Shown one piece after another: positions 1 to 64,000 of a stretch of 64,000 nt of DNA. The position numbers were made by a program, and so were the translations under genes. How positions within the stretch are numbered: the first letter of the stretch is position 1; each line of letters starts with the position of its first letter. The notes beneath the pieces are model-generated. The model searched no databases. It saw only the letters and a program-made list of their open reading frames with translations, and was not told where the DNA came from. Location of the stretch: contig JAFLTQ010000002.1 of the NCBI GenBank assembly GCA_022510385.1, positions 1 to 64,000 on the forward strand. The letters run 5' to 3'. The DNA is from Muribaculaceae bacterium (GTDB lineage Bacteria > Bacteroidota > Bacteroidia > Bacteroidales > Muribaculaceae).

Positions 1-73
<73 letters not shown>

Positions 74-78
74 GGATT

Positions 79-154
79 TGGAGCGGAAGACGAGGTTCGA
101 ACTCGCGACCCTTAGCTTGGAAGGCTAATGCTCTACCAACTGAGCTACTTCCGC
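79..154 (-). tRNA. tRNA-Gly (TCC)
   Basis: The minus strand gives a complete cloverleaf with anticodon loop CTTCCAA (anticodon TCC, glycine), T-loop TTCGAAC and an encoded CCA (the TGG at 79-81 on the plus strand). It lies five bases after tRNA-Thr and nine before tRNA-Tyr, so the three are probably cotranscribed. Confidence 0.95.
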
Positions 155-162
155 ATTTTGTC

Positions 163-248
163 TGGTGGGTGGAGATGGATTCGAACCACCGAAGGCGTAA
201 GCCAGCAGATTTACAGTCTGCCCCATTTGGCCACTCTGGTATCCACCC
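163..248 (-). tRNA. tRNA-Tyr (GTA)
   Basis: The minus strand gives an 86-base class II tRNA with a long variable arm. The anticodon loop CTGTAAA gives anticodon GTA (tyrosine), and a terminal CCA is encoded at 163-165. As the first gene of the minus-strand trio it should be transcribed first. Confidence 0.95.
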
Positions 249-517
249 TTTATCCCTTCAAATTGCGTGCCAATTTTTATTGAACACACTACTCTCCGGA
301 TTTCCAAGTGCAAAATTATATAATTTTTGTATCTCTACAAAATATTTTCAAATTTTTTATGTCACTTTTTATTTTTTTCCTCTTTCTTTTTCTTTTACCC
401 CTATTTATGAGTCCTTATATATCTACTTCCGGACCCTTTGTTTTTTCTTTTGGTCCGGCCTATCTATTTTTTATTTCCTTATTATCTTACTCCCCTCATT
501 TTTTAACCCCACCTTTT
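249..517. other. T-rich intergenic stretch between glmS and the tRNA cluster
   Basis: About 270 bases, strongly T-rich on the plus strand. I see no credible gene. Short open frames here are hydrophobic products of the T-richness. It should hold the 3' end of the glmS transcript and the promoter of the tRNA trio, but I could not point to a clear hairpin or a full promoter match. Confidence 0.6.
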
Positions 518-2362
518 TTACTCTACTGTCACCGACTTTGCTAAATTTCTCGGCATATCTACATCTTTACCCTTGTTTATTGCTATATAATAGCTCAAAA
601 GCTGCAGGGGTATGCTCGTTATTATAGGGGTAAGACACTCAGGCATCTCCGGCACCTCCAATACATGGTCGGCCATCTTGCTGATTATTTCATCCCCTTC
701 ATTTACTATTGCTATTATCGACCCTCCTCTTGACTTAACCTGCTGCACATTGCTTACTATCTTGTCGTAGACATGATCATTAGGAGCTATTATTACACTT
801 GGCATCTCCGCATCTATCAATGCTATCGGACCATGTTTCATCTCCGCTGCCGGATAACCCTCTGCATGAATGTAGGAAATCTCCTTCAATTTCAAGGCAC
901 CCTCCAGCGCCACCGGATAACTATATCCCCTTCCAAGATAGAGGAAATTTTTCGCATATGTATATTTCATCGACAATCTCTCTATCTTGTCGTTGAGTTG
1001 CAACACCTTCTTGACAACTGAAGGAATCTTTAATATATGCTTTCCAAGTTCATTTATTTTTTCCTGCGACATTGTACCCCTCAATTGAGCTATACTCAAT
1101 GAAAGGAGCGTAAGCACCATCACCTGTCCGGTAAATGCTTTCGTTGAGGCTACTCCTATTTCAGGTCCTACATGTATATATGTCCCGCTTTGCGTCTCTC
1201 TTGGTATCGAGCTCCCCACTACATTGCTGATTCCATAGACATAGGCCCCCTTATTCCGGGCTATTTTAACAGCCGCCAGTGTGTCGGCGGTCTCCCCGCT
1301 CTGAGAAATGGCTATTACTATATCTCTTTCGTCTAACACCGGATTTGAATATCTGAATTCACTCGCATATTCAACCTCAACAGGCAACTGACAATTATCC
1401 TGAATCAGATATTTACCCAAAAGGGCAGCATGCCAGGAGGTGCCACAAGCAACTATCACGATCCTTTTTGCATTTAAAAAGACATCTTTGCTGTCCATCA
1501 CTCCTGAAAGCATTATCTTTGAGCCTCCTGCAACAACTCTACCGCGGATACAATCACGCAAGGTGGTAGGCTGCTCGAATATTTCCTTTAGCATGAAATG
1601 GTCGTAGCCTCCCTTCTCAAGTTGGGAGATGCTCATTTCAAGCGTTGTCACATCTATTTTGCTCTCCTTATTCTCAAGAGTTAAGATTTTCAATGGTTCA
1701 CCCTTCTCTATCACAGCTATCTCTCCATCCTTAAGATATACACAATCCTTAGTATACTCTATAAACGGAGTGGCATCCGAAGCCAGGAAGGTTTCATTTT
1801 CTCCAATCCCGACAGCCAATGGAGAACTATTACGTGCTGCGATTATCTTGTTGGGATTATCTTTCTCTATCAAGGCAATTGCATAGGCTCCCACCACTTG
1901 CTTAAGGGCCATCCTGACCGCATCCAATAGCTGACAATTATTCTTTACCTTTATATACTCTATCAATTGCACAAGAACCTCTGTATCAGTCTCTGAATGG
2001 AAAGTACACCCCTGTTCTATCAAGGCATCTTTAAGCACCTGATAATTTTCTATCGTACCATTATGTACCAAAGCGAGATTACCATCTTCGCTATAGTGAG
2101 GATGAGCATTGCAGTCGCTCGGCTCTCCATGCGTGGCCCATCTCGTATGCGCTATACCACATTTGGCGGAAAGGTCCTTGTCTTTACAAAAATCTTCAAG
2201 ATTACTTACCTTTCCCTGACTTTTATAAATATTTATCTTTCCCTCCGGGCTTGCCAATGCTATCCCGGCACTGTCATACCCTCTATATTCCAATCTATGG
2301 AGTCCCTTAATCAATATCTCGTAGACATTATTGTCTCCAACATATCCTACTATTCCACACAT
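518..2362 (-). CDS. glmS: Glutamine--fructose-6-phosphate aminotransferase (isomerizing)
   Basis: Makes glucosamine-6-phosphate from fructose-6-phosphate and glutamine, the first committed step of UDP-GlcNAc, peptidoglycan and LPS synthesis; cytoplasmic. The protein has 614 residues, the usual length. It begins MCGIVGY, with the N-terminal nucleophile Cys2 of the glutaminase domain (about 1-220). Two SIS sugar-isomerase domains follow, with VACGTSWHA and the SQSGET phosphosugar loop. The C-terminal end, PRNLAKSVTVE, matches the family. The start is fixed because Cys2 must follow the initiator Met. No glmS ribozyme-like structure is evident in the short leader. It runs opposite in pathway direction to the nagB gene near 33 kb. 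Confidence 0.98.
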   Translation of the reverse strand: MCGIVGYVGDNNVYEILIKGLHRLEYRGYDSAGIALASPEGKINIYKSQGKVSNLEDFCKDKDLSAKCGIAHTRWATHGEPSDCNAHPHYSEDGNLALVHNGTIENYQVLKDALIEQGCTFHSETDTEVLVQLIEYIKVKNNCQLLDAVRMALKQVVGAYAIALIEKDNPNKIIAARNSSPLAVGIGENETFLASDATPFIEYTKDCVYLKDGEIAVIEKGEPLKILTLENKESKIDVTTLEMSISQLEKGGYDHFMLKEIFEQPTTLRDCIRGRVVAGGSKIMLSGVMDSKDVFLNAKRIVIVACGTSWHAALLGKYLIQDNCQLPVEVEYASEFRYSNPVLDERDIVIAISQSGETADTLAAVKIARNKGAYVYGISNVVGSSIPRETQSGTYIHVGPEIGVASTKAFTGQVMVLTLLSLSIAQLRGTMSQEKINELGKHILKIPSVVKKVLQLNDKIERLSMKYTYAKNFLYLGRGYSYPVALEGALKLKEISYIHAEGYPAAEMKHGPIALIDAEMPSVIIAPNDHVYDKIVSNVQQVKSRGGSIIAIVNEGDEIISKMADHVLEVPEMPECLTPIITSIPLQLLSYYIAINKGKDVDMPRNLAKSVTVE

Positions 2363-2475
2363 ACCTAATATATTAAGAATACACGTTAGTAACGATATCC
2401 TTTAAATTTTATTACAGTTAACTAATTCTAATCCTTATTAAGACTCTTTTCAAACCTTTGGAATTATCCCCATTC

Positions 2476-3126
2476 TCAGAATTCATCTCCTAAAGGATTC
2501 AAGGCTGAGTCTCTCACCTTATATAGCAACGCCTTTTTTGCTTCCGGGTTATCTCTCAATAAATCGGATAGCTCCCAATGATGTCCGGCCTCTTCGCTAA
2601 GCAAGGGTGACGTTGCATCCACCTCAGCCAGATTCCATGTAAGCAATACTGTCTTAATCTTCAGAGCCTTCAATTTTCTGACAAGCATTTCATGATCGGC
2701 ATCCCCGGTGATTAACACGACATAGTCAAATTTCCTGAAGGTCGAAAGTTCGTATGCCTCTAAGGCAAACCAGACATCAATACCTTTTTCGACAACCTGC
2801 TTCTCCCCTTCTCTACCCATTTCCCGAAGATGCTTGTAATGAAACACCACATCATTTTCTATAAGGGTATCTTCAAATTTTCTCTCATTATATAGAAGGT
2901 GTTTGTCGTATGCCTCTTTCACCCGGAATCTTCCCCGGAAATAGTGGGCCTCCGTGATCTGACAATTCGCCGGATCTACATTCTCCGACCATGCCAGTCG
3001 GGCACAAATGAAATCGAATAATGATCTAACCTTTATTATGGAACTTTCAATGGCCTTCAAGGCTCTATTGACCTTGGCATAATATCCGCCATCGATAAAT
3101 ACTCCTATTGATATATATCCTTGCAT
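2476..3126 (-). CDS. NYN domain protein (LabA/DUF88-like, PIN-fold RNase family)
   Basis: A 216-residue protein of the NYN family, metal-dependent PIN-like nucleases thought to act on RNA. The acidic residues of the fold are visible in FIDGGY near the N-terminus, in the central KGIDVWFALEAYE, and in LITGDADHE near residue 140. The frame is open for 62 more codons upstream, but those overlap the muramidase gene in another frame and look like no domain, so I take the ATG at 3126, which leads straight into the first beta-strand (MQGYISIGVFIDGG). It is the last gene of a pepD - muramidase - NYN run, 16 bases after the muramidase stop. The RNA substrate is unknown. Confidence 0.85.
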   Translation of the reverse strand: MQGYISIGVFIDGGYYAKVNRALKAIESSIIKVRSLFDFICARLAWSENVDPANCQITEAHYFRGRFRVKEAYDKHLLYNERKFEDTLIENDVVFHYKHLREMGREGEKQVVEKGIDVWFALEAYELSTFRKFDYVVLITGDADHEMLVRKLKALKIKTVLLTWNLAEVDATSPLLSEEAGHHWELSDLLRDNPEAKKALLYKVRDSALNPLGDEF

Positions 3127-3142
3127 GCTTAAGAAAGTTTTT

Positions 3143-3946
3143 TCAAGATCCGCTATATTTAGCGTATGCCTTTGCCATCTTGGTGTGATAACCTCGTTTG
3201 GCGTATGAGGGCCCGTTATATCTTCGGGCGAAGGCACTCCAGTTCTTTTTCCGAAGGCTTTCCACCATTCCCGTCCGGGTGATGAATACAGCAAACAGCT
3301 GTAGTTGTTCAAGTTCCGAATAGGCCATCCTTTTCACAAACTCATCGACTGATTCGCAACCACACAGTTTATAATTGAATCCCCCGATCTGAAACATTCC
3401 CCAGAATGTCCCCATATTTGCGCCTTGTGCATTGACCTTTCGGGCATTTATCAATTCTGTCCATTCTTTGAGGGCATATCCCTTCAATCCTTCCGGCACT
3501 TTTTCACCTTTGGCCCCCTCGGTGGATGCGGCCTTGGATGTATACTTGTTATACATTGTCCGGTCGAAATTTATCACCGGGATACCGGGAGCCCAGAATC
3601 CTTTCATTGCCTTGCCCGCCTCTATCTCCACGACTGCTTTTATGGCTGCCACCTCTACATCCAGTTCTTCAGCCACCAATGCAAAATCATCTTCAGTCAG
3701 ATGAAGATATCTCTCTTCTGCATCTTTCCCTACGCTATCCACCTCATTTATTAATAATGAGGGAGTGGAAACTAAAGCCACACTGTCAGAGTCGGTGAGG
3801 TAATTATTGATCTCGTCACTTTGGCCCTTTTCTTCGGAAGTTGCCTCTTCAATCATATTCCTACCTAAAAGGGCGGAGGAAAATCCTCCACCCATAGTAA
3901 GAATAAATATCATTATGATTTTCAGGCCCTTTCCTGATGATGTCAT
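3143..3946 (-). CDS. Putative secreted N-acetylmuramidase (PF11860-like lysozyme)
   Basis: A 267-residue protein with an N-terminal membrane or signal segment (about residues 8-27, IIMIFILTMGG) and a low-complexity linker to about residue 80. A lysozyme-like domain follows. It carries the family pattern of an acidic VVEIEAG helix, then GIPVINFDRTMY, then GTFWGMFQIGGFNY and a C-terminal RRYNGP motif. It probably cleaves peptidoglycan in the periplasm. It overlaps pepD by four bases (ATGA), so translation is likely coupled. The family is best known from phage endolysins, but nothing else here looks phage-derived, so a housekeeping cell-wall role is more likely. Confidence 0.82.
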   Translation of the reverse strand: MTSSGKGLKIIMIFILTMGGGFSSALLGRNMIEEATSEEKGQSDEINNYLTDSDSVALVSTPSLLINEVDSVGKDAEERYLHLTEDDFALVAEELDVEVAAIKAVVEIEAGKAMKGFWAPGIPVINFDRTMYNKYTSKAASTEGAKGEKVPEGLKGYALKEWTELINARKVNAQGANMGTFWGMFQIGGFNYKLCGCESVDEFVKRMAYSELEQLQLFAVFITRTGMVESLRKKNWSAFARRYNGPSYAKRGYHTKMAKAYAKYSGS

Positions 3947-5400
3947 ACCTCAGATATTTTCTTGAGAATCAAACACAAATGTTTCCAGAATTTATCTACT
4001 GTCGGTATTAATAATTTTTCATCCGGTGAATGGACATCCCGCATTGTCGGGCCTATGCTCACCATATCAAGCTCAGGATTCTTTGTCAAGAAGAGGCCAC
4101 ATTCCAATCCGGCATGGATAGCCTTTATTTTCGGTTTCACCCCGAAGAGTTCCTCATAGGCTTCTTCACTGATTTTCATAACCTTTGATTCCACATTCGG
4201 TGCCCAACCGGGATAACCGTCGGAGTGGCTCACTTCAGCACCGGCAAGCTGGAAATGTGCCTCCACCTGTCCGGCTATATCATTTTTGCGTGATTCCAAA
4301 GAGGAACGTTGTGATGTGGTGACTACTATTTTGCTCTCTTCATCCATCTTGACAGCAGCAAGATTCGTGGAGGTTTCCACCAATCCTTCAATCTCTCTGC
4401 TCATGCTGATAACCCCGTGAGGTGCGGAATACAATGCACGGATAAGTTTGAGAGAGGTTTCGGAATCGATGCAGTATTCAGGTTTATCCGCCTTCTCTAT
4501 TTCAAGTTTCAGGGAAGGTTCCACTCCTTTAAATTCATTGCGGATTGCTTCGGCATACTCATGGAGATATTTCGCTATTTCTTCACGATGTCTCTCATTG
4601 ATGCCGAATATTGCCTCGGCTTCTCTCGGAATCGCATTACGTAGGTTGCCCCCTTTAAAGCTGCAAACCTCTATGTTCCATTTATTGGAACAATTCCATA
4701 TAAAGCGGGCTATCAGCTTATTGGCATTGGCTCTCCCCAGATGGATATCGCCACCGCTGTGTCCTCCCAACAGCCCTGTCACCTTCACTTTATAATAATT
4801 GAAATTATCGGGAGAGAAACTTCTTTTATATGTAAAGATAGCTGTAGTGTCGATACCGCCGGCACATCCGATGAATATCTCTCCATCATCCTCTGAGTCA
4901 AGATTTATAAGAATCTTGCCGGAAATCATTCCCTCTCCCAGATTCTCAGCTCCTTCAAGCCCTATTTCCTCATTCACGGTAAAGAGAGCCTCGAGAGGTC
5001 CATGTTCTATCTCCGCATCTGCAAGAGCAGCGAGAGCGGCAGCCATTCCGATACCATTATCAGCCCCGAGGGTTGTACCTTTTGCTTTTACCCAATCTCC
5101 ATCGATAAAAGTCTCGATAGGATCTTTCAGAAAATCATGTTCTACATCGCTGTTTTTTTCAGCCACCATATCCATATGGGCCTGAAGCACTACAACCGGA
5201 GCATTCTCTCTTCCCGGAGTTGCCGGCTTCTTCATAACAACGTTCCCTACCTTGTCAGTCTTTGCCTCGATTGAATGTTGCTTGGCAAAGTCGAGCAAAT
5301 ATTCCCTTATCTTTTCTTCATGTTTAGAGGGTCGCGGCACTTTTGTGATAGCATCGAAGGCTCCCCATACAAGAGCCGGTTGCAAATCTTTGATATCCAT
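3943..5400 (-). CDS. pepD: Aminoacyl-histidine dipeptidase (M20 metallopeptidase, PepD-like)
   Basis: A cytosolic zinc dipeptidase of the M20 family that cleaves Xaa-His and other dipeptides. It has 485 residues, normal for the family. The metal and catalytic motifs are visible: QAHMDMVAEK near residue 80, GADNGIGMA near 117, NEEIGLEGA near 147, and a late HAGLECG. It is the first gene of a minus-strand operon with the muramidase (four-base overlap) and the NYN gene. A full consensus promoter lies 70-100 bases upstream. Peptide salvage beside a muramidase is compatible with cell-wall turnover, but that link is inference. Confidence 0.95.
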   Translation of the reverse strand: MDIKDLQPALVWGAFDAITKVPRPSKHEEKIREYLLDFAKQHSIEAKTDKVGNVVMKKPATPGRENAPVVVLQAHMDMVAEKNSDVEHDFLKDPIETFIDGDWVKAKGTTLGADNGIGMAAALAALADAEIEHGPLEALFTVNEEIGLEGAENLGEGMISGKILINLDSEDDGEIFIGCAGGIDTTAIFTYKRSFSPDNFNYYKVKVTGLLGGHSGGDIHLGRANANKLIARFIWNCSNKWNIEVCSFKGGNLRNAIPREAEAIFGINERHREEIAKYLHEYAEAIRNEFKGVEPSLKLEIEKADKPEYCIDSETSLKLIRALYSAPHGVISMSREIEGLVETSTNLAAVKMDEESKIVVTTSQRSSLESRKNDIAGQVEAHFQLAGAEVSHSDGYPGWAPNVESKVMKISEEAYEELFGVKPKIKAIHAGLECGLFLTKNPELDMVSIGPTMRDVHSPDEKLLIPTVDKFWKHLCLILKKISEV

Positions 5401-5468
5401 GGCTTTTATATTTTCTGTTTTTATTTTTTCGTTTTAGGAGGCCCCTTATTTTGGAGCCTTTTATTGCT

Positions 5469-5499
5469 CAAAAGTAATCATTTTTTCCTTTTATTCAAA
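5469..5499 (-). promoter_or_regulatory. Consensus Bacteroidetes promoter for pepD operon
   Basis: Read on the minus strand: TTTG at 5499-5496, a 19-base spacer, then TACTTTTG at 5476-5469. This matches the Bacteroides -33/-7 consensus (TTTG, N19-21, TAnnTTTG) exactly. It leaves a leader of about 60 bases before the pepD ATG. Confidence 0.8.
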
Positions 5500-5506
5500 A
5501 CTTACT

Positions 5507-5536
5507 TTTCAAGTTAATCTTTTTTTTCTAAATTTG
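5507..5536 (+). promoter_or_regulatory. Probable promoter of the OmpH-like gene
   Basis: The -7 element TAAATTTG at 5529-5536 fits TAnnTTTG. Eighteen bases upstream is TTTC (5507-5510), one mismatch from the -33 TTTG and slightly close. It is divergent from the pepD promoter in the same 216-base gap. Confidence 0.55.
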
Positions 5537-5616
5537 CATTCAATTTTCATCTCCGCCGGAGATGTATCTTTTCATTATTTATAATTAATCACAGAAAAAA
5601 GAAAAAGAAGCAGAAG

Positions 5617-6216
5617 ATGAGAAAGTTTTTTTCAATCAACCTATTTACGGTTCTTGCGATTTGTTTATTGGCAACAGCCTGCGGAAATAAAGAATCCAAC
5701 CAGGAATCCTCTAAAGCAAAAATTTCGGGTATAATCGCCAGAGCCGACTCCATGCTTCCAAATTATAGATTTGTTGATGTTGACACGGTTTTCGTCTACT
5801 ACAACCTTGCCAAAGACTACAACGATGAAATGTTGCGTCTTCAGGCTAACTATGAAAATGAAGTCAAGAGGCATCAGAATTCCATCCAGTCGTTCGCTAC
5901 AAACGTTGACAAAAAACGTCAGAACAACGGTTACCTTTCAGAACAGTCGCTTAATGCCGATCTCCAACAATTGGCCACTATGCAAGACAATGCTCAGAAG
6001 GCGGTTGCAAACCTTCAGAACAACATCCTTCTCGCCGACCAACAGGGACGTCAGACTGTCACCGATTCTATCCTGGCTTTCATCAACGAATACAACCTCT
6101 CTAAAGGGTATGACGCTATTTTCATTAAAAGCGTGACTTTATGCTCTAACCCGGCTCTCGATATCACTGCCGAAGTAATCGAAGGCCTAAACGCCAGATA
6201 CAACAAGGTGAAGTGA
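5617..6216 (+). CDS. OmpH/Skp-family lipoprotein
   Basis: A 199-residue protein with a lipoprotein signal (LLATAC, lipidated Cys22) and a long alpha-helical, Gln/Asn-rich middle (about 60-150) with the heptad look of OmpH/Skp chaperone arms. The start of the mature part, FVDVDTVFVYY, resembles the beta-strand that opens Skp, and the C-terminal NLSKGYDAIFIKS resembles the closing strand. Skp-like proteins hold unfolded outer-membrane proteins in the periplasm. A lipidated version would be tethered to a membrane. It is followed by a terminator and stands alone. Confidence 0.8.
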   Translation: MRKFFSINLFTVLAICLLATACGNKESNQESSKAKISGIIARADSMLPNYRFVDVDTVFVYYNLAKDYNDEMLRLQANYENEVKRHQNSIQSFATNVDKKRQNNGYLSEQSLNADLQQLATMQDNAQKAVANLQNNILLADQQGRQTVTDSILAFINEYNLSKGYDAIFIKSVTLCSNPALDITAEVIEGLNARYNKVK

Positions 6217-6246
6217 TCCACCTTTTAAAGGATTGCTATAATTTTT

Positions 6247-6285
6247 AGCAGGAAGGATAATTTTTCCGGCCTGCTTTTCTTTTTA
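6247..6285 (+). terminator. Terminator after the OmpH-like gene
   Basis: AGCAGG (6247-6252) pairs with CCTGCT (6270-6275), with a second inner pairing of AGGA and TCC, followed by TTTTCTTTTT. It ends just before the hflX ATG, so hflX needs its own promoter or readthrough. Confidence 0.6.
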
Positions 6286-6292
6286 ATCTATT

Positions 6293-7528
6293 ATGATTGA
6301 AGATAATATTATTAATAAGGAAGCCAACGAAAAAACTGTCCTCGTCGGGTTGGTGACTCTTCGTCAGGATGAAGCCAAGGTGAACGAGTATCTTGATGAG
6401 CTCGATTTCCTGGCTCGTACTGCCGGAGCTGAACCCGTGAAACGTTTTATTCAGAAATTGGATTACCCTAATCCGAGAACCTATGTCGGAAAAGGTAAGC
6501 TGGAAGAAATTCGTCAATATGTCGAAGAGTTTGAAATCGGGCTCGTGATTTTCGATGACGAACTTTCCACCAAACAAGTGGCAAACATTGAGAGAGAACT
6601 GAAGGTGAAGATTCTCGACCGCACAAGCCTTATTCTCGATATTTTCGCAAAACGGGCGCAGACAGCCACCGCAAGAACGCAAGTGGAACTCGCACAATAT
6701 CAATATCTTCTGCCGCGACTCACCAGAATGTGGACCCACCTTGAACGCCAGCGAGGAGGTATCGGTATGAGAGGCCCCGGTGAAACCCAGATTGAAACCG
6801 ACCGTCGTATTATCCTCGACAAAATCTCTCGCCTTAAGGAGGAGCTGAAACATATCGACCGCCAAAAGAGCGTTCAGAGAAAAAATCGCGGAAAACTCAC
6901 TCGCATTGCTCTGGTAGGGTACACAAATGTCGGCAAGTCAACTCTAATGAACCTTCTCAGCAAAAGCGACGTATTTGCTGAAAACAAACTCTTTGCAACT
7001 CTCGACACCACTGTCAGAAAGGTGATTATAGATAATCTTCCTTTCTTACTTACCGACACCGTTGGATTCATCCGTAAATTGCCTACTCATCTCGTCGACT
7101 CTTTCAAATCCACTCTCGATGAAGTGAGGGAAGCTGATTTGCTTGTGCATGTGGTGGATATCTCACATCCGGGCTTTGAAGAGCAGATTGAGGTGGTAAA
7201 TGAGACACTTAGGCAGGTGTGCGGAGATAAACCGCTTCCGGTGATAATGGTATTCAATAAGATCGATGCTTTCTCCTATAATCCTAAAGATGAAGATGAT
7301 TTGACTCCCGCCTCTCGTGAAAACATCCCCTTGGAAGCTTTCAAGGAATCCTGGATGTCGAAGATGGCGAACAATTGCGTTTTCATCTCGGCCAAAGAGC
7401 ATATTAATATTGATGCCCTTAAAGAACTTCTTTATGAGAAAGCAAGAGAAATTCATGCCGAGAGATTCCCTTACAATGATTTCCTTTTCCAAAAATATGA
7501 TGAGGATTTAGGTGATCAAGATGAATGA
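6293..7528 (+). CDS. hflX: GTPase HflX
   Basis: A ribosome-associated GTPase that in other bacteria splits stalled ribosomes under stress. It has 411 residues. The N-terminal HflX domain (about 10-190) contains RTYVGKGKLEEI and the family signature GGIGMRGPGETQIE. The G domain has the Walker A GYTNVGKST, the G3 DTVGF and the G4 NKID. The 3' end overlaps the start of the DUF4954 gene, which implies translational coupling. Confidence 0.96.
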   Translation: MIEDNIINKEANEKTVLVGLVTLRQDEAKVNEYLDELDFLARTAGAEPVKRFIQKLDYPNPRTYVGKGKLEEIRQYVEEFEIGLVIFDDELSTKQVANIERELKVKILDRTSLILDIFAKRAQTATARTQVELAQYQYLLPRLTRMWTHLERQRGGIGMRGPGETQIETDRRIILDKISRLKEELKHIDRQKSVQRKNRGKLTRIALVGYTNVGKSTLMNLLSKSDVFAENKLFATLDTTVRKVIIDNLPFLLTDTVGFIRKLPTHLVDSFKSTLDEVREADLLVHVVDISHPGFEEQIEVVNETLRQVCGDKPLPVIMVFNKIDAFSYNPKDEDDLTPASRENIPLEAFKESWMSKMANNCVFISAKEHINIDALKELLYEKAREIHAERFPYNDFLFQKYDEDLGDQDE

Positions 7529-9203
7529 TACCTTGGAAAATATCAGACCTCTTTCTCAAGAGGAGATCAATCAGCTGACATCCCAAGGATGCACAGCCTC
7601 CGAGTGGTCTCAGATCTCTGTATCTCCTTCTCTCAACTTAAAAGATATTATAAACGTCAGATTCACCGGGCCTGTAGTTATTCATGAAGGAGTCGTGCTC
7701 AGGGAAATACCCGGCGGGATAGGAGGATGTACGCTACATAAAAACGTTATTATTGAGAATGTAGCATCCATAGAATTCGATGAAAACTCAAAAAATGGCG
7801 TCGGCACTCAGGTAGCAGTGCTTGATGAAACAGGCTCAAGAAGCGTCACAATATATCCGGGGCTATCCTCTCAAGCCGCCACTCTGATGGCAAGGGTTCC
7901 GGATTGGTTCAGGGATTCCGTAAAACCGCGACTTCAAGAATTTCTGGATTCTCGCACTCCTCTCTGCGAAATAGGAGAAGGCACAATAATAAAGAATAGC
8001 GGCAAATTTAAAAATGTATATATCGGTCGGGAAGTCTTGATAGAAGGTGCAGGGCGTCTTGTAAACGGTTCTATTATAAATAATGCTGAAAGAGGAAAAT
8101 CTATCACTTATATAGGAACCGGTGTGGAGGCTGAAAATTTCATACTCGAAGATTGCCGCCTCGAGTCGAAGACCACATTGTTTAATAGTTATGTGGGCCA
8201 AGGGGTGGAAATATCTCATAATTTCAGTGTCCATGATTCTCTCTTTTTTGCCAACTGCTCAATGGCAAACGGAGAGGCCCATTCCATTCTTGCCGGACCT
8301 TATACTGTGAGCATGCACAAGGGGACACTCCTTATCGGATGCCAGACTTCCTTTATGAATGCAGGCTCGCTGTCAAACCAGAGCAACCATATGTATAAGA
8401 TGGGACCGGTGCATTGGGGACTTCTGGAAAGAGGAGTTAAGACTTCTTCCGGGTCTTATTTGATGTTAGGAGCAAAAATCGGAGCCTTTTCGCTTCTAAT
8501 GGGAGCCCACAAAGGTCATCCGGATTCCTCGGAATTCCCTTTTTCATATCTTTTTGGTGACGAACGGGGCACTACTGTGGTTGTGCCGGCTCTTATGCTT
8601 AGATCGTGCGGCCTAATCCGGGATGAACTGAAATGGCCTGCGCGAGACAGACGTCTCAATCGGGGTATACCACTAATCGACCATATCACTTATGCGGTCT
8701 TGAACCCCTTTACCGTCGACACCATGTTAAAGACTGTCAAGACTATCGACAGTCTATTGATGCGTCCTGCAGCCGACGACATGTATATGCGTTACAAGGG
8801 TATGAAATTCACTCGTGCGGCCCTTGAAAGAGCGCGGAATCTTTACACTCTTGCCATTTTTAAATATCTTTCGGTGACGCTTCCCGAGTGTCGTTTCCCC
8901 GAGCCGGCCGACAACCCTCCTGACACATGGATAGACCTTGGAGGTCAGATCATCCCCAGGGAATTTCTTAACAGGATCTTGCAGTCAGACTCCCTTCTCG
9001 ATGCCGAGAATATTTGTGCAGAAGCATTTGAGCGATATAAGGAATTAGAGCTCTCATGGGTTGCTTCAAGATTTGGCAACGACTGGCGGAGCCGGGAGAA
9101 CGAGATCTCTGAAATGGCGCAAAACTACGACAAGATAATAGAGGAAGACCGACAAGAATATTTTGATACTCTCGAAAGGGAGAATAAAATGTTAGATCTC
9201 TAA
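7521..9203 (+). CDS. DUF4954 family protein (left-handed beta-helix, acyltransferase-like)
   Basis: A 560-residue protein of the Bacteroidetes/spirochaete DUF4954 family, function not established. Residues about 40-400 contain spaced hydrophobic hexapeptide-like repeats (for example VFENV/IENVAS, IIKNSGKFKNVYIG, FVLEDCRLES types) as in left-handed beta-helix nucleotide-sugar transferases. The C-terminal third is alpha-helical. A GTG nine bases upstream is in frame, but the ATG at 7521 is the better start. It overlaps the hflX stop by eight bases. Activity on a nucleotide sugar is a guess from the fold. Confidence 0.8.
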   Translation: MNDTLENIRPLSQEEINQLTSQGCTASEWSQISVSPSLNLKDIINVRFTGPVVIHEGVVLREIPGGIGGCTLHKNVIIENVASIEFDENSKNGVGTQVAVLDETGSRSVTIYPGLSSQAATLMARVPDWFRDSVKPRLQEFLDSRTPLCEIGEGTIIKNSGKFKNVYIGREVLIEGAGRLVNGSIINNAERGKSITYIGTGVEAENFILEDCRLESKTTLFNSYVGQGVEISHNFSVHDSLFFANCSMANGEAHSILAGPYTVSMHKGTLLIGCQTSFMNAGSLSNQSNHMYKMGPVHWGLLERGVKTSSGSYLMLGAKIGAFSLLMGAHKGHPDSSEFPFSYLFGDERGTTVVVPALMLRSCGLIRDELKWPARDRRLNRGIPLIDHITYAVLNPFTVDTMLKTVKTIDSLLMRPAADDMYMRYKGMKFTRAALERARNLYTLAIFKYLSVTLPECRFPEPADNPPDTWIDLGGQIIPREFLNRILQSDSLLDAENICAEAFERYKELELSWVASRFGNDWRSRENEISEMAQNYDKIIEEDRQEYFDTLERENKMLDL

Positions 9204-9229
9204 CTTATCGCTGTTTTTAGGCCAAATCC

Positions 9230-9261
9230 TTTGCAAGTTAAGAATTTTTAATATAATTTTG
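9230..9261 (+). promoter_or_regulatory. Consensus promoter of rpsA
   Basis: TTTG at 9230-9233, a 20-base spacer, then TAATTTTG at 9254-9261, a perfect TTTG/TAnnTTTG match. Transcription should begin near 9268, just at the base of the leader hairpin. Confidence 0.85.
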
Positions 9262-9269
9262 CATCCGTG

Positions 9270-9291
9270 GAGGAGCCTTTTGGTTCTCCTC
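9270..9291 (+). promoter_or_regulatory. Leader hairpin of rpsA
   Basis: GAGGAGCC (9270-9277), TTTT loop, then GG-TT-CTCCTC (9282-9291): an eight-pair stem with a two-base bulge. It contains a purine-rich GGAGG-like sequence held in the stem. It sits at the very 5' end of the predicted rpsA mRNA, about 43 bases before the ATG. Confidence 0.5.
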
Positions 9292-9334
9292 TCTTTATGT
9301 GAATTATTAACCCTATTTATTAACCAATTTTTTA

Positions 9335-11125
9335 ATGAGCGAATTAAAAGTTCAAACCCCTATCGAAGATTTCGATTGGGATGCCTATGCAAATGGCGAA
9401 ACAGCCGGTTCGAAGAGCCGTCAGGAATTAATTGAAACCTACGACGAGTCTCTTAAGACGGCTAAAGACAATGAAGTGGTGACAGGTGTCATCAAATCTA
9501 TCTCAAAACGTGAAGTAAGAGTGGATATCGGCATGAAATCTGATGCCATTATCCCGATTTCTGAATTCCGTTACAATCCTGACCTTAAGGTTGGCGATGA
9601 AGTTGAGGTGTATATTGAAAACCTTGAAGACAAAAACGGACAGCTCAAGCTCTCCCACAAGAAAGCTTGCCAGACCCGTAGCTGGGATCGCGTCAATCAG
9701 GCTCTCGAAAACGATGAAATCATCAAAGGTTATGTTAAATCTCGCACTAAGGGCGGTATGATCGTTGATGTTTTCGGTATCGAAGCATTCCTCCCCGGCT
9801 CTCAAATCGATGTACGTCCTATCAGAGATTATGATGTATTCGTAGATAAGACTATGGAATTCAAGGTTGTAAAAATCAACCAGGAATATAAGAATGTAGT
9901 TGTATCTCATAAGGCTCTTATCGAGGCTGAACTCGAAGCTCAGAAGAAAGAGATTATCTCTAAGCTTGAAAAAGGCCAGGTGCTTGAAGGTAAGGTTAAA
10001 AACATCACTCCCTACGGAGTCTTTGTTGACCTTGGTGGTGTTGACGGTCTCGTGCATATCACCGACCTTTCATGGGGCCGCGTTTCCGACCCGCGTGAAG
10101 TCGTAGAGCTCGACCAGGATATTAAGGTTGTAATCCTTGACTTCGACAATGAAAAGAAACGTATTGCCCTCGGCGTGAAGCAACTCCTTCCGCATCCTTG
10201 GGATGCTCTGGACGCTGACGTCAAAGTGGGTGACAAAATCACAGGTAAAGTTGTCGTTTTGGCCGACTATGGTGCTTTCGTGGAAGTTCAACCCGGAGTT
10301 GAAGGCCTCGTGCATGTTTCTGAAATGTCTTGGAGCCAACACCTCCGCAGCGCTCAGGAATTCCTCAAAGTCGGTGATGAAATCGAAGCTGTTGTCCTCA
10401 CTCTCGACCGCGACGATCGCAAGATGAGCCTCGGTATCAAGCAACTTAAAAACGACCCGTGGGAAAACATCGACACTAAATACTCTATCGGCTCTCGCCA
10501 CACAGCTAAAGTTAGAAACTTCACTAACTTCGGAGTATTTGTTGAAATCGAAGAGGGCGTAGACGGTCTTATTCATATCTCCGACCTTTCATGGACTAAG
10601 AAAATCAAACACCCATCTGAATTCACTCAGATTGGCAATGAAATCGAAGTGCAGGTGCTCGAAATAGATAAAGACAACCGTCGTCTCTCTCTCGGACACA
10701 AACAGCTCGAAGAGAATCCTTGGGATGTATTCGAAACTATCTTCACTGTAGGTTCTGTTCATGAAGGCACTATCACTGAAATGATGGATAAGGGTGCTGT
10801 TATTGCTCTTGAATATGGCGTTGAAGGTTTCGCAACCCCGAAACATCTCGTTAAGGAAGATGGAAGTCAGGCTAAACTCGATGAGAAACTGAAATTCAAA
10901 GTGCTTGAATTCAATAAAGACAGCAAGAGAATTATCCTTTCTCACAGCCGCATTGCTGAAGATGCCAACAAAGCTGAAGCTAAAGCTCAAAAACCGGCTG
11001 CAGCTAAGAAGGCACGCAAGGAGGAAGAACAACCGCAACTCACTCAGAATGTTGAAAAAACAACTTTGGGTGACCTCGGTGCCCTCCAGGCTCTCAAAGA
11101 ACAAATGCAAAAAGGAGACAAGTAA
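9335..11125 (+). CDS. rpsA: 30S ribosomal protein S1
   Basis: The RNA-binding protein that helps the 30S subunit recruit mRNAs. It has 596 residues, typical for Bacteroidetes. Six S1/OB repeats can be counted at about 57-124, 141-203, 217-287, 303-372, 388-458 and 475-541, with repeated GVFVDLGGVDGLVHITDLSW-type motifs. An Ala/Lys/Glu-rich tail follows. It has its own consensus promoter, a leader hairpin and a strong terminator, so it is monocistronic. Confidence 0.98.
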   Translation: MSELKVQTPIEDFDWDAYANGETAGSKSRQELIETYDESLKTAKDNEVVTGVIKSISKREVRVDIGMKSDAIIPISEFRYNPDLKVGDEVEVYIENLEDKNGQLKLSHKKACQTRSWDRVNQALENDEIIKGYVKSRTKGGMIVDVFGIEAFLPGSQIDVRPIRDYDVFVDKTMEFKVVKINQEYKNVVVSHKALIEAELEAQKKEIISKLEKGQVLEGKVKNITPYGVFVDLGGVDGLVHITDLSWGRVSDPREVVELDQDIKVVILDFDNEKKRIALGVKQLLPHPWDALDADVKVGDKITGKVVVLADYGAFVEVQPGVEGLVHVSEMSWSQHLRSAQEFLKVGDEIEAVVLTLDRDDRKMSLGIKQLKNDPWENIDTKYSIGSRHTAKVRNFTNFGVFVEIEEGVDGLIHISDLSWTKKIKHPSEFTQIGNEIEVQVLEIDKDNRRLSLGHKQLEENPWDVFETIFTVGSVHEGTITEMMDKGAVIALEYGVEGFATPKHLVKEDGSQAKLDEKLKFKVLEFNKDSKRIILSHSRIAEDANKAEAKAQKPAAAKKARKEEEQPQLTQNVEKTTLGDLGALQALKEQMQKGDK

Positions 11126-11141
11126 TTTCACCTTTCATTCT

Positions 11142-11178
11142 AAAAAAATGGAGAAACTTCTGTTTCTCCATTTTTTTT
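11142..11178 (+). terminator. Rho-independent terminator of rpsA
   Basis: AATGGAGAAAC pairs with GTTTCTCCATT around a TTCT loop and runs into eight T. The upstream A-run makes it potentially bidirectional. Confidence 0.9.
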
Positions 11179-11214
11179 ATTAATTTTACTTTCTCTTAAG
11201 ATCCCGGCATAATA

Positions 11215-11559
11215 ATGCATAATGGTCTGAAAAAAATATTACTCCTTTCATTTATCGGCACTCTTCTTTGCGCGCCGGCAATTTTGACGGCACAAGTGCA
11301 ACACAAAGAATGGCAGGAGGCTAAAAACATTACGGCCAATTTCAAGGCTGTTTCCTCCCTTCCCGATATTGAAGTTTTTTCAGCCCCTAACATTATAATG
11401 CTTAAAGTGAATAAACAAACGGAGGTAAGAATTTTCACAATACTCGGGAAACTTATTTCCTCTCAATTGCTTGAACCGGGGGTCTTTGAGTATCAACTTG
11501 ATGCCCATGGGATCTATCTCATAAAAACAGAGCATAGTTCCTGCAAAATCGCAGTTTAA
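11215..11559 (+). CDS. Small secreted protein made mostly of a T9SS type A-like sorting tail
   Basis: A 114-residue protein with a signal peptide (about 1-27, cleaved after LTAQ). A short 35-residue region follows, then a tail with the pattern of the Por secretion (type A) C-terminal domain: TEVRIFTILGKLISS, then GVFEYQLDAHGIYLIKTE, then KIAV. There is almost no cargo between signal and tail. It may be a short remnant of a larger secreted protein or a true small exported protein. No partner gene is evident. Confidence 0.65.
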   Translation: MHNGLKKILLLSFIGTLLCAPAILTAQVQHKEWQEAKNITANFKAVSSLPDIEVFSAPNIIMLKVNKQTEVRIFTILGKLISSQLLEPGVFEYQLDAHGIYLIKTEHSSCKIAV

Positions 11560-11570
11560 TCAAATGTAAT

Positions 11571-11764
11571 AAGTAAGAAGTAATAAGTAATAAGTAAGAA
11601 GTAAACAGTAAAAAGTAAGAAGTAATGAGTAATGAGTAATGAGTAATAAGTAAGAGATAGTAACTAAAAAACTCACAACTAACAACTCAAAACTCAAAAC
11701 TAACAGCTTACAGCTTACAACTTACAACTTACAACTTACAACTCACAACTTACAACTCACAACA
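11571..11764. repeat. Seven-base simple repeat arrays upstream of ilvE
   Basis: Two back-to-back degenerate arrays. About 11571-11655 is built of AAGTAAT/AAGTAAG/AATGAGT-type heptamers. About 11667-11764 is built of ACAACTT/ACAACTC heptamers. The second ends 14 bases before the ilvE ATG. The same two heptamer types recur at 22159-22181, 25596-25620, 30045-30068, 48541-48705 and 59028-59063. Confidence 0.85.
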
Positions 11765-11777
11765 AACCCCTTCCGCT

Positions 11778-12791
11778 ATGCTAAACTGGTCACAATTATC
11801 ATTCTCATATATTCCCACCGACTATAATGTGAGGTGCACATTTAAAGATGGCAAATGGGGAGACATAGAAGTTTCCGACTCTGCATATATCCCGATGCAT
11901 ATGGCCGCAGTTTGTCTCCATTACGGTCAAGAGGCCTTTGAAGGATTAAAGGCTTTCAGAGGTAAAGATGGGAAAATCAGAATTTTCCGTATGGATGAGA
12001 ATGCCAAGCGCTTTGTTCGCTCGGCAGAGAAGATGCTTATGGCTCCTCTACCTGTCGAGAAGTTCTGCGAGATGGTAAAAAAGGTTGTAAAGCTAAACGA
12101 GCGTTTCATTCCTCCCTACGGTTCGGGAGCCTCCCTATATATCAGACCTTTGGAAATTGGAGTTTCACCAAAAGTTGGAGTCAGCAGTTCCGACGAATTC
12201 TTAGTTGTGATTTTCGTCACTCCGGTAGGTCCTTATTTCAAAGCAGGCTTCAAACCTATAAAAGTTTGTATCTCCCGTGATTACGACCGTGTCCCGCCAA
12301 AAGGAACAGGATCAATTAAGGTGGGTGGAAATTATGGTGCTTCTCTCGAAGCTGGAGAAAAAGCGCATGAATGGGGATATTCAAATCTCCTTTATCTCGA
12401 TCCACAAGAGAAAAAATATATCGATGAATGTGGAGCAGCCAATTTCTATGGTATAAAAAACAACACCTACGTCACTCCTGCCAGCGAATCTATTCTCCCT
12501 TCCATCACCAACATGAGCCTTCAACAGTTAGTGAAAGATATGGGTATGAATGTGGAACGTCGCCAGGTTCCAATAGAAGAGCTCTCCGAGTTTGAAGAAG
12601 CAGGTGCTTGTGGCACAGCTGCCGTCTGCTCTCCTATTAGCCAAATTGACGATATCGACACCGGCATCTCTTATGTGATTTCTAAAGATGGAGAGCCCGG
12701 CCCTATCACTACAAAGCTATATAACCGTATCCGAGCCATACAGCTTGGCGAAGAACCTGATATCCATAACTGGTGTGTAATCCTTGAATGA
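11778..12791 (+). CDS. ilvE: Branched-chain amino acid aminotransferase
   Basis: A PLP enzyme of fold type IV for the last step of leucine, isoleucine and valine synthesis and the first step of their breakdown. It has 337 residues. Typical elements are HYGQEAFEGLKAFRG near residue 50, RMDENAKRF, the PLP lysine in GSIKVGGNYGAS near residue 180, and the late EAGACGTAA. It directly follows a heptamer repeat array and lies ten bases before the HD-domain gene, probably cotranscribed. Confidence 0.95.
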   Translation: MLNWSQLSFSYIPTDYNVRCTFKDGKWGDIEVSDSAYIPMHMAAVCLHYGQEAFEGLKAFRGKDGKIRIFRMDENAKRFVRSAEKMLMAPLPVEKFCEMVKKVVKLNERFIPPYGSGASLYIRPLEIGVSPKVGVSSSDEFLVVIFVTPVGPYFKAGFKPIKVCISRDYDRVPPKGTGSIKVGGNYGASLEAGEKAHEWGYSNLLYLDPQEKKYIDECGAANFYGIKNNTYVTPASESILPSITNMSLQQLVKDMGMNVERRQVPIEELSEFEEAGACGTAAVCSPISQIDDIDTGISYVISKDGEPGPITTKLYNRIRAIQLGEEPDIHNWCVILE

Positions 12792-12800
12792 TTCCAACCC

Positions 12801-13352
12801 ATGCCCGGAATTTCTGATATCAACTGGCTTTATCATAAATATTATTCCGACAATCCGGAACTTCGCAATATTTTAGCCAAACATTCGGAATGTGTGGCTA
12901 AAAAAGCATTGCAAATTAATAAAGATAAAAAACTCGGTATAGAAAGGCGCGACATTTATATCGCCGCTATGCTTCATGATATCGGCGTTGTCAAATGCAA
13001 TGCCCCCGGAATCCATGCATTTGGCAAACTCCCATATATCTGCCATGGTATCGAAGGGGAGAAAATGCTTTCAGAAGCCGGCCTTGAACAATATGCTTCC
13101 ATATGCTCATCCCACACCGGTACCGGAATTACGAAAGAGGAAGTTATCAAAAATCAGATCCCTCTACCTGCGGATCGGGACTATCTCCCCAAAACTTTGC
13201 TTGAAAAATTGATTTGTTATTCCGATAAATTCTTCTCCAAAAGCAACGATCTCTCTCGTGAAAAAGAACTCGATGAAGTTCGTGAATCCATGAAAAAATT
13301 CGGTGAGCCCTCCCTCAAAAGGTTTGATGAGCTCCACAAACTCTTCTCTTAG
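12801..13352 (+). CDS. HD domain phosphohydrolase family protein
   Basis: A 183-residue HD-superfamily protein. The metal motif is visible as HSECV near residue 27, then AAMLHDIGVV near residue 55, a GIEGEK segment and a SSHTG with a second His. These enzymes hydrolyse phosphate esters, often of nucleotides. The substrate is not recognisable. It follows ilvE by nine bases. Confidence 0.85.
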   Translation: MPGISDINWLYHKYYSDNPELRNILAKHSECVAKKALQINKDKKLGIERRDIYIAAMLHDIGVVKCNAPGIHAFGKLPYICHGIEGEKMLSEAGLEQYASICSSHTGTGITKEEVIKNQIPLPADRDYLPKTLLEKLICYSDKFFSKSNDLSREKELDEVRESMKKFGEPSLKRFDELHKLFS

Positions 13353-13540
13353 AGTCTCTTCCGGATTCTATTTTAAAATCAGCAAATCTTTAAGGGATTT
13401 CAAGAGTGGCAGGAAAGAGATGTGACTCTTAGATTTCCGCATCAACAGTAACTTTATTTACAAAATAATAATTTAACATATTTTGGGGAACTAACCGGAA
13501 AATCTACCAAATATTAACTCCTTATTTGCCGTTTTATATC
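13353..13540 (+). other. Intergenic stretch before the lptD promoter
   Basis: AT-rich sequence without a credible gene. AAGAGT (13404) and ACTCTT (13427) could form a weak hairpin ending the HD-gene transcript, but there is no T-run. I see nothing else up to the -7 element of lptD. Confidence 0.5.
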
Positions 13541-13548
13541 TAACTTTG
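13541..13548 (+). promoter_or_regulatory. Probable -7 element of lptD
   Basis: TAACTTTG fits TAnnTTTG exactly. No TTTG stands at the right distance upstream, so the -33 element is weak or absent. It would start transcription near 13555, placing both leader hairpins in the mRNA. Confidence 0.55.
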
Positions 13549-13559
13549 CAGATTAATTA

Positions 13560-13626
13560 CCACAGTTTTATATGAAATTGTGGCATATTCTTGAGCTCTT
13601 TCCACAATTTTACCCTAAAATTGTGG
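13560..13626 (+). promoter_or_regulatory. Tandem leader hairpins of lptD
   Basis: Hairpin 1 (13560-13583): CCACAGTTT pairs with AAATTGTGG around TATATG, with one G-T pair. Hairpin 2 (13602-13626): CCACAATTTTA pairs perfectly with TAAAATTGTGG around CCC. Each is followed by CATAT, so they look like two copies of one element. The second ends 16 bases before the start codon. Neither has a T-run typical of a terminator. Confidence 0.7.
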
Positions 13627-13642
13627 CATATGTTATAGCGTT

Positions 13643-16600
13643 TTGAGACGTTTGTTCATATATATGTTTGCTTTGATTGTGCTCGGTTTTGCCTTCGCAC
13701 AATCACCGGTCTCGCCCTTACCCCTTTCAACCGACTCCGCTCCGGAGCCGGAAGATTCCTCTATTAAAAATAAGTTCGTCCCCGTTGACTCTCTACAGCT
13801 TAATACATTGGCCGGAAACGTCAGAAAGGACTCCATCTTTTTTGCTTTCGATTCCATACAATCTGTCACCGACTCTATCCTGACGGATTCTCTTAATATA
13901 AACCTGGATTCCATATCTCTTCCCGACTCTCTAAGAGTCAGCGAATTATCAAATTTGCCTGACTCTCTACCCTCTCTCGATTCAATCTCTTTTTCAAGAA
14001 GAGTGCGAAGACCTTTCGATATGGATACAACCCGGTCTAAAGTCTCCCGACTTAACCGCGAGAAAGTAGACCTTGATGCCCCGGTCACTTTCAGCGCTAA
14101 AGATTCCCTCATTCTTGAAGGAAACAACAATGCTTTCCTCTTTGGAGAAGGAAACGTGGAGTATGGACAGTTCAATCTGAAGGCTCAGGAAATTATGCTC
14201 GAGCTTGACGAATCTACAGTCTATGCTCGCGGGGCTACCGACTCTATCGGAAATCTCTTCGGTAATCCTGTCTTCAAGGATGGAGGCGAAGAGTATGAGT
14301 CGAAGCAGATGACCTATAATTTCAAGACAGAAAGAGGTTTTATCACCGACGTTATCTCTGAACAGGGGGAAGGCTACCTCACAGGCGGGGCCTCCAAAAA
14401 AATGGAGGATGGATCTTTCTTCGTGCAAGATGGTAAATACACCACTTGCAACGACCACGAGCATCCCCATTTCTATTTCAATGTCACCAAGGGAAAGATG
14501 ATTCCAAATAAGAATATCGTCACCGGACCCGTCTATATGGTTCTCGCCGATGTTCCTCTACCTCTGGCTTTACCTTTCGGATATTTCCCCTTCTCGAAGA
14601 ATTATTCAAGCGGTATCATTTTCCCTACATTCGGAGATGACTACAACCGTGGCTTCTATCTTCGCGATGGCGGCTATTATTTCGCATTGTCTGATTATGT
14701 AGACCTCGCCCTCCGAGGCGAAATCTACACCAAAGGCTCATGGGGTGTATCCGGAGCTTCCACTTATTCCAAAAGGTATAAATTCCGTGGTAATATATCT
14801 TTCTCTTACATCACTTCCATCTACGGAGAGAAAGGAAGCCCCGACTATACAAAACAAAAAAACTTCCAGTTCATCTGGAGCCATTCGCAGGATGCCAAGG
14901 CAAATCCCAACATGTCTTTCTCTGCTTCCGTGAACTTTGCAACTTCCGGTTACTCTCGCAACGACCTGAATTCCTATTACAATTCTTCATTCACGGAAAA
15001 TACGAAGTCATCTACTGTGAACATGACTTATAGGTTCCCCGGTACAAAATGGAGCCTCTCAACCACCGCAAGCATCACCCAGAGAACCCAAGACTCCACT
15101 CTTGCCGTTTCATTCCCGAATCTTAACGTTTCCCTCTCACAGATTGCACCATTCAAAAGAAAAAAATCCGTGGGTGGTGAAAAATGGTATGAAAAGATCA
15201 AACTTTCCTATTCGGGACAGTTTCAGAACTCATTGACAGCCCAGCAGAACGTATTCTTTAAGAAGAGTCTTATCAAAGACTGGAGAAACGGTATGCGCCA
15301 CAGTATGCCGGTGTCAGCCACTTTCTCCCTATTCAAATATATCAACGTAACTCCTTCGATCACCATGAACGACCGTATGTACACCTCAAAGATACGGCGT
15401 CAATGGGACACACAGGCATCCCGAGAGGTGCAAGACACTACCTATGGTTTCTACAACCTTTTTGACTTCAATGCTTCGGTGTCGATGGATACAAAAATCT
15501 ATGGTTTCTGGAAACCTCTAAAGATTTTCGGTGACAAGGTGCAGATGATACGCCATGTCTTGACTCCTACCGTCTCTTTTTCCGGTTCTCCCGATTTTTC
15601 CGACCCATTCTGGGGAGTCTACGGAACATACTCTTACGAAACAGCTTCCGGCGAAATCCGCACCCAAAAATATAATTATTTCTCACATGGTGTCTACGGT
15701 TCTCCCGGACAAGGGAAAACCGGTATGGTTTCCGTGAGTCTTGCCAACAACCTTGAAATGAAAGTGAGGAACGACCAAGACTCCACCGGCACAAAGAAAA
15801 TCTCTCTGATTGAGAATTTCTCGATCAGTCAAAGTTATAACTTTGCCGCAGACTCTCTGAACTGGAGTAATATCAACACCTCCATTCTCTTGCGTCTGGT
15901 TAAAAACTTTAATCTAAATCTGTCTGCCACTTGGGATCCCTATACTTATCGCCTTAACTCATCGGGAAGCCCCGTAAGGGTGAATGTGCCTCGTTGGAAA
16001 GCAGGGAAGGGTTGGGCGCGACTATCTTCTACGGGTACATCTTTCTCATATACCTTCAACAATCAGACATTTACCCGCAAAAAGAATAAAGACAACAAGA
16101 GCGGGAATGATACCGGAGATGATGACGACATCGATGAATTCGGCAACACCGACATAAATGCCGCTGAAGAGCGAAGGCGCAAACGACAGGAGGCACGGGA
16201 GGCCTCTGCAGCAGCCGATGCCGACGGATATGCCAAATGGGAGTGTCCATGGAGCCTGTCGGTCAACTACTCTATAAGCTACGGTTATGGAGCCTTCGAC
16301 TACGACAAATTGGAATATAAGGGGAAATGGACACAGAACCTCTCTTTCTCCGGGAATATCAGGCCCACCAGCAATTGGAATTTCTCTTTCTCGGCATCCT
16401 ATAATTTCGACCTGCATAAACTGGCATATATGAACTGCACTATCTCGCGCGACCTTCACTGTTTCACTATGTCAGCATCCTTTGTGCCTGTCGGTCCCTA
16501 TAAATCCTATAATTTCCATATTTCCGTGAAATCGTCGTTGCTCAAAGACCTGAAATACGACAAACGTTCCTCCACTTCCAACGGTATCCAGTGGTATTAA
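13643..16600 (+). CDS. lptD: LPS assembly outer-membrane protein LptD-like
   Basis: The outer-membrane beta-barrel that places LPS in the outer leaflet. It has 985 residues, usual for the Bacteroidetes form. A signal peptide (to FAFAQ) is followed by a Ser/Asp-rich linker to about residue 150. An OstA/LptA-like beta-taco follows (about 150-320, FGEGNVEYGQF and TTCNDHEHPHFYF), then a long barrel of aromatic-rich strands to the end. The start is a TTG at 13643, preferred because it supplies the two arginines of the signal peptide. The next ATG (13664) would leave no positive charge. A charged Asp/Lys/Glu-rich insert near residues 810-860 probably forms an external or periplasmic loop. Confidence 0.9.
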   Translation: MRRLFIYMFALIVLGFAFAQSPVSPLPLSTDSAPEPEDSSIKNKFVPVDSLQLNTLAGNVRKDSIFFAFDSIQSVTDSILTDSLNINLDSISLPDSLRVSELSNLPDSLPSLDSISFSRRVRRPFDMDTTRSKVSRLNREKVDLDAPVTFSAKDSLILEGNNNAFLFGEGNVEYGQFNLKAQEIMLELDESTVYARGATDSIGNLFGNPVFKDGGEEYESKQMTYNFKTERGFITDVISEQGEGYLTGGASKKMEDGSFFVQDGKYTTCNDHEHPHFYFNVTKGKMIPNKNIVTGPVYMVLADVPLPLALPFGYFPFSKNYSSGIIFPTFGDDYNRGFYLRDGGYYFALSDYVDLALRGEIYTKGSWGVSGASTYSKRYKFRGNISFSYITSIYGEKGSPDYTKQKNFQFIWSHSQDAKANPNMSFSASVNFATSGYSRNDLNSYYNSSFTENTKSSTVNMTYRFPGTKWSLSTTASITQRTQDSTLAVSFPNLNVSLSQIAPFKRKKSVGGEKWYEKIKLSYSGQFQNSLTAQQNVFFKKSLIKDWRNGMRHSMPVSATFSLFKYINVTPSITMNDRMYTSKIRRQWDTQASREVQDTTYGFYNLFDFNASVSMDTKIYGFWKPLKIFGDKVQMIRHVLTPTVSFSGSPDFSDPFWGVYGTYSYETASGEIRTQKYNYFSHGVYGSPGQGKTGMVSVSLANNLEMKVRNDQDSTGTKKISLIENFSISQSYNFAADSLNWSNINTSILLRLVKNFNLNLSATWDPYTYRLNSSGSPVRVNVPRWKAGKGWARLSSTGTSFSYTFNNQTFTRKKNKDNKSGNDTGDDDDIDEFGNTDINAAEERRRKRQEAREASAAADADGYAKWECPWSLSVNYSISYGYGAFDYDKLEYKGKWTQNLSFSGNIRPTSNWNFSFSASYNFDLHKLAYMNCTISRDLHCFTMSASFVPVGPYKSYNFHISVKSSLLKDLKYDKRSSTSNGIQWY

Positions 16601-16668
16601 CCTATGCCACTAATTCTCAATAATTTTTGATTAAAACTTATTAATCTTTTTTATTCCCTTTCTATTCT

Positions 16669-16700
16669 CTTGCATCATTGAGCATTTTTTCCTAATTTTG
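16669..16700 (+). promoter_or_regulatory. Promoter of the coiled-coil/zapA pair
   Basis: CTTG at 16669-16672 (one mismatch to TTTG), a 20-base spacer, and a perfect TAATTTTG at 16693-16700. It lies 17 bases before the ATG at 16718. Confidence 0.7.
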
Positions 16701-16717
16701 TAGAAACTTCGGTAAAA

Positions 16718-17017
16718 ATGGCCAAGCCGGAACTTATCCAAAGTATAGAACAGCTCTCACGCAAGGTTGACTCCCTGATGTCGCAGCTTTCTGATTCGCA
16801 GGATAAGATTAGAGAATTGGAATTACGCAACGCTATGCTCGAGAAGCAACATCTCAATGACACGGCAACAATTCTTCAAGCAAGAAAAGATATCGAATTC
16901 CTTTCAGTATCTCATCGGCTCGCCGCTTCTCCCGAAGCTCTGGTGGAGGCCCGGCAAAAAATTGCCGCCCTCATCAGAAACATCGACAGTTGTATCCGTT
17001 TGATTATTGAAGACTGA
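16718..17017 (+). CDS. Small coiled-coil protein next to ZapA
   Basis: A 99-residue, almost entirely helical protein. Residues 5-50 show a clear heptad pattern (ELIQSIEQLSRKVDSLMSQL), and residues 65-99 form a second helix ending in CIRLIIED. No enzyme motif is present. It is encoded two bases before zapA and very likely cotranslated. By position and structure it could act like ZapB, a coiled-coil partner of the division ring, but this is inference. I do not recognise a named family. Confidence 0.7.
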   Translation: MAKPELIQSIEQLSRKVDSLMSQLSDSQDKIRELELRNAMLEKQHLNDTATILQARKDIEFLSVSHRLAASPEALVEARQKIAALIRNIDSCIRLIIED

Positions 17018-17019
17018 AG

Positions 17020-17316
17020 ATGAAGAGAGCAGATAATGTCAAAATGACTCTACATATTGGCAATGAACTTATCCAAGTTGACGTTGATTTCGATCAGCAA
17101 TACAAGGTGAGGGAGGCCGAAAGAGACGTGAAGATTTTTTGCGAAAGGAAAAGAAAAGAGTGGCCCGAAGCATCAGATGCTCATATCTTAGCAATGGCTG
17201 CATATCAGTTCGCAAAATGGTATCGCCAACTCCTCGATGAGCAAAATGACGCTATTGAATTGGCACGTAGTAAATGTAATGAGATCGATAAATCTCTAAA
17301 TATAGAAATCGCCTGA
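17020..17316 (+). CDS. zapA: Cell division protein ZapA
   Basis: A 98-residue FtsZ-ring stabiliser. The N-terminal half gives the beta-rich ZapA head (MTLHIGNELIQVDVDFDQQ, then YKVREAERDVK), and the C-terminal half is a coiled coil used for dimerisation. Length and layout match the family. It follows the coiled-coil gene by two bases. The next gene, rny, has its own likely promoter. Confidence 0.85.
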   Translation: MKRADNVKMTLHIGNELIQVDVDFDQQYKVREAERDVKIFCERKRKEWPEASDAHILAMAAYQFAKWYRQLLDEQNDAIELARSKCNEIDKSLNIEIA

Positions 17317-17404
17317 AAAAGTTATTTCTTTAAGATTTATCTCTGTTTCCTCTATTCTTCTTTTTTTAATCACTTGGTTACATTAGTCGGACTTTTGAAT
17401 GACT

Positions 17405-17436
17405 TTTGTATTAACTTATTGTGTATTAAATATTTG
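17405..17436 (+). promoter_or_regulatory. Probable promoter of rny
   Basis: TTTG at 17405-17408, a 20-base spacer, and AATATTTG at 17429-17436, one mismatch from TAnnTTTG. It would give a leader of about 20 bases before the rny ATG at 17463. Confidence 0.6.
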
Positions 17437-17462
17437 TATATATACTTTATCAGATAGAAATT

Positions 17463-19004
17463 ATGGAAACAGCTATATGGATTATAATTGCTGTCGGAGC
17501 TGCTATAGTGGGATATATCTTAGCTTCCCTATTGTCTAAAAAGAATGCCAAAAGTTCCGCCAATGCAATTCTGCACGAGGCAAAAAAGGAAGCCGGTATT
17601 ATCAAGGAGAAGGAATTGCTTAAGGCCAAGGAAGAGGAACTGAAGATTCTTAACGAGGCTGAAAAATCTGCCAACCAGAAGTTGCAGAAAGTGCAAGCTT
17701 CCGAAAATCGTGCCCGCCAGAAAGAAATGCAGCTAAACCAGCAACAAAGCGAACTTGCAAAACGTAAAAATGAACTCGATGCCCGTCAAGGATCTCTCGA
17801 AAAACTTGAGGCATCTGTCTCAATGAAAAATGCTGAAGCCGAATCCCTTATCAAAAATATTCGTGATGAGCTCGAAAAAGTTTCAGGCCTGTCGGCCGAA
17901 GAGGCTAAAGAGCGACTCGTGGAAAGTCTAAAGGATGAGGCCAAGACTGAAGCTGCAAGCTACATCAATGATATCATGGATGAAGCTAAATTGACTGCAT
18001 CGAAGGAGGCCAAGAAAATTGTGGTGCAATCTATTCAACGGCTTGCCACAGAGGCTGCTGTTGAAAATTCGGTGACTGTCTTCCCGATTGACAATGACGA
18101 AATAAAGGGCCGCATAATCGGCAGGGAGGGTAGAAATATCCGAGCCCTTGAAGCAGCAACCGGTATTGAGATAATCGTAGACGACACTCCCGAAGCTATC
18201 GTCCTCTCAGGATTTGACCCCGTGAGACGTGAGATTGCCCGTCTTGCACTTCATCAGCTCGTAGTGGATGGGCGCATCCACCCGGCAAGAATCGAGGAAG
18301 TGGTGGCAAAGGTGAAACGTCAAGTGGAGGAAGAGATTATCGAGACCGGAAAGCGCACAGCAATCGACCTCGGTATCCATGGTCTTCATCCGGAACTTAT
18401 CAGAATGGTAGGAAAAATGAAATATCGTTCTTCCTACGGACAGAACCTCTTGCAACACTCACGCGAAACCGCAAATCTATGCGCCATTATGGCTGCGGAA
18501 CTGGGTCTTAATCCCAAGAAGGCTCGCCGCGCAGGTCTGTTGCATGATATCGGCAAGGTGCCTGATGACGAACCGGAACTCCCCCACGCTCTCCTTGGCA
18601 TGAAGCTTGCCGAAAAATTCAAAGAGAAACCGGATATCTGTAACGCCATAGGAGCTCACCATGAAGAGGTGGAACAGACTTCACTTCTCGCACCCATCGT
18701 GCAGGTGTGTGACGCCATCTCAGGAGCACGTCCAGGCGCTCGCCGCGAAATAGTCGAGGCTTACATCAAACGTCTCAACGACCTAGAACAAATCGCCCTT
18801 TCATATCCCGGCGTCCTAAAGACTTATGCCGTGCAGGCAGGTAGAGAGTTGAGAGTTATCGTAGGGGCCGACAGAATCTCCGATGAAGAAATCGAAAAAC
18901 TTTCTGCTGAAATAGCCAAAAAGATCCAGGATGAAATGACTTATCCGGGACAGGTGAAAATCACTGTGATTCGGGAAACACGTTCGGTGGCGTTCGCCAA
19001 ATAA
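17463..19004 (+). CDS. rny: Ribonuclease Y
   Basis: A membrane-anchored endoribonuclease that starts mRNA decay. It has 513 residues. An N-terminal transmembrane helix (about 4-24) is followed by a long coiled coil rich in Lys/Glu (30-180). A KH RNA-binding domain with [15 protein letters not shown] comes next, then an HD domain with LQHSRETA and GLLHDIGKV. All catalytic features are intact. It is followed after 28 bases by ricT, whose product in Bacillus subtilis is a specificity factor of RNase Y. That order is noted as a finding. Confidence 0.96.
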
Positions 19005-19032
19005 GTGATTGTCTCTTCAATTTTTATCTGTT

Positions 19033-20238
19033 ATGCAAGAGAGCAATCAACGTCCGTTCCTGAATGTCTGCCCCAGATGTATGCGGAATCATACCTGTAG
19101 CACCTGCGGCAGACGTGAGCCCAGAGGAAAACTGACTGCTACCGACTGGATGGAACATCTTCCCCCTGACAGTAGCAGCAATAAGCTTGTGGAAGTGATT
19201 TTCAAAAACACCCGCGTGGGATTCTTTGAAAATGACTCCGGACTCGATCTGAAAATCGGCGATCTGATAGTTGTGGAAGGGACACCCGGCTACGACATTG
19301 GTAAGATAAATATGGTGGGCCATCTCGTAAGGCTCCAGATGAAGAAAGCCGGATTCAAAGATTTCGACAATCTCAAAAAGGTGATCCGTCTTGCCACTGA
19401 TGAAGACCTCGATAAATTCGAAGAGGCTCGGGCGCGTGAACATTCCACAATGATCAAGGCTCGCTCCATAGCCGAGGAATTAGGCCTCGCCATGAAAATC
19501 GGAGATGTAGAGTTTCAGGGCGATGGCAGCAAGGCTATTTTCTATTATATAGCCGATGAACGAGTGGATTTCCGCAAGCTTATCCGGATACTTGCCGAAA
19601 CTTTCAAGGTAAGGATTGAGATGAAACAGATTGGTGCGCGTCAGGAAGCCGGACGTATAGGTGGTATTGGGCCTTGCGGACGACCTCTCTGCTGCTCTTC
19701 CTGGATGAACCGCTTCGTATCTGTCGGAACAGGGGCGGCACGTATCCAGGATCTCTCGATGAATCCTCAGAAACTTGCAGGCCAGTGCGGAAAACTCAAA
19801 TGCTGTCTCAATTTCGAAATTGATGCCTATGCTGAAGCCGGCAAACAGCTACCACCCAAAGATGCAGTGATTGAATCCAAAGATAATCTATTCTATCTTT
19901 TCAAATCGGATATCTTGCAACGTCAACTCACTTACTCCACCGATAAGCATGTGCCGGCAAATCTCGTCACTATAAGTGCCGACAGAGCTTTCGAAATTTT
20001 AGAACTCAATAAGAAAGGAATCCGACCTGAAAGAATTTCCGATGAAATATTAATCGAACAGCCGGCTGAATTCGGAGATATTATCGGCCAGGATAGCCTG
20101 ACTCGTTTCGATAAGAAGGGTAACAATATCAATAAGAAAAGGAAGAAAAACAAGTTCAGGAATTCATCAGAGAATCAACATTCTTCTCCTCACCCCGAAC
20201 AAAGACATGGGAAAGTTTTCAGACATAATGAGAACTGA
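19033..20238 (+). CDS. ricT: RicT/YaaT-like PSP1-domain protein
   Basis: A PSP1-domain protein of the RicT family. In Firmicutes RicT belongs to the [4Fe-4S] RicAFT complex that guides RNase Y. It has 401 residues. Cysteine pairs stand at the N-terminus (CPRCMRNHTCSTCGRR) and in the core (GPCGRPLCCSSW, GQCGKLKCCLNF), good candidates for cluster binding. I use the ATG at 19033. A TTG eight codons upstream is open but unconvincing. The C-terminus is a Lys/Asn-rich tail. The gene overlaps gldH. Confidence 0.9.
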   Translation: MQESNQRPFLNVCPRCMRNHTCSTCGRREPRGKLTATDWMEHLPPDSSSNKLVEVIFKNTRVGFFENDSGLDLKIGDLIVVEGTPGYDIGKINMVGHLVRLQMKKAGFKDFDNLKKVIRLATDEDLDKFEEARAREHSTMIKARSIAEELGLAMKIGDVEFQGDGSKAIFYYIADERVDFRKLIRILAETFKVRIEMKQIGARQEAGRIGGIGPCGRPLCCSSWMNRFVSVGTGAARIQDLSMNPQKLAGQCGKLKCCLNFEIDAYAEAGKQLPPKDAVIESKDNLFYLFKSDILQRQLTYSTDKHVPANLVTISADRAFEILELNKKGIRPERISDEILIEQPAEFGDIIGQDSLTRFDKKGNNINKKRKKNKFRNSSENQHSSPHPEQRHGKVFRHNEN

Positions 20239-20734
20239 AAAAACCGACCGGTCAAGAGTATTAATGTGTGTGAAATTTCTCTTGCTACCAACGTTATTGT
20301 TGTTGGCCATAACATCCTGCAATCGGACTGAACGGTCGGGTAACGTAGTTTTTTTAGATCTTGGGAGCAACGGGATGACTCCTCATGCGGAATATGTTTT
20401 TGAAAACCTCGGTAACCTTACTCCCGACACTCTTCCACCTATGAATTATGACCTCTCATTGGTGGTCAGATATAATGAAAATTGCGTTTTGCAGGAATTA
20501 CCTCTTAAGATGGAGACTCTCCTCAACTTGAATGACTCATTGAGAAGCATGGATATCAACCTACCTCTCTTTTCAGCTGAAGGAGAGAATCTCGGGAAGG
20601 GGGCCTATGGGGTATATCAGAGAGAGGTGAAGCTCTTCTCTGACGTGCCTCTTGATGAAAATTTCTTTCTCTCTGTATCAACTGAAGCAGAAAACACTGT
20701 AGGGATTCTTTCCCTCGGACTCAGAGCCATGTGA
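20228..20734 (+). CDS. gldH: Gliding motility lipoprotein GldH
   Basis: A lipoprotein required for gliding in flavobacteria. It is also widely kept in non-gliding Bacteroidales. It shows a hydrophobic signal and lipobox (LLLAITSC), followed by a beta-rich domain of about 130 residues with SLVVRYNENC, LNLNDSLRSM and VYQREVKLFSDVPL. The start is uncertain: ATGs at 20228 (11-base overlap with ricT) and 20264 both fit, and one at 20207 is less likely. It sits between ricT and the CCA gene with almost no gaps, so it is part of one operon. Confidence 0.85.
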   Translation: MRTEKTDRSRVLMCVKFLLLPTLLLLAITSCNRTERSGNVVFLDLGSNGMTPHAEYVFENLGNLTPDTLPPMNYDLSLVVRYNENCVLQELPLKMETLLNLNDSLRSMDINLPLFSAEGENLGKGAYGVYQREVKLFSDVPLDENFFLSVSTEAENTVGILSLGLRAM

Positions 20735-20735
20735 T

Positions 20736-22175
20736 ATGAAAAAGCTCGATGCGCCAATATTTCACTTAATCGGGGAGACTGCCGACGCCCTCAATCGCGA
20801 GGTCTATGTTGTGGGTGGTTTCGTAAGAGATATTTTTCTCGACCGCAACTCCAAAGATATTGATTTTGTCACTGTAGGAAGCGGGATAGAACTCGCCGGA
20901 GAAGTAGCGAAAGCTCTCGGCAAGAGTGCCCGACTTACTGTTTTCAGGAATTACGGCACGGCACAAGTAAAGTTCAAGGATCTGGAGCTCGAATTTGTCG
21001 GAGCACGCAAAGAGTCTTACACCCGGGATTCCAGAAATCCTATTGTGGAGGAAGGAACTCTTGAAGAAGATCTGACGCGCCGCGATTTCACGATAAATGC
21101 TATGGCCATTTCTCTTAATAAGGATAGCTTTGGCACTCTTCTTGACCCCTTTCATGGTTTGCCGGATCTTGACAAAGGGATTATAAGGACTCCCACCGAC
21201 CCGGATATCACTTTCTCCGACGATCCTCTCAGAATGTTGAGAGCAATTCGGTTTGCGTCCCAGCTCGCCTTCCCGGAGAAAGAAATTGAAGGGGATGAAC
21301 CGGTTTATAGAAATTTCCGGCTCGATGATGCCACCTTTGAGGCAATAAAACGCAATGCTTCAAGGATGAAGATAATCACGAGAGAGAGAATAAATACCGA
21401 GCTTTCAAAGATAATGCAGTCGCCCAAACCATCAGTGGGTTGGAAACTGCTCGACCAAACCGGGTTATTACCTTACGTTTTCCCTTCGGTGATTCCTCTA
21501 AAGGGAGTGGAATTTGTAGGTGGTCGAGGCCATAAAGATAATTTCGACCACACTATACAGGTGGTGGATAATGTTGCTCAACGTTCCGACAACGAATGGC
21601 TTAGATGGACTGCCCTTCTGCATGATATCGCAAAACCCGCCACAAAGAAATATGATCCTCTTTTAGGATGGACCTTCCATAGCCATAACTATGTGGGAGA
21701 AAAGATGGTGCCCCAGATTTTCCGCGCCATGAAGATGCCTATGAATGAGAAGATGAAATATGTGGCAAAACTCGTAGGACTTCATATGCGACCTCAAAGT
21801 GTGGGGGAAGAGGGTGTGACAGATTCCGGAGTCAGACGCCTCATCACTGATGCCGGTGAAGACCTTGACGATCTTATGATTTTGGCGGAGTCGGATATCA
21901 CGTCAAAGAATCCGGCCAAAGTTAAGACACAATTGGAGGGGTTTCGTAAACTCCGGGAAAGAATCTCACAGGTAAATGATGCCGATGCATTGAGGAATTG
22001 GAAAAATCCGATCAATGGAAAAGAGATAATGGAAAGATTGGGAGTACCGGAGGGCCCGGAAGTGGCTCGCTTGAAGGAGATTGTCAAAGAGGCAATCCTC
22101 GAAGGCAAAATTCCTTACGACCATGATGCCGCATGGGAATATCTGGTGCAGGAGGTTAAGAGTTGTGAGTTGTGA
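20736..22175 (+). CDS. CCA tRNA nucleotidyltransferase with HD domain
   Basis: Adds or repairs the CCA end of tRNAs. It has 479 residues. The class II nucleotidyltransferase head has VGGFVRDIFLDR and the metal pair in KDIDFV, followed by the RRDFTINAMA motif B. The RNA-binding middle leads to an HD domain with LLHDIAKP and a later LVGLHMRPQ. The last residues (KSCEL) and the stop codon are encoded by a heptamer repeat (AGTTGTG) that continues beyond the gene, so the native C-terminus has probably been replaced or trimmed by repeat growth. It begins one base after the gldH stop. Confidence 0.93.
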   Translation: MKKLDAPIFHLIGETADALNREVYVVGGFVRDIFLDRNSKDIDFVTVGSGIELAGEVAKALGKSARLTVFRNYGTAQVKFKDLELEFVGARKESYTRDSRNPIVEEGTLEEDLTRRDFTINAMAISLNKDSFGTLLDPFHGLPDLDKGIIRTPTDPDITFSDDPLRMLRAIRFASQLAFPEKEIEGDEPVYRNFRLDDATFEAIKRNASRMKIITRERINTELSKIMQSPKPSVGWKLLDQTGLLPYVFPSVIPLKGVEFVGGRGHKDNFDHTIQVVDNVAQRSDNEWLRWTALLHDIAKPATKKYDPLLGWTFHSHNYVGEKMVPQIFRAMKMPMNEKMKYVAKLVGLHMRPQSVGEEGVTDSGVRRLITDAGEDLDDLMILAESDITSKNPAKVKTQLEGFRKLRERISQVNDADALRNWKNPINGKEIMERLGVPEGPEVARLKEIVKEAILEGKIPYDHDAAWEYLVQEVKSCEL

Positions 22176-22445
22176 GTTGTTTGTTGGTACGAAACTATAA
22201 TGGTCGGGACTTTTCCGAAAGTCCCATTATTTGACAGGATTTTATGAAAAATCCTTCCCGTTTGAGGAATGCGATGTTTGGTAGCTGCCCGGTCCCCCGG
22301 GCGGTAGAAAATGACCAAAAGCCGATGATATGTTGACCGCTCATTCCTCTGAGCGGTCAAAAATGGCTAAAAAGCCTTATTCCCTCCTTTTTTCAGTTAC
22401 GTTTTGTTGCGCTCGGTCCTTGTCTATAACTTTTTACTTTTCTTC
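22176..22445. repeat. Repeat-rich intergenic region upstream of the OB-fold protein gene
   Basis: No gene. It holds the rest of an AGTTGTG heptamer array (to about 22181), a decayed copy of the two-hairpin unit (22202-22256, GGGACTTTTCCGAAAGTCCC and GGATTTTATGAAAAATCC), a GCCCGG/CCGGGC hairpin near 22289, and a perfect 11-pair hairpin at 22333-22360 (TTGACCGCTCA with TGAGCGGTCAA). The GACCGCTCA stem recurs at 24521, 58393 and 58801. Confidence 0.75.
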
Positions 22446-22476
22446 TTTGGATACTCTTCCCTTTTCTTTATATTTG
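22446..22476 (+). promoter_or_regulatory. Consensus promoter of the OB-fold repeat protein gene
   Basis: TTTG at 22446-22449, a 19-base spacer and TATATTTG at 22469-22476: a perfect match. The start codon at 22510 lies 33 bases downstream. Confidence 0.85.
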
Positions 22477-22509
22477 CATAACTTCAAAACCAAAAAAATC
22501 ATCAAATTT

Positions 22510-24483
22510 ATGAAAAAACTTTTACTCTCACTCCTTGCTTTGGCTGGTCTCAGCCTCACCGCCAACGCCGCAGACGATTTAGCATACCAGATTGTTTTCG
22601 GATGTGAAAAAATAAATACAACGAATGCTATTACTTCTACTACTCAAAAAACAGATTACATAACTTCCGGAGCGGATTATATTAAAACTGTAGTAGAAAC
22701 GACAAGAGTATATAAAGAGGGCGATGAATATGTTAAATTTGGGGCTTCTAGTAATACTGGATCTTATGTTTTTGAGCCTTCTCAAATTGTAAATGCAACA
22801 AAAATAGTTATTAAAGCTGCGAGTTATGGTTCAGATTCTAATCCAGGTTTTAAGGTTAACGAAAAGGACATAACTATAGAATCTAAAGAAGCTGAAGATT
22901 ATACCGTACAATTGACTGGTTCTCCTTTATCAGAAATATCTTTAAGTACTACTACTTCAAAAAGTGGAAGAGTAAATCTTTATTCAATTTCAGTTTATGT
23001 AGCCGGTACTTCTACTGAACCAGAGATTGTGGTGAACCAAACATTAAATTATTATGTTCTATTAAACCAGACTAGTACTTTAACATTGAATCCAGAAATT
23101 TATAATATTGACGGTACAATCAACATAACGTACAGTAATAATCAATTTAGTGGACCTACTTCAATTTCAGCAAGTGATATTAATAACGGTATTCCTGTAA
23201 CATTTACAGGGTCTCAAGGAGGAACAGCAAATGGAACAATAACATTAACTGCCGGTACAGCTTCTGCTTCCGCTAATGTAATAGGCTTTTCGGCTTCTAA
23301 TGAAGGAACACAGGAAGATCCTCTTTCTGTAGAAGATGTGGTTAATCTTAATAACAAAGTTTCTGGTACTTATTACGTTCAAGGAATTATTAATAGTAAG
23401 ACAGCTGATTCTGTAAATGGTCAATTCCAACTTAAGGAACCTGAGAACTCTAATATTGTTTTGTCTGACAGTCAGGAAAAATATTATGTTCCGGTTCAAC
23501 TTCCCACAGGTCAAGTACGTGACTTGCTTAATATAGTAGATAACCCTGGTATGGTAGGTGAAACGGTGACTGTCTATGGATCTTTGGAGGCATATTTTAG
23601 TGTTCCTGGTGTAAAAAATACAGTTTATGTTTCTAATCAGGAAGAGGAATTGAATGAATATTCTGTGGCTGAAGCTTTAGCTTTCTTACAGGGTGGCGGT
23701 AAAGGTAATGCTATCGTTTCGGGTTACGTAATCGCTTCTCCGGCTCCTAAATTATATAACGGTAAGATCACTTATTATATAGCTGATTCAGCTGATGCAA
23801 CTTCAGCTGATGCTCTCCAAATTTACAATGGCCTCGGTATCGACGGAGAAACTTTCCAATCAGAGTCTGAAGTATTGGCCGGTGCAAAAGTACAGGTACA
23901 AGGCTACTTGACTACATATACCAAAGAGGGCTCTGAGCCCCAATATGAAATGACTGACGGCGTGCTCTTAAGCTATGACCTTACAGGTGTAGACGTTCCT
24001 GAAATACCGTCTGCTCCTCAAGGAGTTCTCACAGTTGCCGATGCAGTTAACAATTATATCTTGAAAGGTTACAACGGAACTGCACAGGTTAAAGGATATA
24101 TCACTGCAATCGAAGAGATAGATCTAAGTTATGGCAATGCAACATATACCATTGCTGACAGCGACGATTCAACAGTTTCTTTGGTAGTTTTCAGAGGTAA
24201 AGCACTTAATGGAGAGAAATTTGCTTCAGAAGATGAAATCGAAGTTGGCGGTATTGTAACTATTGAAGGTACTTTAGTTAATTATCAGGGAACAACTCCG
24301 GAAATTACCAATAGTAAGATAATCAGCTATATTGATTCAGACGGGGTTGAGGGCTTAATCAATGAGGCTAACGGACCGGTTGAATACTACAACCTACAGG
24401 GGGTTAGAGTAAACAATCCTGTAAAAGGTGGACTCTATATCATCCGTCAAGGTAAAAAATCCACTAAAGCTGTGATCCGTTAA
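22510..24483 (+). CDS. Secreted OB-fold-repeat protein with C-terminal sorting tail
   Basis: A 657-residue exported protein of unknown function. The signal peptide (MKKLLLSLLALAGLSLTANA) fixes the start at 22510, just after the promoter. The frame is open upstream but non-coding. Residues 30-260 are Ser/Thr-rich beta structure. Three modules resembling DUF6359-type OB folds follow at about 270-380, 385-500 and 505-600, the last with YGNATYTIADSDDS and VVFRGKALNGE. The end is a tail with VEYYNLQGVRVNNPVKGG and a basic finish, as in type 9 sorting domains. The last module is close to both modules of the 59.2 kb gene, so the two are paralogs. A surface adhesin or glycan-binding role is only a guess. 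Confidence 0.75.
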   Translation: MKKLLLSLLALAGLSLTANAADDLAYQIVFGCEKINTTNAITSTTQKTDYITSGADYIKTVVETTRVYKEGDEYVKFGASSNTGSYVFEPSQIVNATKIVIKAASYGSDSNPGFKVNEKDITIESKEAEDYTVQLTGSPLSEISLSTTTSKSGRVNLYSISVYVAGTSTEPEIVVNQTLNYYVLLNQTSTLTLNPEIYNIDGTINITYSNNQFSGPTSISASDINNGIPVTFTGSQGGTANGTITLTAGTASASANVIGFSASNEGTQEDPLSVEDVVNLNNKVSGTYYVQGIINSKTADSVNGQFQLKEPENSNIVLSDSQEKYYVPVQLPTGQVRDLLNIVDNPGMVGETVTVYGSLEAYFSVPGVKNTVYVSNQEEELNEYSVAEALAFLQGGGKGNAIVSGYVIASPAPKLYNGKITYYIADSADATSADALQIYNGLGIDGETFQSESEVLAGAKVQVQGYLTTYTKEGSEPQYEMTDGVLLSYDLTGVDVPEIPSAPQGVLTVADAVNNYILKGYNGTAQVKGYITAIEEIDLSYGNATYTIADSDDSTVSLVVFRGKALNGEKFASEDEIEVGGIVTIEGTLVNYQGTTPEITNSKIISYIDSDGVEGLINEANGPVEYYNLQGVRVNNPVKGGLYIIRQGKKSTKAVIR

Positions 24484-24518
24484 TACATACGATTAATATA
24501 TAACAGGAATATAAATTT

Positions 24519-24549
24519 AAGACCGCTCGGAATCACCGGGCGGTCTTTA
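24519..24549 (+). terminator. Terminator after the OB-fold protein gene
   Basis: AAGACCGCTCGG pairs with CCGGGCGGTCTT around AATCA, followed by TAT. It is strong and roughly symmetric. The stem resembles the GACCGCTCA hairpins found elsewhere in the window. Confidence 0.85.
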
Positions 24550-24717
24550 TCATTTATCAACCCTCCTCTCCCCTCACTCTACCAGTTAATGGGAAGAACT
24601 TTTCCAAAGTTCTAAAACAAAAATCTTAAATTGGTATTGCTTAATGTATGAGACTGAAGGCCGGGACAAAATTTGATAACCTCTTTTAATTTGAAATAGA
24701 AAAAAGGGAAAAATCTT
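24550..24717. other. Intergenic stretch with half of a hairpin repeat unit
   Basis: No gene. At 24583-24628 there is one copy of the first half of the two-hairpin unit (AATGGGAAGAACTTTTCC then AAAGTTCT). The rest is AT-rich and leads into the hicAB operator. Confidence 0.6.
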
Positions 24718-24760
24718 TTATATTATAATTTTGTTATATTATAAAATTGTTATATATTTG
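24718..24760 (+). promoter_or_regulatory. hicAB promoter with tandem 16-base operator repeats
   Basis: The -33 TTTG (24730-24733), a 19-base spacer and TATATTTG (24753-24760) are a perfect promoter. Overlying it are two direct 16-base repeats, 24718-24733 and 24734-24749 (both begin TTATATTATAA and end TTG), and a shortened third (24750-24760). The repeats cover both promoter elements, which suits repression by the HicB antitoxin. The operator role is inferred. Confidence 0.75.
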
Positions 24761-24800
24761 CATCAAGTTTTAATTAGGTTCTATGTAAAAAAACAATTTT

Positions 24801-24986
24801 ATGAAATGGAACGAATTAATTGACTTGTTAAAAGATAACGGTTATGTTTTCGTTAAGCACGGTAAAAAGCATGACCAATATAGAAATCCTGCAACCGGGG
24901 ATATCCAAATGGTTGAAAGGCATGGATCCCAAGAGGTAAGACCCGGTTTGTTAAACTCCATCAAGAAAAGGGCCGGTCTTAAATGA
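24801..24986 (+). CDS. hicA: HicA toxin (mRNA interferase)
   Basis: A 61-residue HicA-family toxin: a small double-stranded-RNA-binding-like fold that cleaves mRNA when free of HicB. The family pattern is visible as KWNELIDLLKDNGY, then the catalytic-type histidine in VKHGKKHDQY, then a C-terminal RPGLLNSIKKRAGL helix. It precedes hicB by 84 bases and has a consensus promoter 40 bases upstream. Confidence 0.92.
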   Translation: MKWNELIDLLKDNGYVFVKHGKKHDQYRNPATGDIQMVERHGSQEVRPGLLNSIKKRAGLK

Positions 24987-25070
24987 CCCTCTTCTTTCCA
25001 TCGGCTATCAAAACAATAAATAAACCAAATTCAAGTAAAATTAATTGATTAACTAACTAAATCCTTGCCT

Positions 25071-25469
25071 ATGGAAGTTAGAATTGAAAAACAAAGCGAT
25101 GGATCATATATCGCTTATGTTCCCGATAGCGAAAAGTTCGGCATAATCGGGACTGGAGAAACAGTAGTGGAGGCAAAGGAAGACTTTTTTAATTCAATCG
25201 AGGAAATTAAGGAAACATTGGAAGAAAACAATGAGGAAATTCCAACCGGCCTTCTGGAAGAACCCGTGTTTCATTTTGATCTTTCCTCCCTCTTTGAGTA
25301 TTTCAACATGATTAATGTAGGTGCGTTTGCAAGGTATCTCGGAATCAATGATTCTCTTATGCGCCAATACAAACGAGGCGACACCTATATTTCCGATGCC
25401 CAGTTAAACAAAATTGAAAATGGCATTCACAAAATCGGTAAAGAACTTGTGGAATTGAAATTAGTATAG
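25071..25469 (+). CDS. hicB: HicB antitoxin with DNA-binding C-terminus
   Basis: A 132-residue antitoxin. The N-terminal HicB domain (YIAYVPDSEKFGIIGTGET, then VEAKEDFFNSIEEI) neutralises HicA. The C-terminal part (about 85-132, NVGAFARYLGINDSLMRQY) is a helix-turn-helix that should bind the repeated operator before hicA. The ATG at 25071 is used; a TTG two codons earlier is in frame. It is followed by a terminator. Confidence 0.92.
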   Translation: MEVRIEKQSDGSYIAYVPDSEKFGIIGTGETVVEAKEDFFNSIEEIKETLEENNEEIPTGLLEEPVFHFDLSSLFEYFNMINVGAFARYLGINDSLMRQYKRGDTYISDAQLNKIENGIHKIGKELVELKLV

Positions 25470-25499
25470 ACCCTGTTTTACAAATTATCTCTATATCCG

Positions 25500-25527
25500 G
25501 CGACATCTTCTTGATGTCGCTTTTTTT
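25500..25527 (+). terminator. Terminator of hicAB
   Basis: GCGACATC pairs with GATGTCGC around TTCTT, followed by seven T. A classic Rho-independent terminator. Confidence 0.9.
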
Positions 25528-25595
25528 ATTAAGAAATGAGGAAAAAGGTAGTTGCTCGGAGAGTATCTCTGTAAAAGATGACCTAAATGTAGATG

Positions 25596-25620
25596 AGTTG
25601 GAGAGTTGTGAGTTGTGAGT
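25596..25620. repeat. AGTTGTG heptamer array
   Basis: A short degenerate array of AGTTGTG/AGTTGGA units immediately before the inverted-repeat element. Same family as 22159-22181 and 59028-59063. Confidence 0.75.
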
Positions 25621-25625
25621 TTTTA

Positions 25626-25731
25626 GTAGGGACGCGACCTGTCGCGTCCGCCGCGCAAAAGGAACAGTTGTGTCGATACGGTGCTGTGAATCAGGCGTTT
25701 GAGAAGTGGACGCGACAGGTCGCGTCCCTAC
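25626..25731. mobile_element. 106-base MITE-like element with perfect 24-base inverted ends
   Basis: The left end (25626-25649) and right end (25708-25731) are exact reverse complements over 24 bases. Each end is itself nearly palindromic (core GGACGCGACCTGTCGCGTCC). The 58-base interior has no coding capacity. A solitary left end with one mismatch lies at 27215-27238, and decayed relatives are at 58443-58475 and 58853-58885. No transposase is in the window, so mobility is inferred. Confidence 0.7.
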
Positions 25732-25752
25732 AGGTCCGGTAAGAACTGCGAC

Positions 25753-26091
25753 CGTTAATGGGAAGAACTTTTCCAAAGTTCTAAAATATAAAGGATTTAA
25801 GAAAAAATCCTGCCCGTTTATGGGAAGAACTTTTCCAAAGTTCTAAAACATAAAGGATTTAAGAAAAAATCCTGCCCGTTAAAACGGATTTAAGAAAAAA
25901 TCCTGCCCATTAATGGGAAGAACTTTTCCAAAGTTCTAAAATATATAGGATTTAAGAAAAATCCTATCCGTTAAAACGGATCTAAGAAAAATCCTGCCCG
26001 TTTATGGGAAGAACTTTTCCAAAGTTCTAAAATATAAAGGATTTAAGAAAAATCCTACCCGGTAAAACGGATTTAATTAAAAAATCCTGCC
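25753..26091. repeat. Alternating 62/31-base hairpin repeat array
   Basis: Seven units in the order long-long-short-long-short-long-short: 25753-25814, 25815-25876, 25877-25907, 25908-25968, 25969-25998, 25999-26059 and 26060-26091. A long unit has two hairpins (GAACTTTTCCAAAGTTC and GGATTTAAGAAAAAATCC). A short unit keeps only the second. All end in TGCC or similar and begin CGTT. No gene, no spacers, not a CRISPR. Confidence 0.85.
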
Positions 26092-26108
26092 AACAGGCAG
26101 GATTTTAG
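26084..26108 (+). terminator. Possible terminator at the end of the repeat array
   Basis: ATCCTGCC pairs with GGCAGGAT around AACA, followed by TTT. The left arm is the end of the last repeat unit, so the hairpin may be coincidental with the array. It precedes the convergent tRNA-Ser gene. Confidence 0.45.
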
Positions 26109-26135
26109 GAAAAACAGTTCTATAACCTTTTCTTG

Positions 26136-26221
26136 CGGAAAGACAGGGATTCGAACCCTGGGTACCTGAAAGGTACAACGGTTTTCGAGACCGTCCCGAT
26201 CGACCACTCCGGCATCTTTCC
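26136..26221 (-). tRNA. tRNA-Ser (CGA)
   Basis: The minus strand gives an 86-base class II tRNA with a long variable arm, anticodon loop CTCGAAA (anticodon CGA, serine), T-loop TTCGAAT and discriminator G. The bases after the discriminator read C-A, so a full CCA is not encoded. Confidence 0.94.
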
Positions 26222-26288
26222 TTGAAATGAAGCAGAAATTTCTGCTTTTTTTGTCGGTGCAAAGGTAAGGAATTTTAACTAATTTCAC

Positions 26289-26296
26289 TATATTTG
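26289..26296 (+). promoter_or_regulatory. -7 element of the nucleoside phosphorylase gene
   Basis: TATATTTG matches TAnnTTTG, 36 bases before the ATG at 26333. No TTTG stands 19-21 bases upstream, so only half of the promoter is supported. Confidence 0.5.
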
Positions 26297-26332
26297 TCTC
26301 TAATAATTCATTATCCACTGACAGATAAAAAT

Positions 26333-27205
26333 ATGGAAAGATTCATACCCTCCTCTCAATTGATTATTAATGCCGATGGTTCGGCATTCCATATCCATCT
26401 GAAACCTGAACAATTGCGCGACAAAATTCTGATGGTGGGAGATCCGGGTCGCGTTTCAATGGTGGCTTCTTTTTTTGATACCATCGACTATGACATCCAA
26501 TCGCGTGAATTCCACGCTATTGCCGGTATATATAAAGGGAAACAATTGATGTGTATCTCCCACGGAATCGGGGCAGACAATATTGAGATAGTGATGACAG
26601 AGCTTGACTCTTTAGCCAATATCGATTATGACACACGAATGGAGAAACCGCAGAAAAGAACCCTCGAATTGGTGAGGATAGGCACGTCCGGATCACTGCA
26701 ATATGACTTAAAAATCGGGGATTTCGTGATAGCAAACCGCGGAATGGGGTTCGACGGCATCCTCAATTTCTATGAAGACCGCGATAAAGTTTGCGACCTC
26801 GATTTCGAAAAGAAATTCTGTGATTTTGTTAATTGGAATCCACTTTGGGCACGCCCATACGTTGTGGCAGCGGATGAAGAATTAGTGGAGAGGATAGGAC
26901 GTGATGATATGCTCAGGGGGAATACTATAGCCTCGGTCGGCTTTTATGCACCTCAGGGCCGTGAGGTGAGGCTGAAACTGAAAGATCCGGGATTAATCAA
27001 ACGAATTGAAGAATTCCGCTATAACGGCGAACCAATCACTAATTTTGAGATGGAGTCGGCTTGTCTCCAAGCTATGGCTAAATTATTGGGACATAAGGCT
27101 ATGACTGTATGTTCGATAATCGCACAAAGACGTGAGGAAGATGCCAACACAAATTATAAATCTTCTGTGGAGCAACTTGTCCTCACAGTTCTCGACAGAA
27201 TTTAG
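26333..27205 (+). CDS. Nucleoside phosphorylase (uridine phosphorylase-like)
   Basis: A 290-residue PNP/UDP-family enzyme that splits nucleosides with phosphate to give base and pentose-1-phosphate. Signature parts are MVGDPGRVSM near residue 45 (phosphate loop), ISHGIGADN near 85, LVRIGTSGSL near 120 and ITNFEMESACLQAMA near 240 (ribose site). The start at 26333 follows the -7 element; thirteen upstream codons are open but would overlap the promoter. Uridine is the likeliest substrate but sequence alone does not settle it. Confidence 0.88.
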   Translation: MERFIPSSQLIINADGSAFHIHLKPEQLRDKILMVGDPGRVSMVASFFDTIDYDIQSREFHAIAGIYKGKQLMCISHGIGADNIEIVMTELDSLANIDYDTRMEKPQKRTLELVRIGTSGSLQYDLKIGDFVIANRGMGFDGILNFYEDRDKVCDLDFEKKFCDFVNWNPLWARPYVVAADEELVERIGRDDMLRGNTIASVGFYAPQGREVRLKLKDPGLIKRIEEFRYNGEPITNFEMESACLQAMAKLLGHKAMTVCSIIAQRREEDANTNYKSSVEQLVLTVLDRI

Positions 27206-27214
27206 TTAAGTCAG

Positions 27215-27238
27215 GTAGGGACGTGACCTGTCGCGTCC
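27215..27238. repeat. Solitary end of the inverted-repeat element
   Basis: Matches the left end of the 25626-25731 element at 23 of 24 positions, and the following bases (CCGCCACGCAAAG) also match its interior. No right end is present. It lies in the 73-base gap before nadC. Confidence 0.75.
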
Positions 27239-27278
27239 GCCACGCAAAGTAGTAATAAGGATAAAAAAGGATAAAGCG

Positions 27279-28127
27279 ATGAAATCACGCGATGAACTGA
27301 TAGATGATCTGCTGCAATTAGCATTTGCCGAAGATATTGGTGACGGCGACCATACAACCCTCTCCACAATCCCTGAGGATGCAATGGGTCGTTCCAAACT
27401 CCTTATCAAAGAGGCCGGAGTGTTGTCAGGTGTTGACACGGCGATAAAGGTGCTACATAAAATCGACCCCGAAATAAAGGTGAATATTCTTATCCCCGAC
27501 GGAAGTGAGGTGAAACCTGGAGATATCGTTTTCACAGCTGAAGGTAGGGTCAGGTCTCTTCTTATGGCTGAACGTACTCTTCTCAACATTATCCAGAGGA
27601 TGAGCGGAGTGGCCACCATGACCAAAAAATATCAAGACCGCCTTAAGGGTCTTCATACCAAAGTGCTTGACACTCGCAAAACCACTCCCGGAATGAGGCT
27701 CCTCGAAAAAGAGGCCGTAAAAACCGGCGGAGGAGAGAATCATCGTATCGGCCTTTTCGACATGATCCTTATAAAAGATAATCACATTGATTTTGCCGGC
27801 GGTATCGATAAAGCTGTAGAAAGAGCAAAAGAGTATTGCCGCAAAAACGGTAAAGACCTTAAGATTGAAGTAGAGGCCCGCACTCTTGATGATGTTCGCA
27901 AATTATCAGAAATGGAGGGAGTTGACCGTATAATGTTCGATAATTTCACTCCGGAGCTGACTCGCGAGGCAGTGAAAATCGTGGCAGGCAGGAAAGAGAC
28001 TGAATCATCCGGCGGTATCACTATAGAGAATCTCCGTGACTATGGAGAGACGGGGGTGGATTACATTTCTGTCGGTGCCCTCACCCACAGCGTCAAGGGC
28101 CTCGATATCTCTTTCAAGGCTTTTTAA
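27279..28127 (+). CDS. nadC: Nicotinate-nucleotide diphosphorylase (carboxylating)
   Basis: Makes nicotinate mononucleotide from quinolinate and PRPP in de novo NAD synthesis. It has 282 residues. Family motifs are AEDIGDGDHTT near residue 15, LLNIIQRMSGVAT near 105, the substrate-binding DTRKTTPGMR near 132, GGGENHRIGL near 150, and the late GVDYISVGALTHS. The last base of the stop overlaps the ATG of the YraN gene. Confidence 0.96.
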   Translation: MKSRDELIDDLLQLAFAEDIGDGDHTTLSTIPEDAMGRSKLLIKEAGVLSGVDTAIKVLHKIDPEIKVNILIPDGSEVKPGDIVFTAEGRVRSLLMAERTLLNIIQRMSGVATMTKKYQDRLKGLHTKVLDTRKTTPGMRLLEKEAVKTGGGENHRIGLFDMILIKDNHIDFAGGIDKAVERAKEYCRKNGKDLKIEVEARTLDDVRKLSEMEGVDRIMFDNFTPELTREAVKIVAGRKETESSGGITIENLRDYGETGVDYISVGALTHSVKGLDISFKAF

Positions 28128-28534
28128 TGGAAGAAAAAGAGGAGAAAAGCAAAAAAAAGCTAAGTAAGCGGGAATTGGCTTACCTGTTTGGCAAAATGGC
28201 CGAAGAGAGGGTAAGCCAATATTATCTCTGCCGGGGATTCACCGTATTGGAGAGAAACTGGAGAATGGGGAAAACGGAAATCGACCTTATCGTCAGGAAG
28301 GATGAATTGATAATCATGGTTGAAGTCAAGGCTCGCGGCAGCAACGAAAATGATGCAATAGATGCTGTGTCGCCCGACAAGCGTCGGCGCATGGTGAAAG
28401 CAGCCGATTCTTTTTTGCAGCAAATCGAAGGAGATGTGATGTATCGGTTTGACGTTGCGGCTTGCACCGGGACGATAGAGGATTTCCGGGTGGAAATCCT
28501 GGAAGATGCCTTCATCCCCACAGATTTAGTATAA
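28127..28534 (+). CDS. YraN/UPF0102 family protein
   Basis: A 135-residue protein of the YraN family, a restriction-endonuclease-like fold whose role is not settled. The PD-(D/E)xK-type core is visible in KTEIDLIVRKDELIIMVEVKAR. The helix KRELAYLFGKMAEERVSQYY precedes it. It has one base of overlap with nadC (TAATG), so they share a transcript. Confidence 0.88.
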   Translation: MEEKEEKSKKKLSKRELAYLFGKMAEERVSQYYLCRGFTVLERNWRMGKTEIDLIVRKDELIIMVEVKARGSNENDAIDAVSPDKRRRMVKAADSFLQQIEGDVMYRFDVAACTGTIEDFRVEILEDAFIPTDLV

Positions 28535-28607
28535 CCCCGAATAAGACTTAATCCATAAAAGAGGCTTACTTCCCTATGAGTCTCCTCCGGGTCTTCGAGT
28601 CAAAAAA

Positions 28608-30044
28608 TCATTCAGGAAGCGTTACCCTGAAAAGGGGAGAATCCGTGTGCTGTGAACGGATGATTGCAATGAGGTCGGAAACGATTTCCGGATTATCTGC
28701 GGCCACGTCTGTGGTTTCCCCGATATCAGCGGCAAGATTATAGAGCCGTGGTTCCCCTTTAACTACTATTAATTTCCAATCTCCTTTACGCACAGCTATC
28801 TGGTCGGTCTCATGAAATTCCCAGTAAAGGAAATCCCTTTCGGGCTGCTCCTCACCAAGGAGGGTCGGAAGGAAAGAAATTCCGTCAGGTTCTCCCTCGG
28901 CAAACTCCTCATAATCAGCCCCGATAATATCGCAGAGAGTCGGCATGAAGTCGTAGAAAACTATCTGACGCTCCGATTCGGAACCTCCCTCCACTCTATC
29001 TTTCCAATACACTATAAAGGGGATTCGGATACCACCCTCATAGCATTGGCGTTTAAGACCGCGCAACTTCCCGTCGCGTCCGAAGAATTTAGGGTCTGCC
29101 CCGCCCTCTTCATGCGGTCCGTTATCACTTGTGAAAATCAGTATAGTATTGTCGAGAAGCCCCTTCGCTTCAAGTTGATCCCGAATCTCCCCTACATATG
29201 AGTCGAGTCGGGCAATCATCGCTGCAAACTGTGCATGCACATGTTTTGTGGCATTATAGCGTGAACCCTTTTGTCCCGGCCAGTCGAAATCCTCCTCAAA
29301 CCGGTTTTCATAATATTTCAGCAGGGAATCCTGCGGTTGATAAAGCTCTGCATGAGGCAATGTGTAAGTAAGGAAAGCCGCGAATGGTTTATCGGCTGAT
29401 TGTTTGTCAATCCATTTAAGAGCCTCTTGATGAATAAGGTCTCCCGAATATTGGGAACGGTTTGCATATTCATCTCCAAACATCGGATAAGGAATATTAT
29501 CCTCGAGAACCATCCTTACTACGGCAGTGTCACCCTCTTCCGGATAATAACGATTGAGGAAATTTGGATAATAGAGATGCGCCTGAAACTGGCAAATATA
29601 ACCGAAGAAATCGTCAAAGCCCCTCTTGTCGGGTGTGGATTCCGAATTTTCATATCCCCCGGCCCATTTCCCGAAGAGGGAAGTGTTGTAACCTTTTGCT
29701 TTCAATATTTCCGGCAGTATGACTCTGTCGGGGCTATATGGCTGTTGCCCTACGCGTGCATACTCTTTATTAACCCCATAGGTGATAGTGTCTGTGCCGC
29801 GCCAATATTCCTTGTTACCTCTGACGAAAGTGTGACCGGTATGTTGCCCTGTCATCAAGGAAGCGCGAGACGGAGCGCTCACCGGGCTACCGGAGTAAGC
29901 CTGTGTGAAACGTATGCCGTCGCGAGCGAGTGAGTCGATATTAGGGGTATTTATATATGGTTGTCCGTAGCAACCGAGGTCTCCATAGCCGAGATCGTCA
30001 GCGAGTATGAAGATAATATTAGGGGGAGGAGGGGGAGGTGTCAT
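28608..30044 (-). CDS. Serine-type sulfatase lacking a signal peptide
   Basis: A 478-residue arylsulfatase-family (S1) enzyme that removes sulfate esters. The metal pair is in ILADDLGYGD, and the formylglycine motif is S56-A-P-S-R60, the serine type that needs an anaerobic maturase such as the one at 33.9 kb. A second metal site DNGPHEEGG is present. The N-terminus is MTPPPPPPN, going straight into the catalytic fold, with no signal or lipobox. The frame stays open upstream for 23 codons through a heptamer repeat and the rplY terminator, and would encode a hydrophobic stretch, but has no start codon. It lies 90 bases after rplY. The substrate is unknown. Confidence 0.88.
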   Translation of the reverse strand: MTPPPPPPNIIFILADDLGYGDLGCYGQPYINTPNIDSLARDGIRFTQAYSGSPVSAPSRASLMTGQHTGHTFVRGNKEYWRGTDTITYGVNKEYARVGQQPYSPDRVILPEILKAKGYNTSLFGKWAGGYENSESTPDKRGFDDFFGYICQFQAHLYYPNFLNRYYPEEGDTAVVRMVLEDNIPYPMFGDEYANRSQYSGDLIHQEALKWIDKQSADKPFAAFLTYTLPHAELYQPQDSLLKYYENRFEEDFDWPGQKGSRYNATKHVHAQFAAMIARLDSYVGEIRDQLEAKGLLDNTILIFTSDNGPHEEGGADPKFFGRDGKLRGLKRQCYEGGIRIPFIVYWKDRVEGGSESERQIVFYDFMPTLCDIIGADYEEFAEGEPDGISFLPTLLGEEQPERDFLYWEFHETDQIAVRKGDWKLIVVKGEPRLYNLAADIGETTDVAADNPEIVSDLIAIIRSQHTDSPLFRVTLPE

Positions 30045-30068
30045 GTTAGGAGTTGGGAGTTGTAAGTT
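30045..30068. repeat. Short heptamer array abutting the sulfatase start
   Basis: On the minus strand it reads as ACTTAC-AACTCCC-AACTCCT-AAC and ends directly at the sulfatase ATG. Same family as the array that ends just before ilvE, in the same orientation relative to the gene. Confidence 0.65.
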
Positions 30069-30079
30069 TATGAATTGGA

Positions 30080-30114
30080 GAAAAAACAGGGAGACAGCAA
30101 GGATGCTGTCTCCC
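30080..30114 (-). terminator. Terminator of rplY
   Basis: A perfect ten-pair stem, GGGAGACAGC (30089-30098) with GCTGTCTCCC (30105-30114), followed on the minus strand by TGTTTTTT. It lies between rplY and the signal-less sulfatase. Confidence 0.88.
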
Positions 30115-30133
30115 TATATTCATAAGTTTTTGA

Positions 30134-30832
30134 TTAAGCCTCTGCTTTTGCCTGTGCACCGCGGGCTGCACGTGTGAGCTGTACGGAGCAAACCACTGCG
30201 TTCTTGGCGTTGATGAGTTCGAGACCTTCGAAATGGAGGTCACCAACAGCGATACTCTTGCCGAGACCAAGGTTGTCGACATTTACTACGAGTCTTTCAG
30301 GAATCTGGTCATAGATAGCTTTCACTTTCAGCTTTCTCATGGTGAGCTGGAGCTTACCACCGGCTTTTACACCTTCAGCGTGACCCTCTATCTGAACAGG
30401 CACTTCCATCACAATCGGTTTGTCAGGACCCACCTCGAGAAAATCGATATGGAGCACTGTATCTTTCACCGGCTGGAACTGGAGGTCTTTCATCACAGCT
30501 TTACGTTTTTCACCGTTGAGTTCGATATCGATTTCGAAGATATCGGGTGTATAGATAAGTTTTCTCACATCCTCCTCTTTTACAGAGATATCGGTGGAAA
30601 TGATTCCACGACTTTTATGATGGAGCTTATCAGCAACCTTGCGACCTTTGGCATCTTTCACAACGTCGATTTCCACAAGTCTTTCACCCGGTTTAAGTGT
30701 ACCGGTATAAGGGAGATCAACTACTTTGCCGCCATTGAGGACAGCTGGAATTTTACCTTCGGCGCGTAGAGCCTTGAGAGATTTTTTGCCGACTTCCTGA
30801 CGAGCTTCGGCTTTCAGTTCATACTTTTTCAT
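30134..30832 (-). CDS. rplY: 50S ribosomal protein L25 (Ctc form)
   Basis: A 5S-rRNA-binding ribosomal protein of the long, two-domain Ctc type, 232 residues. The L25 domain (1-95) has RQEVGKKSLKALRAEGKIPA. The C-terminal Ctc beta domain (100-195) has LHIDFLEV and PVQIEGHAEGVKAGG. A short Ala/Lys tail follows. It has its own promoter and terminator, so it is an independent unit between the glycan locus and the downstream sulfatase. Confidence 0.95.
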   Translation of the reverse strand: MKKYELKAEARQEVGKKSLKALRAEGKIPAVLNGGKVVDLPYTGTLKPGERLVEIDVVKDAKGRKVADKLHHKSRGIISTDISVKEEDVRKLIYTPDIFEIDIELNGEKRKAVMKDLQFQPVKDTVLHIDFLEVGPDKPIVMEVPVQIEGHAEGVKAGGKLQLTMRKLKVKAIYDQIPERLVVNVDNLGLGKSIAVGDLHFEGLELINAKNAVVCSVQLTRAARGAQAKAEA

Positions 30833-30924
30833 TTTTCTTGAATGTGTTACTCAAAATAAGATTAAACAAATTTCCCATCACACGGATTGGCATTTCCGGA
30901 GGCAAACCTTCCAAAAAGCCGCTG

Positions 30925-30955
30925 CAAAGTTACATAAAAATATGGATAAATGAAA
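30925..30955 (-). promoter_or_regulatory. Promoter of rplY
   Basis: On the minus strand: TTTC (30955-30952, one mismatch to TTTG), a 19-base spacer and TAACTTTG (30932-30925). The ATG is 93 bases downstream. Confidence 0.65.
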
Positions 30956-30989
30956 ATAATTATCCTCTGAAAGCCTCGCAGAGTCTCGA

Positions 30990-31019
30990 TAAAGAGAACC
31001 CCGGGCCATGACCCGGGGT
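30990..31019 (-). terminator. Terminator of the hexosamine-utilisation operon
   Basis: ACCCCGGG (30998-31005) pairs perfectly with CCCGGGGT (31012-31019). On the minus strand it is followed by TCTCTTTAT. It lies 38 bases beyond the fusion-protein gene, the last gene of the locus. Confidence 0.75.
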
Positions 31020-31056
31020 GATAACTATACTCTCAACCTCCCAGAGATTGAATAAA

Positions 31057-33039
31057 TCATTCACGGATGGGATGATACTCCACAAATGCTTCGATTGCCT
31101 CGTAGGAAGCCAAGCCCAAATCATGATAAAGTTTCGCTGTGGCCCGGTTTCTGTCTTCCGCACGTTGCCAGAAAAGCCTGTCGTCATTCCCTAAGAAGGG
31201 GGCATTCTCCATCTGGCTCTGATGCTTGAGGATTGAGTTTCTCTTCACGCGCAGCTCCTCAGGACTTATCGGCACGGCCATCTCTATATGGTCGATCTCC
31301 CATTCAGCCCAAGCTCCACGATACATCCAGATCTTGCAATCCTTCATCCAATCGTCATCCTTCATTTCGTCGATAGCCGCAAAAACAGCATCTGTACAAA
31401 CCTTGTGGGTGCCATGCGGATCCGCAAGATCACCGGCCACGAAAATCTCATGTGGTTTCACCGACTCGATAAGATCCCTCACAACCTTTATATCCTTTTC
31501 CGAGAGGTCTCCCTTCTTGATAGTGCCCGTTTCATAGAAAGGCATATTCAGGAAATGCACATTCTCTGGTTTCACTCCGATATAATTACATGCAATCCTG
31601 GCCTCTCCCTGCCTGATTTTCGTTTTCAGATATCTTACATCCTCTGCATCAGGATCGCCTATCTTCTTGTTCTTCAGGAAGTCGTGAATTTCCACGGATA
31701 TACTTGCGAATTCAGGGGTATTGAAACCAAATCTGGAAGCGATATTATCCATGAGTAGGAGATATCTCGTCATATCCTCATCCCCCACAGCGATATTTCC
31801 GGAAGTCTGGTAAGCCACATGCACGTCATGACCCTGGTCTACAAGCCTTTTTAGCGTTCCTCCCATCGAAATGACATCATCGTCGGGATGTGGAGAGAAA
31901 ACAATCACCCTCTTGGGATATGGGAGCGCACGCTCGGGTCGGAAAGTGTCGTCAGCGTTCGGTTTACCTCCGGGCCATCCGGTGATTGTGTGCTGCAGAT
32001 CGTTGAAAATCTTTATATTCACGTTGTAAGCCGAACCGAAAAGAGCTATGAGTTCCGCAAGCCCGTTGTCAATAAAATCCTTGTCGGTGAGTTTGAGAAT
32101 CGGCTTACCGGTTTTATGGCATAGCCATACTATAGCCCGACGGATTAATTTATCGTTCCATTCGCAGGAAGTGACCTTCCATGGATGAGAGATTCTCGTG
32201 AGATACTCGGCAGCGGGAAGATTCACTACAACCACGGCATTCGGATGCCCCTGGAGGAAAGATGCCGGAACATTTGCCGATGGCATGTCTTCCACGGTCT
32301 GTTGCACAATCTTCGACTTATGCTCTCCCCAGGCCACTGTCAGTATGTGCTTGGCCGACAATATATTGGAGATACCGATAGTGACTCCGGCAGAGGGAAC
32401 ATTCTCACATTGGTAATCCTCGGCTATACTTTTTCTCATTTCGGGATCAAGATGCACCACGCGGCATGTCTTGGTGGCCGGTGTTCCGGGACCGTTAAAG
32501 GCGAGGTTACCCAACTCTCCGATTTCACACAGGCAAAGGTCGATGGCACCTCCTGCACCGAAATATTGCTCATAGGCTTTGCAGCTATGATACATGTTCT
32601 CCGTGCCTTCAGAAAAACTAAATGTACGGATATGATCCTGTTTCACGTTCACATGATCGAGAAATACCTCCTTTAGTCGTGCAAGAGTAGAGGGCCCTCC
32701 ATCAGGTTGAGGAAGAAATTCGCAGATTGAATATACATATACATCCTTGAAATTCACCTTCTTTTCTTTATACATCCGGATAAGAGCTTCGTAAGTGCCG
32801 TCAAGACTTTTTGCAGCATCGAGTGCGAGGAAACATTTGTTTTTAGTCTCCAGGGTCCGGTTGACATATTTCACGACTGCATCGGCGAGATATTCGCTCC
32901 CCTCGGAGGCAGTCTCGAAAATTTTGGTATAGACTTTTTCACGTTGCGTAAGCGTCGCAAGTTCCACCTCGTCCTGAGGTGAGAAGTAACGCTTTGGAAT
33001 TTGGTCTAATTTAATCTTAGAAGTGAGATCCGTTTTCAT
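31057..33039 (-). CDS. NagB-like (inactive) / PIG-L deacetylase fusion protein
   Basis: A 660-residue fusion. Residues about 20-330 are homologous to glucosamine-6-phosphate deaminase, and about 375-600 are a PIG-L/LmbE zinc deacetylase domain with PHPDDD (383-388) and a later DPHGTH. Against the neighbouring true NagB, the four catalytic residues are changed: D72 to C106, D141 to L176, H143 to N178 and E148 to G183. The phosphate loop [10 protein letters not shown] is replaced by DAAKSLDGTY. So the NagB part is probably a sugar-phosphate-sensing or structural domain, and only the deacetylase half looks catalytic. Similar fusions are common in Bacteroidetes and usually annotated as NagB. Action on GlcNAc-6-phosphate is a hypothesis; no nagA is visible. 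Confidence 0.85.
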   Translation of the reverse strand: MKTDLTSKIKLDQIPKRYFSPQDEVELATLTQREKVYTKIFETASEGSEYLADAVVKYVNRTLETKNKCFLALDAAKSLDGTYEALIRMYKEKKVNFKDVYVYSICEFLPQPDGGPSTLARLKEVFLDHVNVKQDHIRTFSFSEGTENMYHSCKAYEQYFGAGGAIDLCLCEIGELGNLAFNGPGTPATKTCRVVHLDPEMRKSIAEDYQCENVPSAGVTIGISNILSAKHILTVAWGEHKSKIVQQTVEDMPSANVPASFLQGHPNAVVVVNLPAAEYLTRISHPWKVTSCEWNDKLIRRAIVWLCHKTGKPILKLTDKDFIDNGLAELIALFGSAYNVNIKIFNDLQHTITGWPGGKPNADDTFRPERALPYPKRVIVFSPHPDDDVISMGGTLKRLVDQGHDVHVAYQTSGNIAVGDEDMTRYLLLMDNIASRFGFNTPEFASISVEIHDFLKNKKIGDPDAEDVRYLKTKIRQGEARIACNYIGVKPENVHFLNMPFYETGTIKKGDLSEKDIKVVRDLIESVKPHEIFVAGDLADPHGTHKVCTDAVFAAIDEMKDDDWMKDCKIWMYRGAWAEWEIDHIEMAVPISPEELRVKRNSILKHQSQMENAPFLGNDDRLFWQRAEDRNRATAKLYHDLGLASYEAIEAFVEYHPIRE

Positions 33040-33080
33040 TGTTGGAAGTTTCGGAGTTTCGAAGTTTCGTTCAATATTTT

Positions 33081-33893
33081 TTAGAGCAGAAGAGATTTGG
33101 CGTCAAGATTTGTGGATTCGATATCCTTATAATATCTGTATGTGCCCATCTTCAAGTCTTCGCATGCGGCATCATCGCAAACAATAATCGATTTTGGATG
33201 CATCTGCAGGGCTGAGATGGTCCATTGATGGGTCACTCCCCCTTCCACTCCATGCTGTAAGGCACGGCTCTTGTTGAAACCATTCACAATCAGCATGATG
33301 CTCTTGGCATCCATGATAGTTCCTACGCCTACTGTGAGAGCATAGCGAGGCACTTTGTTTACATCGTTGCCGAAGAAACGTGAGTTGGCAAACATTGTCT
33401 CTTTGGTGAGCGTTTTCATACGCGTGCGGGATGTCAGCGATGAGCCCGGTTCGTTAAAAGCTATATGTCCGTCGGTGCCGACTCCTCCGATGAAAAGATC
33501 GATACCTCCCACATCCTTTATTTTTTGCTCATAGTTGGCACACTCCTTTTCGGGATCTGCTGCATTCCCGTCGAGGATATTCACGTTTTTCTCATCAATA
33601 TCTATATGATTGAAAAAGTTGGTCCACATGAATGTGTGATAGCTCTGTTCATGGTTTTTAGGAATACCGCAATATTCATCCATGTTGAAAGTCACGACAT
33701 TCTTAAAGGAGACTTTCCCTTCCTTGTTTAACTTGATGAGGTTACGATACATTCCGAGAGGCGAGCTTCCGGTTGGCAGACCGAGCACAAATGGCCTTTC
33801 GGGAGTCGGGTTAGCTTTGTTGATACGCGCTGCCACATAATTCGCAGCCCATTCAGAAACGCTTTCGTAGTCGGGTTCGATAATTAGACGCAT
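33081..33893 (-). CDS. nagB: Glucosamine-6-phosphate deaminase
   Basis: Converts glucosamine-6-phosphate to fructose-6-phosphate and ammonia, bringing hexosamines into glycolysis. It has 270 residues. All catalytic residues stand at the classical numbers: D72 in FNMDEY, D141 and H143 in [11 protein letters not shown], and E148. The phosphate loop [10 protein letters not shown] is intact. It lies 41 bases before the fusion gene and 37 after the maturase gene in one minus-strand run. Confidence 0.97.
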
Positions 33894-33930
33894 GATATAG
33901 TGTTGTTAAGTTTTTTATTGTTAGTTTTTT

Positions 33931-35136
33931 CTAATTGCTAATTTCTGTAAGCATTATGTTGGCCGGTGGTCTTCCTGCGAGGAGTTCGTTCTTCATAAAC
34001 TCCATTGCCGGATCCACATGTTCGAAAAAGAGTTTGTAGCCGTCGCATAGATAATTGAGATTCCGGCCCTTTTCCGATGTCTTTACAAACCGGTTGCGGG
34101 GACATTCACCGTTGCAAGCCCATAAATAGCGACATTCTCTACACTCTTTAGGAAGCGACCCCCTTTTTGATTTGCCGAAAAGCATTTGGCTCCCACTTTG
34201 GGCCATCTGCCATAACTCCTTTTTATGGATGTTCCCAAGCTTATAACGAGGGAAAACGAAATGGTCGCAAGAATAGACGTCTCCGTTAAATTCCACTGCA
34301 AGAGCAGTGCCGCAATCGGGTGCCATCGTACATACCGGCGACTGCTCACCAATTTTGTTAGCAAGAGTTGCATCAAAAAGTTGCACATAATATGTGCCGA
34401 CATCTTTTTGCACCCATTCGTCAAAAATCTCGCACATAAAGCGGCCCCATTGAAGCGGTTTCACCGAGAAATCGGCAAGTTTTACGTTCTCTTCACTCTG
34501 ATTGGCAAGCATCCCGTCACGTTTCAAACGTTCCACAACCGGAGTAAACTGCAAGAACGGGGTTCCAAGACTCTTCAGAAAGTTATAGACTTCAAGAGGA
34601 TGTTCGGCATTAGCCGCATTTACGGTGGCAAGGATATTCCATTCCACCTTGTATCTGTTTAGAAGTTCAATTCCCTCCATAAGAGCCGGGAAAGATGACT
34701 CTCCGTTATGGCGAACGCGATAAATATCGTGCAGGTGTTGAGGCCCGTCTACCGAAACTCCGACAAGCCATCCGGCCTGTTGCAGGAACTCACACCATTC
34801 TTCGTTGATGAGGGTTCCGTTAGTCTGGATAGTATTGCACACCTCTCTTCCTCCTGCATATTTTTCCTCCAATTCCATCACTTTACGATAGAAATTCAGA
34901 GGCCTGATGAGCGCTTCACCCCCATGCCAGTTAAATATTAATTTCTCTGTGGGTTGGCTGGCACAATATTGACGTATGAAATTTTCGAGAGTTTCATCTC
35001 CCATCAGGTTGGCTTCCTCGTTCTTATAGTATTTCCCTTTCTCAAGATAATAACAATATTTACAACGCAAGTTGCAGGCCGAGCCTACAGGCTTGGCCAT
35101 CACTGCAAAGGGAGATCCGAACGGGAGTTGAAACAT
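33931..35136 (-). CDS. Anaerobic sulfatase-maturating enzyme (radical SAM, anSME)
   Basis: A cytoplasmic radical-SAM enzyme that turns the active-site Ser or Cys of sulfatases into formylglycine before export. It has 401 residues. The SAM cluster is C21-x3-C25-x2-C28 (CNLRCKYCYY). Further cysteines for two auxiliary clusters appear as CTMAPDCG, YSCDHFVFP and CRECRYLWACNGECPR. It lies three bases after the ROK gene. Both sulfatases in this window have serine-type motifs and depend on such an enzyme. Confidence 0.95.
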   Translation of the reverse strand: MFQLPFGSPFAVMAKPVGSACNLRCKYCYYLEKGKYYKNEEANLMGDETLENFIRQYCASQPTEKLIFNWHGGEALIRPLNFYRKVMELEEKYAGGREVCNTIQTNGTLINEEWCEFLQQAGWLVGVSVDGPQHLHDIYRVRHNGESSFPALMEGIELLNRYKVEWNILATVNAANAEHPLEVYNFLKSLGTPFLQFTPVVERLKRDGMLANQSEENVKLADFSVKPLQWGRFMCEIFDEWVQKDVGTYYVQLFDATLANKIGEQSPVCTMAPDCGTALAVEFNGDVYSCDHFVFPRYKLGNIHKKELWQMAQSGSQMLFGKSKRGSLPKECRECRYLWACNGECPRNRFVKTSEKGRNLNYLCDGYKLFFEHVDPAMEFMKNELLAGRPPANIMLTEISN

Positions 35137-35139
35137 AAC

Positions 35140-36093
35140 TTACCAGGCGAGTGCAGAGGCACCGAGCACGGCGCCGTCATCTTCATTTAATGAGGATACT
35201 AATATTTCAGGTTTTTCTTTATAAATAAAGAGTAAATTTTCATCGAACGACCTTTTCAACGGATTCATCAGAAGGTCGCCGCTTCTCATAAGACCACCGA
35301 ACAGGATGAAAGCTTCAGGACTCGAGAATGCAGTGAAGTCGGCTAAAGCGGCTCCGAGCATATCTCCTGTAAAGTCGAAAACCTCTTTTGCAAGTTCATC
35401 TCCTTCCATGGCAGCATCATAGACATCTTTAGATGTAATAGTTTCCGGATCAAGCTTTCTCAGCAAGCTCGGGCGCGAATCGCGTTGCAGGAATTCACGG
35501 GCTGTGCGAACCACTCCCGTGCTACTGCAATAGGTTTCGAGACAACCTTTTCTTCCACATCCGCATTTTCTTCCATTTCTATCCACAACCACATGTCCGA
35601 GCTCTCCGGCAAGACCGTCATGGCCGTAGACAAGCTGTCCGTTTGACACAACTCCGGATCCGACACCTGTGCCGAGAGTTATCATCATGAAATCTTTCAT
35701 ACCTTTGGCAGCTCCATATACCATCTCACCCATTGTGGCGGCATTCGCATCGTTGGTGACAGTTACCGGCAGACCTCCGAATTTCTCGCTGACGAGACTT
35801 GCTATCGGGAGATTTTCGCCCCAGTTGAGGTTGGCGGCATTCACGATTTCTCCCGTATGATAGTTCGCACCTGGAGCTCCGATTCCGATTCCTGCTATTC
35901 TCCCCTCTGCATTGTTTTCCTTGATGAGGCTCGAGAGGGCGACATACAGCCGGTCGAGGTATTCATTGAAGTCGGAATAACCTTTGGTCTTTATAGAACC
36001 CTTGGCAATGACTTTACCCGTTCTGTCTACAATACCGAAAACGGTGTTTGTGCCGCCGATATCAATTCCTATGGCATATGGTTTGCTGTTCAT
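35140..36093 (-). CDS. ROK-family sugar kinase
   Basis: A 317-residue ROK kinase. It shows the ATP loop IGIDIGGTNT, the catalytic Asp in VTNDANAA, GELGHVVV and the zinc motif CGCGRKGCLE. Such enzymes phosphorylate glucose, GlcNAc or ManNAc. In this cluster, with a hexosaminidase and NagB, GlcNAc or glucose are the likely substrates, but sequence cannot decide. It is tightly coupled to the maturase gene (3-base gap) and follows the GH2 gene by 56 bases. Confidence 0.9.
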   Translation of the reverse strand: MNSKPYAIGIDIGGTNTVFGIVDRTGKVIAKGSIKTKGYSDFNEYLDRLYVALSSLIKENNAEGRIAGIGIGAPGANYHTGEIVNAANLNWGENLPIASLVSEKFGGLPVTVTNDANAATMGEMVYGAAKGMKDFMMITLGTGVGSGVVSNGQLVYGHDGLAGELGHVVVDRNGRKCGCGRKGCLETYCSSTGVVRTAREFLQRDSRPSLLRKLDPETITSKDVYDAAMEGDELAKEVFDFTGDMLGAALADFTAFSSPEAFILFGGLMRSGDLLMNPLKRSFDENLLFIYKEKPEILVSSLNEDDGAVLGASALAW

Positions 36094-36149
36094 GGTAGTT
36101 TATCTTGTGATTTGCTGTTTATTGTTTATTTCGCCTTCCCGGTAGGATG

Positions 36150-38564
36150 TTATAGGGTCAGCGATCCTTTCTTAAGACCCGGAGAGGTCGCCTTGAGAGT
36201 AATTTTGCCCGGGCCTGTACGTTCCACGATCACTGAGCAAAGCCCGTTGAATGCCGGCAATTCTTTTGAGTAGAAGGGTATATGGCTGGTGGGGTCGCCC
36301 GCATCTGTTGCCACGATTTTACCCGGACCCGAGATCGAGAAATTCAACATGTTTTGTGCTGTCGGGACCATTCTACCCTCTTTATCTGCAACTTCCAAAG
36401 TCACGTATGTCAGTTTGTCGCCCGAATAATCGGTATAAAGCTTCAATCTGTCGGCTTTCCCCACAGTCTCCACTTTATCTCTTGCCCATTCCTTACCATC
36501 CTTGTAAGCCACGACCTCCACTACTCCCGGTTGATAAACTATATCATCCCATCTGAGCCTATATTCGAGATCACCTTTCTTTTTCATGCCCTTTGACTCT
36601 CCATTTACGAAAAGTTCTGCAGAATCGCCTGAAGTATAGACATGTATAGGAGTTATCTCCCCTTCACGACCCTCCCAGTTCCAATGAGGAAGGATATGGG
36701 CCATCGGGAGCTCCGGATTCCATCTCGACTGATACAGGTAATATCTGTCTTTCGGGAAACCGGCAAGGTCAATGATTCCGAAATAAGAGCTTCTTGCCGG
36801 AGGCGGAGTCTTTGCCTGCTCCTTGAGGGCAGCCTCAGCCTTAGCCTTCTCCTCCTGGCTTGTAAAATTAGTAAGGATCGACCAGTCTACATTATAGGGG
36901 GTCGGTTCTCCGAGATAATCGATTCCCGTCCATACAAATTCTCCGCAGAGATAAGGAGCCTGATCTTCATATGCCCATTCATAATCAGGCTTGGAAGCCC
37001 AGCCCGGTGCATAGAGATCGTAAGAGCTTACCTGGAACGGTGCACCATCCACCCATCCTTTCCCCTTATCCTCTTCCACCGGGAATTGATAGTAGCCACG
37101 GGTTGAAACGCATGAAGCTGTCTCCGCACCTATCACTGCCTGGTTGGGATAACGTTTGTGGAAATCCTCGTAGGCATGAGGCTTATAATTGAACCCGTAG
37201 ACATCATTAACAAGGTGGTATGCGGTCTTATATGCCGGGAGTTTATTATTTCCGGAAGTGACCGGACGTGTCGGATCTGTCTGCTTTGTGATATCATAAA
37301 GCATCATGGGCACCCACCAGGTAGTAGGCTCGAGTTGCTCCTCACATTCATTACCGATACTCCATAACACTACGGAAGGATGGTTGCGGTCACGCCTGAT
37401 AAAGGATGTCAGATCCTTTTCCGCCCAATCGTTGAAGAGACTGACATATCCGTTTGGTTTCTTATTAAGCGGGATAGTCCAGCTATCTGTAAATTCATCC
37501 TCAACAAGAAAACCCATAGTGTCACACAGATCTAAAAATTCAGGAGCCGGAGGATTATGGGAAGTGCGGATTGCATTGCATCCCATATCTTTGAGCAATT
37601 GAAGTCTTCTCACCCATGCATCTCTATTCCATACAGCTCCGAGTGCCCCTGCGTCATGATGCAGACAGACTCCTTTCAGGAAGCTCTTCTCTCCGTTAAG
37701 GAAGAAACCCTCAGGGGTGAATTCGATAGTGCGGATTCCGAAAGGCGTCTCATAGACAGCCTCTTTACCGTCGGGATTCACCACAGTGGTTTTGGCCATA
37801 TACATTTTCGGGTGTTCGGGGCTCCAAAGCTCTATATTATTGAGATTGAACTTCTGATTTATTACCGCATTGTTGGAGATAGAGTCGGTAGTTGAGACTT
37901 GTGTCATGACTTTCCCGTTGTCGAGAATTTCAGTTTTCACTGTACCCACATATGGTTTAAGACTGCTTTCCAATGTGATTTCAAGGTTCACTTCAGCCTT
38001 ACCGTCGCCGAGATAAGTGGGCACGAGATAGGTGCCCCACTGCCCTACTGACACCGGAGCCTCTTTGGTGAGCCATACATCTCTATATACACCTCCACCG
38101 GGGTACCAGCGAGAAGAATTTTCTTTGTTATCGAGCTTTATTTCTACTTCATTGGCTCCTACCTGGATATATGGAGTCAGATCGGCACGAAAAGAGGCAT
38201 ATCCGTAGGGCCATTCCGTCACCTTCTGACCGTTGAGGAAAACCTGAGCTCCGCTCATTGCACCGTCAATGTCCAGAAGAAAGCGTGTTGCCGCCTCCAT
38301 CTCTTCCTCGGTTACATTGAACTGTTTGCTATAAGAAGCTTTCCCCCACCATGGGAGTTTACCCGTTTCGCCGGGATAGATTTGCTCGAAAGGAGATTCC
38401 ACACCCCAATCATGAGGGAGGTCAAGCACTCGCACATTTCCATCCTTTTCATAGGTCCAGCCTTTGTTGAAATTTTGGCGACCGGTGGAATTTGCCGATG
38501 CTAATAGAAAAACAGAGAGAAAAAAAAGTGAAAAAAGATATCTCATATAAAGTGGGATTTTCAA
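36150..38564 (-). CDS. GH2 beta-galactosidase, exported
   Basis: An 804-residue glycoside hydrolase family 2 enzyme. A signal peptide (residues about 7-25, YLFSLFFLSVFLLASA) is followed by the sugar-binding jelly roll (30-190), an Ig-like domain (195-290) and the TIM barrel (295-600). The acid/base is the Glu of WSIGNE near 404. The nucleophile is probably the Glu of IGAETAS near 480, by analogy with BgaA-type galactosidases. The later GEFVWTGIDYLGEP is a family hallmark. C-terminal Ig-like domains end the protein. It probably removes terminal galactose from N-acetyllactosamine. It starts 11 bases after the GH20 gene. Confidence 0.92.
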   Translation of the reverse strand: MKIPLYMRYLFSLFFLSVFLLASANSTGRQNFNKGWTYEKDGNVRVLDLPHDWGVESPFEQIYPGETGKLPWWGKASYSKQFNVTEEEMEAATRFLLDIDGAMSGAQVFLNGQKVTEWPYGYASFRADLTPYIQVGANEVEIKLDNKENSSRWYPGGGVYRDVWLTKEAPVSVGQWGTYLVPTYLGDGKAEVNLEITLESSLKPYVGTVKTEILDNGKVMTQVSTTDSISNNAVINQKFNLNNIELWSPEHPKMYMAKTTVVNPDGKEAVYETPFGIRTIEFTPEGFFLNGEKSFLKGVCLHHDAGALGAVWNRDAWVRRLQLLKDMGCNAIRTSHNPPAPEFLDLCDTMGFLVEDEFTDSWTIPLNKKPNGYVSLFNDWAEKDLTSFIRRDRNHPSVVLWSIGNECEEQLEPTTWWVPMMLYDITKQTDPTRPVTSGNNKLPAYKTAYHLVNDVYGFNYKPHAYEDFHKRYPNQAVIGAETASCVSTRGYYQFPVEEDKGKGWVDGAPFQVSSYDLYAPGWASKPDYEWAYEDQAPYLCGEFVWTGIDYLGEPTPYNVDWSILTNFTSQEEKAKAEAALKEQAKTPPPARSSYFGIIDLAGFPKDRYYLYQSRWNPELPMAHILPHWNWEGREGEITPIHVYTSGDSAELFVNGESKGMKKKGDLEYRLRWDDIVYQPGVVEVVAYKDGKEWARDKVETVGKADRLKLYTDYSGDKLTYVTLEVADKEGRMVPTAQNMLNFSISGPGKIVATDAGDPTSHIPFYSKELPAFNGLCSVIVERTGPGKITLKATSPGLKKGSLTL

Positions 38565-38575
38565 AAATAAGAGTT

Positions 38576-40867
38576 TTATCTCAGAGTCAGTTCATCGAAA
38601 TAGAGCCATGTCGCAGCTCCTCCACGTGCCTCTCCGGCCGGTATTTTTCCCGGATTCTTGGCCACCACCTTAAGATAGCGGGCATTTGCATCCAAGGGTC
38701 CGAAATCTATTTCATGGAGTGTCGGGAGTTTCACGAAAACAAGTTCTTCCGGGGTTGTCACCCTCGACAGGAACTCATAATTCTGACCGTCGACAGAGCC
38801 GTAAAGTTCAGCATTTTCAGGCATGGCCACACAAATCTGAGCAGCCCCGATTGTTCCGAGCGTGCAATTGTTGAAAGGTATTATCTCACCGAGATCCACC
38901 ACAAATTCAGCATCACGGTTGTGCCATCCCGCCCATTCAAAGTCAGAAATTCTTTGGCTCCCTCTGACTCCGTTGGTAAGGACACCTTGCAATTCATTAT
39001 TGCAGTTGGCTGAAGTGACGTTCTTTCCGGTGGCATTATTAAATGCAACATTCAAGGCAAGCGGGCGTCCCATTTGCTTTCCATCCTTATAAGTTGCTGC
39101 CACAATAGAGGATGAGCTGTCAAGTGAAAGCGGGCCCGAATAGGTAACGGGATTCCCCTCATTCCCTGAAACAGTATAGATTATATCTACATCCGGACGG
39201 ATTGACTCCAGATTTACGGTTACGCCCTCTCCGGTTGGAGCTGCGGCGTGCTGTATGTTATACATAGAATTTGCATGGATGATGCCTCTCTCCTGAAGTT
39301 CGGGGAGATAGGAGTCGAGAGCCTCCAGGAATCCGGCCCAGTTTTCACTTCCCTCGGGACGCCATGCAGCATCCGCCACAGCGATAAGACGCGGGAAGAG
39401 CAGATACTCCACATCTTCGGGAGAATTGCAGAATTCAGTCCATATAGAACCCTGAATACCTAAAAGATTTTCCTTGAGTTCGGGTGTCCAGTCATCCTTG
39501 ACGGGTTCAAATTCATAGACATCCTTTAGAGTGTTATTGCCGAAATAGGTGTAAGGTTCAAACCATTGCGGCCCCTGATATCTGAGGAGATAAAGAATCT
39601 TTGAGGGAGAAAGAATGAATTTTCTACCGCTGCTTTTTGAGTCTTTCACCGCCACATTGCCGGAGCCTTGCCAGCCGATAATAATCATATCCTCTTTAGG
39701 ATTGCCGTAGGTGACTTCATCCCATCCTATGGCTTTACGGCCTTTTGTGCGCACATATGAATTTATCTGATCCATAAAATAACCCTGAAGCCCTTCATAT
39801 CCGTCGAGTCCGAGGAGTTCTATGCGCTCCGTGCACAACGGGCACTCCTTCCACACTCGTTTATCAGCCTCATCCCCTCCGAGATGGATATATTCTGACG
39901 GAAACACATCCATCACTTCATCGAGAACATTTTTATAGAACTCATAAACTTTATCATTGCCTCCGCACATTATAATCGAGGCATCCTCGCCACCGATTCC
40001 GGGGAAAACACCTACGAATTTATCTACCACGGGACAAGCCAGTTCCGGATAGGAGGCAATGGCTGCAGCAGCATGCGCAGGCATTTCGATTTCAGGCACT
40101 ACATTGACATATCTGTCGGCAGCGTAAGCCACTATCTCACGGAGATCATCCTGAGTATAGAACCCTCCCACAGGAGTCGGTTCGTCGGCACTTCGAGCAT
40201 TCTCGCGTCCCGGGAACACCTCAGGACGGTCAACCCTCCAGGCTCCGACTTCTGTCAGAAGAGGATACTGTTTTATTTCCATTCTCCAACCGTTATCGTC
40301 GGTGAGGTGCATATGCAGTGTGTTGAATTTCAGAGCCGAGGCAAGGTCTACAAGTTTTAAAACCTCTTCCTTGGGTATGAAATATCTGGCTGCATCAAGC
40401 ATTAAAGCCCTATATGCAAATCTGGGAGAGTCGGTGATTGTGGCACAAGGAATCTCAATCCTGTTTGAATTTCCGTTATTTGATAAGAGGTAAGAGATTT
40501 GGTAGAGAGATTGCAACCCGTAATAGAAACCCTTTTCGGTTCCGGCTGTCAGAGTCACTGCTGACGGGGTGATTTCGAGTTGATAATCTTCCGATGCGAT
40601 CCCTTTATCCTCTTTGAGATAGAGATCGATCCGGGCTGCCGACTTGGTGTCGGTGATTACATAATTATGTTTCAGCACATTCAACAGTTTCTCCGTTGTT
40701 TTCTTTGGAAGTGTTGTTTTGACATTCCAACAGTCGGGCACGATGAAAATTCCTTCAGCCGGTGTGTATTGAGCCGGCTGAGGAATTAATGGCTGTGCTG
40801 CATACACAGCCGTATATATAAAAAGAGGGGAGAGAAAGAGTGCAATTAAAGATAATAAGCGTTTCAA
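38576..40867 (-). CDS. GH20 beta-N-acetylhexosaminidase, exported
   Basis: A 763-residue GH20 enzyme releasing terminal GlcNAc or GalNAc by substrate-assisted catalysis. A signal peptide (1-23) leads to a GH20b alpha/beta domain (25-145) and the TIM barrel (150-490). The catalytic Asp-Glu pair is in HLGGDEADK near 330. A chitobiase-type C-terminal domain (530-600) and an F5/8 type C-like carbohydrate-binding domain (620-763, ending ATWLYFDELTLR) follow. It sits between the sulfatase and GH2 genes, with gaps of 27 and 11 bases, so all three share a transcript. Confidence 0.95.
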   Translation of the reverse strand: MKRLLSLIALFLSPLFIYTAVYAAQPLIPQPAQYTPAEGIFIVPDCWNVKTTLPKKTTEKLLNVLKHNYVITDTKSAARIDLYLKEDKGIASEDYQLEITPSAVTLTAGTEKGFYYGLQSLYQISYLLSNNGNSNRIEIPCATITDSPRFAYRALMLDAARYFIPKEEVLKLVDLASALKFNTLHMHLTDDNGWRMEIKQYPLLTEVGAWRVDRPEVFPGRENARSADEPTPVGGFYTQDDLREIVAYAADRYVNVVPEIEMPAHAAAAIASYPELACPVVDKFVGVFPGIGGEDASIIMCGGNDKVYEFYKNVLDEVMDVFPSEYIHLGGDEADKRVWKECPLCTERIELLGLDGYEGLQGYFMDQINSYVRTKGRKAIGWDEVTYGNPKEDMIIIGWQGSGNVAVKDSKSSGRKFILSPSKILYLLRYQGPQWFEPYTYFGNNTLKDVYEFEPVKDDWTPELKENLLGIQGSIWTEFCNSPEDVEYLLFPRLIAVADAAWRPEGSENWAGFLEALDSYLPELQERGIIHANSMYNIQHAAAPTGEGVTVNLESIRPDVDIIYTVSGNEGNPVTYSGPLSLDSSSSIVAATYKDGKQMGRPLALNVAFNNATGKNVTSANCNNELQGVLTNGVRGSQRISDFEWAGWHNRDAEFVVDLGEIIPFNNCTLGTIGAAQICVAMPENAELYGSVDGQNYEFLSRVTTPEELVFVKLPTLHEIDFGPLDANARYLKVVAKNPGKIPAGEARGGAATWLYFDELTLR

Positions 40868-40894
40868 GGTTGGTGAGGTTAAGAGGTTAAGGAA

Positions 40895-42496
40895 TTATAT
40901 ACTTCTTTGTTCTTGGTTTAGATGTCTGATGGGGTCATCATATTTCTCCTGTTGTTGGCGAAGCTTTTCCATCATTCTGCCGGTGATTTCCTCCATACCG
41001 GGTTTCCCATAGAGATTGTTCATTTCATGGGGATCTTCCTGCAGGTCGTATAGCTCCCAGGCATCGATGTCATTGTAGAAATGAATGAGTTTATACCTGT
41101 CGTCGCGAACTCCGTAATGGCGTTTCACCATATGTTCGGCAGGATATTCATAAAAATGATAATAAATTGCGTCACGCCAGTCTTCAGGATCTTCACCTTT
41201 AAGGATTGACAAGAAAGATTCGCCCTGAATATCTTCAGGAACTGGCACTCCTGCCAATTCGAGGAAAGTGGGGGCATAGTCTATGTTCTGCACCATCTGT
41301 GTTATGTCACCACGACGATTGAATCCTTCGGGCAGATGCATGATCAGAGGAGTGTTCAGCGATTCCTCATACATGAAACGCTTGTCAAACCATCCATGCT
41401 CACCCATATAGAATCCCTGGTCGGATGTATAGACTACAAGAGTATTCTTAAGCAAGTCTTTTTCTTCGAGGTAATCGAGCACACGCCCTACATTTTCGTC
41501 AAGACTCTTCACAGTCTTGAGATAATCCCTCATATATCTCTGGAACTTCCATTCAGCGAGATCCTTCCCTTGCAGGTTTTGTGCATAGAAATCCTCGATG
41601 ATAGGATCGTAGAAAGCATCCCATTTAGCCTTTTGGGCAGAATCCATACGATTATAGTAGCTTTCATAACGGGCCTTAAGATCGCTGTATTTGTCAGGGC
41701 GGTTCATCTTAAGGTCGTAGATTGGATCCATATGGTCGGCCACTCTCATCTCAGCAGTTTTTGCTGCCTCGCGACCCTCATAGTTATCGAAATAATTCTC
41801 AGGGAGAGGGAAAGTCTTGTCTTCATAGAGAGCAAGGTGGCATGTGTCAGCCATCCAGTTTCGATGGATTGCCTTGTGATGTATAAGGATACAGAAAGGT
41901 TTTTCCTTATCTCTTTCATTCTCGAGCCAATTGAGACTCATGTCAGTGATAAGATTGGTGAGATACCCCTGTTTTTGGATAGTGTCGCCCGATTCAATGA
42001 TGAAGTCAGGATTATAATAGTCTCCTTGCCCGGGCACTATCTCCCATCGGTCGAAACCTTGAGGAAGACTTTCAAGGTGCCACTTCCCGAAGAGTGCTGT
42101 CTGATAACCGGCCTCCTGAAGATATTTTGGGAAAGTAGGCTGACTTGCATCGAAAACGCAGGTGGTATTATCCGTGAATCCGTTTTTATGGCTATGTTTC
42201 CCGGTGAGCATACAGGCTCTTGAGGGGCCGCTAAGAGAATTTGCCACATAACTGTTGACAAATTTCACGCCATCGTTAGCTATACGGTCGAGATTCGGGG
42301 TTTCCGCATAGCGGGTGTCGTAACAACTCATCATCTGTGCCGTATGGTCATCGGTCATTATATAGACGATGTTATAGGGACCCTCCTGCTCGCTCGCTCC
42401 CGCTTTCTTGCAGGAGGAGGTTCCCGACATTGCCATCACAGCGACGCCCGGAAGCAGAATAGATCCTTTTAATATCAGATTATCTGTAGTTTTCAT
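40895..42496 (-). CDS. Sulfatase lipoprotein, N-acetylglucosamine-6-sulfatase-like
   Basis: A 533-residue S1 sulfatase. A lipobox (SGTSSC, Cys29) suggests a lipid-anchored protein. The metal pair is in YIMTDDHTAQ, and the formylglycine site is S89-G-P-S-R93, serine type. The second half has TSDQGFYMGEHGW, which completes the metal site. The opening (MMSCYDTRYAETPNLDRIA) looks, from memory, like the GlcNAc-6-O-sulfatases of S1_11 such as BT4656. If so, it strips 6-sulfate before GH20 acts. It follows susD by 50 bases with a hairpin between them. Confidence 0.9.
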   Translation of the reverse strand: MKTTDNLILKGSILLPGVAVMAMSGTSSCKKAGASEQEGPYNIVYIMTDDHTAQMMSCYDTRYAETPNLDRIANDGVKFVNSYVANSLSGPSRACMLTGKHSHKNGFTDNTTCVFDASQPTFPKYLQEAGYQTALFGKWHLESLPQGFDRWEIVPGQGDYYNPDFIIESGDTIQKQGYLTNLITDMSLNWLENERDKEKPFCILIHHKAIHRNWMADTCHLALYEDKTFPLPENYFDNYEGREAAKTAEMRVADHMDPIYDLKMNRPDKYSDLKARYESYYNRMDSAQKAKWDAFYDPIIEDFYAQNLQGKDLAEWKFQRYMRDYLKTVKSLDENVGRVLDYLEEKDLLKNTLVVYTSDQGFYMGEHGWFDKRFMYEESLNTPLIMHLPEGFNRRGDITQMVQNIDYAPTFLELAGVPVPEDIQGESFLSILKGEDPEDWRDAIYYHFYEYPAEHMVKRHYGVRDDRYKLIHFYNDIDAWELYDLQEDPHEMNNLYGKPGMEEITGRMMEKLRQQQEKYDDPIRHLNQEQRSI

Positions 42497-42510
42497 AGCT
42501 TAAGAATAAA

Positions 42511-42536
42511 TAGGGACGTTATGGGGAACGTCCCTA
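42511..42536 (-). terminator. Hairpin between susD and the sulfatase gene
   Basis: TAGGGACGTT (42511-42520) pairs perfectly with AACGTCCCTA (42527-42536). On the minus strand it is followed by TTTATTC. It probably acts as a partial terminator that lowers expression of the enzymes relative to SusC/SusD, or as a 3'-end stabiliser. Confidence 0.65.
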
Positions 42537-42546
42537 TGTTTAGGTA

Positions 42547-44541
42547 TTAATCGCAATTGTAAGAGGGGTCACAAAGGCCGGCATTATCAGTGGGCCACCC
42601 CGGATTCTGATATAGAGTGCTCTTTCCTGTAGAGGTGTCTATAGTAAGCAGGAATTCGCTCACAGGAATCGGCTCCAGATAATGAGGTTTCGGGAAAGTA
42701 TATCCATTGTAAGCCAAACCGGTCGCATAAGCTTGAAGAGGACGGATATATTCTGAAACTGAAGATGTGGAAATACCTGTGTTAAGCTCTGTTTGGGTAT
42801 ACATTGCATTCATACCGGCCCAAAGCTTGATTCCTTCCGGCTGCCAGCCCACCATAGTGTCAAGAGCTCTCCAGCGTTTCAGGTCGTCGAGACGACGTCC
42901 CTCTGCGAGAAGCTCACATCTTCTCTCCCTGCGGATATTATAAAGAGTAGCGTCCACTAAAGATCCTCTTGAGTTTGCACCGAAGTCAGTCACACTCTCC
43001 TGGCTCATATCGGTAGCTGCAATAGTCTTCATGTAATCAGCGTCTACACCTGAACGGTTTCTAAGAGCTTTCCAGTATTGGTCGCAATTTCCTCCAAGGT
43101 TGCCATGTCTCTCATAATAAGCCTCCATATAATTGAGCATACATTCGGCGCTGCGGAAGATAGGCACTGCGGTTGTACATCCGTTCTGAAGCAATTGCTG
43201 TGAATCGAAATTCACCCATTTGTTCACCTCATATCCGGTTGTAGCCTTATCCTGACCTGTCTTGTCGATACTCGGTTTGTAGTAGAAAACCGTATCGGTT
43301 TCTTCAGCTCCTTTAATAAATCCGGCAGCTCTTACCACTCCGAATCCGGTAAACTTATAGTTGTCTGTCTGGTTCTTTGTATAATTCGGATTCCTCGGAT
43401 AAGTGCCGTCAGCGTTTCTTTGGCCGGCGATACGAGGATCTCTGTCCATAAGTTCTGCATAAGAAGTGTCATCGCCATGATATCCGGAATTTGCAGCGTA
43501 AATCGGGAGACCGTTTTGCATCAGGAATGTTGCGATGGCCTGGCGAGTCACATTGCAACCTCCGCCCGCTTTCAAGTAATAGCTGCAGTTGTGCATGCTC
43601 ACTCCATTCATATAATATCTTGCAAGAATCACCTCTGAGTTGCCTGAAAGATCTTCAACATTGAAAAGTGACATGTAATCGCTTGCGAGATCATGTCCGG
43701 CCACAGCCTTTTCCGAAGCATCAATAGCCTGATCGAGGAAAAAGTTGATTTCTGCCTCTGCGCTTCCTGCGGGCCATGCAAAGTCAGGCCAGTAAGCTTT
43801 TCCGGGCCATTTGTCGTTACCCGGCACGAAGCAGGTACCTGCATGATATTTCTCCCATGTAGCTTCATAAAGAGCCACACGTGATTTCAGAGCGTAAGCT
43901 GCCGACTTGGTGAGACGTCCCTTTTCAATCGGCTCATCCATCATCAGCTCTATCGCGTTGTCAAGGTCTTCGAGAATAAAGCGTGCAACTTCGTTTCTCG
44001 GACGTCTCTTGCTTGCTTGTGCCAGAATCTGAACATCGTCAGGTAACAATTCAGTCACGATCGGAGCATCTCCGAAATAACGTAGAAGCCTGAAGTGTTC
44101 CCATGCACGGAAGAAGTAAGCCTCTCCGATATAGTGATTGATAAATGATTCGGCTCCTTTGATGATATTTTTGTTTTCTTCTACTTTCTGGAAGAAGAAA
44201 TTGATGCCGCGGAAATGTGCGAAATCCCAATTGGTATTCACAATGTTACCCGGAACGTTGTTGACGTTGTCCACACGTTTGTTGCCATAATAGAACAACA
44301 CGTCGGGGGCTCCTTTAATCTGATTGTCTGACGATGAATCATCGGCGTAGAGACCTGTGTTGGCAGAACCGGTTCCATTTATCGGCAGATATTCATAGAA
44401 AGCATTGGTTGCTATCTTGAGGTCATTTTCTGTCTTATAGTAGGATTCGGAGCTTCCGAAATCCAATGGCTCCTTGTCCAGAAAATCATTACAGGAAGTG
44501 AGGGCAAGTGCCGCTATCCCCATATATATATATTTCTTCAT
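42547..44541 (-). CDS. SusD/RagB-family glycan-binding lipoprotein
   Basis: A 664-residue surface lipoprotein, the lid of the SusC transporter. The lipobox is ALALTSC (Cys17), followed by NDFLDKEP, the typical start of the family. The TPR-rich helical core is visible through FINHYIGEAYFFRAWEHF and KSRVALYEATWE. The C-terminal SusD domain has NIRRERRCELLAEGRRLDDLKR. It follows susC by 53 bases. The substrate cannot be read from sequence, but the neighbouring enzymes point to amino-sugar glycans. Confidence 0.95.
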   Translation of the reverse strand: MKKYIYMGIAALALTSCNDFLDKEPLDFGSSESYYKTENDLKIATNAFYEYLPINGTGSANTGLYADDSSSDNQIKGAPDVLFYYGNKRVDNVNNVPGNIVNTNWDFAHFRGINFFFQKVEENKNIIKGAESFINHYIGEAYFFRAWEHFRLLRYFGDAPIVTELLPDDVQILAQASKRRPRNEVARFILEDLDNAIELMMDEPIEKGRLTKSAAYALKSRVALYEATWEKYHAGTCFVPGNDKWPGKAYWPDFAWPAGSAEAEINFFLDQAIDASEKAVAGHDLASDYMSLFNVEDLSGNSEVILARYYMNGVSMHNCSYYLKAGGGCNVTRQAIATFLMQNGLPIYAANSGYHGDDTSYAELMDRDPRIAGQRNADGTYPRNPNYTKNQTDNYKFTGFGVVRAAGFIKGAEETDTVFYYKPSIDKTGQDKATTGYEVNKWVNFDSQQLLQNGCTTAVPIFRSAECMLNYMEAYYERHGNLGGNCDQYWKALRNRSGVDADYMKTIAATDMSQESVTDFGANSRGSLVDATLYNIRRERRCELLAEGRRLDDLKRWRALDTMVGWQPEGIKLWAGMNAMYTQTELNTGISTSSVSEYIRPLQAYATGLAYNGYTFPKPHYLEPIPVSEFLLTIDTSTGKSTLYQNPGWPTDNAGLCDPSYNCD

Positions 44542-44594
44542 ATCTTTCTGTTAAATTAATTTGTTGTAACTCTGCTTCTAAATTTTCAGCAAAA

Positions 44595-47500
44595 TTAGAA
44601 TGTCAATTCAAGACCCATTGAGAATGTCTTATACTGTGGATAAACCTTACCGGCACCGCCGTCATACTGAGTATCATTGGTGTTAAGAGCTTCCGGATCA
44701 AAAATCTTCAGTTTGGTGATTGTGAAGAGGTTTTCTGCGGAGAAGTAAATTCTTGCTTTCTTAACATATTTCTTGATTGGAGTATTTTCCGGTAATGAGA
44801 AACCGATCTGAAGGTTCTTCAGACGAAGGTAAGAAGCATCCTGGAGGAAGCGGTCGCACACCTGAGTGTTATAGTCGTCCATTCTTATTCTTCCGTAATA
44901 TGGATTATCCATGTTTGCGCCAAGTTCGCTGCCTGCGAAGCGGAAATAATCGAGCTGTTCGCGGTAGAGAGCTGTCTGCCATTCGTTGGCTCCGTAACCG
45001 AAGAATGGAGCGCCGCCCACCAATGCGTCATTTTGTGAACTACCTTTAGTCACGAAATAGTCACGTTTTCCGATTCCTTGGAAATAGAGTCTCAAATCAA
45101 TGAATTTCCATTTTGCATCGATTGTGAAGCTATATGCATATCTCGGTGTGGTGTTACCGATCACCCTCAAGTCGCCGTGGTTGTCAAGAGTTCTTGTTCC
45201 GGGGTCTACACTGCCGTCGTTGTCAAGGTCGGCATACATGATGTCACCGCCTCCCCATGTGCTGGTACCTGTTGCAAACATCGGAATCTTGTCCTGGTTA
45301 TGCTGAGCTAAATAAGCTGACATCTCTGCATCGCTCTTGGCAATACCTACTGTGTGATAACCCCAGATCTCTCCGTAACTCTTACCTTGATACCATCCGT
45401 CAATCTTGTTGTCGGGTGAATCATATTTGGTCACAACTGTCTTATAGTCGCTCAATGAAGCTGAAATGCTATATGAGAAATCTTTACCGATATTGTCTCT
45501 CCAGCTCACCTCAAGCTCCCAACCTCTTGTGCGCATCTCTGCATTGTTGGTCTGAGGTGCGTTAGCGCCGTAGATTGCTGCCAAAGCGAAGGCCGGTCCG
45601 ATCATATCTTTGGTGGTACGTTGATACCAGTCGAATGAACCCTGGAGTCTGTTATTGAAGAATGCGAAATCTACACCTGCACCTACGTTCTCGATTCTTT
45701 CCCAAGTCAATGAACTTGAATATGGATCATAAATCGGGAGAAGGGTTGCCTGATTGTCATCAAGGATTACGTAACCGCCGGTTGTGTACATCTTCTGGTA
45801 GAAGGGATAGAAAGATGTTGTATTCTGGTTACCGAGCTGACCATAGGAGGCACGAAGCTTGAAATAGTTCATGGTTGAGTAAATCGGCTCCCAGAATTTC
45901 TCGTTAGCTATGTTCCAACCAACAGAGAATGACGGGAACACGCCCCAACGCTGGTTTTTCGGGAAACGTGAGGCCGCGTCACCACGAAGGTTAACCTCAG
46001 CCATATAGCGGTCGGCGTAGTTATAGTTGATACGTCCGAAAATACCCACTGAGCTCCATTCTCCCTTACTCTCTGAAGACATAGTGCTTCCGCCGCCGTT
46101 ATCATTAGGCAAGAACGGGGTGTCGGGAAGCAGGATATCCCAGGATGCAACGCGAGTTATCTCATTCTTATAATTCTCAGTCTGCACACCGAGGAGGAAC
46201 TTGAAGTTATTCTCTCCGAATGACAGGCTATAGTCGGTAAAGAAGTTGGTGCTGAAATAATTGATACTGGTGTTTGCCTTTTCGTAATAGCTTTCGCCTG
46301 CTGCGGGGTCAACGTAGAATGTACCGTTATCACGTATTCTACGGAAAGAACTTTGCTGGTCACCAAGGTTGATGTAAGCTGTCTCACCGTTAGGATCGAT
46401 ATAAGTCACAGGCTTGAATTGTCTGGTGTAAGGATTGTGTTCTATACGACTTGCGATATCGGCCGTGATATTCCAATCTTTTATCGGAGTAATGATAAGT
46501 TTACCCTGATTATAGAATTGCTGTTGCTTCTGAACCTGACGTCCGCCATCCTGAAGCTGTTGGATATAAGATTCCGGGTGATATTCTCCGGTAGGAACTG
46601 TCAGAGGAATCACCGGGGCTATACGGCTCAACTGATGGAAGAACATTGAGTTGAGCACTGATGGTTTCTGATTGTTGGTGGCTATGTAACGTGATGTCCA
46701 GTTAAAGCTTACATATTGATTGAATTTCACGTTTACTTTGCCTGTCAATGCAAGACGCTGATATTTTTCATCGGCATACTTGAAAAGACCATCCTGTCCC
46801 AGGTAGTTGCCTGAGAAATAGTAGTTCACCATGTCGCCGCCTCCGCTGACGCTGACATTATGCTCCATTGAGAATGTGGTGTTCTTCAAATGTACGTCAT
46901 ACCAGTTGGTGTTGCCGTAACCTTGGCGAGGACCACCCCAGCCGTAGGTTGACCCTGCTGCCCATCCGTTGTCTACTCCATAAGGTTTCTTCCCGTTCTG
47001 ATATGCAAGGATGTTATCAAGATAGGTTCTGTTATAGACAATACCGCCTCCGGTGTTGAATTTTGCATCATTCACCATTAGAGCAAATGTATAGGAATCC
47101 GGTATATTGGGGATATTGGTCGGTTTGTTCCAACGGAAGTTACCGTTGTAGTTCACTGCTGTGCCTTTCTTACCACCTTTGGTTGTCACAAGGATAACAC
47201 CGAAAGGAGCACGAGAACCGTAAATTGAAGCAGCTGCTGCATCCTTCAATACTGAGATGTTTTCGATATCCGCCGGGTTGATGGTGCTCAAGTCACCCTC
47301 CATACCGTCTATAAGGATAAGTGGAGAAGAATTGGAACCTTCACCGATTGATCCGACACCACGGATATTGATACTCATTGACTCGCCAAGACCACCACCG
47401 GCATCGTTGGTAATGTTAAGACCGGCAACGGCTCCCTGTAGTCCCTGAACTGCATTGCTTACGGGACGACTCTCAAGAACTTCGCTGTCAATTGTCCTTA

Positions 47501-47858
47501 CTGATCCGGTTGCGTTTATCTTCTTTTGTGTACCGTAACCAACGATCACAACTTCGTCAAGGGTTGCGGTATCATCTTTTAGATGGATGTCAAGATGGTT
47601 CTGACCTTCGATCTTTACCTCCTGAGTCTTCATCCCGATATATGACACCACCAAAGTGGCGCTCAATGATGACACGTTAAGAGAGAAGTTACCGTCAATG
47701 TCAGTGGCTGTTCCCACTGTTGGTTTCCCCTTCTCCATCACGGTTGCACCTATACAGGTCTCACCCGATGGTTCATATACTGTACCGGTCACGAGCACGT
47801 CGGCATAAGCCACCACCGATACAAGGGCACATAATAATGTAATATATAGCTTCTTCAT
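44595..47858 (-). CDS. SusC/RagA-family TonB-dependent transporter
   Basis: A 1087-residue outer-membrane transporter. The signal peptide (1-19) is followed by a carboxypeptidase-regulatory-like domain (22-100, GTVYEPSGETCIGATVM). The SusC hallmark DEVVIVGYGTQKK is near 105, the plug runs to about 240 (GSRAPFGVILVTTKGGKKG) and the beta-barrel runs to the end. There is no STN signalling domain, so it should not control an anti-sigma factor directly. It imports oligosaccharides selected with SusD. The gene follows the small lipoprotein by 22 bases. Confidence 0.96.
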   Translation of the reverse strand: MKKLYITLLCALVSVVAYADVLVTGTVYEPSGETCIGATVMEKGKPTVGTATDIDGNFSLNVSSLSATLVVSYIGMKTQEVKIEGQNHLDIHLKDDTATLDEVVIVGYGTQKKINATGSVRTIDSEVLESRPVSNAVQGLQGAVAGLNITNDAGGGLGESMSINIRGVGSIGEGSNSSPLILIDGMEGDLSTINPADIENISVLKDAAAASIYGSRAPFGVILVTTKGGKKGTAVNYNGNFRWNKPTNIPNIPDSYTFALMVNDAKFNTGGGIVYNRTYLDNILAYQNGKKPYGVDNGWAAGSTYGWGGPRQGYGNTNWYDVHLKNTTFSMEHNVSVSGGGDMVNYYFSGNYLGQDGLFKYADEKYQRLALTGKVNVKFNQYVSFNWTSRYIATNNQKPSVLNSMFFHQLSRIAPVIPLTVPTGEYHPESYIQQLQDGGRQVQKQQQFYNQGKLIITPIKDWNITADIASRIEHNPYTRQFKPVTYIDPNGETAYINLGDQQSSFRRIRDNGTFYVDPAAGESYYEKANTSINYFSTNFFTDYSLSFGENNFKFLLGVQTENYKNEITRVASWDILLPDTPFLPNDNGGGSTMSSESKGEWSSVGIFGRINYNYADRYMAEVNLRGDAASRFPKNQRWGVFPSFSVGWNIANEKFWEPIYSTMNYFKLRASYGQLGNQNTTSFYPFYQKMYTTGGYVILDDNQATLLPIYDPYSSSLTWERIENVGAGVDFAFFNNRLQGSFDWYQRTTKDMIGPAFALAAIYGANAPQTNNAEMRTRGWELEVSWRDNIGKDFSYSISASLSDYKTVVTKYDSPDNKIDGWYQGKSYGEIWGYHTVGIAKSDAEMSAYLAQHNQDKIPMFATGTSTWGGGDIMYADLDNDGSVDPGTRTLDNHGDLRVIGNTTPRYAYSFTIDAKWKFIDLRLYFQGIGKRDYFVTKGSSQNDALVGGAPFFGYGANEWQTALYREQLDYFRFAGSELGANMDNPYYGRIRMDDYNTQVCDRFLQDASYLRLKNLQIGFSLPENTPIKKYVKKARIYFSAENLFTITKLKIFDPEALNTNDTQYDGGAGKVYPQYKTFSMGLELTF

Positions 47859-47880
47859 GAGTAGTTAGTATTAGTTTTTA

Positions 47881-48450
47881 TTACTTTCCTCCCAACTGTG
47901 TCACCGGTATACGGTAATATACTGTGGTGTCATTGGTAAAGATATTCAATGTGAAAGGATTGGGCCTGTTGGTAGTGGTCGTTGCATCAAGCGTATGGTA
48001 GTTTAGATAACCGTCACCCCCTCCTGACACGGCTCCATCGTTCTGGAAATAATTAGCACCACCGTTTCTTATGGCTGCCGGGGCAAACCATTTTGCATTA
48101 CTCTCTATTTCTATAGTATAGGTAGAGGGTTCTGCCGGTAAAGCTATTGTCTTAATTTTGTAAAATGCCGTGGTGTGACTCCTGTCTACTGTTATTGAAT
48201 CAGTTGTAACCACTTGTTTGCCATCGGCATCATAGGTTGTGTCCTTCACTGCCACCTTCTGTTTGAAAAGAGAATCAATGTACTCTTCAACCTCTATGGC
48301 ATAGGTCTCTCCGGTATTGTCATTGACAAACCTCGCTATACTCAATGTAGATTTCACTGAGTAATCTCCCGGATTTTTTGGCTCGTTGTCGCACGATACA
48401 ATCCCCCATGCGATACCAATTCCGGCAATTAAGTAGAAGATTTTTTTCAT
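47881..48450 (-). CDS. Lipoprotein of unknown function upstream of susC
   Basis: A 189-residue lipoprotein (lipobox GIVSC, Cys20). The mature part is Thr/Asp-rich beta structure with repeated DTTYD and NDTTVYYRIP patterns and a LPAEPSTYTIEIESNAKWF segment that recalls Ig-like or BACON-type folds. No family recognised with confidence. Its place as the first gene of a susC-susD unit suggests a surface glycan-binding accessory protein, which is inference. The 5' side is a 250-base low-complexity region. Confidence 0.7.
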   Translation of the reverse strand: MKKIFYLIAGIGIAWGIVSCDNEPKNPGDYSVKSTLSIARFVNDNTGETYAIEVEEYIDSLFKQKVAVKDTTYDADGKQVVTTDSITVDRSHTTAFYKIKTIALPAEPSTYTIEIESNAKWFAPAAIRNGGANYFQNDGAVSGGGDGYLNYHTLDATTTTNRPNPFTLNIFTNDTTVYYRIPVTQLGGK

Positions 48451-48540
48451 GATATATTGTGTTATTTTGTTTGCTTGTTTGATGTGTTTTGTTTTTGGTT
48501 CTCTTTCATAGTTTGTTGTTAAAATTAGTTTTAGACTTTA

Positions 48541-48705
48541 TTTTACTTACTCTTTCCTGTTTATTGTTTGTTACTTATTACTTACTGTTTATTGTTTATT
48601 ACTTGTTATTTCCTGTTTATTGTTTAATATTTAATATTTATTACTTATTGTTTAGTGTTTAATATTTATTACTTATTACTTATTGTTTATTACTTTTTAC
48701 TTTCA
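48541..48705. repeat. A/T-rich heptamer array upstream of the lipoprotein-susC operon
   Basis: On the minus strand it reads as degenerate AATAAAC/AATAAGT/AATATTA heptamers for about 160 bases, beginning at the stop of the GH18 gene. It resembles the AAGTAAT part of the array at 11571-11655. No TAnnTTTG is visible between it and the lipoprotein ATG at 48450, so the susC operon promoter was not found. Confidence 0.75.
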
Positions 48706-51700
48706 CTTCCTTATCACAACTTTCTTTCTATCAATGATATATATCCCTTTTTCAAGAATTTCATTGATTTCTTCCTTGTTTACATGTTTTTTCACTAAAA
48801 CTCCGGTGATTGAATAAACATCTACATAAACAGGGGCATCATTTACTATTCCTTCGATACCTGTATCATCGGGGTCATCATCTTCCGGAAGAGAGGGATC
48901 CTCTGTAGAACCTCCGCCTTGGTTTTCACCGCCGGAGTCTCCTCCTTGGTTCTCATTGCCGGAGTCTCCTCCCTGGTTCTCATTGCCGGAGTCTCCTCCT
49001 TGGTTCTCATTGCCGGAGCCTCCTCCCTGATTCTCATTGCCGGACTCTCCACCTTGGTTTTCACCGCCGGAGTTGCCTCCCTGGTTCTCTTCGCCTTCGG
49101 GATTCTGTTCCTCAGTTTTATCTGCTTCAACATTTACAATGCAGACTGCTGAAATATTTCCGCAGGTTGCAGTTATTTTTGCAATCCCGACAGCAACAGC
49201 TGTCACTTTACCATCACTGACAGTAGCGACTGCAGTGTTGTCTGAACTCCAGGTAATTGTTTTATCTGTTGTGTAGATCGGGCTAACCGTTGCTATTAAT
49301 GTACCGTTCTCCCCTACTTTTAATGTCAGGTTGATTGGATCTATGGCCACAGATGAAGCGATTGTGGTCTCCACTGTTACTTCACAAGTTGCGCTCTTAT
49401 TATCATATGTAGCGGTGATAGTCGCATTTCCGGGTTTCAAGGCTGTCACAACACCCTTTTCTACTGTTGCTACCGTTGCATCGCTTGTTGTCCATGTAGC
49501 ATCCAATGCATCAGTCCCTCCAAGAAGACTTGCTATAAGTTGAACGCTTTCTGTGGCATGCATTGTCACACTGCTACTGCTTAAATAAATCGGGAGCGTC
49601 AACTCTTCACCCTCTGCAAATTCTGTATCGGAATGATTGAACACTCCATCACTCTTTTGTCTGTCAATATTTGAGCTGATGGCGAAATTAGCCCATTTCG
49701 TCTGGTTAAATTCCGGCATACCATCGTATCTGAATGTATAGTCGGATGAACGGTCGCCTAACCAGTAATCATTACCCATGTCCCAATAGAAGATACCCAT
49801 GAAACCGTTTTCACGGGTATATTTTGCACGCCGGTAAACCTGAAGAGGAGTCATAAAGGTTGCTCCATTGTAGGTAGATGTATTCTCATCCTTATATGTC
49901 CAATTAGCCAATGCACCATCTTTCACACCTCCGCTTGTCATGGTAGTGGAAAATGAAGTCATCAATTTATTTTCCGGATATCCCTCTTTCTTTAGTGTTT
50001 GAAGAGCACTTGTAAAGGTATTATAAGGGTAAGGTGTTGTGTTGGGACCATATTGTTGAATAGTAAAACCTGTTACCTTCTCATCATTTATAAGGGGTTC
50101 GGCAAATTTGTAATACTGATTATGAATTGACACTCTAAACAGTTTTCCCGCAGGAAGATATTTCTTTACTGCTGTTGGCAGACTTTGGAAATTATTGGTA
50201 CCTGCAGTGTTTGAATTCTCCATCCATTCAAGATCAAATTCAACTCCGTCGTAATCTTCTCCGAGTGTTGCAAGATCCTTACCGAATTTGTCAGCCTTGG
50301 CTGCATCATTCATTATCAAACGGAAAGCATCCTCGTAAGTATTGTCGCTATGTCCTCTCACCGATAAAATGATCCTCGGCTTAGTAAATCCCTCATATTG
50401 CTTTAGTATCTGTTTGCGGATATTATCCTGTGAATAATCGCTATAACCTAAATTTTTGCTGTCGTCATAATTGTATAGAAAACCGGCAGCATTCATCTCA
50501 GAAACAGTTCTTCCTTGTTGAACGGAAGGAACTATCACGCCGACATTAATATTTGTTGCAATCTTTCCCTCTCCCATATTTGATCCGAAATTGGAAAGAT
50601 AGGTCTCATCTAACCAACCTTTCAATCCTTCTCCTATCTTGATAGGATATGCTGTGACATTCTGCAGAGAAGTATCATCTATGGCACTGTTTGCATCTCC
50701 GGCAACTTCTTTTGCCCATCCATAAAATTTAACTTTGTTTTTCTTTTGTCTCTGTGAACCGTCCACTACAAAAGCGATATGAGACCATTGGCCCGTTTTG
50801 AAGCCGGTTAATACCTCGGAAGTATTTTCATTTCCATTGATTCTTGCTACAAGGGTATTCTCCTTCTCTCCAAGATAAACCCTTATTCCTTTGTCACCTT
50901 TTTCATTCTCCTTGCAGAATAATATAGCTCCGGGTTGCCATTCATCAAGCCATATTCTTGTCTGGAAAGAAAATGAGGATAAATCGCTATTGGTATAGGG
51001 TGTTGCTTGAAGGTTGTCAACCTTATATTTATGGATTGATTCTGAAGGGGATTCTATGTAAGTGCCGGCTTTACCATCAAGATAAGCCACCCCGTTTCTT
51101 GTCCCTTTGGTTGATTCATGTGAAACACCTCCATGAATTATTGCATGGTTGTTAAGAGTCTTTAGTTTGACGCTTCCATCTTCAGCTACACAGTCTGCTC
51201 CCAAAATTATGATTTCATTGCTAAGAAGGTAGGCATCTTGCGGGATGAGTCTGTCGTAGAATCTTGCGTTCTCTGTATAAGCAGCGCTCACCAGATAAGG
51301 CATTTTATCATTTTCGGCTACGACTTTCTTTACGTCTCCGGTTATCACTCCGTGATTGTCATTTGCCGGCGATGTTTCCATGCATTTATATTCCACTACT
51401 AATAGGGAGCCCCCCTGATCCATCTTGTAGTAAGCCACAAGATTATCCCACATCGGATTGAATTTGTTGATGGTATTGTTAGTGAAATAATCGAAACGGG
51501 GCATCCATTCATTCTTGGAGAGGGCTTCGTTCCAAACTCTTACCTCGTCAAGGAGTCCGTTGTAGCCGCTTCCCATAATGAAACCTCGCTTTGTCTCGTC
51601 AAGGGTTCCGAGAGTGCCGCTACCACCGGATGCGCTGTTTACCAATATTTTTGCTTCGCCATTATCTACCATAAGCGTCACCTGATTCCATTCTCCCGGT

Positions 51701-51993
51701 TTGAATCCCGTGGCTGTCACCTTATTCGCTCCATTGGTGAAGACTACACTATTGTTGGCGCCTAACGCAATCTTAAAATTGTCGCCTCTTTTAAGAATTA
51801 CTGCTCCTTCAGTCCAGTCTGTGGGATTGATCCAGAACTGGATAGAATATGAATTAAGGTTGTTCAATTGTGGCATGGCGCCGCAATTGACGTAACCCTC
51901 CGGGGTAAAACTCAACGCAAGATTCACCGGCAATGCGTTCATTGCGCTTGCTGTAATGAGTCCGAGAGCTGTGGCGAGCAAAAATTTCTTCAT
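48703..51993 (-). CDS. GH18-like endo-glycosidase with LamG, Ig-like (BIG2) and sorting domains
   Basis: A 1096-residue exported protein. After the signal peptide (1-20) come two LamG-like domains (about 22-160 and 300-475, each ending in a LLDEVRVWN/WLDETYLSNF strand). A GH18 barrel follows (about 490-780) with the catalytic line YDGVEFDLEWME near 583. In the canonical DxxDxDxE the second Asp is Glu here, but the acid Glu is kept. Two BIG2 Ig-like domains (about 800-965) lead to a Gly/Asn/Glu linker of 10-residue repeats (GGDSGNENQG type), then a type 9-like tail (YVDVYSITGVLVKK, then GIYIID). It probably cleaves inside GlcNAc-containing chains. It is 33 bases after its paralog. Confidence 0.85.
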   Translation of the reverse strand: MKKFLLATALGLITASAMNALPVNLALSFTPEGYVNCGAMPQLNNLNSYSIQFWINPTDWTEGAVILKRGDNFKIALGANNSVVFTNGANKVTATGFKPGEWNQVTLMVDNGEAKILVNSASGGSGTLGTLDETKRGFIMGSGYNGLLDEVRVWNEALSKNEWMPRFDYFTNNTINKFNPMWDNLVAYYKMDQGGSLLVVEYKCMETSPANDNHGVITGDVKKVVAENDKMPYLVSAAYTENARFYDRLIPQDAYLLSNEIIILGADCVAEDGSVKLKTLNNHAIIHGGVSHESTKGTRNGVAYLDGKAGTYIESPSESIHKYKVDNLQATPYTNSDLSSFSFQTRIWLDEWQPGAILFCKENEKGDKGIRVYLGEKENTLVARINGNENTSEVLTGFKTGQWSHIAFVVDGSQRQKKNKVKFYGWAKEVAGDANSAIDDTSLQNVTAYPIKIGEGLKGWLDETYLSNFGSNMGEGKIATNINVGVIVPSVQQGRTVSEMNAAGFLYNYDDSKNLGYSDYSQDNIRKQILKQYEGFTKPRIILSVRGHSDNTYEDAFRLIMNDAAKADKFGKDLATLGEDYDGVEFDLEWMENSNTAGTNNFQSLPTAVKKYLPAGKLFRVSIHNQYYKFAEPLINDEKVTGFTIQQYGPNTTPYPYNTFTSALQTLKKEGYPENKLMTSFSTTMTSGGVKDGALANWTYKDENTSTYNGATFMTPLQVYRRAKYTRENGFMGIFYWDMGNDYWLGDRSSDYTFRYDGMPEFNQTKWANFAISSNIDRQKSDGVFNHSDTEFAEGEELTLPIYLSSSSVTMHATESVQLIASLLGGTDALDATWTTSDATVATVEKGVVTALKPGNATITATYDNKSATCEVTVETTIASSVAIDPINLTLKVGENGTLIATVSPIYTTDKTITWSSDNTAVATVSDGKVTAVAVGIAKITATCGNISAVCIVNVEADKTEEQNPEGEENQGGNSGGENQGGESGNENQGGGSGNENQGGDSGNENQGGDSGNENQGGDSGGENQGGGSTEDPSLPEDDDPDDTGIEGIVNDAPVYVDVYSITGVLVKKHVNKEEINEILEKGIYIIDRKKVVIRK
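48911..49095. repeat. 30-base tandem repeats inside the GH18 gene
   Basis: About seven copies of a 30-base unit, each coding ten residues of the GGDSGNENQG type. Copies differ by a few bases (NEN/GEN, GGD/GGG). They form the flexible linker between the Ig-like domains and the C-terminal sorting tail. Confidence 0.85.
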
Positions 51994-52026
51994 AATATCC
52001 GGTTAGTTATTTTTTCTTATTCTTTC

Positions 52027-54633
52027 TTATTTTTTGACAATCTTCGCATCATATCCTGCTCCTTTGCTATCGTAGGCCTTAAGTAAATAAAGACCTGAAG
52101 GAAGATTATCAACTTCAACTTTATTCAGATTTCTTCTGACAGCTAACTGTTTACCTGAAACAGAATAGATCTCGACCAATTTAGGTGTCTCTCCGTTTGC
52201 AAGAATCACATTGATCTCGCTCTCAGCCGGATTAGGGGTGACAAATATTCCCTTGTTGGAGGCCTCTGTTTCAAGCCTGTTTACGGCACCCGAACCGTTA
52301 TAATGATTCACTTTTAAATTGGTTACTATGGTATCGTTATTGGCATTTATACCATAGCTGCAATATTTTGCAAGGTTATATTCCGGCATTTCCGGGGCGG
52401 CAGGCGTGCCAAGCCAGTAGTCGTTACCCATGTCCCAGTAAAAAATTCCCTGTAGGTTTTTCTCACGGGTATATTTTGCCCTTTCATACACCTGGATAGG
52501 GCCCATAAATGAATAGGTGTCGCTTGAAGAAGTCCATTTGTCTACATCCCTCTCTTCCACACTTGCCGGCACATATTCGGCCAAAGCTCCCAATCTCACG
52601 CCGGTAGCATCGCTTCCCTTTGTGCCGTTCGATGTGGTAGTGGAGTAAGATGTCATTATCTTTTTCGGGTCATAACCCAAATTCAGGAAATTATTAACAT
52701 TGTTTGTAAAATTTTTATATCCGAAATGATTCGCTTGAGGCCCATATTGCTGGAAAGTGAAACCGTCGAATTCTCCTCTCAGATCTTTCGGGAAAGCTGT
52801 GTAGCTGTTGTGTAAAGAGATACGGAATTTCTTCCCCTCAGGTAATCCCGCCTCTATCTCTTGGCATAGTTTGCCATAGTTGGTCCATTGAGTTGCATTC
52901 TCAATCCATTCGAGGTCGAGTTCCACCCCGTCATAACTTTTGGAAATCTCGGCAAGATCCGAAACAAATCTCGCTCTCTTAACCGGATCAGCAAGGATAT
53001 CTCTCCAGTTGCCGTAAGGTTCCCTTGCGGAATAATATCCTTGAACCGAAATGTAATAATTAATTCCGGCATGCCCTTCGTATGCTCCTTTCATTGTGTC
53101 TAACCAAGCATCCTGCGAGTAGTAACTGAAGCCGGGATTTTCTGACTTGTCATATTTGTAGTATGCCGCACAGTTACTCATCTCCTCTATATTACCGTTC
53201 TTATTAATTGAAGGTACTTGCACATTGGACATATGGGTTGTAGCCTGGGTAAGGGAAATGTTTTTATTCCAGAACAAAGTTTCATCCATTTTTCCCTTCA
53301 ATCCCTCTCCCACATAAATCGGAAGGTCATCATTCCCTATCGGAGTCACATCTGTCTCGGTGGTTGATGCTGCCACATCAGGCCGGATTGATTTATCATT
53401 AAGATAAAACATAATGGCTCTGATCACTGATCCTCCTGTTCCCGGTGCAACACCAACGTGCACCCATTTCCCAACCTGTATGTCCATACTTTGGCTTACA
53501 TAATCATTTCCGTTTATCCTGACAATTAGTGTCGGATTTGATGAATCATCTCCAAGTCTGAGCGATAGTCCATTCTTGCCGTCTTCACTCTCTTTTCTGA
53601 AAAGGAGGGCTCCCGGAGTCCACTCGTCAAGATATAGCCAGGTTTCGAATCCGTAGTTTCCGCCATTGTTAAGGGTTGCAGCCGGTGCTACAAGGCGCGT
53701 GGATGATTTACCGTCGAATGCTAAAACACCATCGCGACCCTCATAATTCTCAAGATATTGAGCTCCCTCTACGGTGGCATGATAATTCGGAGTCTTTGTC
53801 TCGATATGACCGTCGCTCGCGAATACATCTGCACCCAATATTATAAGATCATTGGCAAGAAGGTATTGATCACGCGGGATGGTTCTGTCGAAGAAACGTT
53901 CGTTGTTGGTATAAGCGGAATTGATCAGATAGGGCATCTTGTCATTTCCCGCTACAACTCTGCTGACACCTCCCGATAGTATTCCGTGGTTGTCATAATT
54001 CTTCCCGGAATTTTCGATACCCTTGTAATCAACAAGATTCGGACAATTTTCCTGATCCATCTTGTAATAGACAACAAGATTATCCCACATCGGACACCAT
54101 TTGTTTAGCGTATTGTTGGTGAAGTAATCAAAAGTCTTCATCTGATTGTCGAGGGCTGCGTTCCATACCCTCACCTCATCTAAAACACCGGCATATCCTC
54201 CTCCTAAAACGAAGGAATTCTCACTTTTCCCTGTTGAAGCAAGATTACCGGTTCCGGCTTCTTCTCCATTTACCAATATCGTGGCGCTACCATTGTCGCA
54301 TATCAATGTAACCTGATTCCACTCCCCGCTCTTAAGGTCGGAACTCGAAGCGGAAACCGAATTACTTCCGTTATTGAAAAGTATGTTTCCCGACTGACCC
54401 AATTTCACTGAGAAATCATTGCCGCGACTCAGAAGGGTTGCTCCCTCCTGCCATTTGTCAGGACTCATCCAGAATTGCAACGAATATGATGATAGATTGT
54501 CAAAATCCGGCATCGCGCCGCAATCTACTTTCCCGTTTTCTGAAAAACTGAGTGCACGGTTCACTACCTGCGCTTGCAAACCACCGGCACTCAACAGTAT
54601 CACTGAGGTTAAAATTAGAGATTTCTTTTTCAT
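52027..54633 (-). CDS. GH18-like endo-glycosidase with LamG domains and T9SS type A tail
   Basis: An 868-residue paralog of the downstream protein. The signal peptide (MKKKSLILTSVILLSAGGLQ) sets the start at 54633; the frame is open 28 codons upstream but that part overlaps the leader. Two LamG-like domains (about 25-165 and 300-470) precede a GH18 barrel (480-770) with YDGVELDLEWIE near 569, again Glu for the second Asp. It lacks the BIG2 domains and linker. The tail (LVEIYSVSGKQLAVRR, then LPSGLYLLKAYD) is a standard type A sorting domain. The pair may act as endo-beta-N-acetylglucosaminidases; specificity is unproven. Confidence 0.85.
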   Translation of the reverse strand: MKKKSLILTSVILLSAGGLQAQVVNRALSFSENGKVDCGAMPDFDNLSSYSLQFWMSPDKWQEGATLLSRGNDFSVKLGQSGNILFNNGSNSVSASSSDLKSGEWNQVTLICDNGSATILVNGEEAGTGNLASTGKSENSFVLGGGYAGVLDEVRVWNAALDNQMKTFDYFTNNTLNKWCPMWDNLVVYYKMDQENCPNLVDYKGIENSGKNYDNHGILSGGVSRVVAGNDKMPYLINSAYTNNERFFDRTIPRDQYLLANDLIILGADVFASDGHIETKTPNYHATVEGAQYLENYEGRDGVLAFDGKSSTRLVAPAATLNNGGNYGFETWLYLDEWTPGALLFRKESEDGKNGLSLRLGDDSSNPTLIVRINGNDYVSQSMDIQVGKWVHVGVAPGTGGSVIRAIMFYLNDKSIRPDVAASTTETDVTPIGNDDLPIYVGEGLKGKMDETLFWNKNISLTQATTHMSNVQVPSINKNGNIEEMSNCAAYYKYDKSENPGFSYYSQDAWLDTMKGAYEGHAGINYYISVQGYYSAREPYGNWRDILADPVKRARFVSDLAEISKSYDGVELDLEWIENATQWTNYGKLCQEIEAGLPEGKKFRISLHNSYTAFPKDLRGEFDGFTFQQYGPQANHFGYKNFTNNVNNFLNLGYDPKKIMTSYSTTTSNGTKGSDATGVRLGALAEYVPASVEERDVDKWTSSSDTYSFMGPIQVYERAKYTREKNLQGIFYWDMGNDYWLGTPAAPEMPEYNLAKYCSYGINANNDTIVTNLKVNHYNGSGAVNRLETEASNKGIFVTPNPAESEINVILANGETPKLVEIYSVSGKQLAVRRNLNKVEVDNLPSGLYLLKAYDSKGAGYDAKIVKK

Positions 54634-54686
54634 CTTGTCTAAGTTTAGCTTGTAATTTTTTTCTAAGTTTAGGCAAAGTTTTGGGA

Positions 54687-54714
54687 GGATTACGGATGTC
54701 ACCATCCGTAATCC
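54687..54714. promoter_or_regulatory. Perfect hairpin in the leader of the first GH18 gene
   Basis: GGATTACGGATG (54687-54698) pairs with CATCCGTAATCC (54703-54714) around TCAC. No T-run follows on either strand. It could lie in the 5' leader of the GH18 gene (ATG at 54633) or end the transcript of the upstream gene. Confidence 0.55.
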
Positions 54715-54779
54715 CATTGAATTTAAAGCATTCTGCTTATTGGATTGCTATCTCCCCATCCCGGGGAAATAGAGGTCTT

Positions 54780-56513
54780 TTACATAATCACTTTGCTGAC
54801 CTTATCTCCTTGAACCTTAATATAAATCCCTTTTTCAGGATTGGCAATCTTCATACCTTGCAGATTATAATACTCTACGGGTGCATTTACATCCGTCTCA
54901 ATTCCTTCTACAGCTGATGTATCAGCGTTAGCCATAAATTTAATATTATCTACTGTAATTGTCTGACCCGCATTTCCTCCATAATATACTTCCATCACGA
55001 GGTTTCCTTCTTCAATGATGGCATTGCTGATATAATGAAGGTCTCCGGCGTTGTTCTTGTTAGCCTTGGCAGCAGTTGCTCCCTCGGCATCTGAAGTAAG
55101 ACGGATAACTATAATGGGTGCTTCCGTATCAGCTTTTGTTGCAACACCACCACCTGATACATTGCAAGAGAAGTTATATTTTTGTCCCTTTTCAACTTCT
55201 ATATCAGTCTGGATTCTTACAACGCCATGATGTAATTCCTCACCAAGATCTACAGGTGCTTCGATAACTATTGAATTGTCATCTACCGTTACTGTGTTTG
55301 GAGGTAGCTCTACATTCTTTTTGCCATCAAAATATGTATCAGCTTTTGCTGTTCCGCCTACCCAGCTATTCTTTACTTCTTCAGACTCTGTGAAGCCTTT
55401 AAAGTCTTCATCTTTGATAATTTCACCGGCAGCAGCCTCATTTTTATCTAAAGCTTCCTCATTCGGTTCTTCAACATCTCCATCTAAATCATCATCATTC
55501 GGGTCTTCAGCCGGAGTGTAATCATTCCAAGTTATTCTATAAGGATCTGAAATTTCATTTCCGGGATGTTGAACAGCTACATTATGCCCACAATAATAAA
55601 CTTCAACATTTCTAATCAAGATGGCTGATTTATTCAAGGCTCCTCCAAGAAGATGCATCTTCAAATTACCATAGGCAGCCTCAGCCTCTTCTCGAGTAAA
55701 ATCAAATTCATATACTGCCCATCTGAAGGGATTCCATGAATTTGGAACAACATCGCCTGTTTCTTTAGCATCTTTCACGAAATCATTTTGATATTGCCTG
55801 AATAAACTGCTGTTGATCTTGCTGTCTTGTTGTGATCCTTTTAATTCGTTATTACCATTCATTCTATAAATACCGGAAAATATATTGGCATCGCCGGGAT
55901 TATAGATATTCATTTCAACTCTTACCCTGACGGTAGCTGCTGCTCCTTCCCAACTAAGGGGTTGATCGGCTATTGCCTTGTCTAATACCCAAAAAAATTG
56001 AGTAACATCACCAGCTGCATCGGACGCCTTTGGTATGTTAGGTTTTTCGTCAAGTTCAAAATCATCTTTGAATTCCTCATAAAGATAGTCCGCGAAAGTG
56101 GAATTATTTCCATTTATTACTAATGCTTTGCCTATTTCTCCCCCGAAATCAAAAATTGACATTCCCTCTTTCAGAATACCCTGATTTGTTGCATTATTAT
56201 GGGCAAAAGCGCCTCCTAAAACAATAATACCATCTTGATATTCAGGATGTGCATCATAATCAACATTATCCTTAATCCAGTTTGCTCCCAAGTTAGCAGC
56301 TCCGGATGCTTTCAAATCCGGGAATAAAGCTTCTTTGAAGTTCTCATTTGTTAATTCCGTATTCCAGAATCTGAAATTCTTTTGAGTCATGTCGGTAAAA
56401 TACTCGGGATCCGGCGCTACCTTACTCGCAGATGGGAATAGATCCTCATAGCTTTCTGCCCAGGCACAGGTCGTTACAGCTATGGCTGCAAGGGTTAGTA
56501 AAAATTTTTTCAT
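54780..56513 (-). CDS. Secreted protein of unknown function with C-terminal sorting tail
   Basis: A 577-residue exported protein. The signal peptide is 1-19 (AVTTCAWA). The N-terminal domain (25-310) contains GIIVLGGAFAHNN and IFDFGGEIGKALVING, shared in form with the next gene. An acidic linker (about 330-365) rich in Asp/Glu/Pro separates it from a second beta-sandwich-like domain (370-530, with HHGVVRIQTDIEVEKGQKY), which resembles carbohydrate-binding jelly rolls. The tail has VEYYNLQGMKIANPEKG. Not recognised as a named family. Close to a GH18/SusCD locus it may bind glycans, but this is inference. Confidence 0.75.
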   Translation of the reverse strand: MKKFLLTLAAIAVTTCAWAESYEDLFPSASKVAPDPEYFTDMTQKNFRFWNTELTNENFKEALFPDLKASGAANLGANWIKDNVDYDAHPEYQDGIIVLGGAFAHNNATNQGILKEGMSIFDFGGEIGKALVINGNNSTFADYLYEEFKDDFELDEKPNIPKASDAAGDVTQFFWVLDKAIADQPLSWEGAAATVRVRVEMNIYNPGDANIFSGIYRMNGNNELKGSQQDSKINSSLFRQYQNDFVKDAKETGDVVPNSWNPFRWAVYEFDFTREEAEAAYGNLKMHLLGGALNKSAILIRNVEVYYCGHNVAVQHPGNEISDPYRITWNDYTPAEDPNDDDLDGDVEEPNEEALDKNEAAAGEIIKDEDFKGFTESEEVKNSWVGGTAKADTYFDGKKNVELPPNTVTVDDNSIVIEAPVDLGEELHHGVVRIQTDIEVEKGQKYNFSCNVSGGGVATKADTEAPIIVIRLTSDAEGATAAKANKNNAGDLHYISNAIIEEGNLVMEVYYGGNAGQTITVDNIKFMANADTSAVEGIETDVNAPVEYYNLQGMKIANPEKGIYIKVQGDKVSKVIM

Positions 56514-56632
56514 GTGTTTTCAGTTATGTGGTTTTAGGATTAAGAAACTTTTGAACCAAGTTTCTAATTGATTCAGACTTCAGGACCGTTTCCTTAATAA
56601 ACGGCATGATGCCTGTAATATTATAAAAAATT

Positions 56633-56670
56633 TTAAGGGTGTGCCTCCCTTAAGAATGGCACACCCTTAA
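56633..56670 (-). terminator. Terminator after the 366-residue secreted-protein gene
   Basis: On the minus strand TTAAGGGTGTGCC pairs with GGCACACCCTTAA, followed by AATTTTTTAT. It separates the two paralogous secreted-protein genes into different transcripts. Confidence 0.85.
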
Positions 56671-56676
56671 GTCTTT

Positions 56677-57777
56677 TTAGCGAACAACTGTTTTCTTAGC
56701 TACCTTACCCTGCTTGATGATGTACATGCCTCCCTTTTCAGGATTTGCTACCTTTACACCCTGGAGGTTGTAGTATTCAACCGGTGCATTCAAGTCGATA
56801 CCGATAGAGTCAACACCACCTGTGTCGCTGCTCGGATTCTGAAGATCCTGTTTCAAAGTAACTTCTTCAATTAAAGCTTTTGAAAGATATTCAGGTTCTC
56901 CTGATGAAAAATGAGTGAATGAAATATTTTTGAAGAACATTGCAGATTCTTTGGTCGCTTGATTTGCGGTGAAGAACATTTTGATACGAACAGGGGTATA
57001 TGATACTCCGGCATCTGCAGCTGTAGCGGTAAAATCATAGGTCAATGAAATCCATTTTTCCGGATCCCAGTCTCCGGAGTCTTCCATGCATATATCATTA
57101 TTTATGTCGGTTCCCGGCATGAGATCTTGAGTGTATTTTGTTCCATCCCATTCACTTTGGTTGTTGTTTTGGTTTCCTCTCATACCAAAGCTTTGGATAA
57201 ACTGATTTCCTGAGAAATTATTATTATAAATATTAAAAAGGAAATTTACACGAATAAAACCATCAGTAGGAGTATTTTTCGGATCTGTGAAAAAGTTTAC
57301 CTGACCACCTCCAAATTGGTTAGTAATAATTTTTAGATTACTCCATTCATCGGCACGATTGGGAGCATAATTATTAAGAACATCTGCAATATCACAATCT
57401 TTAGTAATGAAACAACCAACTCTACCGATTTCTCCACCGAAATCTATATAGTTCCAACATTCCATAAAATCATCCCATTGTGCAGCAGTCATACCACCGC
57501 CGGATCCGATCAACACAAGACCATCATTCCAGTTTTCATCTCCCTTTATAGCTGTCCAAATATCAGCAGCGGCTATATTAGGATTGGTTGTAAGTTCGTA
57601 TGCTTCATTACCGTTCTGCAACGTAGTTATGCCACCAACATAGCGACTCAATGGCAGTTCAACTCCGGGATTTCCAACTTTGTAATTGGCGGGAGTAATG
57701 TCTGTCCCTTCCTGTGCGAATGCGCCCACTGTTGCGAGAAGCGCCATTCCAAGTAGTAATTGTTTTTTCATAAGCAT
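56677..57777 (-). CDS. Secreted protein of unknown function, paralog of the 54.8 kb protein
   Basis: A 366-residue exported protein (364 if the second ATG at 57771 is used). The signal peptide ends at GAFAQ. The domain at about 25-310 has GLVLIGSGGGMTAA and YIDFGGEIGRVGCF, the same pattern as GIIVLGG and FDFGGEIGKA in the neighbouring protein, plus an Asn/Gln-rich stretch (RGNQNNNQSEWDG). The second domain and acidic linker of the neighbour are absent. The tail is VEYYNLQGVKVANPEKGG with a basic end. Function not known. Confidence 0.75.
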   Translation of the reverse strand: MLMKKQLLLGMALLATVGAFAQEGTDITPANYKVGNPGVELPLSRYVGGITTLQNGNEAYELTTNPNIAAADIWTAIKGDENWNDGLVLIGSGGGMTAAQWDDFMECWNYIDFGGEIGRVGCFITKDCDIADVLNNYAPNRADEWSNLKIITNQFGGGQVNFFTDPKNTPTDGFIRVNFLFNIYNNNFSGNQFIQSFGMRGNQNNNQSEWDGTKYTQDLMPGTDINNDICMEDSGDWDPEKWISLTYDFTATAADAGVSYTPVRIKMFFTANQATKESAMFFKNISFTHFSSGEPEYLSKALIEEVTLKQDLQNPSSDTGGVDSIGIDLNAPVEYYNLQGVKVANPEKGGMYIIKQGKVAKKTVVR

Positions 57778-57925
57778 TTTTTATGGTTAAATATTTAGAT
57801 TGAGTTTTTTTATTTCAAAATATTTTCAAAATATTCGTATCTTTACTTTCTTTTTGTTCAATTTTTATCTTTTTTATCTTCCAAAGGAACTATTGCGTGG
57901 GGAGCTTTTCTTTTCCTTTGCGATA

Positions 57926-57933
57926 CAAAATTA
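57926..57933 (-). promoter_or_regulatory. Probable -7 element of the 366-residue protein gene
   Basis: On the minus strand TAATTTTG matches TAnnTTTG. The nearest TTTG is 24 bases upstream, longer than usual, so the promoter is only partly supported. Confidence 0.45.
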
Positions 57934-58525
57934 GAAATTTCCAAAATTGTAAATGTTCAAATTTCTTTTTTATATTTCCATTTTTATCCATTTGTCCCAT
58001 TTTAGACTAAATTTATTTCCAATATTTAACAGATCTGTGCATAATTTTGGTAAAAACCAATAAAAATCGCACAATTTATAACTTTAACCCGTAAAATCCC
58101 CTCAAAATCCCCTTAACGGGCTTTAAACGGGCGCAACTTTTCCAAAGTTCCCGAAAAAACGGGCGGAACTTTTCCAAAGTTCCCTATAAAAAAATTGGAA
58201 TTAAAGGTTTTAAGAAAAAATCCTTCCCGTTAACGGGCGCCACTTTTCCAAAACTCCCGAAAAATGGGTGGAACTTTTCCCAAAGTTCCCTATAAAAAAT
58301 GGAATTAAAGGATTTAAGAAAAAATCCTTCCCGTTAATGGGTGGAACTTTTCCAAAGTTCCCATATAAAATTATGCTTTTTCTGAGTGTTTTGACCGCTC
58401 AGAAAACTGAGCGGATACAAGTTAGAAAATAACAGCCCTCCGGGAGGGATGCGGCCTGCCGCGTCCGCCGCGCTCAAGGGTTGGATATTTTACGGATTTT
58501 TGCGGATTTTCACACCCTCCACATT

Positions 58526-58557
58526 TTTGGATATTATGGTTATTTTATCTAATTTTG
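58526..58557 (+). promoter_or_regulatory. Consensus promoter in repeat copy 1
   Basis: TTTG (58526-58529), a 20-base spacer and TAATTTTG (58550-58557). A perfect match lying inside a repeat block, 650 bases from the next plus-strand gene. Confidence 0.7.
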
Positions 58558-58933
58558 ACTTATCAAACCCTACACTCTAAAAAAGCTTCGAAAAGGCTTA
58601 ATATAAACGGGCGGAACTTTTCCTAAGTTCCCAATAAACGGGTGGAACTTTTCCTAAGTTCCCATATAAAAAAATTGGAATTAAAGGATTTAAGAAAAAA
58701 TCCTTCCCGTTTCCGGGCGCCCCTTTTCCAAAGTTCCCAACAAATGGGTGGAACTTTTCCAAAGTTCCCATATAAAATTATGCTTTTTCTGAATTGTTTT
58801 GACTGCTCAGAGGACTGAGCGGATACAAGTTAGAGAATAACAGGCCACCGGTAGTGCCGGGGACTTCCGTGTCCGCCGCTCTCAAGGGTTGGATATTTTA
58901 CGGATTTTTGCGGATTTTCATACCCTCCACATT

Positions 58934-58965
58934 TTTGGAGATTATGGTTATTTTATCTAATTTTG
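58934..58965 (+). promoter_or_regulatory. Consensus promoter in repeat copy 2
   Basis: TTTG (58934-58937), a 20-base spacer and TAATTTTG (58958-58965), with the same flanks as copy 1. It is the best promoter candidate for the secreted-protein gene at 59208 and would give a leader of about 240 bases made of repeats. Confidence 0.7.
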
Positions 58966-59207
58966 ACTTATCAAACCCGGCACTCTAAAAAAGCTTCGTA
59001 AAGGCCTGCAGCCTGAGGAGCGAAAGGAGTAGTGAGTTGTAAGTTGTGAGTTGTGAGTTGTGACGGAGCGACCGGGAATGGGAAGAACTTTTCCAAAGTT
59101 CTTAAACATAAAGGATTTAAGAAAAATCCTTCCCGTTAACGGGCGGAACTTTTCCAAAGTTCCTATTGACAGGACACAAATAAACCAAAATAAATCAAAT
59201 AAAGCCT

Positions 59208-60524
59208 ATGAAAAAATTTTTACTCTCAATTGCTGTAGCTGCAACCCTTGGTTTGACAGCCAATGCAACAAAGGTTACCTTCGACTTTGTTACTGAATCT
59301 TATGGTCTTGAAAGAAAACAAGGCTCCGTGCAAGATGGTTTTCTTAACCCCGGAACAGAAATAAAATCCGGTGCAGTAACTATAACATTTAATGGTAACG
59401 AAGTTACCAGCAATTCCGGGCCTTGGCGCCTTTGGACAGATGGGTTGCGTGCTTATTACAAACAATCCCCTTCTTTTACTGTATCAGTTGACGGGTACAA
59501 TGTGACCGGAGTTGAATGGACATATGCTCAAAGCGGTATTGAATTTGCACTTAAAGGCTCTGACAAAGCTATTAAAGCATGGGGTGGTAACGAACAGACT
59601 GTTACTTTTGAGTGTATCGGTGGATCTGCAAATAGAGCCTTTACTCAGCTTGTGGTTTATTATGACCAAACTTTTACACCTGAAGAGCAAGTAACACCCG
59701 AAGCTCCTGAAGGTACGATAAATGTTGCAAGTGCTCTTCAATTAATGTCTGAAGGATATGAAGGAGCAGCTACGGTAGAAGGTTATGTTATTTCAATAAC
59801 TGAAGTTAGCCTTGACTATGGCAATGCAACATATACAATCGCAGACAAAGTCGATGACACAAGCGGACTGTTAGTATTTAGAGGTAAAGGGTTAAACGGA
59901 GCTTCTATAACTTCTCAATATGATATCGAGGTTGGAGGTTTTGCTGTCGTAACCGGAGAACTTGTAAATTACAGTGGCACTTATGAGTTTACTCAAGGAA
60001 GCTCATTAGTGGAATATACTGCTCCTGCAAATTCACAAAAGCCTGAAAATCCTACTCCCGAACCTGAAGTTGAAGAATGGAACGTAGCTCAAGCTCTTGC
60101 ACAAATTAAAGAGGGATTTACCGGTAACGCTATTGTTACTGGCATTATTTCAGATATAAGTGAAATAAGCACTCAATATGGCAATGCTACTTATACTATT
60201 AAGGATGCTTTAACTGACACTGAAGGTCTGTTAGTTTATCGCGGTTATTATCTCGAAGGAGAAAAATTCACATCAGAAGATCAGTTGACAGTTGGAGATA
60301 CAGTTAAGGTTTCAGGAAAACTTGTTGACTATAACGGTACTTTAGAGTTTACAACCGGAAGTTCAATTCTTTCAGTCACTCCCGCCGGCATCGAGGGTAT
60401 CGCTGCCGACAATGCTCCTGCCGTTTACTACAACCTGCAAGGCGTAAGGGTAAATAACCCTGAAAAAGGTGGTCTCTACATCATCCGTCAGGGCAATAAA
60501 TCTGTAAAGGCTATCATCCGCTAA
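59208..60524 (+). CDS. Secreted OB-fold-repeat protein with C-terminal sorting tail (paralog)
   Basis: A 438-residue exported protein. Signal peptide 1-20 (LSIAVAATLGLTANA). The N-terminal beta domain (21-150) is followed by two similar OB-fold modules (about 165-270 and 290-390), each with the pattern of an AxAL(Q/A) helix, EGYVISI, YGNATYTIAD, LLVFRGKGLNG, then a VxGxLVxYxGT strand. The tail is AVYYNLQGVRVNNPEKGG with a basic end, nearly identical to that of the 22.5 kb protein. The function is unknown. It lies downstream of the repeat-borne promoters. Confidence 0.75.
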   Translation: MKKFLLSIAVAATLGLTANATKVTFDFVTESYGLERKQGSVQDGFLNPGTEIKSGAVTITFNGNEVTSNSGPWRLWTDGLRAYYKQSPSFTVSVDGYNVTGVEWTYAQSGIEFALKGSDKAIKAWGGNEQTVTFECIGGSANRAFTQLVVYYDQTFTPEEQVTPEAPEGTINVASALQLMSEGYEGAATVEGYVISITEVSLDYGNATYTIADKVDDTSGLLVFRGKGLNGASITSQYDIEVGGFAVVTGELVNYSGTYEFTQGSSLVEYTAPANSQKPENPTPEPEVEEWNVAQALAQIKEGFTGNAIVTGIISDISEISTQYGNATYTIKDALTDTEGLLVYRGYYLEGEKFTSEDQLTVGDTVKVSGKLVDYNGTLEFTTGSSILSVTPAGIEGIAADNAPAVYYNLQGVRVNNPEKGGLYIIRQGNKSVKAIIR

Positions 60525-60565
60525 TTCAATCCGGAAATCCAACGATTTCCTAAACAAATAGTCTC

Positions 60566-60609
60566 AAAAAAATGAGGGATGTATCGAAATCGATACATCC
60601 CCCTTTTTT
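60566..60609. terminator. Bidirectional terminator between the secreted-protein gene and groEL
   Basis: GGGATGTATCG pairs with CGATACATCCC around AAAT. It is flanked by AAAAAA on the left and TTTTTT on the right, so it can end the converging transcripts from both sides. Confidence 0.92.
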
Positions 60610-60629
60610 AGCCTAATATCTTGTTGGAA

Positions 60630-62267
<1,638 letters not shown>

Positions 62268-62321
62268 CTATTTGGTTTTTGACACCTTTTATCCTAATAA
62301 TTCGGTGATGATTTATATTCT

Positions 62322-62594
62322 TTATCCGACAATAGCAAGAACGTCGCTCTGACGCATGATCAGATATTTCTCTCCTTCGAATTCGATCTCTGTGCCGGCA
62401 TATTTACCGAAGAGAACCTTATCGCCCTCTTTGAGAACCATAGCCTCATCTTTTGTGCCGTTGCCTACTGCAAGCACTTCGCCACGAAGCGGTTTCTCCT
62501 TTGCTGAGTCGGGGATGATAATTCCGCTCATTGTTACTTCCTCTGCCGCTGTCGGCTTAATCAGAACTCGATCTGCAAGTGGTTTTAAATTCAT
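62322..62594 (-). CDS. groES: 10-kDa co-chaperonin GroES
   Basis: The lid of the GroEL chamber. It has 90 residues, with [12 protein letters not shown] at the start, the mobile-loop region [18 protein letters not shown] and the end [14 protein letters not shown]. It is first in the groES-groEL operon. A -7 element TAAGTTTG (62630-62623, minus strand) lies 29 bases upstream. No CIRCE operator is visible. Confidence 0.98.
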
Positions 62595-62622
62595 AATTCG
62601 TTTTATTTTTAATTGATTTTTT

Positions 62623-62630
62623 CAAACTTA
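62623..62630 (-). promoter_or_regulatory. -7 element of the groESL operon
   Basis: On the minus strand TAAGTTTG fits TAnnTTTG. No TTTG lies 19-21 bases further upstream, so the -33 side is unsupported. Confidence 0.5.
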
Positions 62631-62687
62631 AGGGAAAGCCATGCTCTCCCCTATTTTTATTTTACAAATCCTGTGCCAATCTCCTCC

Positions 62688-64000
62688 TTATTTCTTTTCA
62701 AGAATGTAGGTGGTAAGCGGAGCCGCTATGCCCGTGAGACGTCCTTTCTTCACTTTGAACTCTTTACCATACACAAGGTCTTTATATGTACCGTTTGGAA
62801 GGCCCGTGGGAACATTGACAAAATTGGCAATATTGGCGATATTTACCACTGCCGCTCCCTTGTGGCCACGATTCACGACAAGAACCTCTCCATTGTCGGA
62901 AGTCTGAATATCTTCCGGCTGACCCGACATGGCTTTACGGAAATTATTAACGGCCACCACTTCGGGATGGAAGAATTCATCATTTCCACGAGCTCCGAGT
63001 ACATTGTCACCCCAATATGCCTTACGTGTCGACCCCATCGGGCGGCTGAAGAATAGCGGCGTACCATTCTGACGTGCTGTCAGGAATACCCAACCGGTTC
63101 GTATCTGTGAATCAGTCAAATGGGCTGACTCATGCGCATTTGCATATGTGTCATGGCTTTCCACCCATGTAGTGAGATATTCCGGAGCGCTGGTGTGGTA
63201 CCAGTTCTTAAGGTCGAATCCGTTTGCATTTCCCTTTTCGAGAGCCTCACGCAAAACATGTCCATAATTGGATGCCGTCTGACCCATATATTCGGCATAC
63301 CCCTCTTCATTGACATTCCGGTCTTGCAGCACTTCTCCATATACAAACAAATCTTCATATGGAACGTTAAGTTTAACGCCGTCGACTGCCTTACGTCCTG
63401 TGGCAACATCCCAAAAATCATTCACTTTTACTCCCGATGCGGTGTCTACCGGATCATTTGGAAGTCCGATATGTTTTGCAGTGTCATAGCGGAAGCCACC
63501 CACTCCCATATCAAGCAATTCATTAACAAAGTTCATATAATATTTCTGGAATGCCGGATTCTCCGTATTCACATCCGGAAGAGCTCCGGAAGCCCATAGC
63601 GTACATTCAAGCCTGTCGTTATAATCATTGATCGGTTGCAAACCATTTGAATGATAAAGCTTATCACGTCCACCTACAGCCTCCACAAATTCATCGGAAA
63701 CTGCATCTACGTCAAAAGCCGTATGATTCGGCAATACGTCTACAATCACCCGGATATTATATTTCTGAGCGGAATCAAGCATCTGCTGCATCTCCTCTTT
63801 GCTTCCAAGGATATAATTGCCTATCTTCCACGCTGTGGGTTGATAGTAGTAATACCAGTTACCCTCATTTTCATCAAAAATCTTTTTTCCCGCACCTTCC
63901 GGATGAAAACTCTCCTGCACCGGCGATGTCTGGATCATAGTGAAACCGGAGTCAGCGATTTTTTGCATATTTTCTGCAATAGTCGGGAAATTCCAGCTCC
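62688..64000 (-). CDS. GH13 alpha-amylase family protein (5' end beyond the window)
   Basis: At least 437 residues of a GH13 amylase. The reading frame continues past the right edge (WNFPTIAENMQ precedes the first internal Met), so the N-terminus and any signal peptide are missing. Conserved regions are DVLPNHTA (region I), GFRYDTAKH with the nucleophile Asp (region II), the acid/base Glu in FVYGEVLQD (region III) and ESHDTYAN (region IV). The C-terminal beta-sandwich ends TTYILEKK. It degrades alpha-1,4-glucans such as starch and is unrelated to the amino-sugar locus. Confidence 0.93.
   Translation of the reverse strand, partial: SWNFPTIAENMQKIADSGFTMIQTSPVQESFHPEGAGKKIFDENEGNWYYYYQPTAWKIGNYILGSKEEMQQMLDSAQKYNIRVIVDVLPNHTAFDVDAVSDEFVEAVGGRDKLYHSNGLQPINDYNDRLECTLWASGALPDVNTENPAFQKYYMNFVNELLDMGVGGFRYDTAKHIGLPNDPVDTASGVKVNDFWDVATGRKAVDGVKLNVPYEDLFVYGEVLQDRNVNEEGYAEYMGQTASNYGHVLREALEKGNANGFDLKNWYHTSAPEYLTTWVESHDTYANAHESAHLTDSQIRTGWVFLTARQNGTPLFFSRPMGSTRKAYWGDNVLGARGNDEFFHPEVVAVNNFRKAMSGQPEDIQTSDNGEVLVVNRGHKGAAVVNIANIANFVNVPTGLPNGTYKDLVYGKEFKVKKGRLTGIAAPLTTYILEKK

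Follow-up and report, generated by a model that had tools for sequence, protein, structure and literature searches.

A NagB-like domain stripped of its catalytic residues and fused to a putative PIG-L deacetylase beside nagB in a Muribaculaceae genome

The 64,000-nucleotide stretch of Muribaculaceae bacterium DNA that we analysed (hereafter the window) carries a gene in which a NagB-like half is fused to a PIG-L deacetylase half, immediately downstream of a canonical nagB. Judged by their residues, the NagB half looks like a pseudoenzyme and the PIG-L half like a complete catalytic domain. We consider it probable, though well short of certain, that the protein derives from a bifunctional GlcNAc-6-phosphate deacetylase/deaminase and has been reduced to a deacetylase that occupies the place of NagA; a Rosetta-stone fusion of two consecutive steps, later reduced in this way, is the most economical reading. 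The loss of residues, the asymmetric conservation of the halves, the gene content and the gene order are read directly from the genomes, and from them we infer that the protein is an active enzyme, what its substrate is and in which direction its history ran. In mucin, chitin and cell walls GlcNAc is a major sugar, and should the PIG-L half prove to be the deacetylase that is missing, the annotation and the pathway models of gut Bacteroidales would change. The fusion family itself is already catalogued; we did not find the clade with dead deaminase halves, or the part that it probably plays in place of NagA, described in the literature that we searched.

The fusion gene and its neighbourhood

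The fusion ORF (31057-33039, minus strand) starts with ATG, has no internal stops and encodes 660 amino acids. It is the last gene of a same-strand stretch bounded by terminator-like hairpins at 42537-42510 and 31019-30998, in the order sulfatase, GH20, GH2, ROK kinase, sulfatase maturase, nagB and fusion, and same-strand genes continue beyond both hairpins. The features, all on the minus strand, are:

40895..42496, minus: sulfatase with an SGSH C-terminal domain (profile match)
38576..40867, minus: GH20 beta-hexosaminidase (profile match)
36150..38564, minus: GH2 beta-galactosidase, GalB-like (898.5 bits against a cut-off of 900)
35140..36093, minus: ROK-family sugar kinase, candidate GlcNAc kinase (241.3 bits, under the ROK glucokinase cut-off of 260.35)
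33931..35136, minus: anaerobic sulfatase-maturating radical SAM enzyme (NF010308, 574 bits, cut-off 484)
33081..33893, minus: canonical stand-alone nagB, 41 bp upstream of the fusion (TIGR00502, 406.3 bits, cut-off 236.9)
31057..33039, minus: fusion of the NF002557 family (N-terminal segment, dead NagB-like half, linker and PIG-L deacetylase half)
32923..33039, minus: N-terminal segment of the fusion, residues 1-39 (from the comparison of conservation in dead and intact sets)
32200..32922, minus: NagB-like half, residues 40-280 (about), catalytically degraded (C106, L176, N178, G183; AAKS loop at 75-78)
31930..32199, minus: linker, residues 281-370, strongly conserved, surviving deletion of the NagB half
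31060..31929, minus: PIG-L/LmbE-type deacetylase half, residues 371-660 (H384, D386, D387 and H542 intact)
30998..31019, minus: terminator-like hairpin just past the fusion stop codon (pattern match only)

Neither terminator-like patterns (13, against 12.7 in shuffles) nor promoter-like patterns (22, against a mean of 22.4) are enriched in the window and, since they are no commoner than in shuffles, the hairpin 3′ of the fusion is proposed from its position.

Pfam recognises two families in the fusion and no others, Glucosamine_iso (44-264, 43.2 bits, cut-off 27) and PIG-L (PF02585; 379-555, 73.8 bits, gathering cut-off 28.2). The protein passes the NCBIfam model NF002557 (PRK02122), whose curated name is 'glucosamine-6-phosphate deaminase-like protein', with 878.9 bits against a cut-off of 384 over model positions 4-652 of 653, and fails the NagB model TIGR00502 (124.4-126.7 bits against 236.9); of the 48 such halves listed for the Bacteroidales order sample, its NagB half scores lowest, at 126.7 bits. 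The ORF, the Pfam matches and the TIGR00502 scores bear out the original prediction that a NagB-like half fused to a PIG-L deacetylase lies beside a true nagB. The NagA model TIGR00221 has no match at the fusion locus, and the fusion stays below the cut-offs for the bacillithiol deacetylases (BshB1/TIGR04001, 32.8 against 182.5 bits; BshB2/TIGR04000, 31.8 against 195.25). It is itself the sole PIG-L match of the window genome (E 0.001). Its closest named relative, at 85% identity, lies on JAFLTO010000003.1 ('Muribaculaceae bacterium isolate HAN055'). Our search, which left most subscription journals outside, found no literature on the activity of an NF002557 fusion.

Active-site residues of the two halves

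Catalysis by NagB is defined by D72, H143 and E148 (E. coli numbering), together with the phosphate loop. In the fusion C106, L176, N178 and G183 align with D72, D141, H143 and E148, respectively, and the TGGT phosphate loop of the E. coli enzyme is replaced by AAKS, which does not match the pattern TGx[ST]. The L176/D141 position is not diagnostic, because the 135 fully intact fusions have T (90), N (26) or S (19) there and a solved deaminase, 2bkv, has N; the test for residue loss was for this reason cut from four positions to D72, H143 and E148. What had been put forward as four catalytic replacements thus stands for these three residues and the phosphate loop, and D141 does not discriminate. 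The sequence relation to NagB (TIGR00502; 1cd5 and 2bkv, the E. coli and B. subtilis enzymes) runs along residues 42-280 of the fusion, but the fusion is without D72, H143, E148 and the phosphate loop and scores below the TIGR00502 cut-off.

The deacetylase half has kept both of the motifs ascribed to it, PHPDD (H384, D386, D387) and DPHGTH (H542, H545). Assigned by motif, H384, D387 and H542 would be the His-Asp-His zinc ligands and D386 the general base, the pattern given for PIG-L proteins in the LmbE family review (PMC4101496).

Intact, dead and NagB-less members of the family

A scan of 259 loci, from whole-genome searches and from named genomes, gave 255 fusion ORFs; the four loci not extracted were G030 (twice), G386 (once) and the incomplete contig L136, and some matched genomes, such as G068, G094, G191 and G259, lie outside the fusion set. 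The 255 are loci, and they include the window copy (L017), paralogs from the same genome and a few species represented twice (e.g. L016 and L066). Both sites are kept in 135 of them, a dead NagB half is joined to an intact PIG-L half in 103, nine are partial, eight have an altered PIG-L site, and none has lost both sites. D72, H143 and E148 are retained together in 143 of the 255, so the catalytic positions are not always lost in homologs. The dead halves are those without D72 and H143; E148 is still there in 87 of the 103, and every row has Arg at the position of E. coli R158.

In a tree of 62 hand-picked rows, obtained by a quick search with the linker and the PIG-L half only, every sampled row with the double loss of D72 and H143 falls within one 30-row Bacteroidales clade, which also takes in two NagB-less ORFs and L095 (D kept, H lost), and the nearest row outside it is an intact fusion (L008). 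To judge from the sampled tree, the joint loss is a derived state of this one clade. The D72/H143/E148 pattern is Y/N/E near the Bacteroides group, and many Muribaculaceae loci have S, C, A or G at position 72. The sub-clade of the window has lost E148 and the loop glycine as well; L085 lacks E148 too, as does a Bacteroidales group with L012, L160 and L168 among its members. Separate partial losses in the NagB half occur outside the clade (G227/G267/G275, G413, G453/G482 and G022/G044).

The NagB half is wholly lost in the ORFs known from G030 and G386, where linker and PIG-L half are left. G030, a member of the window's genus whose completeness is given as 100 and which is without nagA, has in succession a nagB with all four catalytic residues, a 400-amino-acid linker and PIG-L protein and a ROK kinase; counting stop codons, the first two genes overlap by 4 bp and the last two by 1 bp. 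The NagB-less ORFs L184:4453-5652 and L183:2944-4137 exceed the NF002557 cut-off of 384 with 612.5 and 620.2 bits and would be given its deaminase-like name with no NagB domain left, and on this point the claim that such genes are mis-annotated as deaminases proved correct. The two-part architecture of the NF002557 family is common to the window fusion, which matches the model over its full length, but a single model with a deaminase-like name spans intact, dead and NagB-less members, and the window fusion no longer has a deaminase site. That name is wrong for the dead and the NagB-less members if the missing deacetylase is indeed the PIG-L half. The series from intact to dead to deleted, within one family and beside a second gene encoding the same function, makes a clear case of a pseudoenzyme domain.

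The eight fusions with an altered PIG-L site (L014, L175, L201, L237, L262, L281, L282 and L283, with PRPADD in G043 and PHPADD in four) all keep the NagB site. Six of them are in genomes with another intact fusion or with nagA; for the fusions of G458 and G206, in which a zinc histidine is changed, no such back-up was found.

Conservation and constraint on the two halves

The two halves have been conserved very differently in the dead fusions. Mean identity between sampled pairs is 47% for their NagB half, 85% for the linker and 75% for the PIG-L half, compared with 60, 56 and 58%, respectively, among intact fusions. Of the positions conserved at 95% or more in the intact set, the dead set keeps 19 out of 62 in the NagB half, but all 18 in the linker and 67 out of 71 in the PIG-L half. 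Only positions 122, 127 and 260 of the dead NagB half are newly conserved, that is, at least 90% identical for a different residue. With its pocket residues drifting and no more than these three gained, the suggestion that the NagB half senses the substrate is not supported.

Measured against L066, dN is 0.165 for the NagB half of the window fusion, 0.073 for the PIG-L half and 0.054 for the true nagB; dN/dS is not given as a number because synonymous differences from the nearest relatives of the window have reached saturation. Since dN is highest in the NagB half, yet still low beside these saturated sites, and no stop codon interrupts it, the half reads as being under relaxed but not absent constraint. 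Residues 1-39 (32923-33039, minus strand) are more conserved in the dead set while the domain that follows them has drifted: 11 of the 39 are conserved at 95% or more, against one in the intact set, in which starts and alignment are uncertain.

Stand-alone nagB and the loss of the deaminase site

A stand-alone nagB nearly always accompanies a degraded NagB half. The order sample comprises 218 Bacteroidales genomes, 49 of which exceed the NF002557 cut-off (one being the NagB-less G386), and in it a canonical stand-alone nagB was found in 25 of the 26 genomes whose fusion NagB half is below the TIGR00502 cut-off and in three of the 22 above it. In a table of 144 rows, in which each genome is represented by its lowest-numbered locus and stand-alone nagB is entered from the genome searches, such a nagB occurs with 32 of 33 degraded fusions versus 14 of 111 intact ones (Fisher p 6.5e-20), so that 14 intact fusions coexist with a stand-alone nagB. 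No stand-alone nagB was found by the genome searches in G368 and G559, which have dead halves. Counted on the tree, the association comes down to about five changes and four independent pairs, with 3.4 on average in the same direction and none in the opposite one (median p 0.25), too few for the independent-pairs test to reach significance.

Another 50 genomes whose fusions are degraded were picked because no neighbouring nagB had been seen (two of the loci, L076 and L088, do have one), and 49 of them also have a stand-alone nagB. This check and the one for nagA described below each cover 50 of the 80 named loci, in genomes whose completeness is not given, and in both sets L095 is partial, with D at position 72, and all others are dead. 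Close linkage is less general, with nagB within 1.5 kb of the fusion in 22 of the 80 named loci and a ROK homologue near it, in the flanking DNA available, in four of 80; flanks of 1.5 kb or more on both sides are available for 58 of them.

The deacetylase step and nagA

The original prediction of a missing nagA agrees with our search, in which the best TIGR00221 match in the 98%-complete window genome reaches 17.5 bits against a cut-off of 225.65. No nagA was found in any of 37 genomes of the window's genus, several of which are incomplete. Deacetylase module and nagB (seen through its NF002557 match) occur together in five of these. The remaining 32 yielded neither; one of them, G001, has a PIG-L-like match of 38 positions. 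These gene-content comparisons suggest that the fusion supplies a step of amino-sugar breakdown in a genome in which no nagA was found.

Across the phylum the picture is mixed. Among 100 fusion genomes of the phylum sample, nagA is above the cut-off in 18 and not in 82, six of which have NagA-like matches under the cut-off (177.7-223.6 bits). It is present in 13 of 23 genomes with nagB but no fusion versus the 18 of 100 with a fusion (Fisher p 0.0003, not corrected for relatedness); the corresponding contrast in the order sample is not significant (6 of 19 versus 6 of 49, p 0.08). The deficit in the phylum sample appears only when the comparison is restricted to nagB holders, and no tendency of fusion and nagA to exclude each other was found over the phylum as a whole, both being present in 18 genomes where about 14 are expected from the margins. 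Among 50 genomes in which the fusion is degraded, 17 also have a nagA above the cut-off. The idea that the fusion fills the gap left by nagA is thus tenable for the window genome, but it does not extend to a general replacement.

At five of the eight loci from the Bacteroides group (L138-L142 out of L138-L145) the fusion adjoins one or two NagA-like genes, an adjacency that the coordinates from the genome searches also show for L138, L140 and L141, and both of those at L139 (3326-4504 and 4517-5680, minus strand) align along their length with solved NagA. Because the PIG-L site is intact beside these genes, the PIG-L half is not simply redundant with NagA in this group, and since it is kept where NagA exists, its substrate may differ or be broader there. 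For the NagA-like genes beside the fusion, among them the one at L138 (4792-5952, plus strand), GlcNAc-6-P and GalNAc-6-P are candidate substrates.

NagA has the reaction and the pathway position that we propose for the PIG-L half, but it belongs to the amidohydrolase superfamily (PMC6016474), whereas the fusion deacetylase is of the PIG-L/LmbE type. Non-orthologous replacements are reported in mucin-sugar pathways (PMC5583593), and in B. theta GlcNAc is phosphorylated and then deacetylated (PMC11300592). Like the nagB and fusion of the window, the 'NagB' gene Fjoh_4557 of Flavobacterium johnsoniae belongs to a Bacteroidota glycan-utilisation locus, in that case for chitin; its deletion was without effect, three further nagB-like genes are present, its expression failed and it was treated as a deaminase, but that strain has a NagA, Fjoh_3974 (PMC5127042). 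The literature covered also includes PMC9007349, PMC10017367, PMC11992087, PMC8656163 and PMC5790795.

Alternative readings and proposed history

By sequence, the closest solved structures to the PIG-L half are diacetylchitobiose deacetylases (8bgn, 3wl4 and 3we7; PIG-L family), with which it has in common the HPDD zinc motif and some 50 residues around it; similarity to LmbE-type proteins is weaker. The half could then deacetylate an unphosphorylated sugar (GlcNAc, a chitobiose-like disaccharide or GalNAc), as the archaeal enzyme does, and leave the phosphorylation of glucosamine to the ROK kinase, which belongs to the gene stretch of the window and lies directly beside the module in G030. 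This would also explain the coexistence with NagA in the Bacteroides group. We nevertheless regard it as rather unlikely, since the PIG-L half was joined to a GlcN-6-P deaminase, and this indicates a phosphorylated intermediate. Similarity to the solved enzymes is moreover confined to those 50 or so residues: these enzymes have no NagB half, and the linker and the remainder of the PIG-L half aligned to no PDB sequence. We give still less weight to a deacetylase acting outside GlcNAc catabolism, for example on a cell-wall or nucleotide-sugar precursor, with nagB next to it by coincidence. PIG-L proteins do have several known substrates (PMC4101496) and the neighbours of the fusion vary, as the counts for nagB and ROK homologues attest, but a fusion to NagB occurs across the phylum, co-occurrence with nagB is perfect in the genus sample, and the three genes of G030 form a single run.

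That the window protein is still a deaminase, acting through other residues of its NagB half, seems very improbable. The retention of E148 in most dead halves (the window's not among them) and of the Arg aligned with R158 could be cited for it, but D72 and H143 are gone with much of the phosphate loop, the residues replacing them vary, and only three positions of the half are newly conserved; a true nagB adjoins, and the G030 and G386 ORFs have dispensed with the half entirely.

In the reading that we favour, a deacetylase left over from a bifunctional enzyme, the zinc-dependent PIG-L half of the ancestor would have deacetylated GlcNAc-6-phosphate, the NagA step, and its NagB half would have turned the GlcN-6-phosphate so formed into fructose-6-phosphate by deamination. 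The NagB half would then have lost its catalytic residues in a Bacteroidales clade in which a stand-alone nagB was nearly always at hand, and would persist in the lineage of the window as a pseudoenzyme domain on a working deacetylase. The pathway encoded in the window would start with the release of GlcNAc by the GH20, GH2 and sulfatase enzymes, after which the ROK kinase would form GlcNAc-6-P, the fusion GlcN-6-P and NagB fructose-6-P. The asymmetric decay, the co-occurrence with nagB, the G030 run, the scarcity of nagA and the single PIG-L match count for this reading; nagA alongside degraded fusions, the weaker NagA-like matches, the order-sample contrast in nagA that lacks significance, the few changes on the tree, the intact fusions that coexist with a stand-alone nagB, the dead halves of G368 and G559, the altered PIG-L sites of G458 and G206, the varied neighbours and the PDB match of about 50 residues count against it.

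More speculatively, and with little confidence, we raise the possibility that an unrecognised PIG-L-type GlcNAc-6-P deacetylase, born fused to the enzyme downstream of it, replaces or accompanies NagA in the Bacteroidota, and that the dead deaminase half is kept as a non-catalytic partner which might, for instance, dock on the stand-alone NagB oligomer through its NagB fold and the newly conserved N-terminal segment.

A second, longer protein resembling NagB and PIG-L (L023:556-2874, minus strand; 772 amino acids) matches NF002557 only in pieces and has a NagB half of the QIDEFYP and GPDGHIAFN type together with the deacetylase motif PHHDD. ORFs of about 770-810 amino acids with similar two-piece matches occur in other Bacteroidales genomes.
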